From NCBI GenBank assembly GCA_019359435.1, contig JAHHHI010000098.1:1-52533 (forward strand): DNA of 52,533 bases, in the 5' to 3' direction. The stretch comes from Kaiparowitsia implicata GSE-PSE-MK54-09C (GTDB lineage: Bacteria > Cyanobacteriota > Cyanobacteriia > Elainellales > Elainellaceae). Each line of letters opens with the position of its first letter. The stretch's first letter is position 1. Below the pieces are notes generated by a model. That model saw nothing but the letters and a program-made list of their open reading frames with translations. It had not been told where the DNA came from and made no database searches. This document shows positions 1 through 52,533 of this stretch, one piece after another. The position numbers were made by a program, and so were the translations under genes.

Positions 1-110
1 TCCTCGTCAATCTGGTCTCAGGCCTGATCGCCTACGCTTACCACCCCGATAAGCCCTCGTTAGGTATTCCGAATGATGAGCTTCAAGCCCTGCCACAAGC
101 CGCTTTTTAA
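1..110 (+). CDS. C-terminus of a transposase (partial, runs off the left edge)
   Basis: An open frame enters from the left edge (codons in phase with base 3) and ends at TAA 108-110, giving about 35 residues with the core VNLVSGLIAYAYHPDKPSL. The hydrophobic stretch followed by a KPSL-type ending resembles, from memory, the C-termini of IS982-like DDE transposases; I could not check this. Support for a mobile element comes from context: an inverted-repeat end starts 2 bases after the stop, and the same end in reverse orientation closes the window. The rest of the gene is outside the window, so intactness cannot be judged. It converges on the dnaJ gene that ends at 223. Confidence 0.5.
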   Translation, partial: LVNLVSGLIAYAYHPDKPSLGIPNDELQALPQAAF

Positions 111-111
111 C

Positions 112-126
112 TGTCGAACTCACGTT
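112..126. mobile_element. Right terminal inverted repeat of the left-edge IS
   Basis: TGTCGAACTCACGTT lies directly after the transposase stop. Its reverse complement, AACGTGAGTTCGACA, is exactly the last 15 bases of the window (52519-52533). It also resembles the ends of the short MITE copies described below (AACNTNAGTTCG). I read it as the outer end of the insertion sequence whose transposase C-terminus lies at 1-110. Confidence 0.6.
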
Positions 127-222
127 CGCAAAAACAAATCGTCCAACCGTTTCAGGACAGCTCACCACGTGACCCGTCTCGGCCTGCTTAGCCCAATCGG
201 CTGGGACGCCAGCATCCCCGTG

Positions 223-1167
223 TTACCCCAGCAGATCAACCCGAGGATTAAACGTCTCTACCTGGCGCAGCTTCTCGTAAAGTTCACGCTCTGGTGGGGT
301 AATTTCCTTCGGCACTAGCACCAGCACTTCTACAATCTGGTCGCCCCGTTTGCCGTCGAGCGTATAGCCTTTGTTCGCCATCCGCAGCTTTTGCCCCGTG
401 CGCACTCCAGCAGGCACCATCATCTTCACCATGCCGTCTAGAGTCGGCACTTCAATCGCGCCACCCAGTACCGCTTCTACGGGTGTAACCGGAATCTGAC
501 AGTACACATCTGCCGCGTCTACCCGAAACAACGGATGGGGTGCAATCTCAATTTTGAGAAACAGGTCGCCGCCGTTGACGCCCTGCCCTTTCAACCGAAT
601 TCGCTGCCCCGTTTGCAGCCCTGGCGGCATGTTAACTTCGAGCGATCGCCCATCTTCTAAGCGAATGCGCTCCCGTCCGCCGTTGTAGGCCTTCTCTAGC
701 GGCACGGTGAGCCGAGCTTCGGCATTTTTTGGGGCGGGGCGGGGCACCGTATAGGCTGTCTTGGTTGTGCCCGGGCGAAACGGATCGCGGCTGACCGGAT
801 CATCAGCAACTTCGTCTCGCCGATTTAGCAGCTGATCAACAAAGGTATTAAAATCGCGGAACTGGCTGAAATCAACCTCTTCTGGCGGTTTTCGCGTGCC
901 AGCCCAGGGTCGCGTGCGGGTCGCTGCACCAAAACCGCTCTGTTTCCAAAACCGACTGTATTGGTCGTACTGAGCTCGCCTGCTTGCATCAGACAGCACT
1001 TCGTAGGCTTCGCCAATATCTTTAAACTTCTCCTCAGCGGTATTGTTTCCCGGGTTCATATCGGGATGATACTGCCGCGCTAACCGCCGATAGGCTCGCT
1101 TCAGCTCCTCTGGAGTTGCTTCTTTGGCAACACCCAATATCTGGTAATAGTTCCGAAAGTTTTGCAT
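223..1167 (-). CDS. dnaJ: DnaJ-type co-chaperone without zinc finger (DnaJ3/CbpA-like)
   Basis: This 314-residue Hsp40 stimulates the ATPase of an Hsp70 partner. The N-terminal J domain (about residues 5-70) has the HPD tripeptide in YHPDMNPG. A linker follows, then two beta-sandwich substrate-binding domains ([13 protein letters not shown] onward). The four CxxCxGxG zinc repeats of classical DnaJ are absent, so it is a type II (CbpA-like) protein. I chose the ATG at 1165-1167 because it places the J domain (NYYQILGV) at the N-terminus; an upstream in-frame ATG at 1218 would add 17 residues with no family match. It lies 235 bp downstream of the long dnaK on the same strand. In Synechocystis dnaK3 and a dnaJ are also neighbours, so this is probably the dedicated partner of that DnaK. 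Confidence 0.9.
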
Positions 1168-1402
1168 TCCGCCGACAACGGTAAGAGGAAACGAGACATG
1201 GGCGACCGATCGCCCCACTTAGATTCTATGAATCTTCAACGCTATGAATCTTCTGTAAATTTTTAGCCTCCAAACCTCAGTCAATTTAGAGCCTGAAGCA
1301 AGGAGCCTGATTTACGAGGTTCCAGAGTACATCCCTAGCGCGGCATGGGGCAAGGGATGACTAGGGGCGATCGCCCTAAAAACATGCCGCTGCTTAAGCA
1401 CC

Positions 1403-4003
1403 CTACAGCCAATCATCGTCGTCGTCATCCCACTCGCCTCGGACTCTGCCATAGCGGTTTGGATCGTCAGCCGTTGATCGGCGGCGTGAGTCAGAGCGAG
1501 GCGGGGTGCGATAGGGATCGTTAGCTGAGCGGGGTGGGACGTCATCACGCAGGGGATCAATGCCTCGATCGGGGCGATCGCGACTTCCCCGGCTATCGGC
1601 TGGGTCATCCCAACTATCGCGGCGGCGTGGGGGTGGCGCAGTATCCCAACTATCAGGCTGGGGCGATCGCCCTGGAGCAGGGGACGAAGGCCTCATATCT
1701 CGCCGATCATACTCATCCCGGGGCGGAATGTCACGAGGCGGAATATCACGAGGCGGAGCATTGCGAGGCGCCGCGTCGCGAGGAGGGATATCTCGCCGAG
1801 CAGGCGCATCCCACGAATCTGCTGGCTCATTCCAGCTCTCTTGACGGGCGGCGGGGCGGCGGTTGTCATAAGGATCTGCGGTATAGCTATCGCGTCCATA
1901 GCTATCTTGCCGATAGCCGTCCCGCCCATACCTATCGCGCTCATAGCCATCGCCCTGTCCGTAGCTGTCGCGTCCGTAGCTATCACGACGAGGCGGCTGA
2001 TCCCAGCTATCGCGTGCCGCAGGTCGATCCCAACTATCGCGACGGGCCTGGCCGCTATTCCACGGATCTCGATCATCCCACCGATCGCGCGGGTTTTCAT
2101 AGGCGAGGAAGTCATCATCCTCGTCTCCAAACAGCGTCCGCTTGATGGAACCAAAGAACCCTTCTTCCTCCTCTTCTTCGCGGTTAATTTCGTAGACTTC
2201 TCGCTGCAACTCGTAGAGAGCATCCCGAAGGTCTGACTCGGCCACATCAATCCCGCGCTCATCATCCTTCTTCAGCGCATCGCGTAATTCTTGAATCAGG
2301 TTTTCGATGCGGCGACGATAGCCGCTGGCAAACTGCATCCCAAAATCAAGCGCTACTTCTCGCAGTTGGCGCTCTGCCTGATATGTCATGGCCTCCGCTC
2401 GGGTTCGCTTTTCCACCTTTTCGCGACGTTCGCGATCGGCTTGGGCATTGCGATCCGCATCCAAAATCATCCGCTGAATTTCGCCCTCGCTCAGGGTAGA
2501 AGCACCCTGAATGGTAATGCCCTGCTCTCGGCCCGTCGTGCGATCTACCGCTGTAACCTGCAGAATGCCATTGGCGTCAATGTCGAAGGAGACCTGCACC
2601 TGAGGCACACCGCGCGGAGCAGGGGGAATCCCCATCAGCTTGAACCGGCCCAGCGACTTGTTGTCTGAGGCCATCTCGCGCTCGCCCTGCACGACATGCA
2701 CTTCCACCATGGTCTGGTTGTTTTCAGAGGTTGAAAAGACGTCTGAGCGCCGCACGGGAATTGTCGTATTACGAGGAATCAGCTTCTTCATCACGCCGCC
2801 AATGGTCTCTAACCCCACGGAGAGCGGCGTCACGTCTAGCAGCAAGATGTCCCGCATTCCCACTTCTTGGGTTAGAATCCCTGCCTGGATAGCGGCCCCA
2901 ATAGCCACAGCTTCGTCAGGGTTAACGTTTTCACTGGGTTCTCGATCGATAAAGGCGCGAACCAGTTGCTTCACCATGGGCATGCGTGAGCCGCCACCCA
3001 CTAGCACCACTTCGTCAATTTCGTCCGGCATAAACCCGGTGTCTCGCAGCGCTTGCCGCACAGGGCCACGCAGTCGGCTCAGCAGATCGGTACACATGCC
3101 TTCAAACTGCGATCGCGTCAGCCGTGTTTCTAAATGCTTGGGGCCATCCGCCGTTGCGGTAATGAAGGGGAGGTTGATGTCGGTGACGCTTACCCCCGAT
3201 AGTTCAATTTTGGCCTTTTCTGCTGCTTCTGTTAACCGCTGCAACGATTGGCGATTTCGGCGTAGGTCAATGCCTTCTGCTTCTAGAAATTGCTCTGCTA
3301 GCCAGTCTACGATTTTTTTATCAAAATCATTGCCGCCTAGCTGAGTGTCGCCAGCGGTGGCTTTGACTTCAAAGACGCCATCGCCCACTTCCAAAATGGA
3401 GACGTCGAAGGTGCCACCCCCTAGGTCAAAGACAAGAATGATTTGGTTGTCACGTCGATCTAGTCCATAGGCCAGAGAGGCAGCTGTGGGTTCGTTAATG
3501 ATGCGCAGCACGTCTAGCCCAGCAATGCGCCCCGCATCTCGCGTCGCTTGCCGCTGGGAATCGTTGAAGTAGGCTGGAACTGTAATCACGGCTCCGGTGA
3601 CCGTCTGCCCTAGATAGCGGCTGGCTTCATCTGCTAGCTTTCGTAGCACCATGGCCGCTACTTCTTCAGGGGCAAACTCTTTTTCCAGTCGGGGACACTT
3701 AATTCGAACGCCGCCATCGTCATCTTTGCGAATCGTGTAGGGCACTCGCTTTGACTCTGCGCTGAGTTCGCTAAAGCGACGGCCAATGTATCGCTTGACG
3801 CCGAAAAAGGTATTTTGGGGGTTCAGCACCGACTGCCGCCGTGCCATTTGCCCCACTAGCATTTCTTCTTCTTTGCTAAAGGCGACAACCGACGGTGTGG
3901 TTCGCATTCCTTCTGCATTGGCAATCACGACGGGTTTGCCACCTTCCATTACGGCAACCACTGAGTTGGTCGTGCCCAAGTCAATGCCTACAACCTTGCC
4001 CAT
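1403..4003 (-). CDS. dnaK3: Hsp70 chaperone, DnaK3 type with long disordered tail
   Basis: This 866-residue Hsp70 is about 230 residues longer than typical DnaK. The nucleotide-binding domain starts with GIDLGTTNS (6-14) and contains [10 protein letters not shown] and the VGGGSRMP motif. The substrate-binding domain covers roughly 390-505. After the lid, residues 608-630 hold an acidic run and [17 protein letters not shown]. From about 637 to the end the protein is low-complexity, rich in Arg, Asp, Tyr, Trp and Pro, with repeats such as [10 protein letters not shown] and RDIPP, and it ends in an acidic patch plus Trp-Leu. Long C-terminal extensions characterise cyanobacterial DnaK3, which is reported to associate with thylakoid membranes. 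A TATAAA box (4026-4031, minus strand) and AGGAG precede the ATG. It lies upstream of dnaJ on the same strand. Confidence 0.93.
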
Positions 4004-4192
4004 GCGTTGCGAAACTCCTCGCGCTTTTATACCAAATGTTGCGAACTGCCAATCTATTCTATCTCGTTGCGTCTGGCTAAACGGACGATATCGTAGCGTT
4101 GGCCTTGAGTCTGTTCAAGCTTTACCCAATCTGCCTTGTGCGGCCTGGTATTGTCCAAATCATTACAAACCCTCATTTTCTGGCAAGTTGAG

Positions 4193-4224
4193 ATTCCCCC
4201 CCTTGCCGAACTCCGGGGGGGAAT
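4193..4224. repeat. Perfect C7/G7 hairpin in the dnaK3-RNA intergenic region
   Basis: ATTCCCCCCC (4193-4202) pairs perfectly with GGGGGGGAAT (4215-4224) across a 12-base loop. It lies between the divergent dnaK3 promoter region and the RNA promoter at 4255. There is no T-run, so it is not an obvious terminator; it could be a decayed mobile palindrome. Confidence 0.5.
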
Positions 4225-4254
4225 GGCTACAATGAAGCAAGTTCTACTGCGGCG

Positions 4255-4282
4255 TTGGTGACTGCCAATAATGTTTTATGAT
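4255..4282 (+). promoter_or_regulatory. Sigma-70-type promoter of the structured RNA
   Basis: TTGGTG (4255-4260) and TATGAT (4277-4282) are 16 bp apart, close to the consensus -35 and -10 boxes. Transcription would start near 4289, about 180 nt before the terminator at 4438-4466. Confidence 0.55.
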
Positions 4283-4288
4283 CTATGC

Positions 4289-4466
4289 CTTTTGAACACG
4301 GGAGCCAAGCTGTTCCGGTGGCAGTAAACCAGGTTCGACCTGGAAACTTTAAACCGGGGCCAGGATTCCCACCTGGATTTGTCCAGGTCAAAAACTGAGG
4401 TAAGACGGCGCTGTGGGGAACCCCTAATTTTTTGAAGATCCTCTGCTCTCAAAGCGGAGGATTTTT
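4289..4466 (+). ncRNA. Structured non-coding RNA, 6S RNA (ssaA) candidate
   Basis: A roughly 180-nt transcript is predicted between a good promoter and a strong terminator, with no open frame. It can fold as a rod. GCTGTT near 4309 pairs with GACGGC near 4404, CAGT near 4323 pairs with ACTG near 4394, and between them CCAGG-TTCGA-CCTGG and ACCTGG-ATTTGT-CCAGGT form hairpins. Length and rod-with-bulge shape fit 6S RNA, which binds RNA polymerase and is present in cyanobacteria. It does not show the diagnostic sequences of SRP RNA, tmRNA or the common riboswitches. The RNA call rests on promoter, terminator and fold; the 6S identity is an inference. Trx reductase begins about 300 bp downstream, so a leader role is less likely. 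Confidence 0.5.
4438..4466 (+). terminator. Rho-independent terminator of the structured RNA
   Basis: ATCCTCTGCT and AGCGGAGGAT form a 10-bp stem (one G-U pair) with a short loop, followed immediately by TTTTT. Confidence 0.8.
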
Positions 4467-4769
4467 CATAAGGGGGCGATCGCTCTCTAAACGTTGCGAT
4501 TCACCTTCCAGAGCAGTTAGCAGAATTAGCCAGCGTTTTGAATGGTGCTAGATAACAGCGTTGTGACGGCACTATAGAAGGACATTAAGAGAAGGGCATT
4601 AAGCAGCGCTGAGCCCGCTTCGAGCGCAGCCTATTCAGACCTTAGGGACTTGTACTAGGACTGCGAATCCGATACGGAATCAACCGGAGCGATCGCCCCC
4701 TCTTTACTTTTTTAGAAAAGTTACGTTATGCTAAGTTAAGCGTAGTCGTTATGAGTTTATATAGAAGCC

Positions 4770-6152
4770 ATGGCAACCCCAACGGTTGAGAATGTAGTCA
4801 TTATCGGATCTGGTCCTGCTGGATACACTGCTGCAATTTATGCAGCGCGTGCAAACCTAAAGCCTTTCATGTTTGAAGGGTTTCAAGCGGGTGGTTTACC
4901 CGGTGGGCAGCTGATGACCACAACCGAAGTAGAGAACTTTCCTGGCTTTCCCGATGGTATCACTGGGCCTGAGCTAATGAGCAACATGAAGGCTCAGGCA
5001 GTGCGTTGGGGAGCAGAATTGGTGACTGAAGACGTGACGTTCGCTGATTTTAGCCAGCGCCCCTTCGTCATTCGCTCAGAAGAGCGAGAAGTTCACGCTC
5101 ATAGTGTAATTATTGCAACCGGAGCTACAGCAAAGCGCTTGGGTCTACCTAGCGAGCATGACTATTGGAGCAAGGGGATCTCAGCCTGCGCAATTTGTGA
5201 TGGAGCTACGCCGATTTTCCGCAATTCAGACTTGGCAGTGGTCGGGGGTGGAGATTCTGCTGCGGAGGAGGCTGTATATCTGACCAAATATGGGTCACAT
5301 GTGCATTTATTAGTGCGAGGCGACAAGATGCGCGCTAGTAAAGCCATGCAGGATAGAGTGCTACGAAACCCCAAAGTCACCGTGCATTGGAACACATCTC
5401 CTAAGGATGTGTATGGCGAAAACGGACTGCTGTCAGGCCTTAAGCTGCACAACAATAAGACAGGGGAACTGTCTGATTTGCCAGTCAAGGGATTGTTCTA
5501 CGCCATCGGGCACAAACCCAACACCGGTCTATTCCGCGATCAGATTGACTTGGATGACGTGGGCTATATCGTTACCCACAATGATGTAGAAACAAGTGTA
5601 GTAGGCGTCTACGCGGCAGGTGATGTACAGGATCATGAATACCGTCAGGCGATTTCGGCAGCGGGCACGGGCTGCATGGCGGCTCTGCTAGCAGAGCGTT
5701 ATCTCTCTGCTAATGACCTGCTGCAAGAGTTCCACCAAACCGAAGCCTCTGAAAAGAGCGATAAGGATAGTGGACACAAGTCAGAGTATCAAGAGACTGC
5801 AGAGTTTGATATTTCGCGGACGCGCCATTTGGGCGGCTATGCGTTGAGAAAGATTTACCATGAGAGCGATCGCCTCATCATGGTGAAATACGCCTCGCCG
5901 ACCTGCGGCCCTTGCCACACCCTCAAACCCATGCTCGAAAAAGTGGTGAACGAGTTTGAAGGCAAGATCCACTACATTGAAATAGACATTGAGCAAGATC
6001 CTGACATTGCAGAATCTGCTAGTATCACAGGCACCCCAACGGTTCAGTTCTTTAAGGACAAAGCCATGGTGGGTCAGATGATTGGAGTAAAGCAAAAGAG
6101 CGAATATCGGAAGATGATTGAAGAGCATGCAGGCATGGCAGTTGCACAATAA
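4770..6152 (+). CDS. trxB: NADPH-thioredoxin reductase C (TrxR-thioredoxin fusion)
   Basis: This 460-residue NTRC carries a thioredoxin reductase and its own thioredoxin in one chain. In plants and cyanobacteria NTRC passes electrons from NADPH to 2-Cys peroxiredoxins. The reductase part has the FAD motif GSGPAG (13-18), the redox pair CAIC (140-143) and the NADPH-binding [13 protein letters not shown] linker of about 40 residues leads to a thioredoxin domain with the CGPC site (379-382) and the cis-Pro region TGTPTV. The order and length match the family. ATG 4770 is the natural start because the FAD fold begins at residue 7. It is monocistronic, with a terminator at 6268-6311. Confidence 0.96.
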
Positions 6153-6267
6153 TGGGCAATGCTGGAGCACTATAAACGGTGTTCTGCTCGGCTTGGCTCT
6201 TTCTTACATCAATACCGCGATTTCAGGCAATTGAAAATTGCCACTATTAAGTCACTCACAAGTCACT

Positions 6268-6311
6268 ACAGTTTGGGGTGGGATCTAGTAAAGCCCACCC
6301 CAAACTGTTTT
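6268..6311 (+). terminator. Rho-independent terminator after the NTRC gene
   Basis: ACAGTTTGGGGTGGG (6268-6282) pairs with CCCACCCCAAACTGT (6294-6308) across an 11-base loop, followed by TTTTA. The histidine kinase gene on the other strand ends at 6434, so the hairpin could serve both directions. Confidence 0.8.
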
Positions 6312-6433
6312 ATGTCTAACCATTGCAACGGTAGCATCCTCATAAAGCCTATCCAGAGTAGGCTGATCTTGCGCCAGTTACTCAAAACTGACCCGTGTTT
6401 AAGTTTGACGCCCGAGTTAGTCTTAATTCTTTG

Positions 6434-8464
6434 CTATGCATCGTTAGCGCCTACAACAAGCTGAGTTACATCCTTTGACGGGTCGTCGATTTGACTAATC
6501 ACGGCTTGTAGTCGTTCGGCTCCCTCTACAATTGGCAGTGCCATTTCTACCGTGGTGCCCAGATCTAGCCCTTCGCTAAAGAGTTGAATATCGCCGTCCA
6601 TACGGTTGATCAGATTACGAGAAATGGCCAATCCTAGCCCTGTGCCCTCTTTCTTGCGCGTGGTAGAGCCATCTGCCATCGCAAAGGGCCGAAATAGGCT
6701 GCCCTGCTGATCAGGAGCAATGCCAATCCCTGTATCTTTGACCGACACCACAACCCAAGGCAACGCGTGCAGCGGTTCTTCCATATCACTGACAGGGGCT
6801 GTGCCATTTTGCGATCCATTCGCTCCATTCAGCATCGGCGCATGGCGATATTCGAGTCGCAGGTGGATGTAGATGCCGCCTTCATCGGTAAATTTCACGG
6901 CATTGGATACGACGTTGAGCATCACTTGGCGCAGCTTAGAGGCGTCGACTTTTACCATGACTGGCACTGACATTTCTGGTGCAATCAGCACTAAGTTTTT
7001 GCGCTGAATTTCGACTGCTTGCAACCCAATGACCTCTCGAATGGTTTGGCACAAGTCGTGTTTTTCAATAAACAGCCGCATCTTATCTTCTTCAATGCTG
7101 CGAATGTCGAGGAGCAGGTTGATGATGTCGAGCAAATGCTTTGCGGCTTTGTTGGCTTGGTAGAGCAGGTCTAGCTCTTCTTCTCGGCTGTCGCAATAGC
7201 CATCTTGCACCAGTTGAATGCAGCCAATAATTGCATTGAGGGGAGTGCGCAGTTCGTGAGAGGTGGTGGTTAAAAAGTCACTTTTTAGCTTGTTGGCGGC
7301 TTCGGCCTCTTGCCAAGCACTTTCAAGTTCGTCTGCTCTCTGTTCTAAACTGAGCACCATGCCATGCAGCACGTTTGACAGTTGGTTGATTTCGCGAACG
7401 CGGAAATCTTTGGGTGTGTGGGCTTCGTGGTTGAAGACACTTTGCTGTAAATCACGGGCATATACACCCAGCTTCTCAATGGGCCGTGCTAGGTCGCGGG
7501 CGGTGTAGAGCATCGCCAGCACGTGTGCTGCAATCAACCCGCCTGTGGTGATGAGCAGTGTAAAGGTAATGTCTTGCAGCCCCTGGAGTGCCATGTCTAG
7601 ATCGGTGACGGCGAGCACAGTCCAGGTTTGCTGCTCATCGGGGAAGGTGGTGATGGTTGAGGGGCTAAACCCAGCTAGCCATTCAGTGCGATCGCCCGTA
7701 AAGTCAAAAAGATGCCGCACATCCCGTACGCCTCGCTCGGTGTTTCGCAGAATATCGTCAAAGCGATCGCTGTCTCCTTCTAGGGCGATGCTGCGCCCTA
7801 CCCGGTCGGGTATGGGATGCGCGAGAAATGTCCCATTCTGGTCAATCACCACGGTGAACCCAGTAAGCGACCACGGATCAGACACTTCCATCTGCTGCAC
7901 TAGCGCCTGAAGGCTGAGGCTATAGCGCAGGCGACCCTCTAGGTCATAGACCGGGGTGCTAATCACCAAGTCGAGATGGCTGTAGTTTTTGATGAGCGGG
8001 AGGCGCCGCGTTGGCTCTGGGTTGACCACGAAGCGATTGAATAAGTCGCGCTTAATGGGTGACAGCTGATCAGGCCAGGGAAATTCTTCACTAGAAGTAA
8101 TGGGCTGAGTGCCGCAGGTGCTAGCGATCACCTGGTTGGAGCTAGGCTCTGACAATTGGAGGCATTTGGCTCCTGACAATCGCTCTTGCAGTTGAGTTAA
8201 AAAGGCTTGGGAAGATTCGAGTTCTGCGACCTGAAGGGCCTGAGTTTGAGCGGCGATCGCCAAATCAGTTTGCAGCGAGTTTACGGAATCTTCAATTAGG
8301 CTCGCTTTGCGGACTGCACTCTCAGTTAAATTTTGCCGTGCGGTTTCCAGCAGACTGGAGCGAGCCTTGCGAAATGTGACCGCAACCCCCAGCAGCAAAA
8401 TTGGAATGCTAAACACCAGAATTCGCGTTAGCAGGAGACGACGAAAGGAAGTCTGGCCTGACAT
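6434..8464 (-). CDS. Membrane-bound sensor histidine kinase (dCache-HAMP-HisKA)
   Basis: This is a 676-residue two-component sensor kinase. A first membrane helix (about residues 10-30) is followed by a periplasmic region (about 40-290) with the layout of a double Cache sensor. A second helix lies near 300-320, and a HAMP linker near 320-372. The H-box SHELRTPLNAIIG places the phosphorylated His at 403. The ATPase domain has the N-box NVVSNAVKF, the G1 motif VKDTGIGIAP and the G2 motif GTGLGLAIS. No response regulator is adjacent, so it is an orphan kinase whose ligand and partner cannot be read from the context. ATG at 8462-8464 gives a short cytoplasmic N-terminus before helix one. Confidence 0.93.
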   Translation of the reverse strand: MSGQTSFRRLLLTRILVFSIPILLLGVAVTFRKARSSLLETARQNLTESAVRKASLIEDSVNSLQTDLAIAAQTQALQVAELESSQAFLTQLQERLSGAKCLQLSEPSSNQVIASTCGTQPITSSEEFPWPDQLSPIKRDLFNRFVVNPEPTRRLPLIKNYSHLDLVISTPVYDLEGRLRYSLSLQALVQQMEVSDPWSLTGFTVVIDQNGTFLAHPIPDRVGRSIALEGDSDRFDDILRNTERGVRDVRHLFDFTGDRTEWLAGFSPSTITTFPDEQQTWTVLAVTDLDMALQGLQDITFTLLITTGGLIAAHVLAMLYTARDLARPIEKLGVYARDLQQSVFNHEAHTPKDFRVREINQLSNVLHGMVLSLEQRADELESAWQEAEAANKLKSDFLTTTSHELRTPLNAIIGCIQLVQDGYCDSREEELDLLYQANKAAKHLLDIINLLLDIRSIEEDKMRLFIEKHDLCQTIREVIGLQAVEIQRKNLVLIAPEMSVPVMVKVDASKLRQVMLNVVSNAVKFTDEGGIYIHLRLEYRHAPMLNGANGSQNGTAPVSDMEEPLHALPWVVVSVKDTGIGIAPDQQGSLFRPFAMADGSTTRKKEGTGLGLAISRNLINRMDGDIQLFSEGLDLGTTVEMALPIVEGAERLQAVISQIDDPSKDVTQLVVGANDA

Positions 8465-8658
8465 AGGACACGTGTGTGCGGATGCGCGAGTCAGTTCTTA
8501 GGATACAAGTCTTGGAAGCGATGCTGACTCGAAGTCCATCATGGCTCACCTTACTCTATTTTTGCATCCGTGCAGCAAACAAACTGTATAAAGTCGATGA
8601 AGCAGGATGTGTGATGGCCTTGTGCTAGTGTTCTGATGCCCGTGATAGACCTTTCCTT

Positions 8659-9339
8659 ATGGCTTCCCCGTTTCCCCATGTCACGGTGGTGTTGGCGATG
8701 AGTGCCGACGGCAAAATTGCAGATGTGGCGCGATCGCCCGCACGGTTTGGGTCTGCCGCCGACAACGCCCATTTAGAAGCGCAGTTGGCGCTAGCCGATG
8801 GAGCCCTATTTGGAGCCAATACGCTGCGCGCCTATGGCACGACGCTGCCGCTCACCAACCCTGATCTGATTCGGCAGCGGCAGCAGCGACACCAGCCTGA
8901 CCAGCCGATCCACATTGTTTGTTCTACCACTGGGCAGCTTGATCGTCAGTGGCGGTTTTTTCGGCAGCCTGTGCCGCGGGGGCTGATCACAACAGCCACA
9001 GGTGCGACCGCCTGGGAGACGAACGGTCTATTTCACCACATTTGGCAAGATCCCGCCTTACCTCAGACCACCTGGCAGGAGACGCTGCCCGCGCTCTACG
9101 AGTTTGGCCTGCAACGACTGGTGGTAATGGGGGGCGGGGCGCTGGTGGCATCACTGATGGCGCATCAGCGCGTGCATGAGCTGTGGCTCACGGTTTGCCC
9201 GTTGGTGTTGGGAGGGCGCGAGGCCCCTACGCCGGTAGAAGGGGCGGGCTGGGCGGCGGCGATCGCCCCTCCGCTCCACCTCATCTCAGCAGAAACCGTT
9301 GACCAGGAGGTGTTTCTCCACTATCGGGTGCTGCCCTAG
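8659..9339 (+). CDS. RibD C-terminal domain reductase-like protein
   Basis: A 226-residue protein with the dihydrofolate-reductase-like fold of the RibD C-terminal domain. In riboflavin synthesis this domain reduces the ribosyl side chain of the pyrimidine intermediate with NADPH. Family marks are VVLAMSADGKIA near the N-terminus, the GANTLRAYG stretch, and the late VVMGGGALVASL and LTVCPLVLGG segments. The deaminase domain of full-length RibD is absent, so it is either a stand-alone reductase or a paralogue acting on another substrate. It is followed 81 bp later by the FemAB-like gene on the same strand, with which it may be cotranscribed. Confidence 0.85.
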   Translation: MASPFPHVTVVLAMSADGKIADVARSPARFGSAADNAHLEAQLALADGALFGANTLRAYGTTLPLTNPDLIRQRQQRHQPDQPIHIVCSTTGQLDRQWRFFRQPVPRGLITTATGATAWETNGLFHHIWQDPALPQTTWQETLPALYEFGLQRLVVMGGGALVASLMAHQRVHELWLTVCPLVLGGREAPTPVEGAGWAAAIAPPLHLISAETVDQEVFLHYRVLP

Positions 9340-9420
9340 CCCAGATCGGCTGCACAAAATCCAGAACAGCGCTAAATTCTGAACAGTGCCAATCCTTACT
9401 CCTGCCCCGTTTGCCTACGC

Positions 9421-10641
9421 ATGGTTAACCAAATTCAGACGCGCTATGTAGCCCAGTGGATCAATGCAGTCTCCGACATTCCCCAGGATGATTGGGATGC
9501 GCTGGCGCTTCCCCTGACTACCCCATTTTTTGAATGGGAGTGGCTGCACAATTTAGAGGAGTCTGGCAGCGCCACGGCCAAGTCGGGCTGGTTGCCCAAT
9601 CATCTGGTGCTATGGCGTGAGGATGATTCTGCCCAATTGGGCGCGGGGGCACCTAAGGCGCGACGGCGGCTGGTGGCGATCGCCCCGCTTTATCTCAAAG
9701 GCCATAGCTATGGGGAGTTTGTGTTTGACTACCAATGGGCAGATCTGGCAGAGCGGCTAGGCGTGCGCTATTATCCCAAGCTGTTGGGCATGTCGCCTGT
9801 GACCCCGGCAGAGGGGTATCGCTTTTTGATTGCGCCAGAGGAAGACGAAGACGAGCTGACCGCCATGATGGTGCAGGTTATCGACCAGTTTTGCTTAGAG
9901 AATGGCATTTCTGGCTGCAATTTTTTGTATGTGGCGCCCGAATGGCGATCGCGCATGGAGAAACTTGGCTTTATGAGCTGGCTGCACCACAGTTTTGTGT
10001 GGCGTAACCAGGGCTTTCAGGGCTTTGACGACTATTTGGGATCATTCAATGCCAATCAGCGGCGCAACATCAAGCGCGAACGCAAGGCGGTCACCAACGC
10101 GGGGTTAACCCTGCGCTCCGTGACGGGTGACGAAATTTCTACTGATTTGCTGCTGCAAATGTATGACTTTTACTGCGATACCTGCGATAAGTTTGGCTGG
10201 TGGGGCAGCAAATACTTGACGCGGCGGTTCTTTGAGCAACTGCAGCCGGCCTTCTGCCACCGGACGGTGCTGTTTGCCGCCTACGACGACGCCAGCTCTC
10301 CGCGTCCTATTGGTATGTCGATGTGCTTTACCAAGGGCGATCGCCTCTACGGACGCTATTGGGGATCAACGAACGACATCGAAAACTTGCACTTCGATGC
10401 CTGTTATTACAGCCCGGTGGAGTGGGCGATCGCCCAAGGCATTCAAATTTTTGACCCTGGAGCGGGGGGCCGCCACAAAAAGCGGCGTGGCTTTCCGGCA
10501 ACTCCCAATCATTCGCTCCATCGCTTTTATGATCCCCGCTTAGCAAAAATTCTGCGTAGCTACATTGGAGAGGTCAACGCCCAAGAGCAGCAAGAAATTG
10601 ACGACATCAATCAGGATTTACCATTCAAGCCCGCAGATTAA
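9421..10641 (+). CDS. FemAB/GNAT-like acyltransferase (peptidogalycan family)
   Basis: A 406-residue soluble protein of the family usually annotated as peptidogalycan biosynthesis or GNAT-fold N-acetyltransferase (FemAB_like, DUF482). Recognisable stretches are the N-terminal PFFEWEWLHNLEESG, the central VWRNQGFQGFDDYLGSF with NANQRRNIKRER, and the late FDPGAGGRHKKRRGF. Family members are compared with FemABX peptidyl transferases, but their substrate is unknown; the name does not establish a role in cell-wall synthesis. No signal peptide or membrane helix is visible. It is followed by psbK 122 bp downstream. Confidence 0.85.
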   Translation: MVNQIQTRYVAQWINAVSDIPQDDWDALALPLTTPFFEWEWLHNLEESGSATAKSGWLPNHLVLWREDDSAQLGAGAPKARRRLVAIAPLYLKGHSYGEFVFDYQWADLAERLGVRYYPKLLGMSPVTPAEGYRFLIAPEEDEDELTAMMVQVIDQFCLENGISGCNFLYVAPEWRSRMEKLGFMSWLHHSFVWRNQGFQGFDDYLGSFNANQRRNIKRERKAVTNAGLTLRSVTGDEISTDLLLQMYDFYCDTCDKFGWWGSKYLTRRFFEQLQPAFCHRTVLFAAYDDASSPRPIGMSMCFTKGDRLYGRYWGSTNDIENLHFDACYYSPVEWAIAQGIQIFDPGAGGRHKKRRGFPATPNHSLHRFYDPRLAKILRSYIGEVNAQEQQEIDDINQDLPFKPAD

Positions 10642-10763
10642 GGAAAGAAAGCGCAAACACGGGCGATCGACAGGAGCCTGAATCGAGGCTCTGCACCGTC
10701 AATTGACCCCCAATCGTGTTAAGATACCTCTCAATTCTGAGATTTGTGTTGGAGAGATAACTG

Positions 10764-10901
10764 ATGGACGCCGCGCTGTTACTCGCAAAATTGCCCGAAG
10801 CTTATGCAATCTTTGATCCTCTGGTAGATGTTCTGCCAGTCATCCCTCTCTTTTTCTTTTTGCTGGCGTTTGTTTGGCAAGCAGCCGTGGGGTTTAAATA
10901 G
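10764..10901 (+). CDS. psbK: Photosystem II reaction centre protein K
   Basis: This 45-residue membrane protein is a low-molecular-weight subunit at the periphery of the PSII core near CP43. The first residues form the short leader removed on maturation (mature PsbK starts at a Lys, here Lys9 in LLAKLPEAY). The signature [19 protein letters not shown] and the C-terminal [10 protein letters not shown] are typical. One membrane helix covers about residues 24-42. GGAGAG lies 7 bases before the ATG. A TAAGAT box at 10720-10725 may be the -10 element, but its -35 is unclear. The hairpin at 10965-11013 probably ends the transcript. Confidence 0.97.
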
Positions 10902-10964
10902 ACTGCTAGACAGCCTGCCAGACGGTTCGGGCAGCCATCCGTCTACTCTTTAGCGTTAGAACAA

Positions 10965-11013
10965 AAACAGCACTATGGCGTCCGGGCTTTGCTCAGACGC
11001 CATAGTGCTGTTT
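10965..11013 (+). terminator. Long hairpin downstream of psbK
   Basis: AAACAGCACTATGGCGTC (10965-10982) pairs perfectly with GACGCCATAGTGCTGTTT (10996-11013) around a 13-base loop. Only three T follow the stem, so it may act as a terminator or 3' stabiliser rather than as a textbook intrinsic terminator. Confidence 0.65.
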
Positions 11014-11066
11014 GATGAGGAGAGGCGTCTAAGGCGATCGCCTCATCAGATTCAACCGATCGGCGA

Positions 11067-11148
11067 CAGCCCTTTAGCCTGTTTTTTGGTCGGGCGTGGC
11101 AACGCTAATGAAATAAGGCTTTTAGCTAGGATTGACGACACGCCCTAG
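11067..11148 (+). repeat. Dispersed repeat B, copy 1 (IS200/IS605-like palindromic end)
   Basis: About 82 bp, roughly 85 percent identical to 39030-39111. Shared blocks include TAGCCTGTTT, GTCGGGCGTG, CAACGCT, ATAAGGCTTTTAG and ACACGCCCTAG. GGGCGTG and CACGCCC form an internal inverted repeat. There is no coding capacity. The layout resembles the hairpin end of IS200/IS605-type elements, but that family assignment is an inference. Confidence 0.65.
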
Positions 11149-11169
11149 AACGATGGGATTGAGGGGACG

Positions 11170-12165
11170 ATGAGGCTTGTATTTTTTGGTACGCCGGAGT
11201 TTGCGGTACCCAGTTTAGAACGCTTGCTGCAACAGCCTGAGATGGCTGTGGTAGCGGTGGTGACTCAGCCCGACAAGCGCCGCGGGCGCGGTGGGGATCT
11301 AAGCCCGTCTCCGATCAAGGCAGTGGCGATCGCACACGATAGTCCAGTTTGGCAGCCGCGCAGTGTTAAGAAGCATGCCGAGACTCTAGAAAACCTCAAG
11401 GCTGCCGAGGCCGATGCATTTGTAGTGGTCGCCTATGGGCAGATTCTATCGCCTGAAATTCTGGCGATGCCGCGGTTGGGCTGCGTCAATGCCCATGGGT
11501 CGCTGTTGCCGCAGTATCGTGGAGCTGCACCGATTCAGTGGTGTCTGTATCACGGTGAAGCGGAAACGGGCATTACCACCATGTTGATGGATGCGGGTAT
11601 GGATACCGGCGCGATGCTGTTGAAAACCCAGTTGCCCATTGGTCTGATGGACCATGCAGGGGATGTGGCGCGATCGCTGGCCCACCAAGCGGCGGATCTG
11701 CTGGTGGAAACGCTGGCAGGTTTAGATCAGGGAGCGATCGCTCCCTTTCCCCAAGACGAGGCTGCTGCCACCTACGCGCCGCTGATCCAAAAAGCTGACT
11801 ACGCGCTGGATTGGGAGAACGGGGCGATCGCCCTGCATAACCACGTGCGCGGGTTCTATCCCAACTGCGTGACGACCTTTCGAGGCAGCAGCCTCAAGAT
11901 TTTGATGACGGTGCCGTTAACCGGTGAGACTCTGGCGCAACTCCCCGCAGAGGTGCAGGCTGCCGCCTCGGATTGGACGCCGCTCCTCAATCGGGCTGAC
12001 CCACCGGGAACCATCATTGGGCTCGTGAAACCTTTGGGGGCGATCGCCACCACCCGAGACGGCTTGCTGCTGCTGCATACCGTTAAGCCTGCGGGCAAAC
12101 GGACTCAATCAGGCTGGGATTTTGTCAACGGCAGCCACCTAGAGATGGGCGAACGTCTGGGCTAG
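11170..12165 (+). CDS. fmt: Methionyl-tRNA formyltransferase
   Basis: This 331-residue cytoplasmic enzyme transfers a formyl group from 10-formyl-THF to Met-tRNA-fMet for translation initiation. It begins [17 protein letters not shown]. The catalytic segment contains [18 protein letters not shown] (Asn, His) and a following [13 protein letters not shown]. The C-terminal tRNA-binding domain starts near residue 210 ([11 protein letters not shown]). Length is normal for the family. It ends 49 bp from the convergent TPR gene. The start ATG at 11170 follows GGGGACG. Confidence 0.97.
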
Positions 12166-12214
12166 CGCGACTCTGACCCCACCCCTGCAGAGTTTGCCTC
12201 GATCAACCGTTGGA

Positions 12215-12685
12215 TTATGAGAGCTTCGCAGTGCACTCCAAAATGAGCCGTTGATTCATGACGGCGTGGGGCTGAAGCTCTAGCGCCCGCTGAAACGCCT
12301 GAATCGCCGCCACATACTCCCCTAGTGCGGCATGGCACAAGCCCTTGCCGTGCAGCGCCCCAAAGTGAATGGAGTTTAGCTCGAGTACCTGGTCACAATC
12401 GGCTAGCGATTGGCGATAGCGTTTTTGAATAAAGTAGAGCACCGCACGCCGATTCCAGGCTTCGGCAAAGTCGGGCTGGTCTGCAATCACTTGGCCTAGC
12501 AACGTTTCAGCCTGCTGAAATTCACCCACATCAATATAGGCCTGGCTGCGCTCTAATAACTCCAGCCCTACCATGCCTTTTTGGGTAAACCATCGCCGCC
12601 ATAATTCTGTTGTGGCGCGATCGCGCACCGCCTCATCCTCATGCTTCAAATCCTTCAAAATCTGGTCAATAGAGTCATCATCCAT
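12215..12685 (-). CDS. Tetratricopeptide repeat protein
   Basis: A 156-residue soluble protein. The N-terminus (1-45) contains charged helices with WRRWFTQKG; from about residue 46 there are three TPR-like helical pairs, with canonical W, A, Y and P positions in DFAEAWNRRAVLYFIQKRY and IHFGALHGKGLCHAALGEY. TPR proteins are binding scaffolds; no catalytic motif is present. The start lies 15 bp after the stop of the DUF6464 gene, so both are probably one transcript. The partner is unknown. Confidence 0.85.
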   Translation of the reverse strand: MDDDSIDQILKDLKHEDEAVRDRATTELWRRWFTQKGMVGLELLERSQAYIDVGEFQQAETLLGQVIADQPDFAEAWNRRAVLYFIQKRYRQSLADCDQVLELNSIHFGALHGKGLCHAALGEYVAAIQAFQRALELQPHAVMNQRLILECTAKLS

Positions 12686-12700
12686 GGGCTATTATCTCCC

Positions 12701-13054
12701 TCAACGCGGCTCAAAAAAGCGGCAGCCTTTGCAGGGCCCCAAGGGTGCCACCGCACAGCGCAGCACCTCAGATTGAGCGTTAAATCGACAGTCTGCATCG
12801 CCGATGACCCATCGCCCAGCCACCCAACTGCGCTCATGGGTGCAGGGTGCCCGCTGCACATACAGCGCTATGCGCTCAAGCTGGTAGCGCCCACCCCGCA
12901 GTTGATAGCGGTGACGCCGCTCTAAAACTGCATAGGTTTCACCATCCAAATCTAGATAGGCACCGGGCTGGGGCATCCAGTCTAGATGCACATGGCCCAG
13001 CGTTTGGCGCGGATGGTTGAGGATAACCTCTGTAGGCAGAACCTTTTCCTCCAT
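12701..13054 (-). CDS. DUF6464 family protein
   Basis: A 117-residue protein of the cyanobacterial family DUF6464, whose function is not known. Seen here: a beta-rich N-terminal half (GAYLDLDGETYAVLERRH), GGRYQLERIALYVQ, and four conserved Cys, in RAPCTHERS, DADCRFN, VLRCAV and PCKGCRFFEP. The last pair, CxxC, is near the C-terminus and the set could bind a metal or a cluster. It precedes the TPR gene by 15 bp. The family name comes from memory of the Cys pattern and length. Confidence 0.8.
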   Translation of the reverse strand: MEEKVLPTEVILNHPRQTLGHVHLDWMPQPGAYLDLDGETYAVLERRHRYQLRGGRYQLERIALYVQRAPCTHERSWVAGRWVIGDADCRFNAQSEVLRCAVAPLGPCKGCRFFEPR

Positions 13055-13194
13055 TAAATCAGCGGATGTAGAGGGTTTAGGCTAGTATCGCATGGCGGCA
13101 GCGCTGGTTTAGTCCTCTCGGGGAGTGGTCTTCAGGTTTCTCCAGGTGATTGGGGGTGTATCGCAGTGGAAATCGGAAGAGCTATCGCCCCGAC

Positions 13195-13246
13195 CAACTG
13201 CCCCGATTAACTGCCTAGATCAATTGCCTAGATCAACTGCCCAAAT
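13195..13246 (+). repeat. 13-bp tandem repeat, four units
   Basis: Units CAACTGCCCCGAT, TAACTGCCTAGAT, CAATTGCCTAGAT and CAACTGCCCAAAT follow one another without gaps in the 13055-13368 intergenic region, upstream of the Trypco1 gene. The rest of this region shows no further feature I can support. Confidence 0.75.
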
Positions 13247-13368
13247 CATTCGTCCAATCTTCCGCCCTGCGTAGGTTCACGAGCGAGGGGTAAGCCTCCC
13301 TGTAAGCCCACCCCTGTGCTGCCCTATGGTATGGAAGACCCTAAGTAATTCTGAATGCGCTGTTTCGT

Positions 13369-13809
13369 ATGAGCAAGCTACAACCGATCCACATCGACGA
13401 ACATACCGTCATCTACATTGAAGCCGAGGATGGGCTGGATTTAGTGGGCAGCAATGGCAGCCTTTATCACGGCACTGCGGGCAATGATGCTAGAAGCAAT
13501 GGTGCTCTGGGCAATGGTGGTGTAGAAGGGGAACAGACCCGCACCTCTAAGGGGTTGCTTAACCGCCCCTCTCAAACCGAGCAAATGACGGCTCGAGTGC
13601 AAACTTTAGAAAACACCATTCGCTACTACACCACGTATATGCTGAATGCGTTTCGCAGCGTGGCGATCGCCGAAGTCAAAAAAGTCACCCTAGAATTTGG
13701 CGTGAACATGAGCGGGGTGAGCGGTATTCCCTACATCGCCTCTGGCACGGCAGGCTGCAATGTGCGCGTCCAGGTCGAGTGCGCCTTCGACGACCCTCTA
13801 GCAGAGTAA
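13369..13809 (+). CDS. Trypco1 (CU044_2847) domain protein
   Basis: This is a 146-residue protein with the trypsin-co-occurring domain 1 signature. The N-terminal strand pair is VIYIEAEDG, then comes a Gly/Asn-rich insertion (about residues 27-60, SNGSLYHGTAGN), a helical stretch (about 64-100) and the conserved C-terminal half VTLEFGVNMSGVSGIP followed by a beta strand RVQVECAF. Trypco1 domains are known from predicted conflict or apoptosis-like systems with trypsin-like proteases and NACHT or TPR proteins. None of those partners is adjacent here, so the role is open. The flexible Gly/Asn insertion is unusual for the domain. ATG 13369 is followed directly by the conserved strand region. Confidence 0.75.
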   Translation: MSKLQPIHIDEHTVIYIEAEDGLDLVGSNGSLYHGTAGNDARSNGALGNGGVEGEQTRTSKGLLNRPSQTEQMTARVQTLENTIRYYTTYMLNAFRSVAIAEVKKVTLEFGVNMSGVSGIPYIASGTAGCNVRVQVECAFDDPLAE

Positions 13810-13988
13810 TGCTGTTGGGTTACCTTATTTTTTTTGCGAGTCCCTTAGCAGTAAGGGTGCAGGGTAAACCCCACCTCATTCGACCTTCTAAACAGAGTCG
13901 CCCTCACATTCCCTCGGGAGATGTACATACAAAACTTAATTAAAAATGCTAACGTTGACGCACTTAAGCAGTATTGGAGCGTATCAGC

Positions 13989-14180
13989 GTGCGTCGAATC
14001 GTGAGTCCTGTTGTGAAAGAGCGATTGGTGATTGGGGCGATTTGCGCTGCGTCGATGGCAGGCACGTTGAGCCTGTTTGGCAGTGTGCCTCTGGTAGAGC
14101 GGATGGTGATTGCGCTGCAAGAGGCGTTGCCTTACCGAGCATCCTCGTCAAATACAACCCCTACGCCTCGTGAATTTTGA
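13989..14180 (+). CDS. Small hypothetical membrane protein
   Basis: A 63-residue open frame with a hydrophobic stretch LVIGAICAASMAGTLSLFG (about residues 13-31) that could be one membrane helix, and a polar tail. I prefer the GTG at 13989 because GGAG lies 9 bases upstream; a TTG at 13974 would add five residues. I do not recognise a family. It sits alone between the Trypco1 gene and truB. Codon use and the helix argue for a real gene, but this is uncertain. Confidence 0.4.
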   Translation: MRRIVSPVVKERLVIGAICAASMAGTLSLFGSVPLVERMVIALQEALPYRASSSNTTPTPREF

Positions 14181-14401
14181 TCGCGATGTTCTGGTTATGG
14201 TTGTGGGGCACTAGATCTGAGCTCAGCGCTATGTAACCCTGAACCGTCTGAGACGACGTGAATTTCAATGCAGGGCTGGTTTGGGGCTGAGAGTTCAACC
14301 CGTGACCAGGAAACGCCTGTGCTTCAAACCTGTGGTCTATCCATAGCCTACTGTGGCACCCCTTTCCGGTAGGATGACGTGGGCGAATCGACGGTAACAG
14401 T

Positions 14402-15355
14402 GTGGATGGATTTCTGAATTTGAATAAGCCCTTGGGGTTAACCTCCCACGACTGTGTGGCACGGCTGCGTCGGCTGCTGCGGATTAAGCGGGTGGGGCAT
14501 GCGGGCACCCTTGACCCAGCGGCGACGGGCGTGCTGCCTATTGCGGTGGGACGTGCAACTCGGCTATTACAATTTTTGCCGACCGATAAGGCTTATCATG
14601 CGGTGGTGCGGTTTGGTGTGCAAACTGATACGGATGATTTGGACGGTGAGGTGCTGCGGCAGCAGCCTGCACTGGCTTTATCGCTAGAGGCCGTGGAATC
14701 AGCGCTGCCTCAGTTTGTGGGCATGATTCAGCAGGTGCCGCCCCGCTACAGCGCCATTCAGGTTGGCGGCAAGCGGCTGTATGAACTGGCACGGGCGGGG
14801 CTAGTGGTGGATGTGCCAATCCGTACGGTTACGATTCATCAGATTGAGGTGCAAGGCTGGCGGTCAGGAGACTTTCCAGAAATGGATTTGGCGATCGCCT
14901 GTGGATCAGGCACCTATATCCGCGCCATTGCCCGCGATTTGGGGGATGTGCTGGGCACCGGAGCTACCCTTGCTGCGCTTGAACGCACTGTCAGCAGCGG
15001 GTTTGCCCTGGCCCATAGCCACACGCTAGAGGCGCTAGAGACGCTAACTCAGGATGATGCGCTCCGTCTGATTCAGCCGCAAGCAGTGCTGGCACACCTC
15101 GCGGCTCTAACGTTGTCGCCCCAGTTGGCTCAGCGCTGGTGTCAGGGGCAGCGCCTTCCCTTGGTAGAGATTCAAGACACGACTTCCCTCACGACGGGCT
15201 CTCGGGACGTTGATCCCCCCCGCGCTGATTCTTCAAATGATGAGCCGCAGAGCGATCGCCCCTATTGTGTCAACCACGCCAATGGTGATTTCCTCGGTGT
15301 TGGTCGCCTCATAGAAGCCCAATCTGTCCTCTCGCCTTGGGTGGTCTGGAATTGA
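14402..15355 (+). CDS. truB: tRNA pseudouridine(55) synthase TruB
   Basis: This 317-residue enzyme converts U55 in the T-loop of tRNAs to pseudouridine. It starts with a GTG codon, MDGFLNLNKPLGLTSHD. The catalytic Asp is in GHAGTLDPAATGVL, and the RYSAIQVGGKRLYELAR and GSGTYIRAIARDLG motifs follow. The C-terminal part (about 240-317) is a family-variable region. The start is supported by the need for the conserved N-terminal GFLNLNKP strand. The HAD gene follows 85 bp later. Confidence 0.96.
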   Translation: MDGFLNLNKPLGLTSHDCVARLRRLLRIKRVGHAGTLDPAATGVLPIAVGRATRLLQFLPTDKAYHAVVRFGVQTDTDDLDGEVLRQQPALALSLEAVESALPQFVGMIQQVPPRYSAIQVGGKRLYELARAGLVVDVPIRTVTIHQIEVQGWRSGDFPEMDLAIACGSGTYIRAIARDLGDVLGTGATLAALERTVSSGFALAHSHTLEALETLTQDDALRLIQPQAVLAHLAALTLSPQLAQRWCQGQRLPLVEIQDTTSLTTGSRDVDPPRADSSNDEPQSDRPYCVNHANGDFLGVGRLIEAQSVLSPWVVWN

Positions 15356-15440
15356 TCTGGAACTGATCTAGGGTTGTGCGTGAGAAGGCTTTCTTATACT
15401 TTTATGTAGCAACTCTGTGTAGCACCCAACGGCAAGCCCC

Positions 15441-16181
15441 ATGCCCGATATCCGCCTGATCGCCACCGACATGGATGGCACCCTGACCCGCCAGGGCAAG
15501 TTTTCCACCACATTGCTGCGTGCGTTAGAGCTACTTGCTGCTGCGCCGATACCCGTCTTGATTGTGACGGGCCGATCTGCAGGGTGGGTAGAGGCGATCG
15601 CCCATTATCTTCCTGTTGCAGGGGCGATCGCAGAGAACGGTGGCGTGTTTTATAGTGCTGATGCCGCTACTCAAGAATTATTAGTGCCTGTGTCGGCCAT
15701 TGCGGCGCATCGTCAGCAGTTGGCCGCAGCGTTTATCCAATTACAGCAGCACTTTCCCCATCTAGAAGAATCGAGCGATAACCGCTCTCGGCTCACAGAT
15801 TGGACGTTTGACGTGGCTGGGCTAGACAGAGCGGCGTTGCAATGGATGAGCGATCGCTGCCGCCAAGCTGGGCTGGGGTTTACCTATAGCACGGTGCAAT
15901 GCCATATCAAATTGCCCGAGCAAGACAAGGCGATCGCCCTAGGCCAAGTTCTTCAGCGCTACTATCCCGACATCACTGGGGATCAGGTTTTGACAGTGGG
16001 AGATAGCCCCAACGACGAAAGCCTGTTTAACCCGACGCTGTTTCCCCATTCGGTTGGGGTGGCGAATGTGCGCCATTACCTAGAGCAGTTGCAGCATCAG
16101 CCTGCCGCGATTACCACCGCATCTGAAGTCGATGGGTTTTGGGAAGGGGTGCAGCCCTGGCTTAACGTCAGTTCGGGTTAA
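15441..16181 (+). CDS. HAD-superfamily phosphatase (Cof-type)
   Basis: A 246-residue HAD hydrolase. Motif I is DMDGTLT (catalytic Asp about residue 10), motif II is VTGRS, Lys is in KLPEQDKAIALG and motif IV is VGDSPNDESLF. The insertion between motifs II and III makes it a Cof/SPP-like C2-cap phosphatase, probably acting on a sugar phosphate; the substrate is not evident. The last six codons (LNVSSG and the stop) lie inside a MITE copy (16164-16211), so the native C-terminus has probably been replaced. Confidence 0.9.
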   Translation: MPDIRLIATDMDGTLTRQGKFSTTLLRALELLAAAPIPVLIVTGRSAGWVEAIAHYLPVAGAIAENGGVFYSADAATQELLVPVSAIAAHRQQLAAAFIQLQQHFPHLEESSDNRSRLTDWTFDVAGLDRAALQWMSDRCRQAGLGFTYSTVQCHIKLPEQDKAIALGQVLQRYYPDITGDQVLTVGDSPNDESLFNPTLFPHSVGVANVRHYLEQLQHQPAAITTASEVDGFWEGVQPWLNVSSG

Positions 16182-16211
16182 GGGGGTTTGAGCTTATTCC
16201 GAACTCAGGTT
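16164..16211 (+). mobile_element. MITE family A, short 48-bp copy with 5-bp target duplication
   Basis: The ends AACGTCAGTTCGGGTTAAG and GAGCTTATTCCGAACTCAGGTT are imperfect inverted repeats. GGCTT flanks both sides (16159-16163 and 16212-16216). The two inner hairpins of the full 124-bp version (52395-52518) are absent. It overlaps the 3' end of the HAD gene and supplies its stop codon. Confidence 0.85.
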
Positions 16212-16320
16212 GGCTTAATCGGTTGGCCTGAGCCGCTCTTACTGAACCGGCAGCAGTATCCTCTTGGGGGATAATGAGGGCGATCTTTCTATCTCTGCTG
16301 TCGTGCAGATCCTCTCACCT

Positions 16321-16998
16321 ATGCAAGTGCTGTCTCTGGATGATCAGCTATTCTATTCCAGCGCGGTGCTGGAGTTTATTGTGCCCGTGAGTCTGCAGGT
16401 AGCGTTTTGTGAATGGCATGAGGAGCTGACTCAGGCGACCAGCGGCCACGATGGGTTTTTGCGAATTGACCGCTGCGACCCGTTGCGGTGTGCTGACGGG
16501 GTCGACAAATGGTATACCATCGTTCACTTTGATACGCCCAATCATTTAAATGACTGGATTGAGTCAGGAGAGTGCGATCGCCTGTTGCAGCAAGGGCAGC
16601 ACTTATTTGAGCACCACAAGTTCAAATCCTTTACGACTGGGCTTGAGGGGTGGTTTTCGCCGGTCTCGGGCAGTCATCGCAGCTTGGGGTTGCCGCCGTG
16701 GAAGCAAGTGCTTTCGGTGGTGCTGGGGCTATATCCCACGATCGCCCTGCAATCGCTACTATTTGAACGGCTGGGGCTGTTTCAAGCCTGGCCCACCTCC
16801 GCGTCTCTGCTGGTCAGCATTCTCATTTCATCGACGCTGCTGACCTGGCTCGTGATGCCGCTGGTGGTGCGGTTGTTGAGGTTTTGGCTGCGACCTGCCT
16901 TTCGGCGATCGCCCCGGCGGCTTAACCTGATTGGCATTGGTCTGATTGTGACGGCACTGGGGCTGATGATGCTGTTGTTTCAGGCGATCGCCCAATGA
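16321..16998 (+). CDS. ABM-like domain membrane protein
   Basis: A 225-residue protein. The N-terminal half (about 1-100) looks like an antibiotic-biosynthesis monooxygenase (ferredoxin-like dimer) domain, with FCEWHEELTQATSGHDGFL and YTIVHFDTPNHLNDWIES. The C-terminal half has three hydrophobic segments (SVVLGLYPTIALQSLL, LLVSILISSTLLTWLV and LNLIGIGLIVTALGL). Two-part ABM plus membrane proteins are widespread in cyanobacteria with no assigned role. I prefer ATG 16321; an in-frame TTG at 16264 would extend it 19 residues without family support. It lies downstream of the HAD gene across the MITE. Confidence 0.75.
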   Translation: MQVLSLDDQLFYSSAVLEFIVPVSLQVAFCEWHEELTQATSGHDGFLRIDRCDPLRCADGVDKWYTIVHFDTPNHLNDWIESGECDRLLQQGQHLFEHHKFKSFTTGLEGWFSPVSGSHRSLGLPPWKQVLSVVLGLYPTIALQSLLFERLGLFQAWPTSASLLVSILISSTLLTWLVMPLVVRLLRFWLRPAFRRSPRRLNLIGIGLIVTALGLMMLLFQAIAQ

Positions 16999-17405
16999 TT
17001 TTAGCAAACAGGGGCAGAGAAGGTTGGCAGTGTCCTTAATCACAGAATTCTGGCGTCTTACGCCGGATGAGGCTGCGGTTGTTATGCAGGCTAAGTGTGG
17101 CGATCGCCCAACTGGCACGAGATTCGCCACTCTAGGCTGCTAAATCAGAAACAATAGTAATTCTTAACAAGGCACCCCTGAGGTTTTTTCACTAAAAACA
17201 ATCCCGCATTAATCAGCGGTCATCTCGCAATGGCGAATGGCGGCTATCCCAGTGCAGGGATGATCTAGATGATTTAGTAGAGAAGTGGCCTGAGATCTTA
17301 GAACTTTTGGGATTTATATCGCACCCCATCAAAAGCCATCGCATTAAGCCCACGATTTAAGCCCACGATGTTGATCGGATACATGTTTAGTAGATTGCCA
17401 GGTGA
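16999..17405. other. Intergenic region, no feature recognised
   Basis: This stretch between the ABM-like gene and the GH3 gene contains HIP1 sites and short imperfect palindromes (CTGGCGTCTTACGCCGG near 17050) but no open frame, tRNA or repeat copy that I can support. The GH3 promoter presumably lies near the right end. Confidence 0.5.
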
Positions 17406-19109
17406 ATGATAAACCCAACCATTGCGTTGATTTCGATGGTGACGCAGCAGGCCAAACGCCGCTTCGTCCAAAAGACCCACCACGTGGATCAGTCCCAAAC
17501 CGCATTCTTGCAAACGCTGCTGCACCACCAGCGTTCTACCCAGCTAGCGCAAGCCTTGGGAAGTGACACAATCCGCTCCGTAGATCAGTTCCGCGATTGC
17601 GTTCCTGTGGCGCCCTACGATACGTATCAGCCTTACTTTGAACGGGTTGCTGCGGGTGACCTCGGCGTGGTGACGCCAGACCCAGTGACTTACATCAACA
17701 TGACGAGCGGCTCGACAGGTAAGCAAAAGCTGATTCCTGTGACGAAGCAGTCGCGCCGATTGGTGGCCAAGGCCAACATGGCCGCGATGGGGTTTGGCAT
17801 TGCGGCGGCTCAGCAGCGGGGGCTGCCCTTGGGCAAGTTGCTACCCACTGGCTCGGCACGCACCTTTGGGCATACGGCTGGGGGCATTCCCTTTGGCCCC
17901 GTCAGTGCGGGCGATTTGCGGATGGGCAATCTGCTGTATCGACAGGTGTTTGCCCACCCCTTTGATGTCTTGCAGATTCCCGATAGCGGGGCGCGGCAGT
18001 ATGTGGCGCTGCTCCATGCTTTGCGCGATCCAAACTTGCGGGTGATCGGGGCTAACTTTCCGATTTTTGCGATCAAGTTGGGACAGCAGCTTGAAACCTA
18101 TGCTGAGTCTTTGCTGGATGATCTAGAACGGGGGGCGATCGCCGACTGGCTCCCGCTTGATCCGATGCTGCGGCGCAGACTGGATCGCCAGCTGGTGGCT
18201 GATCCGGTGCGGGCCCGCGAGTTGCGCTTGCGGCTTGCGTCTGCGGGGCGGCTCACGCCTAAACTGGCTTGGCCAGCGTTGTCCTTCATCATCACGGCAC
18301 GGGGAGGCACGTCTAGCTTTTACTTTGAGCAGTTTCCTGACTATTTTGGAGATGTTTCCGTGTTCGGCGGGGTCTATGCCTCTGCCGAGGCCACCTTTGG
18401 GGTTTACCATACCCTCGATCAGGATGGTGCAGTGCTGGCGCTCGACAGCGGTTTTTTTGAGTTTGTGCCACAGGCAGCAGGGTCGGCAGCTCAGACCCAA
18501 ACCTTGCTGCCTACTGAAGTAACTGTGGGCGATCGCTACCGCATTTTAGTTACTAACTATAACGGCCTTTACCGCTATGACAATGGGGATGTGGTGGAAG
18601 TGCTGGGCTTCTATAATCAAGCCCCGATTATCACCTTTTGCCATCGCCGGGGCGGGCTGCTGTCTTCTACGACAGAAAAAACAACAGAGTACCATACCAC
18701 TCAGGTGATGCAGCAGCTTCAGCGCGAGTTTGACCTGCACTTGGTGAATTACTGCATCACCCTGGCTGAGCGAGAGGTGCCGCCGCCCTACGTGTTAAAT
18801 ATTGAACTGTTGGGCGATCGCACACTCCAAAATCCTCAGCGCTTCTTGGCACGGTTTGACGCGATTCTCTCAGACGTGAATGCGTCTTACCATTACAAAC
18901 GGCAGGATGCGGTGCCGCCGCCTCGCCTGCGGATCTTGGCCTCGGGCAGCTTTGCCGCACTGCAGCAGCGTCTCGTCAATCAGGGAATGACCGAGGTGCA
19001 GTTGAAGCAGCCGCATATCAGCGAAGATCGCCAGTTTCTTGCTGGGCTAGAGGTGCTACAAGAGGTGCAGCTAGAGCCGTGCGTGCCACCTACCCTAGCC
19101 TGTCCATAA
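17406..19109 (+). CDS. GH3 family acyl-adenylating enzyme
   Basis: A 567-residue protein of the GH3 auxin-responsive family, part of the adenylate-forming superfamily. Plant GH3 enzymes conjugate acyl acids such as jasmonate or auxin to amino acids through acyl-AMP. The ATP-binding P-loop-like motif is INMTSGSTGKQKLIPVT (about residues 97-113). Later conserved stretches are VFGGVYASAEATFGV and YNGLYRYDNGDVVEV, which carries the Tyr and Asp contacting AMP. A C-terminal cap follows. The substrate cannot be read from the sequence, and no amino acid-handling gene is adjacent. ATG 17406 gives a full-length N-terminus. Confidence 0.92.
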   Translation: MINPTIALISMVTQQAKRRFVQKTHHVDQSQTAFLQTLLHHQRSTQLAQALGSDTIRSVDQFRDCVPVAPYDTYQPYFERVAAGDLGVVTPDPVTYINMTSGSTGKQKLIPVTKQSRRLVAKANMAAMGFGIAAAQQRGLPLGKLLPTGSARTFGHTAGGIPFGPVSAGDLRMGNLLYRQVFAHPFDVLQIPDSGARQYVALLHALRDPNLRVIGANFPIFAIKLGQQLETYAESLLDDLERGAIADWLPLDPMLRRRLDRQLVADPVRARELRLRLASAGRLTPKLAWPALSFIITARGGTSSFYFEQFPDYFGDVSVFGGVYASAEATFGVYHTLDQDGAVLALDSGFFEFVPQAAGSAAQTQTLLPTEVTVGDRYRILVTNYNGLYRYDNGDVVEVLGFYNQAPIITFCHRRGGLLSSTTEKTTEYHTTQVMQQLQREFDLHLVNYCITLAEREVPPPYVLNIELLGDRTLQNPQRFLARFDAILSDVNASYHYKRQDAVPPPRLRILASGSFAALQQRLVNQGMTEVQLKQPHISEDRQFLAGLEVLQEVQLEPCVPPTLACP

Positions 19110-19120
19110 CCGGCTGAATT

Positions 19121-19242
19121 AATGTGAAATCCATAGCGTTAATCCAGATCTGCACTGTAAGTCTAAAACGAGTCTAAAAAGCCCTAGACCGTGCTGCTTC
19201 CATCGCGGGCAGCACGGTCTAGGGCTTTGCTGAACTGACATT
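19121..19242. mobile_element. MITE family A, diverged 122-bp copy with terminator-like hairpin
   Basis: The left end AATGTGAAATCC and right end GAACTGACATT are diverged forms of the family ends. The 122-bp length matches the full copies (124 bp). Inside lies a perfect 20-bp hairpin, 19178-19197 with 19209-19228, which may serve as the GH3 terminator. No target duplication is visible. The assignment is weaker than for the other copies. Confidence 0.5.
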
Positions 19243-19251
19243 ATACAGATA

Positions 19252-19288
19252 GGGATAGGGCATCGCACCACGTGCGATGCCCTATCCC
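19252..19288. terminator. Perfect 17-bp hairpin between convergent genes
   Basis: GGGATAGGGCATCGCAC (19252-19268) pairs with GTGCGATGCCCTATCCC (19272-19288) around a 3-base loop, between the GH3 gene and the convergent MFS gene. No T-run follows, so bidirectional termination is possible but not shown. Confidence 0.5.
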
Positions 19289-19402
19289 GGAGGGTTCACT
19301 GTTGGATTGACCGTGCACAACAGCATTGTTGATGATGGGTCTGCGCTGAGCCCAATCCGTATGACTTACGCTTGCACGGATACGCCGAAGCTGCACCGAT
19401 GG

Positions 19403-20695
19403 CTACCGTTTGCTCGTGCGAAACTGGGTCAAGCTGATGGCCATGGCCGCTAGGGCGATCGCCGTTGCCGCCCCAAACACGACCGTGAGTCCCGCATATT
19501 TCCACAGCGGGCCTAACAGCAACGGACTGGCAAACTGCCCCAGGGAATTGAACCCCGTGCCCAACCCCAGCACGGACGCGCGCAGATGGCTGGGCGACAC
19601 TTCCGCAAGCTGACTGTAGATGTTGGGGGTAATGATGCCAAACCCAATGCCAAATACCACAGCAGCAGGGACAATCCAAACCAGCTGCGTTAAAAACGGG
19701 ATGCTAAACACGGTGGCCGCCATCAGCGCAAACCCTAGGGCGATCGCTCGCTTTACCCCTAAGTGTTTAGCTAGCCAACTAGCCGCCAGCGCTGAGGTAA
19801 TGGCAGCACCCACAGCCCGAATCGCTAGCACCATACCATTTAGCTCTGGGTCTGCACCCAGCACTTCCTTTAAATAGAGCGGTGTGTAAATCACAATGGC
19901 ATACACGACGGTGGCTGCCGCCGCGATTAAGACATAGGAACAAATGACATCTCGCTGCCGCAGCACCTGCCCTAGTTCGCCCTTTGCACCTGTTTCAATC
20001 AGCGTTGAAGCCGAGCGCCGCGAGTTTCGAAACGCCACCAGGCAGACCACCGCCACCGGCAATGATGCCGCATACAAGTAATAGGAAAAGCGCCAGTTCT
20101 CGTTTCCCACCCATCCACCCACCAGCGGGAACATAATAGCTGCAGTGGTCATCGCGCTAGTGGCAAATCCCAGAATGCGCGATCGCGCCTCTCCTTCATA
20201 CATACTGCCTAAAAAGCCAATAGTGGCGGCCGCCACGCCCCCACTCACAATCCCCAACAGCCCCCGCGATGCCAGCAGCGCCGGAAAGTCTGTGAAGAGC
20301 GTTGTTGACACGCCAAATACTGCGTAGAGCACTAAGCACGGCAGCAAAACCTTTAGCTTGCCAATGCGATCGGCCAGCAGACCAAATAGCGGCGTCGCCA
20401 CAGCACTCGTTAAGGCATGGGTGCTGAGCAGCATTCCGGCCCAGCGTTCATCAAGCTGCAACTCTTGCACCATTTCTGGAAACACAGGTGCAACGATGCC
20501 GCCAGTCATGGTGGTCAAGCATCCTGCAATTAGCAGCAGCAAAAACTGCAGGCGGCGCTGCTGCAGGTGGTAGGTCTGTCTAGGTTGACTTGGTTTACTA
20601 ATTACACTCACAATCCATCGCCCAGCACGGTCTCGTCCCTTCCACCATAGGAGACATAGCCGTTGGTCTGGCTTAGCGATAGACATGCAGCCCAA
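19403..20695 (-). CDS. Major facilitator superfamily transporter
   Basis: A protein of up to 430 residues with 12 predicted membrane helices. The first is LLLLIAGCLTTMTGGIVAPV, and the loop 2-3 signature is PLFGLLADRIGKLKVL. The charged central loop (about residues 215-245) separates the two halves. The N-terminal extension before the first helix is poorly conserved: the frame opens at 20695, but a GTG at 20611 or the ATG at 20686 may be the real start. The substrate is unknown; the fold and signature suit drug or metabolite export of the Bcr/AraJ kind. No neighbouring enzyme suggests a substrate. Confidence 0.88.
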   Translation of the reverse strand: MGCMSIAKPDQRLCLLWWKGRDRAGRWIVSVISKPSQPRQTYHLQQRRLQFLLLLIAGCLTTMTGGIVAPVFPEMVQELQLDERWAGMLLSTHALTSAVATPLFGLLADRIGKLKVLLPCLVLYAVFGVSTTLFTDFPALLASRGLLGIVSGGVAAATIGFLGSMYEGEARSRILGFATSAMTTAAIMFPLVGGWVGNENWRFSYYLYAASLPVAVVCLVAFRNSRRSASTLIETGAKGELGQVLRQRDVICSYVLIAAAATVVYAIVIYTPLYLKEVLGADPELNGMVLAIRAVGAAITSALAASWLAKHLGVKRAIALGFALMAATVFSIPFLTQLVWIVPAAVVFGIGFGIITPNIYSQLAEVSPSHLRASVLGLGTGFNSLGQFASPLLLGPLWKYAGLTVVFGAATAIALAAMAISLTQFRTSKR

Positions 20696-20917
20696 CTGTC
20701 CTACGCTAATTCAACTGTCTCACGCCAGTTCTTGAGCTAATACCAGATGGCGCAAGTTCAGCGGCCTAGCAATAGGGACTCAAGACGGGTTCTATCCAAG
20801 AGGCTTATTTTCCTCTAACGTTTTGTAACCTCGTTAACTCAGCTACAATCGGGAACTTTAAACTCCCAAACAATGAGAGTGTAAACAGATGTAAACGCCG
20901 CAACACGGGTGAGACTC

Positions 20918-22657
20918 ATGGCTAAAAAGCCCCGAATTATTGTCTGTGGGTTAGGGCGTGCAGGGCATAAGGTGTTTTGCCTGCTGAAGCAGCAGGGGGC
21001 GGTGGTCGTAGGCATTAACGATCGCCCCTTGCCTCAGCTAGAAGAGGACGTGATCATTGGGGATTTGCGCCAGGCCTCAACCTTGATCAAAGCGGGGATC
21101 AGAGAGGCTGATACTCTGGTGCTTGCGAGCAGCGATGATGCGCTGAATTTGGCGGTGCTGACCCAGGCGCGGGTGCTCAACCCCGATGTGCGGATTATTA
21201 ATCGACTGTTTAATACCAGCTTGGGCGATCGCCTCGACAATACACTGCCCAACCATGTCAGCTTTAGCGTGGCTGAACTAGCAGCCTCGGTGTTTGCGTT
21301 CACCGCATTGGGCAATCGGGCCATTGGGCAGCTCAAGCTCTTTGACCAAACCTGGCCGATTCGCGAAGAAGTGATCGATGCTGACCATCCTTGGCTGGGC
21401 CGCCCGCTCAATAGCCTTTGGGAAGATCGCAACCGCATGTTAATCTACTACCTGCCAGCCGATAGCAGCACTGATCTGATCTCTGCGGTTCTGCATCAGC
21501 AGGTATTGCAGCAGGGCGATCGCCTCATTCTGGCTACGATTCCTCTGGTAAGGAGCGATCGCCGGTCGTCGCGAGAGCGATTGTCGCGGGTTTCAATTTG
21601 GCTGAAACAAATATGGCAGTCTATTGGCTCAACGTTCAGCGTCTTAATATTGCTGATGGTGCTGATCGGGGGGACTACATTTATCTATACCAGCGTTGAT
21701 TTTCGCCATACCTTTGTGGATGCGCTGTACTTTGCAGTGGGCATGATCACCGGGGCTGGCGGCAATGAACAAGTGGTTGAAGATTCGCCCGACTCAATTA
21801 AGGTGTTTACGGTGGTCATGATGCTGTTGGGCACCGGCATCATTGGCATTTGCTATGCATTATTGAATGATCTGGTGCTGGGTACGCGGCTGAAGCAGTT
21901 GTGGCAGGTGGTGCCGCCGCCCCGCCGCAATCATTACATTGTCTGTGGGTTGGGTGGGGTGGGTATTCAAACGGTGCGGCAGTTGCACCACAGCGGCTGC
22001 GATGTGGTGGTGATTGAGCAAGATCCCAACAACCGCTTTTTGAATGCGCTGCGATCGCTCAAAGTGTCCATCATCCATGGCGATGCCAGCCTGCCATCGA
22101 CGCTGCAAGAGGCGCACATCCGAGAGGCCAAGGGGTTGCTTGCCATCACCAGCAACGATGTGATTAATCTAGAAATTGCGCTCACTGCAAAAGGCCTCGT
22201 GCCCAAGCTGCCCGTCGTTGTCCGCAATCAAGATCCTCAGTTTGCGCCCTTGGCGCAGCGAGTCTTTGATTTTGAGGCGGTGCTCAGCCCCGCAGAGTTG
22301 GCCGCGCCATCCTTTGCCGCTGCTGCGTTGGGCGGACGCATTTTGGGCAACGGCATGGCGGGAACCAGCTTGTGGGTGGCGATCGCCACCTTGATCACCT
22401 CCGGGCATCCCTTCTTTGGCAAAACGGTTAAAGATGCGGCGATGGATACTGACTTTGCGCCGCTGTATCTCGAAACAAAATACCGTGCCGTCCACGGTTG
22501 GGAACTGCTAGACAAAGAACTGGTAGCTGGCGATGTGCTCTACCTCACCATGCCCGCCTCTCGGCTCGAACTCCTCTGGCGCGAAGACTTAGCCAAGGCC
22601 GCTGCCCAGCAAGACAGCAGCCTGCTCGACTTCCGCCTGTGGACGATGGATGGATAG
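20918..22657 (+). CDS. Two-RCK ion channel with non-canonical pore filter
   Basis: A 579-residue membrane protein (numbered from ATG 20918; GTG 20909 is possible). Order: an N-terminal NAD-binding RCK/TrkA-N domain (GLGRAGH, about 11-17), helix 1 (about 241-258), a pore loop about 267-285, helix 2 (about 295-322), then a second RCK domain (GLGGVG, about 344-349) with a C-terminal regulatory part. The pore helix FVDALYFAVG is followed by MITGAGGNE in place of the potassium signature TVGYGD. The overall layout is that of potassium channel or TrkA-type proteins. Selectivity is therefore uncertain. GGTGAG precedes the ATG. It stands alone between divergent MFS and the phytase-like gene. Confidence 0.85.
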   Translation: MAKKPRIIVCGLGRAGHKVFCLLKQQGAVVVGINDRPLPQLEEDVIIGDLRQASTLIKAGIREADTLVLASSDDALNLAVLTQARVLNPDVRIINRLFNTSLGDRLDNTLPNHVSFSVAELAASVFAFTALGNRAIGQLKLFDQTWPIREEVIDADHPWLGRPLNSLWEDRNRMLIYYLPADSSTDLISAVLHQQVLQQGDRLILATIPLVRSDRRSSRERLSRVSIWLKQIWQSIGSTFSVLILLMVLIGGTTFIYTSVDFRHTFVDALYFAVGMITGAGGNEQVVEDSPDSIKVFTVVMMLLGTGIIGICYALLNDLVLGTRLKQLWQVVPPPRRNHYIVCGLGGVGIQTVRQLHHSGCDVVVIEQDPNNRFLNALRSLKVSIIHGDASLPSTLQEAHIREAKGLLAITSNDVINLEIALTAKGLVPKLPVVVRNQDPQFAPLAQRVFDFEAVLSPAELAAPSFAAAALGGRILGNGMAGTSLWVAIATLITSGHPFFGKTVKDAAMDTDFAPLYLETKYRAVHGWELLDKELVAGDVLYLTMPASRLELLWREDLAKAAAQQDSSLLDFRLWTMDG

Positions 22658-22850
22658 AGGCGCAGGATCAAGGCAAGCAGTTGGCTTTTGATTGGATTTT
22701 AATTTCGATTGAACTTTAAATAGGGCGCTGACTGAACCCTCACGGATGAACCCTTACGGATGCTGCGTTGCTGCTGTCACGAACTCCCCTTTGCAAACGG
22801 CTCCTTCACCCACCCTTTACTATTAAAGAGTCCTCTGCTTGGCTCTGCTG

Positions 22851-24023
22851 ATGCTTCGTCCTGTGTTGTGGGTGGCGATCGCCCTGATTAGCTTGCTCTC
22901 CCTATCTAGCTGCACACCCGTAAGTGCCGAAGATCGGCTATTTGCGCCGATGAGCCTAGAGTTTTTGGGCGAGTATACGCTGCCGCCCCAGACGGTAGAC
23001 GGTATCCCTGTGGGAGGCTTATCGGCGATCGCCTATGACCGGGCGCGCGATCGCTACTACGCCCTGTCAGACGACAGTTCCCGCGCAGCAGCTCGCTTCT
23101 ATACGCTAAGAATTGACCTCGCATCTGAAGACACCACTCCCAGCATTGCCAACGTGGTCATCGAGAGTGTGACGCGCCTCACCAGTGAGGCCATTCAGGA
23201 ATACACCACCGACAGCCTTGATCCCGAAGGCATTGCGATCACACCGCGCCAAACACTCTACATTGCGACCGAAGGCAGCGCCAGCCAGTCTATTCCGCCT
23301 GCAATTGATGAATTTGATCGGGCGACAGGGCAGCACCAGCGCCGATTGCCCATTCCCCAGCGCTTGGTGCCCCAGACCATTGATGAGCGGTCTTCTGGCG
23401 TAGGAGACAACCTCGGGTTTGAGTCTCTAACGTTGCTTTCGAGCGGCTCAACTGTGGGCAATGGTTCAGGAGATGGCTATGTAGAACCGTTTCGAGTGTT
23501 TGCAGCGATAGAAGCCCCGCTCCAGCAAGATTTACCAGCCGCAAATGCAGACGGCGAGGTGCCGGTGCCCCTGCGGCTGCTGCATTACCTCGTGGCAGAC
23601 GATCGCTCGACCCTGTTGGCTGAGCATCGCTATGATCTCGACCCTGCACCCGATCTCGCCATCGGCAATGGCTTAACGGAGATTTTGGTCTTGGATCAGG
23701 CGGGGCATTTTCTTAGTCTGGAGCGTGCCTATGGGCTATTTGGCTTTAGTGCCACGCTTTTTCAGTTTGTGATTGCCGACGCGACTGATATTTCTGGCAT
23801 TCCCCGGCTGATTGGCGATATCAGCACGATTCAGCCTGTGCGTAAGCAGTTGGCGTTTGCGCTGTCTGACTTGGTGGATCAGGGCATTCGTCTCGACAAT
23901 CTGGAAGGCATGACCCTGGGTGCCCGTTTGCCAGATGGAAGTCAAAGCCTGTTGCTGGTGAGCGACGACAACTTTCGGCCCGAGCAGAGTACGCAGTTTT
24001 TGCTATTTCGCCTACGGATGTAG
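22851..24023 (+). CDS. Esterase-like/phytase-like lipoprotein
   Basis: A 390-residue protein with the esterase-like activity of phytase domain (PF13449 family, a beta-propeller). A lipoprotein signal precedes it, with hydrophobic LISLLSLSSC and the lipobox Cys at about residue 22. Conserved stretches include VGGLSAIAYDRARDRYYALSDD, the LDPEGIAITP segment and, late, LVSDDNFRPEQSTQFL. The family is found widely in bacterial secreted proteins; a phytase reaction is not established. ATG 22851 was chosen over TTG 22839. It follows the channel gene on the same strand at 193 bp. Confidence 0.85.
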   Translation: MLRPVLWVAIALISLLSLSSCTPVSAEDRLFAPMSLEFLGEYTLPPQTVDGIPVGGLSAIAYDRARDRYYALSDDSSRAAARFYTLRIDLASEDTTPSIANVVIESVTRLTSEAIQEYTTDSLDPEGIAITPRQTLYIATEGSASQSIPPAIDEFDRATGQHQRRLPIPQRLVPQTIDERSSGVGDNLGFESLTLLSSGSTVGNGSGDGYVEPFRVFAAIEAPLQQDLPAANADGEVPVPLRLLHYLVADDRSTLLAEHRYDLDPAPDLAIGNGLTEILVLDQAGHFLSLERAYGLFGFSATLFQFVIADATDISGIPRLIGDISTIQPVRKQLAFALSDLVDQGIRLDNLEGMTLGARLPDGSQSLLLVSDDNFRPEQSTQFLLFRLRM

Positions 24024-24115
24024 GGCGATCGAAAAACTCGACAATCTCTCGACATTCTCAGGGCACTGGCGAGTTGAGAGGTCTTGCACCAGTGGGGGCA
24101 ATTAGGATTTAGAAT

Positions 24116-24239
24116 AACCTGAGTCCGGGATAAGCTCAAACCCTTAATGTGCTGTGCGCGACGCGCACAGCACATTAAGGGTTTTGGGGCATCGCGCGTC
24201 GCGCGATGCCCCAAAACCCTCTTAACCCGAACTGACGTT
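24116..24239 (-). mobile_element. MITE family A, full 124-bp copy with 5-bp target duplication
   Basis: Flanked by AGAAT on both sides (24111-24115, 24240-24244). Reversed, it matches the 52395-52518 copy at all but four positions: one GGAC/GAAC change near an end, one C/T change, and two that are paired in a hairpin stem (GTGCTGTG/CACAGCAC here, GTGCCGTG/CACGGCAC there). Two long palindromic hairpins fill the inside. Confidence 0.9.
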
Positions 24240-24370
24240 AGAATAGCTGCTTCGTCAAACCCCTGCCGTGCAGGAGTTTGACAAAAAGGAAGTTCAAGCC
24301 AGCGCTTCACGCACTGGATTTGATGAGGGGCGATCGCCCGTTTACACTGCGCCTCTCAACAGCCGCAATT

Positions 24371-24438
24371 CATCCACCCATCCACCCATCCACTCATCCA
24401 CTCATCCACTCATCCACTCATCCACTCATCCACCCATC
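24371..24438 (+). repeat. 8-bp tandem repeat CATCCACY, eight and a half units
   Basis: Units CATCCACC and CATCCACT alternate in blocks (two C, five T, one C form, then CATC) between the MITE and the 3' end of rlmD. The repeat is outside every supported gene. The number of units would be expected to vary by slippage. Confidence 0.85.
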
Positions 24439-24492
24439 TTGGTCGCACTATCGCGCAAAATGATGACTGAACCCTTTCTTGCCTCTTGCCGC

Positions 24493-25908
24493 CTATGCGC
24501 CGTCTTGCTCACCCTCTACCCGGCTGAGCAAGGCCACGCTTTCTACATGAGTCGTTTGAGGAAAGAAATCCGCTGGCTGCACTCGCACGAGCCGATAGGT
24601 GCCTGCCGCGCACAGCAGCTTTAGATCCCGCGCTAGGGTAGAAGAATTGCAGCTCATATAGGCAATGCGGGCGGGGTTGAGCTGCAGCAGCGCTTCGAGC
24701 ACAGCGGGATCGCAGCCTTTGCGGGGGGGGTCAAGCAGCACGACATCCGGCGGTTCAAAGTCAGATTGCTGGGCGAGGGCGGGCAGCAATGTTTCGACTG
24801 CACCCGTGTGGAAGTCCACATTGTGAATGCCGTTGATCTCCGCGTTGATCTGCGCTTGGGCCGTTGCCTGGGGCTGCACTTCGAGGGCGATCGCCCGCTT
24901 CACTTGGCGGGCCAAGGGCAACGTGAGCGTGCCGATGCCGCTATAGGCATCCAGCAAGATTTGGTCTGGGGTGAGCCGCAGCGCCTCTTGCATCACTCCG
25001 AGTAGGGCTTCGGCCTGTTCAGTATTGACTTGGAAAAAGGTGGTGGAATGGATGCGGAAGGTGAGTCCGGCGAAGAGCTCTTCTAAGTAATCGCGTCCGG
25101 CGATCGCCCGCGATTCATCGCCAAAAATCGCGTTTGTGCGCGCCGGATTGAGATTGAGCACCACGCCTACCAGGTTGGGGTAGCGACTCATCCATTCCGC
25201 CACTTGGTCTTCTAGTTCTGGTAGCCCCTCACTGGTAGAAACCAGCGTAATCAGCAGTTCCCCCGTGCGCCGCCCAATGCGCAGGCCCAGATGCCGCAGC
25301 TTGCCCCGATGCCGCTGCTCGTTATAAATGCTCCAGCCCCGCTGCTGAATGTCTTGCTTGATGTCGGCCAGTAGAGGATTCAGCCGCTCGTCTTGAATGG
25401 GGCACTGATTCAGGTTGATGAGATGGTGGCTGCCCTGCTGAAAATAGCCTGCCTGCACTTGTCCCTGGGGCGATCGCCCTAGGGGGTAGGTGGCTTTGTT
25501 TCGATAGCCTAGGGGATTGACGGCTCCCAGCATGGGATCAACCGGCGGCACGTTCCAGCCGCCAATCCGCACCAAATCCTGTTGAAGTTGCTCATTCTTT
25601 GCATTGAGCTGAGTTTGGTAGCTCACCTGCTGCCACTGACAGCCCCCACATTTGTCCGCCACAATGCAGCGTGGGCGAATTCGATGAGGCGATGGCTGCA
25701 CAATGTCTAACAGGCGGGCGTGGGCATAGCTAGGCTTGACCCGCATCAATCGCACGCGCAGGCGATCGCCCACCACCGCACCGGGCACAAACACGACTCG
25801 GTCTTGCCAGCGCCCCACCCCATCGCCATTGTGGTTAAAACTGGCGATCGCCAGCTCCATCACCGCGCCTTGCTGCCACTGGGCAGGTTGTTCATCCCCT
25901 TTTGCCAT
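24493..25908 (-). CDS. rlmD: 23S rRNA (uracil-C5)-methyltransferase RlmD
   Basis: A 471-residue SAM-dependent methyltransferase. The N-terminal TRAM domain (about 12-75) is followed by an iron-sulfur cysteine set, including CIVADKCGGC. The Rossmann part has the SAM motif DAYSGIGTLTLPLA, the DPPRKGCD segment and the catalytic Cys in AYMSCNSSTLARDLKLL. The family methylates U1939 of 23S rRNA in E. coli; paralogues act on U747 or tRNA, so the exact target is inferred. It is followed downstream by the 8-bp repeat. Confidence 0.92.
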   Translation of the reverse strand: MAKGDEQPAQWQQGAVMELAIASFNHNGDGVGRWQDRVVFVPGAVVGDRLRVRLMRVKPSYAHARLLDIVQPSPHRIRPRCIVADKCGGCQWQQVSYQTQLNAKNEQLQQDLVRIGGWNVPPVDPMLGAVNPLGYRNKATYPLGRSPQGQVQAGYFQQGSHHLINLNQCPIQDERLNPLLADIKQDIQQRGWSIYNEQRHRGKLRHLGLRIGRRTGELLITLVSTSEGLPELEDQVAEWMSRYPNLVGVVLNLNPARTNAIFGDESRAIAGRDYLEELFAGLTFRIHSTTFFQVNTEQAEALLGVMQEALRLTPDQILLDAYSGIGTLTLPLARQVKRAIALEVQPQATAQAQINAEINGIHNVDFHTGAVETLLPALAQQSDFEPPDVVLLDPPRKGCDPAVLEALLQLNPARIAYMSCNSSTLARDLKLLCAAGTYRLVRVQPADFFPQTTHVESVALLSRVEGEQDGA

Positions 25909-26338
25909 GCTGTTCCCACTTCGTTAGAAGTGACCTGTAAACTGCCATCATATCGAACCGTAGAGGGCTCCAACCCAAAAGGGAGTAAGCATCGTGCTGA
26001 CGAATCAATGACCCTAGAGTCGCAGCGAAGCCGATTCCGGCGCTTAAAGCGCTGATTGATGGCGATCGCCTGGGTTTGATCCTTATTGTGACCCTGAGGC
26101 TGCGAAACGATTGCGATGAGAGAGCTTCACGATACTTTTTGGTTGAATGCCCTCGACAGGTGCGATCAAGGCTGTAACGTATTAACGACCGCTCTCGCCG
26201 GGTGCGCCCGCCTGAATCACACGACCGTGTCAGAGTTGAGACAGCACAATTCACTGATTAAATTCACTGGTTAAATTCACGGTATAACAGAGTAGCACGC
26301 TTGCTCCCTCCGCTAGAGCATGACGAACAATCGGATAA
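25909..26338. other. Intergenic region, no feature recognised
   Basis: This stretch between the divergent rlmD and DUF1823 genes has no supported open frame, tRNA or dispersed repeat copy. It must hold both promoters. A short direct repeat TTAAATTCACTG/TTAAATTCACGG occurs near 26260. Confidence 0.45.
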
Positions 26339-26743
26339 ATGACGGCTATGGCTGAGCTCCCCCCGCTGAACCACGACACCATTTGGGCCATTCTTAGGGA
26401 TGAAGTGACGGACGATATCGTTAACCATTTGGTATGGCAGAGTCTTGGCTATCGTTACGACCCCCAAACAGAGCAGTGGGATGCAGCTGCCGTACCGGCA
26501 GACTGGCGTGACACCTATCCTGAACCGCCTAACTTTATCGAGAGCCGCCCCGCTACAGTCAAGCTCACGCGCGCTATCCCCTCGGAACACAAGCAGCTTT
26601 TGAAACAATCCTTGGGGTTTGCAGGCTATAAAGTAGGGGAACTGGTGCCCCGGCTAACGCGCCGTGCCACCATGGCGAACTGGCTGTTAAGCAAGATGGC
26701 AGGCTCGTCGGTGGCGACCTCAGAAAATGAGCCCTCACGCTAA
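26339..26743 (+). CDS. DUF1823 family protein
   Basis: A 134-residue soluble protein of cyanobacterial family DUF1823 (PF08853); no function is known. Typical stretches are AILRDEVTDDIVNHLVWQSL, LGYRYDPQTEQWD, WRDTYPEPPNFIESRPATV and the Lys-rich KQLLKQSLGF with RRATMANWLLS. The family is short and well conserved, so the call is firm although uninformative. ATG 26339 was chosen; an ATG nine bases on would also fit. It precedes the ABC permease gene by 100 bp. Confidence 0.9.
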   Translation: MTAMAELPPLNHDTIWAILRDEVTDDIVNHLVWQSLGYRYDPQTEQWDAAAVPADWRDTYPEPPNFIESRPATVKLTRAIPSEHKQLLKQSLGFAGYKVGELVPRLTRRATMANWLLSKMAGSSVATSENEPSR

Positions 26744-26843
26744 TCCTGCTCTGGGTAATGCTCCTGAGTATGGGCCTGACGGACAATACCCTTCAATACG
26801 CGTTCACGTTAACGCACCATTTTTTAACAGAGGCAGGTAAGCA

Positions 26844-28004
26844 ATGGACTGGTGGCAAAAGCTGAAACGGAATGGGCCGGCTAAGTTTGGGGCCATATTG
26901 TTGTTGGTGTTTTACCTCATGGTGCTGCTGGCAGATGTTGTGGCGCCCTATAGCCCCTATGCCTCGCAGCCCGATGGGTCACTGCTGCCGCCGACGCAAG
27001 TTTATTGGCGATCGCCCCAAGGCCAATTTCTCGGCCCCCATGTGTATCCCACGACTCAGGGCGCGGTTGATTTAGACACAGGCGATCGCCCCATCAATGT
27101 TGATTTCAGCCAGCCATCGCCGATTCGCCTGTTTGCACGGGGGGATCAGTATCGTCTATTTCGGCTGAGCTTACCGCTGCCGACGCGGGCCTCATTCAGC
27201 GATCCACAGTTTCAAGAAGTCACGGTGTTCCCTGGCATTGAGGGCGATCGCCATTTGTTTGGAGCCGTCGGCGAAGGCCAGTGGAACCTGCTGGGCACCG
27301 ACGAGCAAGCGCGGGATCAGTTCAGCCGTCTAGTGCATGGCGGGCGCATCAGCCTCAGCGTTGGGCTCGTTGGCATCCTCATCTCGTTTCCGCTAGGGCT
27401 TTTGGTGGGCGGCATTTCGGGCTATTTTGGCGGCATGACCGATGCAATCCTGATGCGTCTAGTCGAAGTGCTGATGACGATCCCCAGCATCTATCTGCTT
27501 GTGGCCTTGGCCGCGGTTCTGCCCACCGAGCTCACCAGCACCCAACGGTTTCTGCTGATTGTGCTCATCACCTCGTTTGTGGGCTGGGCTGGGATTGCCC
27601 GCGTCATTCGAGGCGAGGTGCTGTCGCTGCGAGAGCGAGAATATGTGCAGGCAGCACGGGCCATGGGGGGGCGATCGCTCTACATCATCCTGCGGCATGT
27701 GCTGCCCCAAACCGCCTCCTATGTCATTATTTCCGCCACGCTTTCGGTTCCCGGCTTTATTCTGGCAGAAGCCGTGCTAAGCCTGATTGGGTTGGGCATT
27801 CAGCAGCCTGACCCCTCTTGGGGCAATATGCTGTCTTTAGCAACCAACGCGTCTATCCTGACGCTGCAACCCTGGTTGGTGTGGTCGCCTGCGATTTTGA
27901 TCGTGCTGACGGTGCTGTCCTTCAATTTATTGGGAGATGGCCTGCGCGACGCACTCGATCCCCGCAATCTGCGTCCGAACAGCGAGATTGCCGAAGAGAT
28001 TTAG
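26844..28004 (+). CDS. ABC transporter permease, DppC/OppC type
   Basis: A 386-residue permease of the peptide/nickel class. Helix 1 is near residues 14-32. A long extracytoplasmic loop (about 35-160) carries FLGPHVYPT and ends in LLGTDEQARDQFSRLVHGGR, the OppC/DppC family lead-in. The permease core (about 170-370) has the EAA loop EYVQAARAMGG-RSLYIILRHVLPQ that contacts the ATPase. The long loop is typical for the cyanobacterial and thermophile members. No ATP-binding, substrate-binding or second permease gene is adjacent, so the complex is encoded in pieces elsewhere. Confidence 0.92.
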   Translation: MDWWQKLKRNGPAKFGAILLLVFYLMVLLADVVAPYSPYASQPDGSLLPPTQVYWRSPQGQFLGPHVYPTTQGAVDLDTGDRPINVDFSQPSPIRLFARGDQYRLFRLSLPLPTRASFSDPQFQEVTVFPGIEGDRHLFGAVGEGQWNLLGTDEQARDQFSRLVHGGRISLSVGLVGILISFPLGLLVGGISGYFGGMTDAILMRLVEVLMTIPSIYLLVALAAVLPTELTSTQRFLLIVLITSFVGWAGIARVIRGEVLSLREREYVQAARAMGGRSLYIILRHVLPQTASYVIISATLSVPGFILAEAVLSLIGLGIQQPDPSWGNMLSLATNASILTLQPWLVWSPAILIVLTVLSFNLLGDGLRDALDPRNLRPNSEIAEEI

Positions 28005-28062
28005 GTCACCGTGTGGCTTAGAACGAATGCGAACCAGGGTAATGAGGGGTCGACAGCTAACG

Positions 28063-28689
28063 TTACGACTCTCCGGCAGCACTGTCTGGATGTGAGGGGA
28101 GCGCGGCATCTAGAGAGCTCTCGGCATCTGCGTCTCCCTCTACGTCTACTAACTGCACCACGTAGGGTAAGTCAGCACCTGACAGCCCTTTCTGGATGCG
28201 CTGAGGCGTCTCAGGAAATAACACAAAAAGCGGGCGCGTTTGCTCTGCCACATCGTTAAGAATGTGGCGATGACGGTGGGGCATAATCCACTCATACTCC
28301 TGATGCAGCAAGACCTGCGTGCGCCGCCAGCGGCTCAGCAAGTCTGAAAAATCTTCATGGGGGCGATGGATGAAGACAAACAACTCAACCCCGGTCTTGA
28401 TTTTCCACTCTGGGTCGCACATTAAAATAGCGACATCGCACGGAAAGGGAACCGTTTCAGTGATGACAGAGTTTTTTATTAAGTTCGTTGTTGCTCCCGC
28501 ATCCTGATAGGATGCGGACTTTCGCACCCGCACCACTGGCAGCGGAATGGTGATGACGCTGTCGTCAGGGCGGCGCATGCTAGGCACCATCTCCAGATAA
28601 GGACGATAGCGCTTGAGTAGGGCGATCGCCCCCGCGTGATTGCTAAACTCCGCTAGCAGTTCTTCATAATGGACTTGTTTAATGCTCAT
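28063..28689 (-). CDS. Conserved-looking hypothetical protein
   Basis: A 208-residue soluble protein; I do not recognise the family. Visible are an N-terminal helical part (HYEELLAEFSNHAGAIALL), a beta-rich middle (CDVAILMCDPEWKIKTGVELFVF), an HRPHEDFSDLLSRWRRTQVLL stretch, and an acidic, low-complexity C-terminus. No signal peptide or membrane helix is evident. It lies at the end of the pilB-pilT-pilC strand but 319 bp from pilC, so an operon link is unproven. Confidence 0.6.
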   Translation of the reverse strand: MSIKQVHYEELLAEFSNHAGAIALLKRYRPYLEMVPSMRRPDDSVITIPLPVVRVRKSASYQDAGATTNLIKNSVITETVPFPCDVAILMCDPEWKIKTGVELFVFIHRPHEDFSDLLSRWRRTQVLLHQEYEWIMPHRHRHILNDVAEQTRPLFVLFPETPQRIQKGLSGADLPYVVQLVDVEGDADAESSLDAALPSHPDSAAGES

Positions 28690-28802
28690 GACTCTAGTCC
28701 GGCAGAAATGGCCAGCGGCTTCTAAACTCTAAAGCGAACAACATTAGGGACATCGGACAAATACAACATCGGGCGTAGAGGCTCAAGGGTCTTGCGATAC
28801 GA

Positions 28803-28943
28803 CTAAACACATCGTTCTACCAAAATGCCTTCAATCACCAATCGCTGATCCCCCTTAGCCTGCTCGCCGCTGTCGGTAATTTGCAATGCCAGACAAGGAA
28901 AGTGAGCGTTGAACAGGCTAAAAGTAAAAGCGGTATCCTGCAA
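28803..28943 (-). CDS. Small open frame, possibly a gene fragment
   Basis: A minus-strand frame from a TTG at 28943 to TAG 28803 encodes 46 residues with well-behaved composition, including FTFSLFNAHFPCLALQITD and GDQRLVIEGILVERCV. It lies between pilC and the hypothetical gene. Codon use looks coding, but no Shine-Dalgarno sequence or ATG was found and a stop lies just upstream. It may be a short gene or the remnant of a larger one. No family recognised. Confidence 0.3.
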   Translation of the reverse strand: MQDTAFTFSLFNAHFPCLALQITDSGEQAKGDQRLVIEGILVERCV

Positions 28944-29007
28944 AAACTACAAGCCTGACTCATGAATGGGTCTTCCGGTCGTAGGGCGTTTCGAGGATGA
29001 ATGAGGG

Positions 29008-30243
29008 TTAGCGAATATTATCCATCACGGCAAACATGGGCAGGTACATCGCGACAAGAATTGCCCCGACCATGCCACCCAAAAACACAATCATGATCGG
29101 TTCCATAATGCTGGTCAGCGCTTTAACTGCCTGCTCCACCTCATCCTCGTAGAAATCGGCCACCTTCATCAGCATCTGGTCGATTTCGCCGGTTTCTTCT
29201 CCAATGCTGATCATCTGGATGGCCATCACCGGAAAGACCTGCTCGCGCTGCAGTGCGAGGCTAATCATGCCGCCAGACTGCACTTCTCGACGAGCTTCAT
29301 CCACGGCTCGGGCAATGACGGCATTGCCTGCTGTGTCGCGCACAATTTCCAGAGATGTGAGAATCGGTACCCCAGAGCGAGAGAGCGCCCCAAAGGTACG
29401 GCAGAAGCGAGCCGTTGAGCTTTTTTGCACCAAATCACCAAACAAGGGCAGTTTGAGCATCAATCGATCAAGATTGAAGCGACCGTTTGGGGTCTTGTAG
29501 TACTGGCGCACCGCAAACACAAAGAGCACAATGACAATCGCAAACCCAATCATGTAGATAGGTGTGCGCAGAAAGTCGCTGATATTCATCATGAACTGGG
29601 TAAAGGCAGGCAGTTCCGCATCCAGTTCATCAAAAATACCCGCAAAAATCGGCAGCAAAAAAATGGTCATGCCTAAGAAAACCAGAATAGCGATCGCCCC
29701 CACCGTTACCGGATAAGCCATAGCTGACTTAATTTGGTTTTGCAGACGGGCAATGTCTTCTAGCAGCTTAGAGAGTCGATTTAGCACGTCGTCTAGCACG
29801 CCTCCCACCTCGCCTGCCTCGACCATGCTGGTATACAGCCCATCAAAACAGTGGGGATGTTTCCGCATCGCATCCGACAAGTTTGTGCCTTGCTGCACAT
29901 CCGAGCTAATCGCCTGCAACGCCTTCTTCAGTTTCGGATTAGGGCACTGGTCGGCCAACACGCCTAGGCCACGCACCAGCGCCACTCCAGCATTGACCAG
30001 TGCAGCAAACTGCCGTGAAAAAATGGCCTTATCTTTAACGGTTACTCCGACAAACAGGTTGCCGATTTCTTTAGTATCGGTCTCCTTCAGCTTGTCAAGC
30101 AAGCTACGGTCTTCCTTCAACTCTTGAACAAACAGCCCCTCAGTCCGCAGAGTCGTGCGGGCTTCAACGGGGGTGTCAGCGCTGACCTTGCGCCTCACCG
30201 AATTGCCCTTCAAGTCCCGTGCTTTAACAACATAGGTCGGCAT
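29008..30243 (-). CDS. pilC: Type IV pilus inner-membrane platform PilC
   Basis: A 411-residue protein of the GspF/PilC family, the platform of the pilus machine that couples PilB and PilT to pilin assembly. It has a short cytoplasmic start (MPTYVVKARDLKGN), two GspF domains (about 75-200 and 270-395), and three hydrophobic segments (AILVFLGMTIFLLPIF, MIGFAIVIVLFVFA and the C-terminal IVFLGGMVGAILVAMYLPMF). The motif SIGEETGEIDQML is typical. It is the last pil gene of the cluster, 441 bp after pilT, so pilC may have its own promoter. Confidence 0.95.
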   Translation of the reverse strand: MPTYVVKARDLKGNSVRRKVSADTPVEARTTLRTEGLFVQELKEDRSLLDKLKETDTKEIGNLFVGVTVKDKAIFSRQFAALVNAGVALVRGLGVLADQCPNPKLKKALQAISSDVQQGTNLSDAMRKHPHCFDGLYTSMVEAGEVGGVLDDVLNRLSKLLEDIARLQNQIKSAMAYPVTVGAIAILVFLGMTIFLLPIFAGIFDELDAELPAFTQFMMNISDFLRTPIYMIGFAIVIVLFVFAVRQYYKTPNGRFNLDRLMLKLPLFGDLVQKSSTARFCRTFGALSRSGVPILTSLEIVRDTAGNAVIARAVDEARREVQSGGMISLALQREQVFPVMAIQMISIGEETGEIDQMLMKVADFYEDEVEQAVKALTSIMEPIMIVFLGGMVGAILVAMYLPMFAVMDNIR

Positions 30244-30684
30244 ACGCTTACCTTTGGCTTCCTGTCCTAATGCTAACTCTACTTACCCTGCTTCCAATTG
30301 CACTGCCGTAAACCAAACACTGCCCAAGCATTGCTCAGTTAACTTGAGTTTTCAACCGTAGATCACCACTAACACTCAATCATAATGAGTTCGTTCAAAA
30401 ATGAGCCCGCCTTCCTCTTTTTCTGTTAGCGCGGCTTAGATGTTGTCGCAATGATGAGTAGAGACGGCTTTTGACCTCGCATTTACTCATCGAGTACATC
30501 CCAGTTCTGCAAGATAGCTCACCCTGCGGGAAGAGCAGATCTCTACATCCCCTAACACCTTCTCCCCAAAGTAAGGAGAAGGGTAGCCGGATTCAAAGTC
30601 CCTTTTCCCCTATAGGACGGGGAGCTAGGGTGTGGACACAGAGCGGCTTCTTTGTGAAGGACGACAAACAGACGACTTCGAAGT
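30244..30684. repeat. Interspersed CT-rich repeat remnant between pilT and pilC
   Basis: The 441-bp gap between pilT and pilC contains, near 30549-30630, a CCCCTAACACCTTCTCCCC run, its partner GGAGAAGG, and a second CCCTTTTCCCC block. This matches the look of degenerate intergenic repeats common in cyanobacterial genomes. I see no gene. A pilC promoter presumably lies at the 30244-30300 end. Confidence 0.4.
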
Positions 30685-31800
30685 CTAGCGAGCAGGCATT
30701 GATGCTTTAGCTCCAGGGGCTCCAACACTTCCGCTGATTAAACGTTGCAACTCGTCGGGCCGAGAAGTCTTAGACATAGCGGCTTCAAAAGATACAGTGC
30801 CTGCCTGGTAAAGATTCGCCAGCACTTTCTCTAGCGTTACCATGCCTAGCTTGCCGCCAGTCTGAATGGCGGAGTAAATCTGTGCTGTTTTACCCTCACG
30901 AATCAGGTTCGAGATCGCCGGAGTCACAACCATAATTTCCTGCGCCATCACCCGACCAAACTCGCCGGGCTTAACATTTTTTCGGGTGACTAAGGTCTGG
31001 CTAAATACCGCCACTAGTGAGTTAGACAGCTGAACCCGCACCTGCTGCTGCTTATCTGATGAGAACACGTCTACAATCCGGTCTACGGTTTGGGAGGCGG
31101 AGCTAGTGTGCAACGTCCCCATGACCAAGTGGCCTGTTTCTGCAGCAGTAATAGCAAGCTGAATGGTTTCCAAGTCTCGCATCTCTCCCACCAAAATAAT
31201 GTCGGGATCTTCTCGTAGCGAGGCTTTTAGAGCATTCGCAAAGCTTTTTGTGTCTTCTCCTAACTGACGCTGGTGGATTAAGCTTTTAATTGGCTCGTAA
31301 ACAAATTCAATCGGATCTTCAACGGTAAGAATATGCTCAGCACGAGTCCGATTAATCAAGTCAATCATGGCGGCTAGGGTGGTGGTCTTCCCAGACCCCG
31401 TTGGACCGGTAACTAGAATCAACCCCCGGGGTTTTTCTGCCATTTCGCGCACTATATCAGGCAGCCCTAGCTGATCAAAGCTGGGGATTTTAGAGCTAAG
31501 CGCTCGCAAACAGGCGGCGTAGGTTCCTCGATCTTTGTATACGTTGACTCGGAATCGAGCTAGCCCTTTCACACCATAGGAACAGTCCAGCTCCCAGTTT
31601 TGCTCTAAGTTTTTTCGCTGGGTGTTGTTCAACATGCTGAAGATCAGGCGTTGGCACTGGTCTGCTGTCAGCGGCTCGTCGCCGATAGGAGTTAGCCGAC
31701 CGTTGATCCGAAAGTAGGGCGGCAACCCAGCAGACAAGTGCAGGTCGGAGCCTCCCATTTCAATCAACTGCTCCATCAGATCTTCAATCATTAGTTCCAT
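30685..31800 (-). CDS. pilT: Pilus retraction ATPase PilT
   Basis: A 371-residue hexameric ATPase that disassembles the pilus for twitching motility and DNA uptake. The N-terminal domain begins IEDLMEQLIEMGGSDLHLSAG; the Walker A motif is GPTGSGKTTTL and the Asp-box/Walker B region includes ILVGEMRDLETI, with the AIRAGEL-equivalent region ahead. Length is close to other PilT proteins. ATG at 31798-31800 gives a full PAS-like N-terminal domain; further in-frame ATGs lie a few codons on. It lies 113 bp after pilB. Confidence 0.95.
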   Translation of the reverse strand: MELMIEDLMEQLIEMGGSDLHLSAGLPPYFRINGRLTPIGDEPLTADQCQRLIFSMLNNTQRKNLEQNWELDCSYGVKGLARFRVNVYKDRGTYAACLRALSSKIPSFDQLGLPDIVREMAEKPRGLILVTGPTGSGKTTTLAAMIDLINRTRAEHILTVEDPIEFVYEPIKSLIHQRQLGEDTKSFANALKASLREDPDIILVGEMRDLETIQLAITAAETGHLVMGTLHTSSASQTVDRIVDVFSSDKQQQVRVQLSNSLVAVFSQTLVTRKNVKPGEFGRVMAQEIMVVTPAISNLIREGKTAQIYSAIQTGGKLGMVTLEKVLANLYQAGTVSFEAAMSKTSRPDELQRLISGSVGAPGAKASMPAR

Positions 31801-31913
31801 GTCAGCGTTCCTCGTTTAGGTCAGGGTGCGATGGCAAAAGTCACGGGTCGGCAAGCCTCTACTGCGGCCTCTTAGGCTTACGGCCTCTCAGAAAAGAGGT
31901 CGCAGCATTGAAT

Positions 31914-33920
31914 CTAATCTTGGAATCGGGGAGTGGTGCAATAGGGACAGTCTAGCCACTCCTGCTTTAGATCTGCGGAGCAGTTACGACAGGTGAGTGA
32001 GCTCTTGCGCTTGGCTTTAAGCTCTGCTTCTAGCCCCGTATCTGTAAACGTAACCCGCTCTACTTCCTCTAGCGTGGTGACACCTTGGCGTACAAGATCA
32101 AGGCTGTAGGATAGCAACGTTTTCATCCCTTCTTCTACCGCCACTTCTTTAATGCGCTCGGTGGGAGCGCCTTCAGTAATCAGCGTTTGCAAGCGTTCGG
32201 TTACACGCATTACCTCGTAAACCCCACAGCGCCCTGTGTAACCGACGCCATTGCAAGTGGAGCAAATGCTATTACTGCTACGTGCTTGTAGAATTTCTTC
32301 TGCATGGAGCGCCGTAGCCTTGTAAAAGCTGATGCCGACCTCTCGAGAGGCTGATAGGCCATAGCGTGCTAACTCTTCTGAGGAGGGCTGGTAGGCGACA
32401 CGGCAGTCGGGACACACGCGTCGCATCAGCCGCTGGGCTAGCACTGCAATTAGCGAACTTGACACCATGAAGGACTCAACGCCCATTTCTTCGAGTCGGG
32501 CGATCGCACTAGCGGCATCATTCGTGTGCAGCGTGGTCAGCACGAGGTGGCCCGTCAAGGCGGCCTCAATAGCCGTCTTTGCCGTTTCCTTGTCTCGGGT
32601 CTCACCCACCAGAATCACATCGGGATCCTGCCGCAAAAACGCTCGCAGAATCGAGGCAAAATCCATCCCTTTCTCACGAATCACCTGCACCTGAGTAATG
32701 CCAGGCAAAGAATATTCGATTGGATCTTCTGCCGTGCTGATATTAACGCCCGGGCTGTTGCGCTCTGCCAACGCGGAATAGAGCGTTGTAGTTTTACCAG
32801 ACCCAGTAGGCCCCGTCACCAAAATCAATCCATAGGGGCGAGACACCGCCTCTTGCACAATGTTCAGCGTCTCAGGATCGGTAATCAGCTTATTGAGTCC
32901 AAGTTGAGTCACATCGTTGTTCAAAATCCGCAGCACGACCTTCTCGCCATAGCGACTGGGCAGCGTGCTGACCCGGAAGTCCACCTTGTGCCCATCAAAA
33001 ATCCGGCGAATCCGACCATCCTGGGGCATGCGTCGCTCTGCAATATCCAGACTGGCAATGATTTTGAAACGCGCTGTGACGGAGGGAATAATTTTTTTAG
33101 GAAAGGGAGGAAATGCTTCACTCAATACTCCATCCCGACGGAATCGAATACGGAGTGATTCTTCCTGCGGCTCTACGTGAATGTCAGAGACTCCATCTTG
33201 AAGGGCTTTCACCAGAATTTTGTTGACCAGCGCAATTACTGGTGCAGCGGCGGCATCTTCGAGAGCCGTATCCAGATTTGCTTCAATGTCTTCCGGTGCA
33301 TCTTCTAGATTGAGGTACTCTAGACCCTCCAAATCTTGCTGCACATTAACTTTGGCTTCTTGCTCGATTTGGCGCTGGCGCTCGACTTGCTCATCCAAAT
33401 ACTGAGAAATGATGCGCTGGTAATCTTCGTTGGTAATCACCATGCGCTGTAGCCCCAATCCCTGAGGCCGTAAGATGCGATTGAGATCATCCTGTGCTGC
33501 TAGATCGTCGGGATCGACCATTGCAATGAGCACGGAAGGCGGGGTGGCATCATCATAGCGACTCAATGGCACCAGCTTATAGCGCCGACACAAGTCAACA
33601 GGGATCAGGACATCAATCAGCTGCCCTACAAAAGTTGTGGAGATCTGGTTGATTTCTGGATCGAGCGATTCAACCCCATAGAGAATCTTCAGCTCAAAGA
33701 GCTGTTGCTTTTTGTACTGCCGCAGTAGATCGGGCGGCAGTTGCTGCCCCGTCATCAGCTCTAAAATGTCGGTCAGCGGTCGCCCTGTTTTGCGGCTTTC
33801 TACGAGAGCCTGCTGCATTTGCTCCGAGTTTACGAATCCGGATTGCACCAGTTTGTTGCTGAAGGGCGAAAAGTTGTGCTGGACAACTAAGGCGCGTCGC
33901 TGAGAGGAGGGGTTGGCCAT
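31914..33920 (-). CDS. pilB: Pilus extension ATPase PilB
   Basis: A 668-residue GspE/PilB ATPase that powers pilus assembly. The N-terminal MshEN-like part (about 20-160) is followed by the ATPase domain with the Walker A motif GPTGSGKTTTLY and the LVGETRDKETA segment. A four-Cys metal site is formed by CPDC and CSTC in the expected place. Beyond the normal end, the last ~25 residues add a second pair of CxxC motifs (CRNC and CPYC, 13 residues apart), a putative zinc ribbon. The gene starts the pil cluster and is divergent from grpE across 700 bp. Confidence 0.95.
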   Translation of the reverse strand: MANPSSQRRALVVQHNFSPFSNKLVQSGFVNSEQMQQALVESRKTGRPLTDILELMTGQQLPPDLLRQYKKQQLFELKILYGVESLDPEINQISTTFVGQLIDVLIPVDLCRRYKLVPLSRYDDATPPSVLIAMVDPDDLAAQDDLNRILRPQGLGLQRMVITNEDYQRIISQYLDEQVERQRQIEQEAKVNVQQDLEGLEYLNLEDAPEDIEANLDTALEDAAAAPVIALVNKILVKALQDGVSDIHVEPQEESLRIRFRRDGVLSEAFPPFPKKIIPSVTARFKIIASLDIAERRMPQDGRIRRIFDGHKVDFRVSTLPSRYGEKVVLRILNNDVTQLGLNKLITDPETLNIVQEAVSRPYGLILVTGPTGSGKTTTLYSALAERNSPGVNISTAEDPIEYSLPGITQVQVIREKGMDFASILRAFLRQDPDVILVGETRDKETAKTAIEAALTGHLVLTTLHTNDAASAIARLEEMGVESFMVSSSLIAVLAQRLMRRVCPDCRVAYQPSSEELARYGLSASREVGISFYKATALHAEEILQARSSNSICSTCNGVGYTGRCGVYEVMRVTERLQTLITEGAPTERIKEVAVEEGMKTLLSYSLDLVRQGVTTLEEVERVTFTDTGLEAELKAKRKSSLTCRNCSADLKQEWLDCPYCTTPRFQD

Positions 33921-34618
33921 AGCGGATAAAGAAGTTCTCTTGTAGCTGTGCTGAGTATTCCCGGAAATGAAGATTCAGATAAACACAATCTTGATATTTG
34001 CTTGATATTTGTAGGTTAAGTTGAGCGCGGTTGATGGGTAAAGGCGGCTGTAACGCCCACTGGGATGGAACCTGAAACCTGCTAAAGCCGCTTTCTCATT
34101 GGCTTCTGCGCCTAAGCCTCTAACCTATTCTAGATGAGCTTTAATTTGAGTAATGATGACTATTATCAGTCCCAGCACTGGATTCAGTATCTACATACTG
34201 GGTTTCTTGTCTAAATTTGGCATGGGTCTGAGCCTCAAAAAACAAGACTCGATAAAATATATCTTGAAATGTCTAGGAGAATAGGGTCATAAAAATGCGC
34301 TCTAATGGGAATCCTGTGCAGATTGAGCGGTATCCCGTTTAAGATCTCAAACTAATCTCAAATCGTTCTGGCGTAAACAATTTTTGAGCTTGCATTAAGA
34401 GTGAACCATGGTTAATCGATGCTGACACAGGGTAGCCTGACAGAAGCATGAATTGCAGGACACTGTAGGTTTACGGCTACGTGCAAGATCAAAGTACAAC
34501 CTAGGGACTCTAAATCTTGGCCTTTTGGGCGATGGATTGGGAGCTAAAAACAGTGAAATTGTTTTGTCGCTAGGGTTTGCTGGCGAGTGTGTAAGTAAGT
34601 AAGTGGACTGAGTTAACA
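33921..34618. other. Divergent pilB/grpE control region
   Basis: A 700-bp gap that must hold both promoters. AAAGGCGGCT (34040-34049) can pair with AGCCGCTTT (34086-34094), enclosing a CCCACTGGGATGG stretch, a possible leader structure on either strand. A GTAAGTAAGTAAG stretch occurs before grpE. No gene, no CIRCE heat-shock element and no MITE copy was found. Confidence 0.45.
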
Positions 34619-35341
34619 ATGGTCAACGAGGACAAACAGGTGGACGGTATTCAGGATCAAGCATCTAATGCACCCGAACCAACAACTAGCCCAGAGGTTG
34701 GGGATGCAGCACAGACCGATGTCGCTGCCGATGGAGTAAACCCTGAGGTAGATGCTCAAGTGGTGGGCGATCGCCCCTCTGATGCAGCCCCGGCAGGTGC
34801 TCCTGCGAACGCAGGCGCGGTCGAGGAATTGAATCAGCAGTTGACGGCACTAAAGGCGCAACTGGAGGATCGCAATAGCCAGTTCATGCGAATGGCGGCA
34901 GATTTTGACAACTTCCGCAAGCGGACTCAGAAGGAAAAAGAAGATCTAGAACTTCAGATCAAATGCTCTACGGTTGTGGAGATTCTGCCCGTCGTCGATA
35001 ATTTTGAACGGGCGCGATCGCAGCTTAAGCCACAAAGTGAAGAGGCGATCGCCATTCATAAAAGCTACCAGGGTGTGTACAAAGATTTGGTAGATCGCCT
35101 TAAGCGTATTGGGGTTGCCCAAATGCGTTCTGAGGGCAAGGAATTCGACCCCACCATGCACGAAGCAGTGATGCGTGAGGCGTCCGCAGAGTTCCCCGAG
35201 GGCGCGGTGATAGAGGAACTGGTGCGGGGCTATATGCTAGGGGAGCGGGTTCTACGTCACGCGATGGTTAAGGTCGCATCGGCCCCCGAAGAGTCTCTAG
35301 ATCTTGCAGACGATCAAAACTCTGCCGAGCCTGAAGCGTAA
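34619..35341 (+). CDS. grpE: Nucleotide exchange factor GrpE
   Basis: A 240-residue co-chaperone that releases ADP from DnaK. The acidic, low-complexity N-terminus (1-65) is followed by a long coiled coil (about 66-130, with QFMRMAADFDNFRKRTQKEKED) and the C-terminal beta-domain (about 150-215) with EFDPTMHEAVM and RGYMLGERVLRHAMVKVA. Length is normal. It starts the grpE-dnaK-dnaJ-tusA-rsgA block. The acidic tail ends in PEA. Confidence 0.96.
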   Translation: MVNEDKQVDGIQDQASNAPEPTTSPEVGDAAQTDVAADGVNPEVDAQVVGDRPSDAAPAGAPANAGAVEELNQQLTALKAQLEDRNSQFMRMAADFDNFRKRTQKEKEDLELQIKCSTVVEILPVVDNFERARSQLKPQSEEAIAIHKSYQGVYKDLVDRLKRIGVAQMRSEGKEFDPTMHEAVMREASAEFPEGAVIEELVRGYMLGERVLRHAMVKVASAPEESLDLADDQNSAEPEA

Positions 35342-35506
35342 TTCGAGCTGCAATCCTCAGTAACTCCAGTGCTTTGACGGATTGCGCGAAGAAACTTTAT
35401 GCAATTTGATGGGATTCCCGAGCAATTGCGGAATACTCCCTAAAGATGGCTCCAACTTGGGAGAATCATCCTCACTTACTTGACCTTAACTATTGAGCCG
35501 CTGAAC

Positions 35507-37495
35507 ATGGGAAAAGTCATTGGCATTGACCTAGGAACAACCAACAGCTGCGTCGCCGTCTTAGAAGGTGGCCAACCCGTTGTCATCTCCAATGCTGAAG
35601 GAGGTCGCACGACGCCTAGCATTGTTGGCTTCGGCAAAGCGGCAGAGCGCCTTGTCGGTCAGTTGGCCAAGCGTCAGGCCGTGACCAATGCTGAAAACAC
35701 AATTTTCAGCATCAAGCGTTTCATTGGACGGCGGTGGGATGATACTGCGGACGAGCGATCGCGCGTCCCCTATAACTGCACTCGCGGCAAAGATGACACC
35801 GTTGATGTCCAAGTGCGGGGGCGTTCCTACACGCCCCAAGAAATTTCGGCAATGGTGCTGCAAAAGCTAAAACAAGATGCAGAAAGCTACTTGGGCGAAG
35901 ACGTTACCCAGGCTGTGATCACCGTTCCGGCTTACTTTACCGATGCCCAACGGCAAGCCACCAAAGATGCTGGCACCATCGCCGGGTTAGAAGTGCTGCG
36001 GATCATCAACGAACCGACAGCGGCTGCGCTCTCCTACGGCCTCGATAAGCAAGACCAAGAGCAAATTGTGCTGGTGTTTGACTTGGGTGGCGGCACCTTT
36101 GATGTCTCCGTGTTGCAGTTGGGCGACGGCGTATTCGAAGTAAAAGCGACCTCTGGCAACAACCACTTGGGTGGCGACGACTTTGACAACGCCCTAGTCC
36201 AATGGTTGATTTCAGCCTTTCTAGAAGCCGAAGGTATTGACCTAGCCAGCGATAAAATGGCGCTACAGCGGCTGCGAGAAGCCGCAGAAAAAGCCAAAAT
36301 TGAGCTGTCTAATATGCTCACCACCTCCATCAACCTGCCGTTCATCACGGCTGATGAAACAGGCCCAAAACACCTAGAGATGGAGCTAACCCGCGCTAAG
36401 TTCGAAGAATTAGTCACCCCCTTGGTCGAAAGCACCATGGAACCCGTGGCTCAGTCCCTTAAAGACAGCGATCTGACAGCGGCTGATATCGATCGCATTA
36501 TCTTGGTGGGCGGCTCCACGCGCATTCCTGCCGTGCAAGAAGCGATCAAAGCGTTTTTTGATGGCAAGATGCCCGACCGCTCCGTCAATCCTGATGAAGC
36601 GGTGGCGCTGGGTGCTGCGATTCAAGCTGGTGTGCTTGGTGGCGAAGTCAAAGACTTGCTGCTACTGGATGTGACGCCGCTCTCTTTGGGCATCGAAACC
36701 CTGGGTGAGGTGTTCACCAAGATCATCGAGCGAAATACCACTATCCCCACCAGTAAGACTCAGGTCTTTTCCACTGCGACGGATGGGCAAACCTCTGTAG
36801 AAATCCACGTGCTGCAGGGCGAACGCGCGATGGCCAAAGACAACAAAAGTTTAGGCAAGTTCCAGCTCACGGGGATTCCGCCAGCGCCGCGGGGCGTCCC
36901 TCAAATTGAAGTCTCGTTTGAGATCGATGCCAACGGAATTATGCAGGTGGCGGCCCGCGATAAAGGCACCGGGCGTGAGCAGAGTGTACGGATTACCAAC
37001 ACTGGCGGCTTAAGCGATGCTGAAGTAGAACGCATGCGGCAAGAGGCCGAGTTCTACGCGGAGGACGATGATCGGCGAAAGCAGTTGGTAGAACTCCGCA
37101 ACCAGGCCGATGTGTTGTTTGCTAACTATGAAAGCACCCTGCGAGACAACGGGGATCTAATTCCTGAAAGCCAGAAAATGCAAGCGGCAGAGTATGTTGC
37201 CGACCTGCGTGCTAGCATTGCCGACCGCGCCATTAGCGTAGAGGCCATGAAGGAAAAAATTGATGGGCTACAGCAGGCTCTCTTTGCGATTGGTGCTGCC
37301 GTCTACCAGCAGGCAAACCAGGGCGATGAGGCTGAGTTTGAAGACGACTTGCTTGAGCATCGCAACGAAGAAGAGACCGCAATTTGGGAAAATGGGCACC
37401 TAGATTCGGATTTCCCTCCCCACAGTGACTTTGAAGACGATTACAATTTTGAAAATGATGAGACTGTCACTGCTGACTATGAAGCGGTAGATTAG
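35507..37495 (+). CDS. dnaK: Hsp70 chaperone DnaK (general, DnaK2-like)
   Basis: A 662-residue Hsp70, numbered from ATG 35507 ([10 protein letters not shown]). It has the nucleotide-binding domain (GIDLGTTNS 6-14, [12 protein letters not shown]), the substrate domain (about 385-500) and a helical lid. The acidic C-terminus, rich in Asp and Asn with DDYNFENDE, is somewhat longer than E. coli DnaK but lacks the 230-residue tail of the first DnaK. Linkage to grpE and dnaJ suggests the general DnaK2 type. An earlier in-frame ATG at 35480 would add nine residues unsupported by the family. grpE ends 165 bp upstream. Confidence 0.95.
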
Positions 37496-37536
37496 TTGAG
37501 TCTGGTTTAAGTCACTACTCCCGAGAGCAGCGCTCT

Positions 37537-38658
37537 ATGCCCCGCGATTATTACGAACTGCTTGGCGTTTCGCGTGACGTCGATAAAGAAGAAATCAAAC
37601 GCTCCTATCGACGGCTGGCGCGCAAATATCACCCTGATGTCAACAAAGAGGAGGGAGCCGAAGAACGCCTGAAGGAAATTAATCAGGCCTATGAAGTTCT
37701 ATCGGATCCAGAATTGCGAGCCCGCTATGACCGATTTGGTGAAGCGGGCGTTGGGGCTGGCATGGGGGCTGGCTACCAAGACTTTGGGGATTTTGGTGGC
37801 TTTGCTGATATTTTTGAAAGCTTCTTTAGCGGGTTTTCGGGTACTGCGCAATCTTCTCGTCGCCGTACTGGGCCTGTTCGGGGAGATGACCTGCGGCTCG
37901 ATCTAAAGCTAGATTTTCGAGATGCTGTATTTGGTGGCGAGAAAGAGATTCGCATTAGCCATCTAGAAACCTGTGCCGCGTGTAGCGGCAGTGGCGCGAA
38001 GCCAGGGACACGGCCCAAAACCTGCCAAACTTGTGCAGGTTCGGGACAGGTGCGGCGCGCAACTCGCACTCCGTTTGGGAGTTTTACTCAGGTGTCTGCT
38101 TGCCCCACCTGTGGCGGGAGTGGGCAGGTAATTGAAGATAAATGTGATGCCTGTGGCGGAAAAGGGCTGAAGCAGGAAGCGAAAAAGCTAAAAATTACGA
38201 TTCCTGCCGGAGTTGACAACGGCACTCGGCTGCGTGTATCAGCTGAGGGTGATACGGGGCTGCGGAATGGGCCTGCAGGCGACTTGTATGTGTATCTGTT
38301 CGTGAATGATGATGCCGAATTTCAGCGGGATGGCATCAATATTCTGTCACAGTTGCGGATCAGCTATTTGCAAGCAATTTTGGGCTGCAAGCTTGAGGTG
38401 AATACGGTCGATGGGCCTGTGGAGACGACGATCCCTGCGGGAACCCAACCCGGAACTGTGCTGACGTTAGAGAACTATGGTGTACCTCGACTAGGCAACC
38501 CCACTAGCCGTGGCGATCATTTGATCACGATTGTGGTGGAGATTCCCAATCGGGTTTCAACAGAAGAGCGGGAATTGCTGGAGAAGCTGGCCAAGATTCG
38601 GGGCGATCGCACGGGAAAAGGCGGCGTCGGTTTTTTGGGGGGGCTGTTTCAGTCATGA
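37537..38658 (+). CDS. dnaJ: Chaperone DnaJ (type I)
   Basis: A 373-residue full-length DnaJ. The J domain (about 3-67) has YHPDVN; a Gly/Phe-rich region (about 73-105) follows, then four zinc repeats ([32 protein letters not shown]) and two C-terminal beta-domains. It contrasts with the zinc-free DnaJ at 223-1167. The stop overlaps the ATG of tusA by four bases (ATGA), so the two are probably translationally coupled. Confidence 0.96.
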
Positions 38659-38921
38659 GTGCGTCGTCGTCCACATTGGGAGCCCCCGATGCCCAACTTG
38701 ATTTGAGGGGTACTCCCTGTCCCATTAATTTTGTGCGCACTAAGCTCAAACTAGAGGCAATGGCATCGGGGCAACTCTTGGAAGTGTGGCTTGACCCGGG
38801 TGAACCAATTGAGCAGGTTCCCGACAGTTTGCGGATGGCTGGCTATGGAATTGAGGCACTAGAGGATCAAGACGGCTACTTTGCCCTTTGGGTGAGGCAA
38901 TCAGCCGATGAAGCTGCCTAG
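38655..38921 (+). CDS. TusA-family sulfur carrier protein
   Basis: An 88-residue SirA/TusA/YedF-type protein. The motif [19 protein letters not shown] carries the active-site Cys in the usual CPxP-like position (here CPINF). Such proteins carry persulfide sulfur for tRNA thiolation or other sulfur transfer; the actual acceptor here is unknown. It starts at the ATG overlapping the dnaJ stop by four bases, inside the chaperone operon. Confidence 0.92.
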
Positions 38922-38981
38922 ATTACGTGAATTTGGAATACGCTATCTACCCGCTTTGCCCTGAGCTGAGCTGAGGGTACT

Positions 38982-39111
38982 CTAGGGGCTGTCATCAAGT
39001 GACTGCGCCTGACCCAAAAATCAGAGACTACAGCCCCTAGCCTGTTTGTTAGTCGGGCGTGACAACGCTGATGAGATAAGGCTTTTAGTCAGAATAGATG
39101 ACACGCCCTAG
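38982..39111 (+). repeat. Dispersed repeat B, copy 2, with long palindrome
   Basis: CTAGGGGCTGT (38982-38992) and ACAGCCCCTAG (39030-39040) form an 11-bp inverted repeat, followed by a segment 39030-39111 about 85 percent identical to 11067-11148. The second part ends with GACACGCCCTAG, paired with GGGCGTG upstream. There is no open frame. The two-hairpin layout suggests an IS200/IS605-type or PATE-like element. Confidence 0.65.
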
Positions 39112-39178
39112 CAATTGGTACAAAGCAGGCTCTAGCACTATCTGCCAAAGCCTATTCTTGTGAGACTTGACTAGGATT

Positions 39179-39221
39179 AACCTGACCTCGGAATACGCTC
39201 AAACGCTATCGAACTCACGTT
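39179..39221 (-). mobile_element. MITE family A, short 43-bp copy with 6-bp target duplication
   Basis: Ends AACCTGACCTCGGAATACG and ATCGAACTCACGTT, flanked by AGGATT on both sides (39173-39178, 39222-39227). The inner hairpins are missing, as in the 16164 copy. It lies between tusA and rsgA. Confidence 0.8.
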
Positions 39222-39388
39222 AGGATTGGAAAATTAAGGCTGTTGCAACAGTTGAGCTATTTAGCATAGCTGCTGTTGTAGAACCTTTAAGCAGCGTGGG
39301 TTTCACAACACTCAATGCATCAATCCGCGCTGTAGGCACGATAGGAAACCATAATCCTGCTAAAGGGCTGAGAGGATGAGGCGGATGA

Positions 39389-40510
39389 ATGGGGCTTGAA
39401 ACCAACCAGACGGTGTCAGAGCTGCAATCGAACCTGCTGACAGGTATAGTGCTGGCGGTGCAAGCCAACTTTTACCAAGTGCAGCTTGATAGTGCTGAGA
39501 CAGATAGTGCTGTGCAGGATAGTGCTGTGCCAGGGGCTGAGGCCGCGCCATCGTTGCTGTGCACCCGGCGATCGCGCCTAAAAAAAGTTGGGCAAACGGT
39601 GATGGTGGGCGATCGCGTTGTGGTGGAGGAACCCGATTGGGCTGGGAATCGGGGTGCGATCGCCCATGTGTTTCCCCGTCAGAGCGAGATGGATCGTCCG
39701 GCGATCGCCAACATCAATCATCTGCTGCTGGTGTTTGCGCTGGCAGACCCGCCCCTTGAGCCGCTGCAACTCAGCCGGTTTTTGGTCAAGGCAGAATCCA
39801 CTGGCCTAGATGTGACCCTGTGCCTCAACAAACGAGATTTGTTGTCTGCTGAAGACCAGGCCTATTGGTGCGATCGCCTGAATGCTTGGGGCTATGAGCC
39901 AGTGCTGGTCAGCGTTCAGCAGGAGGAGGGGATGGAGGCAGTGTATAGAGCGCTCCACAATCGGATGACGCTTGTATCGGGGCCGTCAGGCGTGGGCAAA
40001 TCGAGCCTGCTTAATGGACTCCTGCCCGCCCTAGACCTACGGGTGGGGGATTTGTCGGGCAAGCTGCGCCATGGCCGTCACACCACGCGCCATGTGGAGC
40101 TGTTTGAGCTGCCCAGCGGCGGTTTTTTAGCCGATAGCCCAGGCTTCAATCAGCCCGATCTCGCCTGCGCCCCTGGTGACTTAGCGCACTACTTCCCAGA
40201 AGCTCGCCAGCGCATGCAGCACGGCTCCTGCCAGTTTAATGACTGCCTGCATCATGAGGAACCGGACTGCGCCGTGCGGGGCGACTGGGAGCGCTATGGG
40301 GATTACTTGCTGTTTCTAGACGAGGCGATCGCCCACCAAACCGTTTTAGACCGCAGCCCCGACGCCGAAACCACGACCAAGCGAAAAAGCGGCAGCGATG
40401 GACAGCAGGCCGATGAACCCAAGCTCAGTCCTCAAAAATATCGCCGCACCTCTCGCCGCAGTCAAAAGCAAGCACTGCAAGATTTGCTAGATGAGAGTGA
40501 GTTAGATTAG
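39389..40510 (+). CDS. rsgA: Ribosome small subunit-dependent GTPase RsgA
   Basis: A 373-residue circularly permuted GTPase that checks 30S maturation. The N-terminal OB domain (about 20-85) is followed by the GTPase domain with motifs in permuted order: G4 LNKRDLL, then G1 GPSGVGKSSLLNGL, then G3 DSPGF. The C-terminal zinc site includes CQFNDCLHHEEPDC. A basic C-terminus of about 40 residues (GSDGQQADEPK to the RRTSRRSQK stretch) extends beyond the zinc domain. It follows tusA at a distance of 467 bp across two repeat elements, so it may be transcribed separately. Confidence 0.95.
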   Translation: MGLETNQTVSELQSNLLTGIVLAVQANFYQVQLDSAETDSAVQDSAVPGAEAAPSLLCTRRSRLKKVGQTVMVGDRVVVEEPDWAGNRGAIAHVFPRQSEMDRPAIANINHLLLVFALADPPLEPLQLSRFLVKAESTGLDVTLCLNKRDLLSAEDQAYWCDRLNAWGYEPVLVSVQQEEGMEAVYRALHNRMTLVSGPSGVGKSSLLNGLLPALDLRVGDLSGKLRHGRHTTRHVELFELPSGGFLADSPGFNQPDLACAPGDLAHYFPEARQRMQHGSCQFNDCLHHEEPDCAVRGDWERYGDYLLFLDEAIAHQTVLDRSPDAETTTKRKSGSDGQQADEPKLSPQKYRRTSRRSQKQALQDLLDESELD

Positions 40511-40754
40511 GAGTCCTCTGATCAAGAACGAATGGGCTAGTTGCCCTAGCGTTGAATCTCTTAGTCTGGCGCTGGCGGCCCTGCTGCGGGTGATAGCGCG
40601 CGCCATAGCGGCGGTTTTGGCGCAATGACTCTAGGAGAGGACAGGGACGCAAATCCTTAATTTTGGTTTTAACCTATTCAAAACTTGCTATGCCTGTACT
40701 AGAACGGGTATAGGAGCAACTAGGATAGGGACTGACTTGAAGGGAGAACCTGCT

Positions 40755-40853
40755 GTGCGAGTTGCGGAGGTGGTCAGCCACAACCTGAAGCGACAGTCGT
40801 GGCCACTTTGCGCCCGGCTAGGCAGATTGACGCTGGCATGGCAGCAGGTATAG
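40755..40853 (+). CDS. Very short open frame upstream of the RNA methyltransferase
   Basis: GTG 40755 to TAG 40853 encodes 32 residues (start MRVAEVVSHN, end TLAWQQV). AAGGGAGA lies about 8 bases ahead of the GTG, a good ribosome site, and the methyltransferase starts 18 bp later. It could be a leader peptide or a chance frame. No family recognised. Confidence 0.25.
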   Translation: MRVAEVVSHNLKRQSWPLCARLGRLTLAWQQV

Positions 40854-40871
40854 CAGTTGGGAAGGCGTGAG

Positions 40872-41750
40872 ATGGATCGGCTGAGTCACATTCGAGTAGT
40901 GTTGGTGGAGCCTGCAGGGCCGCTGAATGTGGGGTCAGTTGCGCGGGTGATGAAGAACCTGGGGCTGAAGCAGTTGGTGCTGGTCAACCCGCAGTGCAAC
41001 CCAGTGGGCGGCGCGGCGCGACTGATGGCAGTGCGGGGAGTAGATCTCTTGCAGGCGGCGCAGGTGGTGCCGTCGCTGGCAGAAGCCTTGCAGGATTGTC
41101 GGCGGGTAGTGGCGACGACGGGGCGCGATCGCACGGCCCTTTCTACCCCCTTAGAGCCACCTCGACGGGCGCTGCCCTGGCTGGTGCCCCCCACAGGGGG
41201 CGCTGCCGCCATTGTGTTTGGGCGAGAAGATTCTGGCTTGAGCAACGACGAACTCAACCTGGCGCAGCGCTGGCTGCACATCCCCAGTAGTGACGACTAT
41301 GCCTCGCTAAATCTGGCGCAGGCCGTTGCCATTTGCTGCTATGAGCTAAGTCTGGCGGCAATCGATGATGAGCGTCATCGTGATCCTCCCGCAGCGCTGG
41401 AGGCGGCACCGCCGTCCCTGAGTGCTACTTCGCTTGCGGCCTCACTGAGCGAGCCCCTCGCCCCGCGCCAGCAGCTTGAGCAATACTTTGCCGATTTGCA
41501 AAATCTGCTGCTGCACACGGGCTACCTGCAGCCCCACACTGCCCACAGCCGCATGGAAAAGCTGCGGCAGTTGGTCAATCGCGCTTATCCGACCGAGTCG
41601 GAGATGGCCCTACTGCGGGGCATGGTTCGCCAAGGCCGCTGGGCACTCCATCAACACCCTGACGCCCTGCCTCGGGTCAACGCCGCCCCACCAGGGCCCA
41701 CTCCAGACAACCCGCCTGCCCAGCTCAGCGCTGATCTGGATGACCCATGA
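40872..41750 (+). CDS. TrmJ/TrmH-type SPOUT RNA methyltransferase
   Basis: A 292-residue protein of the SPOUT superfamily, TrmJ subgroup 1, which 2'-O-methylates tRNA at position 32 in bacteria. Motif 1 is GPLNVGSVARVMKNLG, motif 2 is VFGREDSGLSNDEL and motif 3 is SLNLAQAVAICCYEL. The middle (about 160-205) has a proline-rich insertion, and the tail (about 270-292) is proline-rich and disordered. ATG 40872 follows GGAAGGCGTGAG, better than TTG 40857. The substrate could be another RNA. Confidence 0.9.
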   Translation: MDRLSHIRVVLVEPAGPLNVGSVARVMKNLGLKQLVLVNPQCNPVGGAARLMAVRGVDLLQAAQVVPSLAEALQDCRRVVATTGRDRTALSTPLEPPRRALPWLVPPTGGAAAIVFGREDSGLSNDELNLAQRWLHIPSSDDYASLNLAQAVAICCYELSLAAIDDERHRDPPAALEAAPPSLSATSLAASLSEPLAPRQQLEQYFADLQNLLLHTGYLQPHTAHSRMEKLRQLVNRAYPTESEMALLRGMVRQGRWALHQHPDALPRVNAAPPGPTPDNPPAQLSADLDDP

Positions 41751-41795
41751 AGCGTGTAAACCCATGTAACGCTGCTCGTAACTCTGGGTCGCAAA

Positions 41796-41828
41796 ACGAG
41801 AGATTTCCTGGAAGGAGGGAAATCTCGT
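41796..41828 (+). terminator. Hairpin after the RNA methyltransferase
   Basis: ACGAGAGATTTCC pairs with GGGAAATCTCGT with one imperfection around an 8-base loop. No T-run follows. The 41751-42270 gap otherwise shows no supported gene. Confidence 0.5.
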
Positions 41829-42270
41829 TGCCGTGCGCCTGTTTCGGTGATCCCCCGTGGGTGGCAGCATCGTTCCAAACCTGTGCGACACAGACGTTAG
41901 CCAGAGCTTTGTGGTAATTGAGTGGTAGTTAAAAGGCAGTCAGGAGCATTCTCCTAAAGAATGCCCTCGCCTTGAGCGAACAAGCCGGTTGCTCCCACAA
42001 CAGAACGGCTGATGGATGTGGGATTTTCTCTGTCAGAAATCTCCTGGGGGTTGCCGTGAGATAGCTCAGTTCATGACTGCGGGCAATCGGGCTGGGTGTC
42101 TGTTGTGATGAAATGTGAAGCGGTGGGCGATCGCCCACTGACTAGGCTTGAAGAATTGGCAGAATTTCGCGATAAGTTTGGGAATTTCGGATTATCTTTG
42201 ACAGAGAGACCCGCATACCCAAAACGCAAGGGTGACAAGTATTGTGCAGGGGGCGCTGGAGGGCGAATTG

Positions 42271-43953
42271 ATGTTTGGATCACGAAAACCATCGAGAGGG
42301 GCGCAGCGACGGGCTGGGCGTCGCTCTGCTGCCGCGCGTTCTCGGGTGGCACCGCTGCGACGAGAGCAACCGCCCGGTAGCCTAGTGCGCTGGGAGGCGC
42401 GATCGCCCACCGAGTCCTATCCTGCCTATCGGCGAGATGCCGCCTATGGCGATAGACCCGAGAGAGAGCGGCCTCTGCGCTATGCCCATCCGCCGGAGGG
42501 TCAAGGCTCAGCCCTGGCACACCGCAGCATGCAAGATGCCCGAGGGCAGCACGACGCTGACTCTCGCTTTAACCTGCGGCGGTTGGTGGCTGATCCCCCT
42601 GGGCGGCGGCGAGATGAGCGCAGCGCCCGGCGATCGCGCCGAGATATTGACTTAGTGCCCATGCAGCCTCGTTCTAACAGCGCGAGGCTGAGTCCTGTGC
42701 GTCCAGGAACCGGGGCGATCGCCCGCAGCAGCCGAGGGGGGACGCTTCAGCCAATGCCCGGGCGCAGTCGTTCGGCTCAGCATCCGGCGGTGCAGTTGGC
42801 TCCTGTGCCGCGTCGCCGCCCCCGCCGCCGTCCCCAGAAGCCGCCCTCAGGCTGGGTGTATGCGACGCGGCTGCTGATTTTGGGCGTGGGTGTGGGGGCG
42901 ATTGCTGGCACGATCCTTTCGATTTGGAATCCCAAAGGGCTGGCTCCCACCGCCGCCAGTTCTGCGGATGAGGTCTCGGCCGATTTAGCACAGGCCAACC
43001 CCACCGCAGACCTCATGAATCGGCTGACCGCATCCACGATGGCCGTGCAACTGGGGCAGCCGTTGGTGTCGGCTGCTACGCCGCTGCAATCGCTGCTGTC
43101 TCAAGCACCTGACCTCAACGCAGGCATCTTTCTCGTCGATCTGGATACTAGCCACTTTGTAGACGTGAATGGGGCTACAGCGGTGGCCGCTGCCAGTACC
43201 ATCAAAATCCCGATTCTGGTCGCATTCTTACAGGATGTGGATGCAGGCAAAATTCGGCTAGATGAGCAACTCACCATGCAGCAAGCTGAGGTGGCTGTGG
43301 GTTCGGGAGACTTTCAGGACTTGCCGGTTGGGACGCAGTTTTCTGCATTGGAAACCGCGACCAAGATGATCACCATTAGCGACAATACTGCCACCAACAT
43401 GATCATGACGCGGCTGGGTGGGGCAGAGGATCTAAACCAGCGGTTTCGCGCTTGGGGCATGACCAGCACGGTCATCCGGAATCCCCTAGCCGATCTAGAA
43501 GGCACCAACACCACCAGTGCCCGTGACCTGTCGGTGCTGCTGGCCGCAGTGCATCAGGGCGATTTGCTGTCGCTGCGATCGCGCGATCGCCTGTTCGATA
43601 TTATGCGCGGCACGGTGAGCAGCAGCATGTTACCTGCGGGCATCAGTCCTGAGGCGCAGATTGCCCACAAAACCGGCACCATCAGCGGCATGGTAGGCGA
43701 TGCTGGCATTGTGGATTTGCCCAATGGCAAACGGTATGCCATTACAGTGCTAGTCGAGCGACCCGCTGGCGATGGGCGTGGGCAAGAGCTGGTGCGCCAG
43801 GTATCGAGCATGGTCTATGACTTCTTTGACCAACCTAACAGCCCAATGCTAGTTCCTGCCCGCGAACTCCCGGCAACAGAAGCGCTGGCACCTAGCGCGC
43901 CCGTCCTAGAGTCTGAAGTCAGAGTGCCCGAGGGGCGATCGCCCGATATGTAA
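42271..43953 (+). CDS. Membrane-anchored beta-lactamase-fold serine hydrolase
   Basis: A 560-residue protein numbered from ATG 42271, with GGAGGGCG ahead. Residues 1-195 are Arg/Ser/Pro-rich and without fold; a membrane helix lies at about 198-218 (LLILGVGVGAIAGTILSIW). The C-terminal domain (about 250-530) has the class A beta-lactamase motifs: STIK (Ser about 309, Lys about 312), SDN (about 370-372) and KTG (about 467-469). Class A enzymes have ExxLN in the omega loop; here the matching stretch is NPLADLEGTN, so deacylation ability is uncertain. This type is common in cyanobacteria, usually without known substrate; a cell-wall or penicillin-binding role is as likely as resistance. Upstream GTG 42232 would add 13 residues. 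Confidence 0.88.
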   Translation: MFGSRKPSRGAQRRAGRRSAAARSRVAPLRREQPPGSLVRWEARSPTESYPAYRRDAAYGDRPERERPLRYAHPPEGQGSALAHRSMQDARGQHDADSRFNLRRLVADPPGRRRDERSARRSRRDIDLVPMQPRSNSARLSPVRPGTGAIARSSRGGTLQPMPGRSRSAQHPAVQLAPVPRRRPRRRPQKPPSGWVYATRLLILGVGVGAIAGTILSIWNPKGLAPTAASSADEVSADLAQANPTADLMNRLTASTMAVQLGQPLVSAATPLQSLLSQAPDLNAGIFLVDLDTSHFVDVNGATAVAAASTIKIPILVAFLQDVDAGKIRLDEQLTMQQAEVAVGSGDFQDLPVGTQFSALETATKMITISDNTATNMIMTRLGGAEDLNQRFRAWGMTSTVIRNPLADLEGTNTTSARDLSVLLAAVHQGDLLSLRSRDRLFDIMRGTVSSSMLPAGISPEAQIAHKTGTISGMVGDAGIVDLPNGKRYAITVLVERPAGDGRGQELVRQVSSMVYDFFDQPNSPMLVPARELPATEALAPSAPVLESEVRVPEGRSPDM

Positions 43954-43979
43954 TCCAGGCAACCATAAGTCATCTAAAA

Positions 43980-44078
43980 CACCTAAGTTCGAGATAAGCT
44001 CAACCCCCAACAGCGTGCGCATTGCGTTCGGTACAGTAAGGGCTTTGGGGCACCGCGCTGCTGGGCTGAAACAACGTT
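43980..44078 (-). mobile_element. MITE family A, decayed 99-bp copy
   Basis: The left end CACCTAAGTTCGAGATAAGC differs from the consensus AACCTGAGTTCGGGATAAGC at three positions. The right end is GCTGAAACAACGTT. Inner GGCTTTGGGGCACCGC resembles the palindrome arm of full copies, but the pairing is lost. No target duplication remains. Confidence 0.7.
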
Positions 44079-44141
44079 AAGCCATACGGCTCGCGTCGCA
44101 GTCTGCACGGTTTTAGGCATTTGTCGGACAGACGTTAATTT

Positions 44142-44264
44142 ATATCAATTCTCTAAATAAGAACGACAGATTGTTTGAGGAGGGGGGTGGGGAACTGCGT
44201 TCCCCACAAGGGGGCTTTGCCCCCTTGCCCCCCATTTGCAGCCCGAATTTTTGGAATTGATATT
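44142..44264 (+). mobile_element. MITE family C, 123 bp with perfect 12-bp target duplication
   Basis: The ends share ATATCAATTC (44142-44151) and its inverted copy GAATTGATAT at the right. AGACGTTAATTT flanks both sides (44130-44141 and 44265-44276). Inside are the hairpins GGGGAACTGCGTTCCCC and GGGGGC-TTT-GCCCCC. There is no coding frame. It lies just downstream of the decayed family A copy and close to the BtuF-like gene stop. Confidence 0.85.
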
Positions 44265-44294
44265 AGACGTTAATTTGCAGGGAATCTGACCGAA

Positions 44295-45218
44295 TCAACC
44301 AGAAAATCGACACCAGCCCTTGCCCTCATAATCAAACTGAAACTGGGCTGGATGAATGATTTCTGCCAGCATTTCGAGTGAATCAACGAGCCGTGGCCCC
44401 GGACGATTAAAGTATTGATTGCCATCGGTGAGGTAAACGCGCCCCGTCTTGACTGCCGTTAAGGTGCGCCATTGGGGATGTTGACTCAACGCCTCCGCAT
44501 CTTGCCGAGTGCGCGCTAGGTCAAAGCCGCAGGGCATGATGACAAGAATGTCGGGATCGGCATCCAGCAGTGCCTCCCAAGTCAGCCAAGGCGAGTGCTT
44601 GCCGACCTGGGCAAGGCGCGATCGCCCACCAGCAAGCTCCACCAATTCCGGTACCCAGTTTCCTGCTGCCATCAGCGGTTCGGCCCACTCAATGCAGACA
44701 ACTGTAGGGCGATCGCCCGTCGGGATCACCTGGGTCTCTGTCGCGCAATCGTTGACCCGCTGCTGCAGCGGGGCGAGGTCTGCAGTCACGCCTAGCGCTG
44801 CCGCGACCCGCTCCACATCCTCCCATACATCTCGAAGGGTGAGGGGTTGCAGAGAAATAACCCGGGGTTGCATCGTGGTCAGGGTGGCGATCGCCACTTC
44901 AACATCAGCCAAATTCACTGCACAGACCTCGCACTGCGCCTGGGTTAGAATATGCGTCGGCGAGAGCGCTTCCAATACCTCGGTCTTCACCCGATAGACA
45001 CTGAGTGCGGATTGCAGCAGCATTGTCACACGGTCGTGAATGTCGCGACTACTGCCCACCGGGTCAAACTTGGGCTCGGTGCACACAGGCAAAGCCTGCA
45101 CAGATATAGGGGAATCGCATTCGTGCGATCGCCCGACCAGTGCGTCCGCCAGCCCCAAATAATCCACAATCTCAGTTGCACTGGGAATCAGCGACACAAT
45201 ACGAGGCGATGTTGTCAT
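44295..45218 (-). CDS. Cobalamin-binding BtuF-like protein
   Basis: A 307-residue protein of the periplasmic binding family class III, annotated as cobalamin-binding. Motifs are RIVSLIPSATEIVDYLGL at the start, the THILTQAQCEVCAV segment, and RVYLTDGNQYFNRPGPRLV near the C-terminus. No signal peptide is visible; the family-like strand begins within seven residues of the ATG. Cytoplasmic members without signal are common in cyanobacteria, and their ligand is not proven. No BtuCD genes are adjacent. Confidence 0.85.
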   Translation of the reverse strand: MTTSPRIVSLIPSATEIVDYLGLADALVGRSHECDSPISVQALPVCTEPKFDPVGSSRDIHDRVTMLLQSALSVYRVKTEVLEALSPTHILTQAQCEVCAVNLADVEVAIATLTTMQPRVISLQPLTLRDVWEDVERVAAALGVTADLAPLQQRVNDCATETQVIPTGDRPTVVCIEWAEPLMAAGNWVPELVELAGGRSRLAQVGKHSPWLTWEALLDADPDILVIMPCGFDLARTRQDAEALSQHPQWRTLTAVKTGRVYLTDGNQYFNRPGPRLVDSLEMLAEIIHPAQFQFDYEGKGWCRFSG

Positions 45219-45272
45219 GGAAGTTACAGCCTATTGATGACGGTGTGGGCGTAGAACACAGAAAAGCTATTC

Positions 45273-45403
45273 AACCGGCAGTTCGGGTTAGGCCAGGTTT
45301 GGGGCGCGCCGTGCAGTGTCCCAAACGCTGCCCCCAACGCTAAATGTGACCTGCGTGTTGCATATGCCCCTTTCAGCGTTTGAGCCGATCCCAAACGCAG
45401 GTT
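45273..45403 (+). mobile_element. MITE family A, decayed 131-bp copy
   Basis: The left end AACCGGCAGTTCGGGTTAGG and right end GAGCCGATCCCAAACGCAGGTT match the family ends with several changes. The inner GGTTTGGGGCGCGCC resembles the first palindrome arm. No target duplication is visible. It lies in the gap 45219-45749, which shows no gene otherwise. Confidence 0.65.
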
Positions 45404-45749
45404 CTTCACGAAACTGTGTGGAATTCACTGGCGGCAAGGGAATGCGAATTCGCGATAAAATGAATGTAATAAACTGTGTCGTTAAACACTACCTTCTCCT
45501 TTCCTCGGCACTGTCACCCTCGCCCAACCGGCCTTTTTTACAGCTTGTTCTACTTCCTAACGGGATGCCGTTTGTTGCTAAATCCTGGCACAAACGGCAC
45601 CCCCTTGGGGCTGGTTTACATGGCTTAAACTGTGACGGTTGGACTGTTAGGGCTTAATGTGGGCGCACACGTTCATTTGCGTTCCTACATAACTAAGTGA
45701 CCGTTGCGTCCTGCTGGGGTTAGGCATCTCCTCTTTGGGTATACCATTC

Positions 45750-46658
45750 ATGACCGCATCAATCGTAAGCTGGCAGCATCGCTTCATCGAGACCAACCGC
45801 ATTCGCTTACATTATGTGACGCAGGGAGATGGCGATTTAATCGTGCTGTTGCACGGGTTTCCTGAATTTTGGTATTCCTGGCGGCATCAAATTCCCGCGT
45901 TGGCTCGGCATTTTAAGGTGGTAGTACCCGACCTGCGCGGCTATAACGATTCCGACAAACCCACCAGTGGCTATGACCTCGATACCCTCAGTGCCGATAT
46001 TCGGGGGCTGATTCAGGGCCTGGGCTATAGCAAAGCCCATATCGTTGGGCATGACTGGGGCGGGGCGATCGCCTGGCATCTAGCACAGCGGTTCCCGCAA
46101 CAAGTGGATCGGCTGGCTGTATTAAATGCGCCACATCCTCAGCGCTTTGCGCAAGAAATGCTCGGAAACCTGGATCAACTTCGGCGCTGCTGGTACTTTC
46201 TCGCGTTTCAGGTGCCTGCATTACCCGAGTGGTTAATTCAGCAAAACCTACGCTCGTTTGTGCAAAACGTTTTGCAAGGGTTGGCGATTCGCAAAGGCGC
46301 ATTTTCTGCAAAAGATGCAGAAATTTTTCAGGCCGCGCTGGCGAAACCGGGCGTGCTTACGGCGGCGCTAAGCTATTACCGCCAGTTGCTATCGCCCCAA
46401 GCACTGATGAAGTGGGTTGGGCGATCGCCCCAGCCAGTTACCATGCCCACCATGATCCTCTGGGGAGAAGATGATGCCATCTTGAGTCAGCGGTTAATTC
46501 ACCGCATTCAAGAACTCATTGATGCACCGTTTCAATGCACCATCATTCCCGAATGTGGCCATTGGATTCAGCAAGAAGTTCCTCAAACCGTCAATCGCGA
46601 ACTGCTGCGCTTTTTCCGTAGCACCCCCGATCTCATTCCGTTTCGCACCTCCGCCTAA
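45750..46658 (+). CDS. Alpha/beta hydrolase, epoxide hydrolase-like
   Basis: A 302-residue alpha/beta hydrolase. The oxyanion region is LLHGFPEFWYSW, the nucleophile elbow is VGHDWGGA with Asp at about residue 102, a candidate acid is in LWGEDDAI, and the His is in ECGHWIQQE. An Asp nucleophile and the HGFPE motif point to epoxide hydrolase or haloacid dehalogenase types; Trp after Asp suits either. The substrate is unknown. ATG 45750 was taken, and TTG 45735 would add five residues. It is followed by a broken gene fragment. Confidence 0.88.
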   Translation: MTASIVSWQHRFIETNRIRLHYVTQGDGDLIVLLHGFPEFWYSWRHQIPALARHFKVVVPDLRGYNDSDKPTSGYDLDTLSADIRGLIQGLGYSKAHIVGHDWGGAIAWHLAQRFPQQVDRLAVLNAPHPQRFAQEMLGNLDQLRRCWYFLAFQVPALPEWLIQQNLRSFVQNVLQGLAIRKGAFSAKDAEIFQAALAKPGVLTAALSYYRQLLSPQALMKWVGRSPQPVTMPTMILWGEDDAILSQRLIHRIQELIDAPFQCTIIPECGHWIQQEVPQTVNRELLRFFRSTPDLIPFRTSA

Positions 46659-46711
46659 CGCCGAGATCAAGAGCGCGTCGATCCATCGCTAAAGACTTGA
46701 ACAAGCGATAG

Positions 46712-46864
46712 AGGGCGGGTTCAACAATTCTGGAACCAGATTACATCTCACGCCATGTCAGTCGGGATGAAGACGATAAACCAGTCAAGATTGTGAACGG
46801 CATGACCTTCGTTCTGATCGCTCAAAATCTTGACTTTGATAAGGTTCGTCCAACAAATGCATAA
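46712..46864 (+). pseudogene. Broken gene fragment ending inside a MITE copy
   Basis: An open frame without a start codon after TAG 46709-46711 encodes 50 residues (STILEPDYISRHVSRDED and KIVNGMTFVLIAQNLDF) and ends at TAA 46862-46864. Composition and lack of a start suggest the C-terminal remnant of a gene. The last nine codons lie inside the MITE copy 46838-46951, which supplies the stop. I do not recognise the family. Confidence 0.5.
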
Positions 46865-46951
46865 GGCCGTTCTACCCGCGACGCGGGTAGAACGGCCTTA
46901 TGTTGTTTTAGCCATAGCACGGGACTGAAACAACATCATCGAACTCATGTT
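46838..46951 (+). mobile_element. MITE family A variant with perfect 43-base palindrome
   Basis: GACTTT flanks the element on both sides (46832-46837, 46952-46957; the match extends to TTGACTTT). The right end ATCGAACTCATGTT matches the family; the left end has diverged. The inner palindrome CATAAGGCCGTTCTACCCGCG and its complement (46860-46902) is perfect and differs in sequence from the arms of the 24116 and 52395 copies. Confidence 0.7.
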
Positions 46952-46957
46952 GACTTT

Positions 46958-47458
46958 AACTTAATGTATATGAAAACCTGTGTTTAGAGTAGAAGCCTTG
47001 GCTGGCAATGCTTTCGCCGTAAACTATGGCACGAACAAATAACTATTTTGATATAGCTGAACGCCCATTGTTCGGTGTCGTGTTCGCTAAAGTGAATGCT
47101 TTGTTAACTTTGGTACGACTTCACCCTGAGTTTGCTCAACAGGTTGTTTAAAGCTGTGCCTCAATGCCGTGATTCTTCGGTTCTCACGCTAGGCTAAATT
47201 CTCTACGCTAGAGGTGAAACAGCTATGTCTGACTAAGGTTGGCGGTTGCAAACAGGTTGTTTTGCGCCATTCGAGGCAGATCATCTTTTTTGCGAATCCT
47301 ATCACACCTGTATCGCCATTTCTGTAGGGCCAAGCCTTTGCGGCAGAGACCTTGAAAGCCCCTACAGCGTAGGAATTTGCCATACAAGCCTGGTTTTTTC
47401 TTCGTGACTGAGCTGCGTGTCGAACTGCACTGCTTGCCTCTTCTTCTTAACATCCGCC
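46958..47458. other. AT-richer intergenic region with a short palindrome
   Basis: No gene is supported in this 500-bp gap before the FHA gene. CTGTAGGG near 47322 and CCCTACAG near 47361 form an 8-bp inverted repeat, which may be an intergenic repeat remnant. The FHA promoter presumably lies near the right end. Confidence 0.4.
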
Positions 47459-48223
47459 ATGCTGAATCTGAACCCTTTCTCTAGCGTCTCATCAGCTCCC
47501 TCTCCTGTGCCTCAAGATGTAGAGCTTCAACAGCGATTGGGGCTCTATCAGGCATTCCTCAAACTATACGAGCACAATCGGGAATTGTTGGATGAAATCC
47601 TCAGCTTGGAAACGACTGCCTCGAAAGCGTTGGCGAATGTCAGCTTGCCTTATATTCAGGGAATGTTGCTAGGCAATAGCGTTTATCTGACAACCAACCT
47701 GCTGGATGGATGCTCTCAGGTGTTGACCCAGCCTCAGCACATCTGGACCATTGGCCGAGATCGGTGCCAGGCCAGTATTGCCGTTGCTGATCAGCGGCTA
47801 TCGCGTCGCCATGCGGCGATTCGATTTCAGTCAGATGGGTTTGATCTCATTGATCTTGATAGCAGCAACGGCTCTTTTGTGAATGGGGAGCGGGTACGCC
47901 GAATGACCCGACTCAAAGATGGCGATCGCATTCGCTTGGGTAGCCTCACGGTGACATTTTTTGTGGGCGATCGCCTGCAACGGCTCTGCAATATTCCGCC
48001 GCATATTCTGGCAGAACTAACCGAAGAAGACGTGAGGGTAACCCGCGCGTCCGTATCCCCTGTTCTCGATTCTTCTTCGAAGGATGAACCCATCACGATC
48101 ATGATGCCGTCTGGCATATTCGATACCGTATTAGAGGCAGACCCTGCCACTGCCACAACAGTTGACCCCGATGCGTCCTACCCTCCCAATGAGACACTGA
48201 GCTTTCTGCGGAATAGTGATTAA
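47459..48223 (+). CDS. FHA domain protein
   Basis: A 254-residue soluble protein numbered from ATG 47459. A helical N-terminus (about 20-60) precedes the forkhead-associated domain (about 95-170), with GR at 99-100, SRRH at 115-118 and SSNGSFVNG at 135-143, the residues that bind phosphothreonine. The rest (about 175-254) is polar and low-complexity. FHA proteins sense Ser/Thr phosphorylation. No kinase gene is adjacent. An earlier in-frame start at 47417 would add 14 residues. Confidence 0.9.
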   Translation: MLNLNPFSSVSSAPSPVPQDVELQQRLGLYQAFLKLYEHNRELLDEILSLETTASKALANVSLPYIQGMLLGNSVYLTTNLLDGCSQVLTQPQHIWTIGRDRCQASIAVADQRLSRRHAAIRFQSDGFDLIDLDSSNGSFVNGERVRRMTRLKDGDRIRLGSLTVTFFVGDRLQRLCNIPPHILAELTEEDVRVTRASVSPVLDSSSKDEPITIMMPSGIFDTVLEADPATATTVDPDASYPPNETLSFLRNSD

Positions 48224-48440
48224 GCCAGCGAATTTTTATTCCACTGGAAGATGTAAGTTTGCTTTAGTTAGCGCCAGTTCGGCAAACGTCTAGAACCGTG
48301 CTTTTGCAATTCGATCTTCTTTCTAATCTTGTTCCAACTTGACAAACTGTTGCTGGATTAACCGCATGGGCGGTTGCGATGGGTCTTGATTTAATGGTTG
48401 AGTAGGAAAGCAAAATTAGAATAGCAATCCCTAGACACCT

Positions 48441-50138
48441 ATGGCATTTCATCGACTTGGCGGTCTGCCTCAGCGAATGCGCCGTACCTGGATGATGGCA
48501 GCAGGGCTCGGATGCCTGATTTCACTGACTGGCGCTAGGCCCGGATGGAGTGCTGAAGAGGTGCGATTTTCTGCGGGGCTGCTTCAGTTTACGCTACCTG
48601 TGGAATCGTTGGAAACTTTTGCCGAAACTGGAGTAGCGGATTCTAGGATTCGTTTTTTGGGGCGCTTCATAGATGATTTAGATCAGTTTCGATCGTTCTT
48701 GCAGATTAGCGTTCCGTTTAACCCGGTCTATGTCAACCAGTTTAGCTATACCCACTTAGGCGAAACCTTTTTAACCGACTTGGGCGAGGGCATTCAAACG
48801 GGGTCGGGGCAGAATGGCATGCGGGCAATGCGTGCCGCGTTGACTCTGGCGGCCCAAGATCCCGAGGGGGTGAGCCTCATCGGTATTTTGCAGCAGTTCC
48901 CAACGCAAGAAGTGCAGATCGATCTGGGGCAGTTGAATCAATGGCAGCGAACCTTTGCCCGCAATTTGGCTGAGCGCGATCGGGCGATCGCCACAATTCG
49001 CCAGCAGTCTCAGCTAGACCAGTCGGCCCAACCCACTACCGACTTTGCCCAACAGCCCGATTTGCGTCAGCCAGGCGCTGTTTTCTTTGAGCGGCAAACC
49101 CTGAGCCTGAGTCGCGTAGGGGTAGTACCTGGGCCATTGGGCGAACCCCTGCGGCAGTTTTTGGTGGATTTGTATCTGCCGACTACGAGTCTGCCTGCGC
49201 CTCTGGTGGTGCTTTCTCACGGGCTAGGCTCTAAACGGCAGGATCTAGACTTTTTGGCAGAACATCTGGCGTCTCATGGCTTTGCGGTAGCCGTGCCTGA
49301 TCATGTGGGCAGCGATGAGCGCTATCAACGGGGGTTGGGGGCCGCGCAGCACTACGCCCGCTCTAATCCTGCTGAGTTTATTGAACGTCCGCGCGACATC
49401 AGTCAGATTTTGGATGAGCTGGAGTCTCGGGTCGCGACAGATGCGGCCTGGCGCGATCGCCTGGATCTCACTCGAGTGGGGGTGGCGGGGCAATCCTACG
49501 GCGGCTACACCACGCTGGCCACGGCGGGGGCCACTCTAGATATCGCGCAACTGCAGGCGACCTGTGCGGGCGATCGCCCCTTTGCGGGCTTTGCGGCATT
49601 GCTCCAATGTGATGCAGCCGATTTACCTGAGCCTCACTATCGCTTGGGCGATCCGCGCATTCGCGCCGCTGTGGCGCTGAACCCCGTCGCCAGCTCCATT
49701 TTCGGAGCCGATGGGCTAAGCGCCATTACCATTCCGACCCTGATGCTTACGGCCACCGATGACGTGCTTGCGCCCATGATGCCCGAGCAGGTGCAGCCGT
49801 TTGCCAATCTCACAACCCCTGAACGCTATCTAGCAGTTATGGAAAATGGCAACCACGCCACTGTTTATCCTCAATTGGCGGTGCCGGGGGCTACCACTAG
49901 TCCTATCCTGTTGCTCACAAAAGGCCCTGACCCAGCCTTGGGCGGTGACTATGCTAGGGCGCTGACCTTAGCAATGATGCAAGTCTATGTGGCGGAAGAT
50001 GAAGCAGCGCGTTCTTACCTGAGTGCGGCCTATGCCGACTACCTCAGCCGCGAGCCAATGCCCCTGAGTTTGGTGCGATCGCTCTCACCCACGCCGCAAT
50101 CCACATCGCAATCCACATCACAAGCTACGCCAGAGTAA
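48441..50138 (+). CDS. Secreted alpha/beta hydrolase with DUF1400 domain
   Basis: A 565-residue protein. A signal peptide spans 1-38 (MMAAGLGCLISLTGA ending in GWSA). An N-terminal DUF1400 domain (about 40-165) precedes the hydrolase domain (about 200-540), whose nucleophile elbow is GQSYGG with Ser at 352. A conserved HGLG (LVVLSHGLGSK) gives the oxyanion region, and the late ENGNHATVYP contains a candidate His. DUF1400 plus hydrolase is a typical cyanobacterial arrangement; the substrate is probably lipid or ester but is unproven. A Ser/Thr/Gln-rich tail ends the protein. Confidence 0.9.
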   Translation: MAFHRLGGLPQRMRRTWMMAAGLGCLISLTGARPGWSAEEVRFSAGLLQFTLPVESLETFAETGVADSRIRFLGRFIDDLDQFRSFLQISVPFNPVYVNQFSYTHLGETFLTDLGEGIQTGSGQNGMRAMRAALTLAAQDPEGVSLIGILQQFPTQEVQIDLGQLNQWQRTFARNLAERDRAIATIRQQSQLDQSAQPTTDFAQQPDLRQPGAVFFERQTLSLSRVGVVPGPLGEPLRQFLVDLYLPTTSLPAPLVVLSHGLGSKRQDLDFLAEHLASHGFAVAVPDHVGSDERYQRGLGAAQHYARSNPAEFIERPRDISQILDELESRVATDAAWRDRLDLTRVGVAGQSYGGYTTLATAGATLDIAQLQATCAGDRPFAGFAALLQCDAADLPEPHYRLGDPRIRAAVALNPVASSIFGADGLSAITIPTLMLTATDDVLAPMMPEQVQPFANLTTPERYLAVMENGNHATVYPQLAVPGATTSPILLLTKGPDPALGGDYARALTLAMMQVYVAEDEAARSYLSAAYADYLSREPMPLSLVRSLSPTPQSTSQSTSQATPE

Positions 50139-50264
50139 AGGCTAACTCCAGCGCTCGTGTAGCATTCATATCTCGTAAAACCTTTACCAGGCTAGAGTGT
50201 TGCAATAGAAGACAGTCTGACCTAGGGCTTACGACGACACCAAGCCATTCGTGGGGATTTTGGG

Positions 50265-51050
50265 ATGGAGTTTTTCACAATTTTGCTGTCCGCTCTATTG
50301 GGGTTAGCTTCTCCCGTAGGGATTGTGGCTGATCGCCTGGTTGAAAGCGCTGTTCGCCGCCAGTTTCAATCGGTCGATTCACTCACAGTTCGGATCGACA
50401 ACACGCCCAGCTATCAGGTGGTGCGAGGTCGAGTAGACCGGGTGCGCCTGGCAGGGCGAGGACTGGTTCCGATAGACGGGGTGCGGTTAGAGGTTCTAGA
50501 AGTGGAAACAGATGCGATCGCCCTCAACCCCAGCCGCATTCGGTCGGGGAATGTGGAGCTGGCCGAGCCCCTACAAGCCGGGGTGCGGTTGGTGCTAACC
50601 GAAGCCGATCTGCAGCAGACCCTTCAATCAGAGCAAGTGCGATCGCAGCTTCAACAGATCCGCCTGCAACTGCCAGGGGCCAGCGGGGCTCAGCGCTATA
50701 CACTAACCAATCCGCAAATCGAACTCTTGCCAAATGCGCGTCTTCGTCTACAGGTCACCCTGCAAGATCCGCGCGCCCAGCAGGCAATCACCACTGCGAT
50801 TGAGTCCGGGCTGGCGATTCACCAGGGAAGCCACCTTCAGCTAGTTGATCCCGCGCTGCAGGTCGATGGGCAGGCAGTGCCCCAAGAACTCGTGCCCCTA
50901 GTGACCCAAGCGGTAGAACCCTTATTAAATCTACAAACCCTAGAACGCTCTGGAATTACAGCGCGTCTTCTAGAATTGAACGTAGAGGAGGATTACCTTG
51001 AACTAGCCGCCTTTATTCGCCTTGATCCCGCCACATTTTCCGGACTGTGA
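50265..51050 (+). CDS. DUF2993 (LmeA-like) protein
   Basis: A 261-residue protein of the DUF2993/LmeA family, which in actinobacteria includes a phospholipid-binding protein. A hydrophobic N-terminus (FFTILLSALLGLASPVGI) may anchor it or act as signal. Typical stretches are VDSLTVRIDNTPSYQVVRG, RVDRVRLAGRGLVPIDGV and LEVETDAIALNPSRI, followed by the LTEADLQQTLQSE helix. Binding of lipids is inferred from the family. It is separate from the DUF1400 gene by 126 bp on the same strand. Confidence 0.87.
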   Translation: MEFFTILLSALLGLASPVGIVADRLVESAVRRQFQSVDSLTVRIDNTPSYQVVRGRVDRVRLAGRGLVPIDGVRLEVLEVETDAIALNPSRIRSGNVELAEPLQAGVRLVLTEADLQQTLQSEQVRSQLQQIRLQLPGASGAQRYTLTNPQIELLPNARLRLQVTLQDPRAQQAITTAIESGLAIHQGSHLQLVDPALQVDGQAVPQELVPLVTQAVEPLLNLQTLERSGITARLLELNVEEDYLELAAFIRLDPATFSGL

Positions 51051-51453
51051 CCCTCTAGGCCTGTAATTAACTTGACTGGTATGGGTAAAGGCTTTCGCGG
51101 CATCTTCTAGAAACTTGTGCGTTCTCCCATCAGTCTATACAGCTATAGGCAGATTCGAGTCCAGTTTCCCCATTCCTCATCAGGGTTTGCGCCGTTGAAC
51201 CATGTTTGTCAACACCGCTGACAAAAAATCGTCTAAAATTCTCAGGACGCTGCATGACGTTAACTCCGTGGATGGAAGTCGGGATGTGCGTGATCTAAGT
51301 GGCGCTTGTGCGCCCCTAGAAACGCTCATAGCAACTCGTCTAAAGGGTTTGACAGAGCCTGCGTAATTCCTGAGATGTTTAATTCTGACGAATTGAATCA
51401 GGGTCTCCTCGCATTTGCTCTACCTGCTCATTTTGCTCATTAGAGGAGCCACT
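51051..51453. other. Intergenic region, no feature recognised
   Basis: No gene or repeat copy is supported in this 400-bp gap ahead of the GerMN gene. TGACGTTA near 51255 weakly recalls a MITE end but has no partner. The promoter of the GerMN gene should lie here. Confidence 0.4.
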
Positions 51454-52218
51454 ATGCATAATTCAGAGCTTCACCACTCCCCAGAGAACTCCCCTGTTGA
51501 TCGACCGATCTTACCGGTAGAGGCCCATTCGCCTCACACCCCATCTGTCCGCAAATTGGCTGGCATTCCTCTGAGTATTGCTACGGCGCTATCGGCAGTT
51601 GTGTTGGTGGCAAGCAGCGCCACGGCCTGGTGGACATGGCAGACCATCACCGCTCAGCGGATTGAAGACGCTACTGCCGAGACAGAAGTCGTCATCCCAA
51701 CCCAGCCTGCGGCTCCGCCGATCATCCAAGAACCCGTCGTTGAGGCTGCTCCACAAACACCTAGCGATGCGACAGTAGTACCACAAGAAACCTCGGTTCA
51801 GGTCTATTGGTTAAAGGACACTGGAACCGGGTTTGAGCTGTCTACAGAGGCGATTTCTGTAGCGGCAAGTGAGGACCCTGAGATGTTGTTAGAAGGCGCG
51901 TTCCGCCAACTGTTGGCAGGGCCTAGCAGCACGGATGAGGTTGCTTCCACGATTCCCAATACGACCGCCTTGGGCAGTGTAGAAGTCAAGCCTGACGGCG
52001 TTCATGTTGATTTGTCGGGTGAGTTTACCCTCGGCGGCGGCAGCGCCTCTATGATGGGGCGTTTGGGCCAGGTGGTGTATACCGCAACGACGCTCGATGC
52101 CTCTGCCCCTGTGTGGATCACGATTGATGGGGAGCCGCTAGAGTATTTGGGTGGTGAAGGAATTATCGTGAACCAACCCATGACCCGCGCTGAGTTTGAC
52201 CAAGACTTTAGCCTATAG
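51454..52218 (+). CDS. GerMN domain protein
   Basis: A 254-residue protein numbered from ATG 51454. A cytoplasmic start, a membrane helix at about 38-60 (LSAVVLVASSATAWWTW) and a Pro/Thr linker lead to a GerMN domain (about 110-225) with VQVYWLKDTGTGFEL, LLEGAFRQLLAGPSS, VEVKPDGVHVDLSGEF and DASAPVWITIDGEPLEYLGG. GerMN proteins occur in spore germination and, in cyanobacteria, in uncharacterised envelope proteins; no role follows from context. A start at 51415 is in frame but unsupported. Confidence 0.9.
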   Translation: MHNSELHHSPENSPVDRPILPVEAHSPHTPSVRKLAGIPLSIATALSAVVLVASSATAWWTWQTITAQRIEDATAETEVVIPTQPAAPPIIQEPVVEAAPQTPSDATVVPQETSVQVYWLKDTGTGFELSTEAISVAASEDPEMLLEGAFRQLLAGPSSTDEVASTIPNTTALGSVEVKPDGVHVDLSGEFTLGGGSASMMGRLGQVVYTATTLDASAPVWITIDGEPLEYLGGEGIIVNQPMTRAEFDQDFSL

Positions 52219-52336
52219 CTCGTCACGGTGGAGCAATCTCCATTCAAGGTAGGCTTCGAGGCTCTGTGTAATGGCTGGCGTTCTGTGTGTGTGTGTGTGG
52301 GCTCGGCTTGTGCCATTACCCTCACTTTGAGACAGC

Positions 52337-52380
52337 AAAATTTGGAAGCACCCCACGACGTGGGGTGCTTCCAAATTTTT
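52337..52380 (+). terminator. Perfect 20-bp hairpin after the GerMN gene
   Basis: AAAATTTGGAAGCACCCCAC (52337-52356) pairs with GTGGGGTGCTTCCAAATTTT around the loop GAC, ending in a T-run. A (TG)n run lies just upstream at about 52283-52299. Confidence 0.85.
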
Positions 52381-52394
52381 AATGAGCCTAGTGT

Positions 52395-52518
52395 AACGTC
52401 AGTTCGGGTTAAGAGGGTTTTGGGGCATCGCGCGACGCGCGATGCCCCAAAACCCTTAATGTGCCGTGCGCGTCGCGCACGGCACATTAAGGGTTCGAGC
52501 TTATCCCGAACTCAGGTT
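52395..52518 (+). mobile_element. MITE family A, full 124-bp copy
   Basis: Ends AACGTCAGTTCGGGTTAAG and GAGCTTATCCCGAACTCAGGTT. Two long palindromes inside are GGGTTTTGGGGCATCGCGCG and CTTAATGTGCCGTGCGCG with their complements. It is nearly identical to 24116-24239 in reverse. Its right end touches the IS end at 52519 without a gap, so no target duplication can be read. Confidence 0.9.
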
Positions 52519-52533
52519 AACGTGAGTTCGACA
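52519..52533. mobile_element. Left terminal inverted repeat of a second IS at the right edge
   Basis: AACGTGAGTTCGACA is the exact reverse complement of 112-126. It begins directly after the MITE and reaches the end of the window, so a further IS copy probably continues beyond it. Confidence 0.55.

Follow-up and report, generated by a model that had tools for sequence, protein, structure and literature searches.

We have identified a family of channel-like proteins, widespread in cyanobacteria, in which the potassium signature of the selectivity filter is replaced by a different and conserved sequence. The family member described here is encoded in the window, a stretch of 52,533 nucleotides of Kaiparowitsia implicata DNA that was analysed as a whole. 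Sequence and modelling together establish its order of parts (an RCK domain, a two-helix pore with a re-entrant loop and a second RCK domain), a pore resembling those of NaK, SthK and GsuK, and a filter that is near-fixed across the family as TGAGG-x-[E/D]. We propose, with moderate confidence, that the protein forms a tetrameric cation channel, gated through its RCK domains, whose K+ selectivity is altered and probably weak.

Architecture of the protein and its pore

The gene is an intact open reading frame of 582 codons with GTG as its start; an ATG at 20918 lies in frame and could serve instead. Positions 21620-21890, to which the initial annotation drew attention, translate into residues 238-327 and include FVDALYFAVGMITGAGGNEQVVE. 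The features of the gene, with the evidence for each, are as follows.

20909-22657, forward strand: whole gene, RCK–two-helix pore–RCK channel-like protein, 582 amino acids (ORF listing; orthologs)
20930-21307, forward strand: N-lobe of RCK1 (TrkA_N fold), residues 8-133 (Pfam; model; column counts)
21326-21538, forward strand: C-lobe of RCK1 (TrkA_C-like), residues 140-210 (Pfam match below cut-off; model)
21620-21697, forward strand: first transmembrane helix (TM1), residues 238-263, within the model helix 221-263 (whole-chain and pore-only models)
21713-21751, forward strand: pore helix, residues 269-281, FVDALYFAVGMIT (both models; conservation)
21749-21769, forward strand: filter TGAGGNE, residues 281-287, replacing TTVGYGD (alignments; conservation)
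21791-21877, forward strand: second transmembrane (inner) helix (TM2), residues 295-323, with near-invariant G308 (model)
21932-22333, forward strand: N-lobe of RCK2 (TrkA_N), residues 342-475, with glycine motif and acid E370 (Pfam; model; counts)
22340-22576, forward strand: C-lobe of RCK2, residues 478-556 (by fold only, from a TrkA match over model residues 8-558)

The Pfam family TrkA_N matches two stretches of the protein, and Ion_trans_2 matches residues 247-321 with 23.7 bits (cut-off 22.5). TrkA_C at residues 152-210 scores 21.3 bits, under its cut-off of 27. Among the 31 members of the family alignment (the window protein and 30 ortholog loci), TrkA_N is matched by all 31 and TrkA_C by 24 (E<=0.01). 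Together with the models, these matches place one RCK domain before the pore and another after it, as had been proposed, and join them covalently to it, as in RCK-gated channels.

We modelled the single chain with AlphaFold2 on the 31-row alignment (mean pLDDT 80.4). The model runs from RCK1 through a helix at 221-263, a pore helix at 269-281, a loop and a helix at 295-323 to RCK2; its pore part is less certain, with block means of 56-76 for residues 231-330. A pore-only model reached a mean pLDDT of 84.6 and has a loop between its pore helix (35-47) and its inner helix (61-100). In both models the filter falls at the predicted pore loop, the outcome that the proposed AlphaFold modelling was meant to examine, and TM1, pore helix, loop and TM2 are predicted to form a two-helix pore with a re-entrant loop.

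Comparison of the whole-chain model with known folds ranked TrkA first (Z 26.3; 406 residues at rmsd 4.6, covering both RCK units), followed by KtrA, GsuK (Z 22.5), the ring of CASTOR (Z 20) and MthK (Z 18.9). Vibrio TrkA forms the tandem-RCK ring in the TrkH/TrkA K+ system and has two RCK units per chain in the order N1-C1-N2-C2, as does the window protein. TrkA is a soluble protein; the window protein, unlike TrkA, has a two-helix pore between its RCK units, and its best score against the NCBIfam TrkA equivalog is 94.7 bits, against a cut-off of 293. On the model, the layout can be read as that of TrkA with a pore inserted between C1 and N2.

The folds nearest to the pore-only model were NaK (Z 12.2, rmsd 2.7 over 88 residues), SthK (Z 11.7, rmsd 2.2 over 99), which belongs to the bacterial cyclic-nucleotide channels, and GsuK (Z 11.3), and all of the best 50 matches were pore-loop cation channels, although for long helices Z values below about 13 may reflect a common arrangement only. 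Foldseek gave a best E value of 1.3e-3 for this model, with probability 1.00, and no match at E<=0.001. Independently of fold comparison, the pore sequence profile matched NaK-derived pores at about 2e-9 and TRAAK at 7e-10.

Two alignments fix the register of the filter. In the alignment with MthK, GAGGNE stands opposite TVGYGD (I-T-GAGGNE versus I-A-TVGYGD), and an identical register results when a pore profile of 55 rows (the window protein and 54 of 79 located stretches) is set beside the TTVGYGD of a NaK-derived pore. The T-x-G-[YFL]-G sequence of K+ channels is thus absent from its place, in agreement with the initial annotation of a pore lacking the potassium signature. Because the two registers agree, we take Thr75, Val76, Tyr78 and Gly79 (KcsA numbering) to be replaced by Gly, Ala, Gly and Asn, with the middle Gly kept and Asp80 replaced by Glu.

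Conservation and spread of the TGAGG filter

A profile built from the 31-row alignment matched 149 of 291 sampled Cyanobacteriia genomes, about half, at E<=1e-60. Six of these (G339, G386, G393, G412, G433 and G472), with best E values of 1e-65 to 1e-70, may hold paralogs only. Among 40 relatives, the organism's own genome counted, 26 have a copy at an E value below 1e-140, and in a scan of named genomes all 28 loci found were, judged by their titles, cyanobacterial, with 56-70% identity. The expectation that similar proteins occur in cyanobacteria is therefore borne out, and what began as a single-gene oddity is extended to a conserved cyanobacterial family. Two copies are damaged, with the frame of one (L118, G168:C75) broken into two pieces and a stop within the matched stretch of the other (L155, G336:C310); these are possibly pseudogenes or assembly errors.

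Among the 292 genomes searched, three matches at E<=1e-30 came from other classes of the phylum, all with canonical GYG or GFG filters (TTTGYGD or TTTGFGD); one of the three carries a stop inside the matched stretch. Other phyla were covered by a single scan of genome contigs with exact peptide patterns, a weak test of the absence of TGAGG outside cyanobacteria. None of the 32 plasmid records with a match spans 80% of the query, four of the non-cyanobacterial ones having been examined, and the 381 stretches of viral contigs that matched a pattern contained no confirmed copy.

To quantify conservation we used 114 distinct ortholog ORFs and the query, reduced at 95% identity to 104 rows. TGAGG is present in 102 of these, the exceptions being TGAVV at L143 and a fragment of the frame-broken L118 copy. 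Counts over the 102 rows left after removal of the L118 rows revealed a filter that is fixed in some places and free in others. Position 286 is Asn in 54 rows, Lys in 21, Gln in 17, Gly in three, His in two and another residue in five, and position 287 is acidic in 101 (Glu 74, Asp 27), the remaining row, L158, having Ser. Nearby, E291 is Glu in 97 and Asp in two of the 102 rows, K298 is present in all 102, A283 is Ala in 103 of the 104 rows and G308 of the inner helix is kept in 102 of 104. The alignment with MthK places G308 at about what we take to be the position of the gating hinge, MthK G83. The motif is not absolute, since L158 (TGAGGNS) lacks the acid and L143 (TGAVVTD) has TGAVV; both are members of the TGAGG clade described below.

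Mean column entropy is lowest in the pore helix and the filter (0.49 bits each), followed by TM2 (0.97), the N-lobes of RCK1 (1.14) and RCK2 (1.23), the C-lobes of RCK2 (1.33) and RCK1 (1.35), the post-filter segment (1.50), TM1 with its linker (residues 221-263; 2.12) and the turret (2.49). The 18-residue stretch of lowest entropy in the whole protein is the pore loop, residues 270-287 (mean 0.40 bits), and a stretch of RCK2 at about 463-482 is nearly as conserved (0.45 bits). Since the pore loop stands at 0.40 bits against 2.12 for the TM1 stretch, ion handling is favoured over mere anchoring. Such a pattern would not be expected of a pure membrane anchor, although by itself it is no proof of conduction.

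The surroundings of the gene gave no hint of function: across the 28 loci and the window, several of which end at contig ends, we found no widely shared neighbour family, the best occurring at 11 of 29 loci, the window not included. Elsewhere in the window, a 567-residue ORF at 17406-19109 resembles, by eye, a GH3-type (auxin-responsive, adenylating) enzyme, and the sole Rfam match at the gathering score is a 6S RNA (RF00013; 4241-4423, 87.8 bits), far from the channel gene. A promoter scan of 20600-22900 returned one candidate, inside the gene, against 1.6 expected by chance. We found no description of a TGAGG-type filter in the titles and passages of open-access papers (PMC) that our searches covered.

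Ancestry and relation to known channels

We built a tree of 49 rows from the pore and RCK2, in which the TGAGG rows are 15 of 23 picked, eight near-copies having been dropped; Nostocales-like rows are over-represented because some rows were picked up unintentionally by the selection rule. All 15 TGAGG rows fall into a single clade (support 100/99). A second clade (98/91), sister to the first at 92/83, holds a cyanobacterial family with mostly GGYxD filters together with a copy from the organism's own genome (contig C78). The GYG-type rows in the sample fall outside both clades, where the RCK-2TM-RCK proteins of other classes of the phylum (TTTGYGD, TTTGFGD) and 2TM-RCK channels with canonical and variant filters lie. 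Support is weak at the deepest forks (85/62), and the branches of two rows are very long. The simplest reading is that an ancestor with a canonical filter lost the K+ signature and that the loss ended differently in the two families.

Members of the GGYxD family (L141:4975-6957; L060, L061, L063 and L094-L110) share the RCK-2TM-RCK architecture in open frames of 565-798 amino acids. Their filters are mostly LLLGGY[GASD][DN], as in LLLGGYGD, LLLGGYAD, LLLGGYSD and LLLGGYDN, and LLLGQYGE also occurs. They differ from the TGAGG family in having a longer post-filter loop, and identity between the two is about 25-32%. The filter of the own-genome copy (L002:1144-3297, G000:C78) is ruined, reading LLLDSYDALL (LLLDSYDALLDIVG), and this protein is perhaps a non-conducting member.

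Other odd filters also came to light. A Rhodococcus plasmid (NZ_CP142144.1, L134:937-2319) encodes an RCK-2TM-RCK-like protein, annotated as 'NAD(P)-binding protein', whose filter VATVGPAPASHGD is without GYG; its placement in the tree is unsure. Because this actinobacterial protein also lacks GYG, loss of GYG in the RCK-2TM-RCK layout may be recurrent. Among 2TM-RCK proteins, non-standard filters were seen in Hymenobacter (L136:956-2011, annotated as a potassium channel protein; SGGGYEVLRP) and in the organism's own genome (L004:1144-2259; FGVGFGEV). A candidate third channel of that genome, on contig C77, was rejected, being a weak Ion_trans_2 match below the cut-off in an ORF that resembles an ABC solute-binding protein.

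The family resembles MthK and GsuK, which are RCK-gated K+ channels of the 2TM kind, in combining a 2TM pore with an RCK ring and can be aligned with them through pore and RCK (MthK, E 4e-10), but MthK has TVGYGD and an RCK after the pore, whereas the window protein has TGAGG and one RCK before the pore. The closest pore folds are NaK and CNG-mimicking NaK mutants, which are non-selective 2TM pores. NaK has no RCK, and its filter, TVGDG, also departs from TVGYG while keeping T and V; in TGAGG, T, V and Y are altered and the second G is replaced by various residues.

The initial annotation had likened the filter to the GN-containing filters of CASTOR and DMI1, and this likeness does not hold. 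PMC6697748 gives the CASTOR filter as AD265S(A)GNHA, reports that D265N abolished the current, and describes CASTOR as having four predicted transmembrane helices followed by a soluble RCK part and as selective, highly so, for Ca2+ although it is an RCK channel without TVGYG. When the filters are aligned on the shared GN, the essential D265 meets A283 of the window protein, a position that is Ala in nearly every row. The GN pair itself, present in the window protein, is variable across the TGAGG family, N286 occurring in little more than half of the rows. In topology, RCK, two-helix pore and RCK stand against the four transmembrane helices and RCK of CASTOR (layout from PMC6697748). Castor_Poll_mid (PF06241) is absent from the 14 Pfam families that match the window protein at E<=1 and from the 25 families among the matches listed for the 31 TGAGG-family members, and the 59 PDB sequences that the family profile finds at E<=0.01 include no CASTOR chain. 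The proposed likeness rests on one variable residue, and we reject kinship with CASTOR in view of the variable N286, the missing Asp, the different topology and the lack of a Castor_Poll_mid match of the window protein at E<=1. The shared RCK fold is not in doubt, because the CASTOR ring matches by fold, as one of many RCK structures that do; what the window protein has in common with CASTOR, POLLUX and DMI1 is an RCK channel without TVGYG and, at Z 20, RCK rings alike by fold. The TGAGG channel may nonetheless be functionally CASTOR-like in lacking K+ selectivity.

We also considered the K+ channel homologs of Synechocystis. Four genomes of one genus in our sample are presumably Synechocystis (an ORF at L140 resembles a delta-6 desaturase), and from gene order we take clpX and amt to be the neighbours of Sll0536 there; neither was seen, by eye, beside a TGAGG or GGYxD gene in the stretches inspected of these four genomes. 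PMC13099474 (2026) lists, for Synechocystis PCC 6803, five homologs of K+ channels, among them Sll0536, for which it states that functional information is lacking, and reports a KCl test in which the gluR0 mutant alone grew better than the wild type and the other channel mutants.

Proposed gating and ion handling, and alternatives

The RCK domains had been described as NAD-binding, and the two units fare differently. RCK2 keeps a nucleotide-site signature: over 102 rows, G347 is conserved in 102, G352 in 99, D392 in 97 and D417 in 99, and the acid that ends strand 2, E370, is Glu in 99 and Asp in three. RCK1 mostly keeps its GxGxxG glycines but lacks a fixed acid where strand 2 ends, which makes NAD binding at the N-terminal RCK doubtful. 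RCK2 is therefore the likelier putative site for a nucleotide or NAD(H), a preference drawn from general knowledge of Rossmann folds applied to the conserved residues.

The RCK-gated cation channel that we propose would have four chains around a single pore, and the eight RCK units of these chains would assemble into a gating ring like that of TrkA, lying on the cytoplasmic face and coupled to TM1 via RCK1 and to TM2 via RCK2. The RCK2 site would bind a small ligand, for which an adenine nucleotide or NAD(H) is the likeliest candidate, and binding would move TM2 around its hinge at G308. Because Thr75 and Tyr78 are replaced by Gly and the position of Gly79 is variable, the filter would lose its ring of Thr hydroxyls and, at a minimum, the two outer K+ sites; weak or no K+ selectivity is therefore to be expected. 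A ring of acids at E/D287 (and E291) would attract cations, and because the K+ signature is replaced by a conserved sequence of the family's own, passage of ions other than, or besides, K+ is probable. We infer each step, the tetramer, its gating and its selectivity, from sequence and model.

The replaced filter residues can also be compatible with a non-conducting pore. The two helices would then anchor a TrkA-like RCK ring, and the protein would sense nucleotides and regulate some other channel or transporter, much as TrkA, the best whole-chain match, gates TrkH (also the title of reference 37 in PMC5897029). The wrecked filter of the second RCK-2TM-RCK protein in the same genome fits this explanation, as does a single filter substitution in SynK, Y181A (giving GAGD), whose product was expressed but carried no current, according to PMC2853561. 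An anchor, though, would not have to retain filter and pore helix as its most conserved stretch, or a hinge glycine, and the gene neighbours vary and name no partner. We regard a non-conducting sensor as unlikely.

Somewhat less likely again is a channel for divalent cations (Ca2+, Mg2+ or Mn2+), CASTOR-like in action and related to CASTOR only at the level of pore loop and RCK. The near-invariant acids at 287 and 291 would suit such a channel, and CASTOR provides the precedent of a highly Ca2+-selective RCK channel without TVGYG (PMC6697748). Its essential Asp, however, has no counterpart at A283, and the acid at 287 alone predicts little, because ordinary K+ channels also bear Asp at that place, in TVGYGD. 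Least probable, to our minds, is an ordinary K+ channel in which the backbone carbonyls of TGAGG still make enough K+ sites: fold and register are shared with K+ pores and the three relatives found in other classes have canonical filters, but TVGYG is altered at its Thr, Val, Tyr and second Gly, and the last of these positions varies (N, K, Q, G, H and others) as in no K+-selective filter that we know of.

Going beyond the weakly K+-selective cation channel that we favour, we suggest tentatively that the TGAGG family is a widely kept class of nucleotide- or NAD(H)-gated channels proper to cyanobacteria, in effect TrkA rings with a pore built in, whose filter is remade from residues almost devoid of side chains (Gly-Ala-Gly-Gly) and an acid ring. 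Divalent cations, or a mixture of cations, might enter through them, so that ion entry would be linked to the redox or energy state of the cell, and the sister family, with a different remade filter (GGYxD), would have arisen in the same phylum. TVGYG is among the best-known rules of channel biology, and natural departures from it (NaK, CNG channels and CASTOR) have taught much about selectivity. A family with a near-invariant TGAGG and RCK domains flanking the pore, kept in about half of the cyanobacterial genomes sampled, gives nature's own new experiment on the atoms that confer selection for K+.
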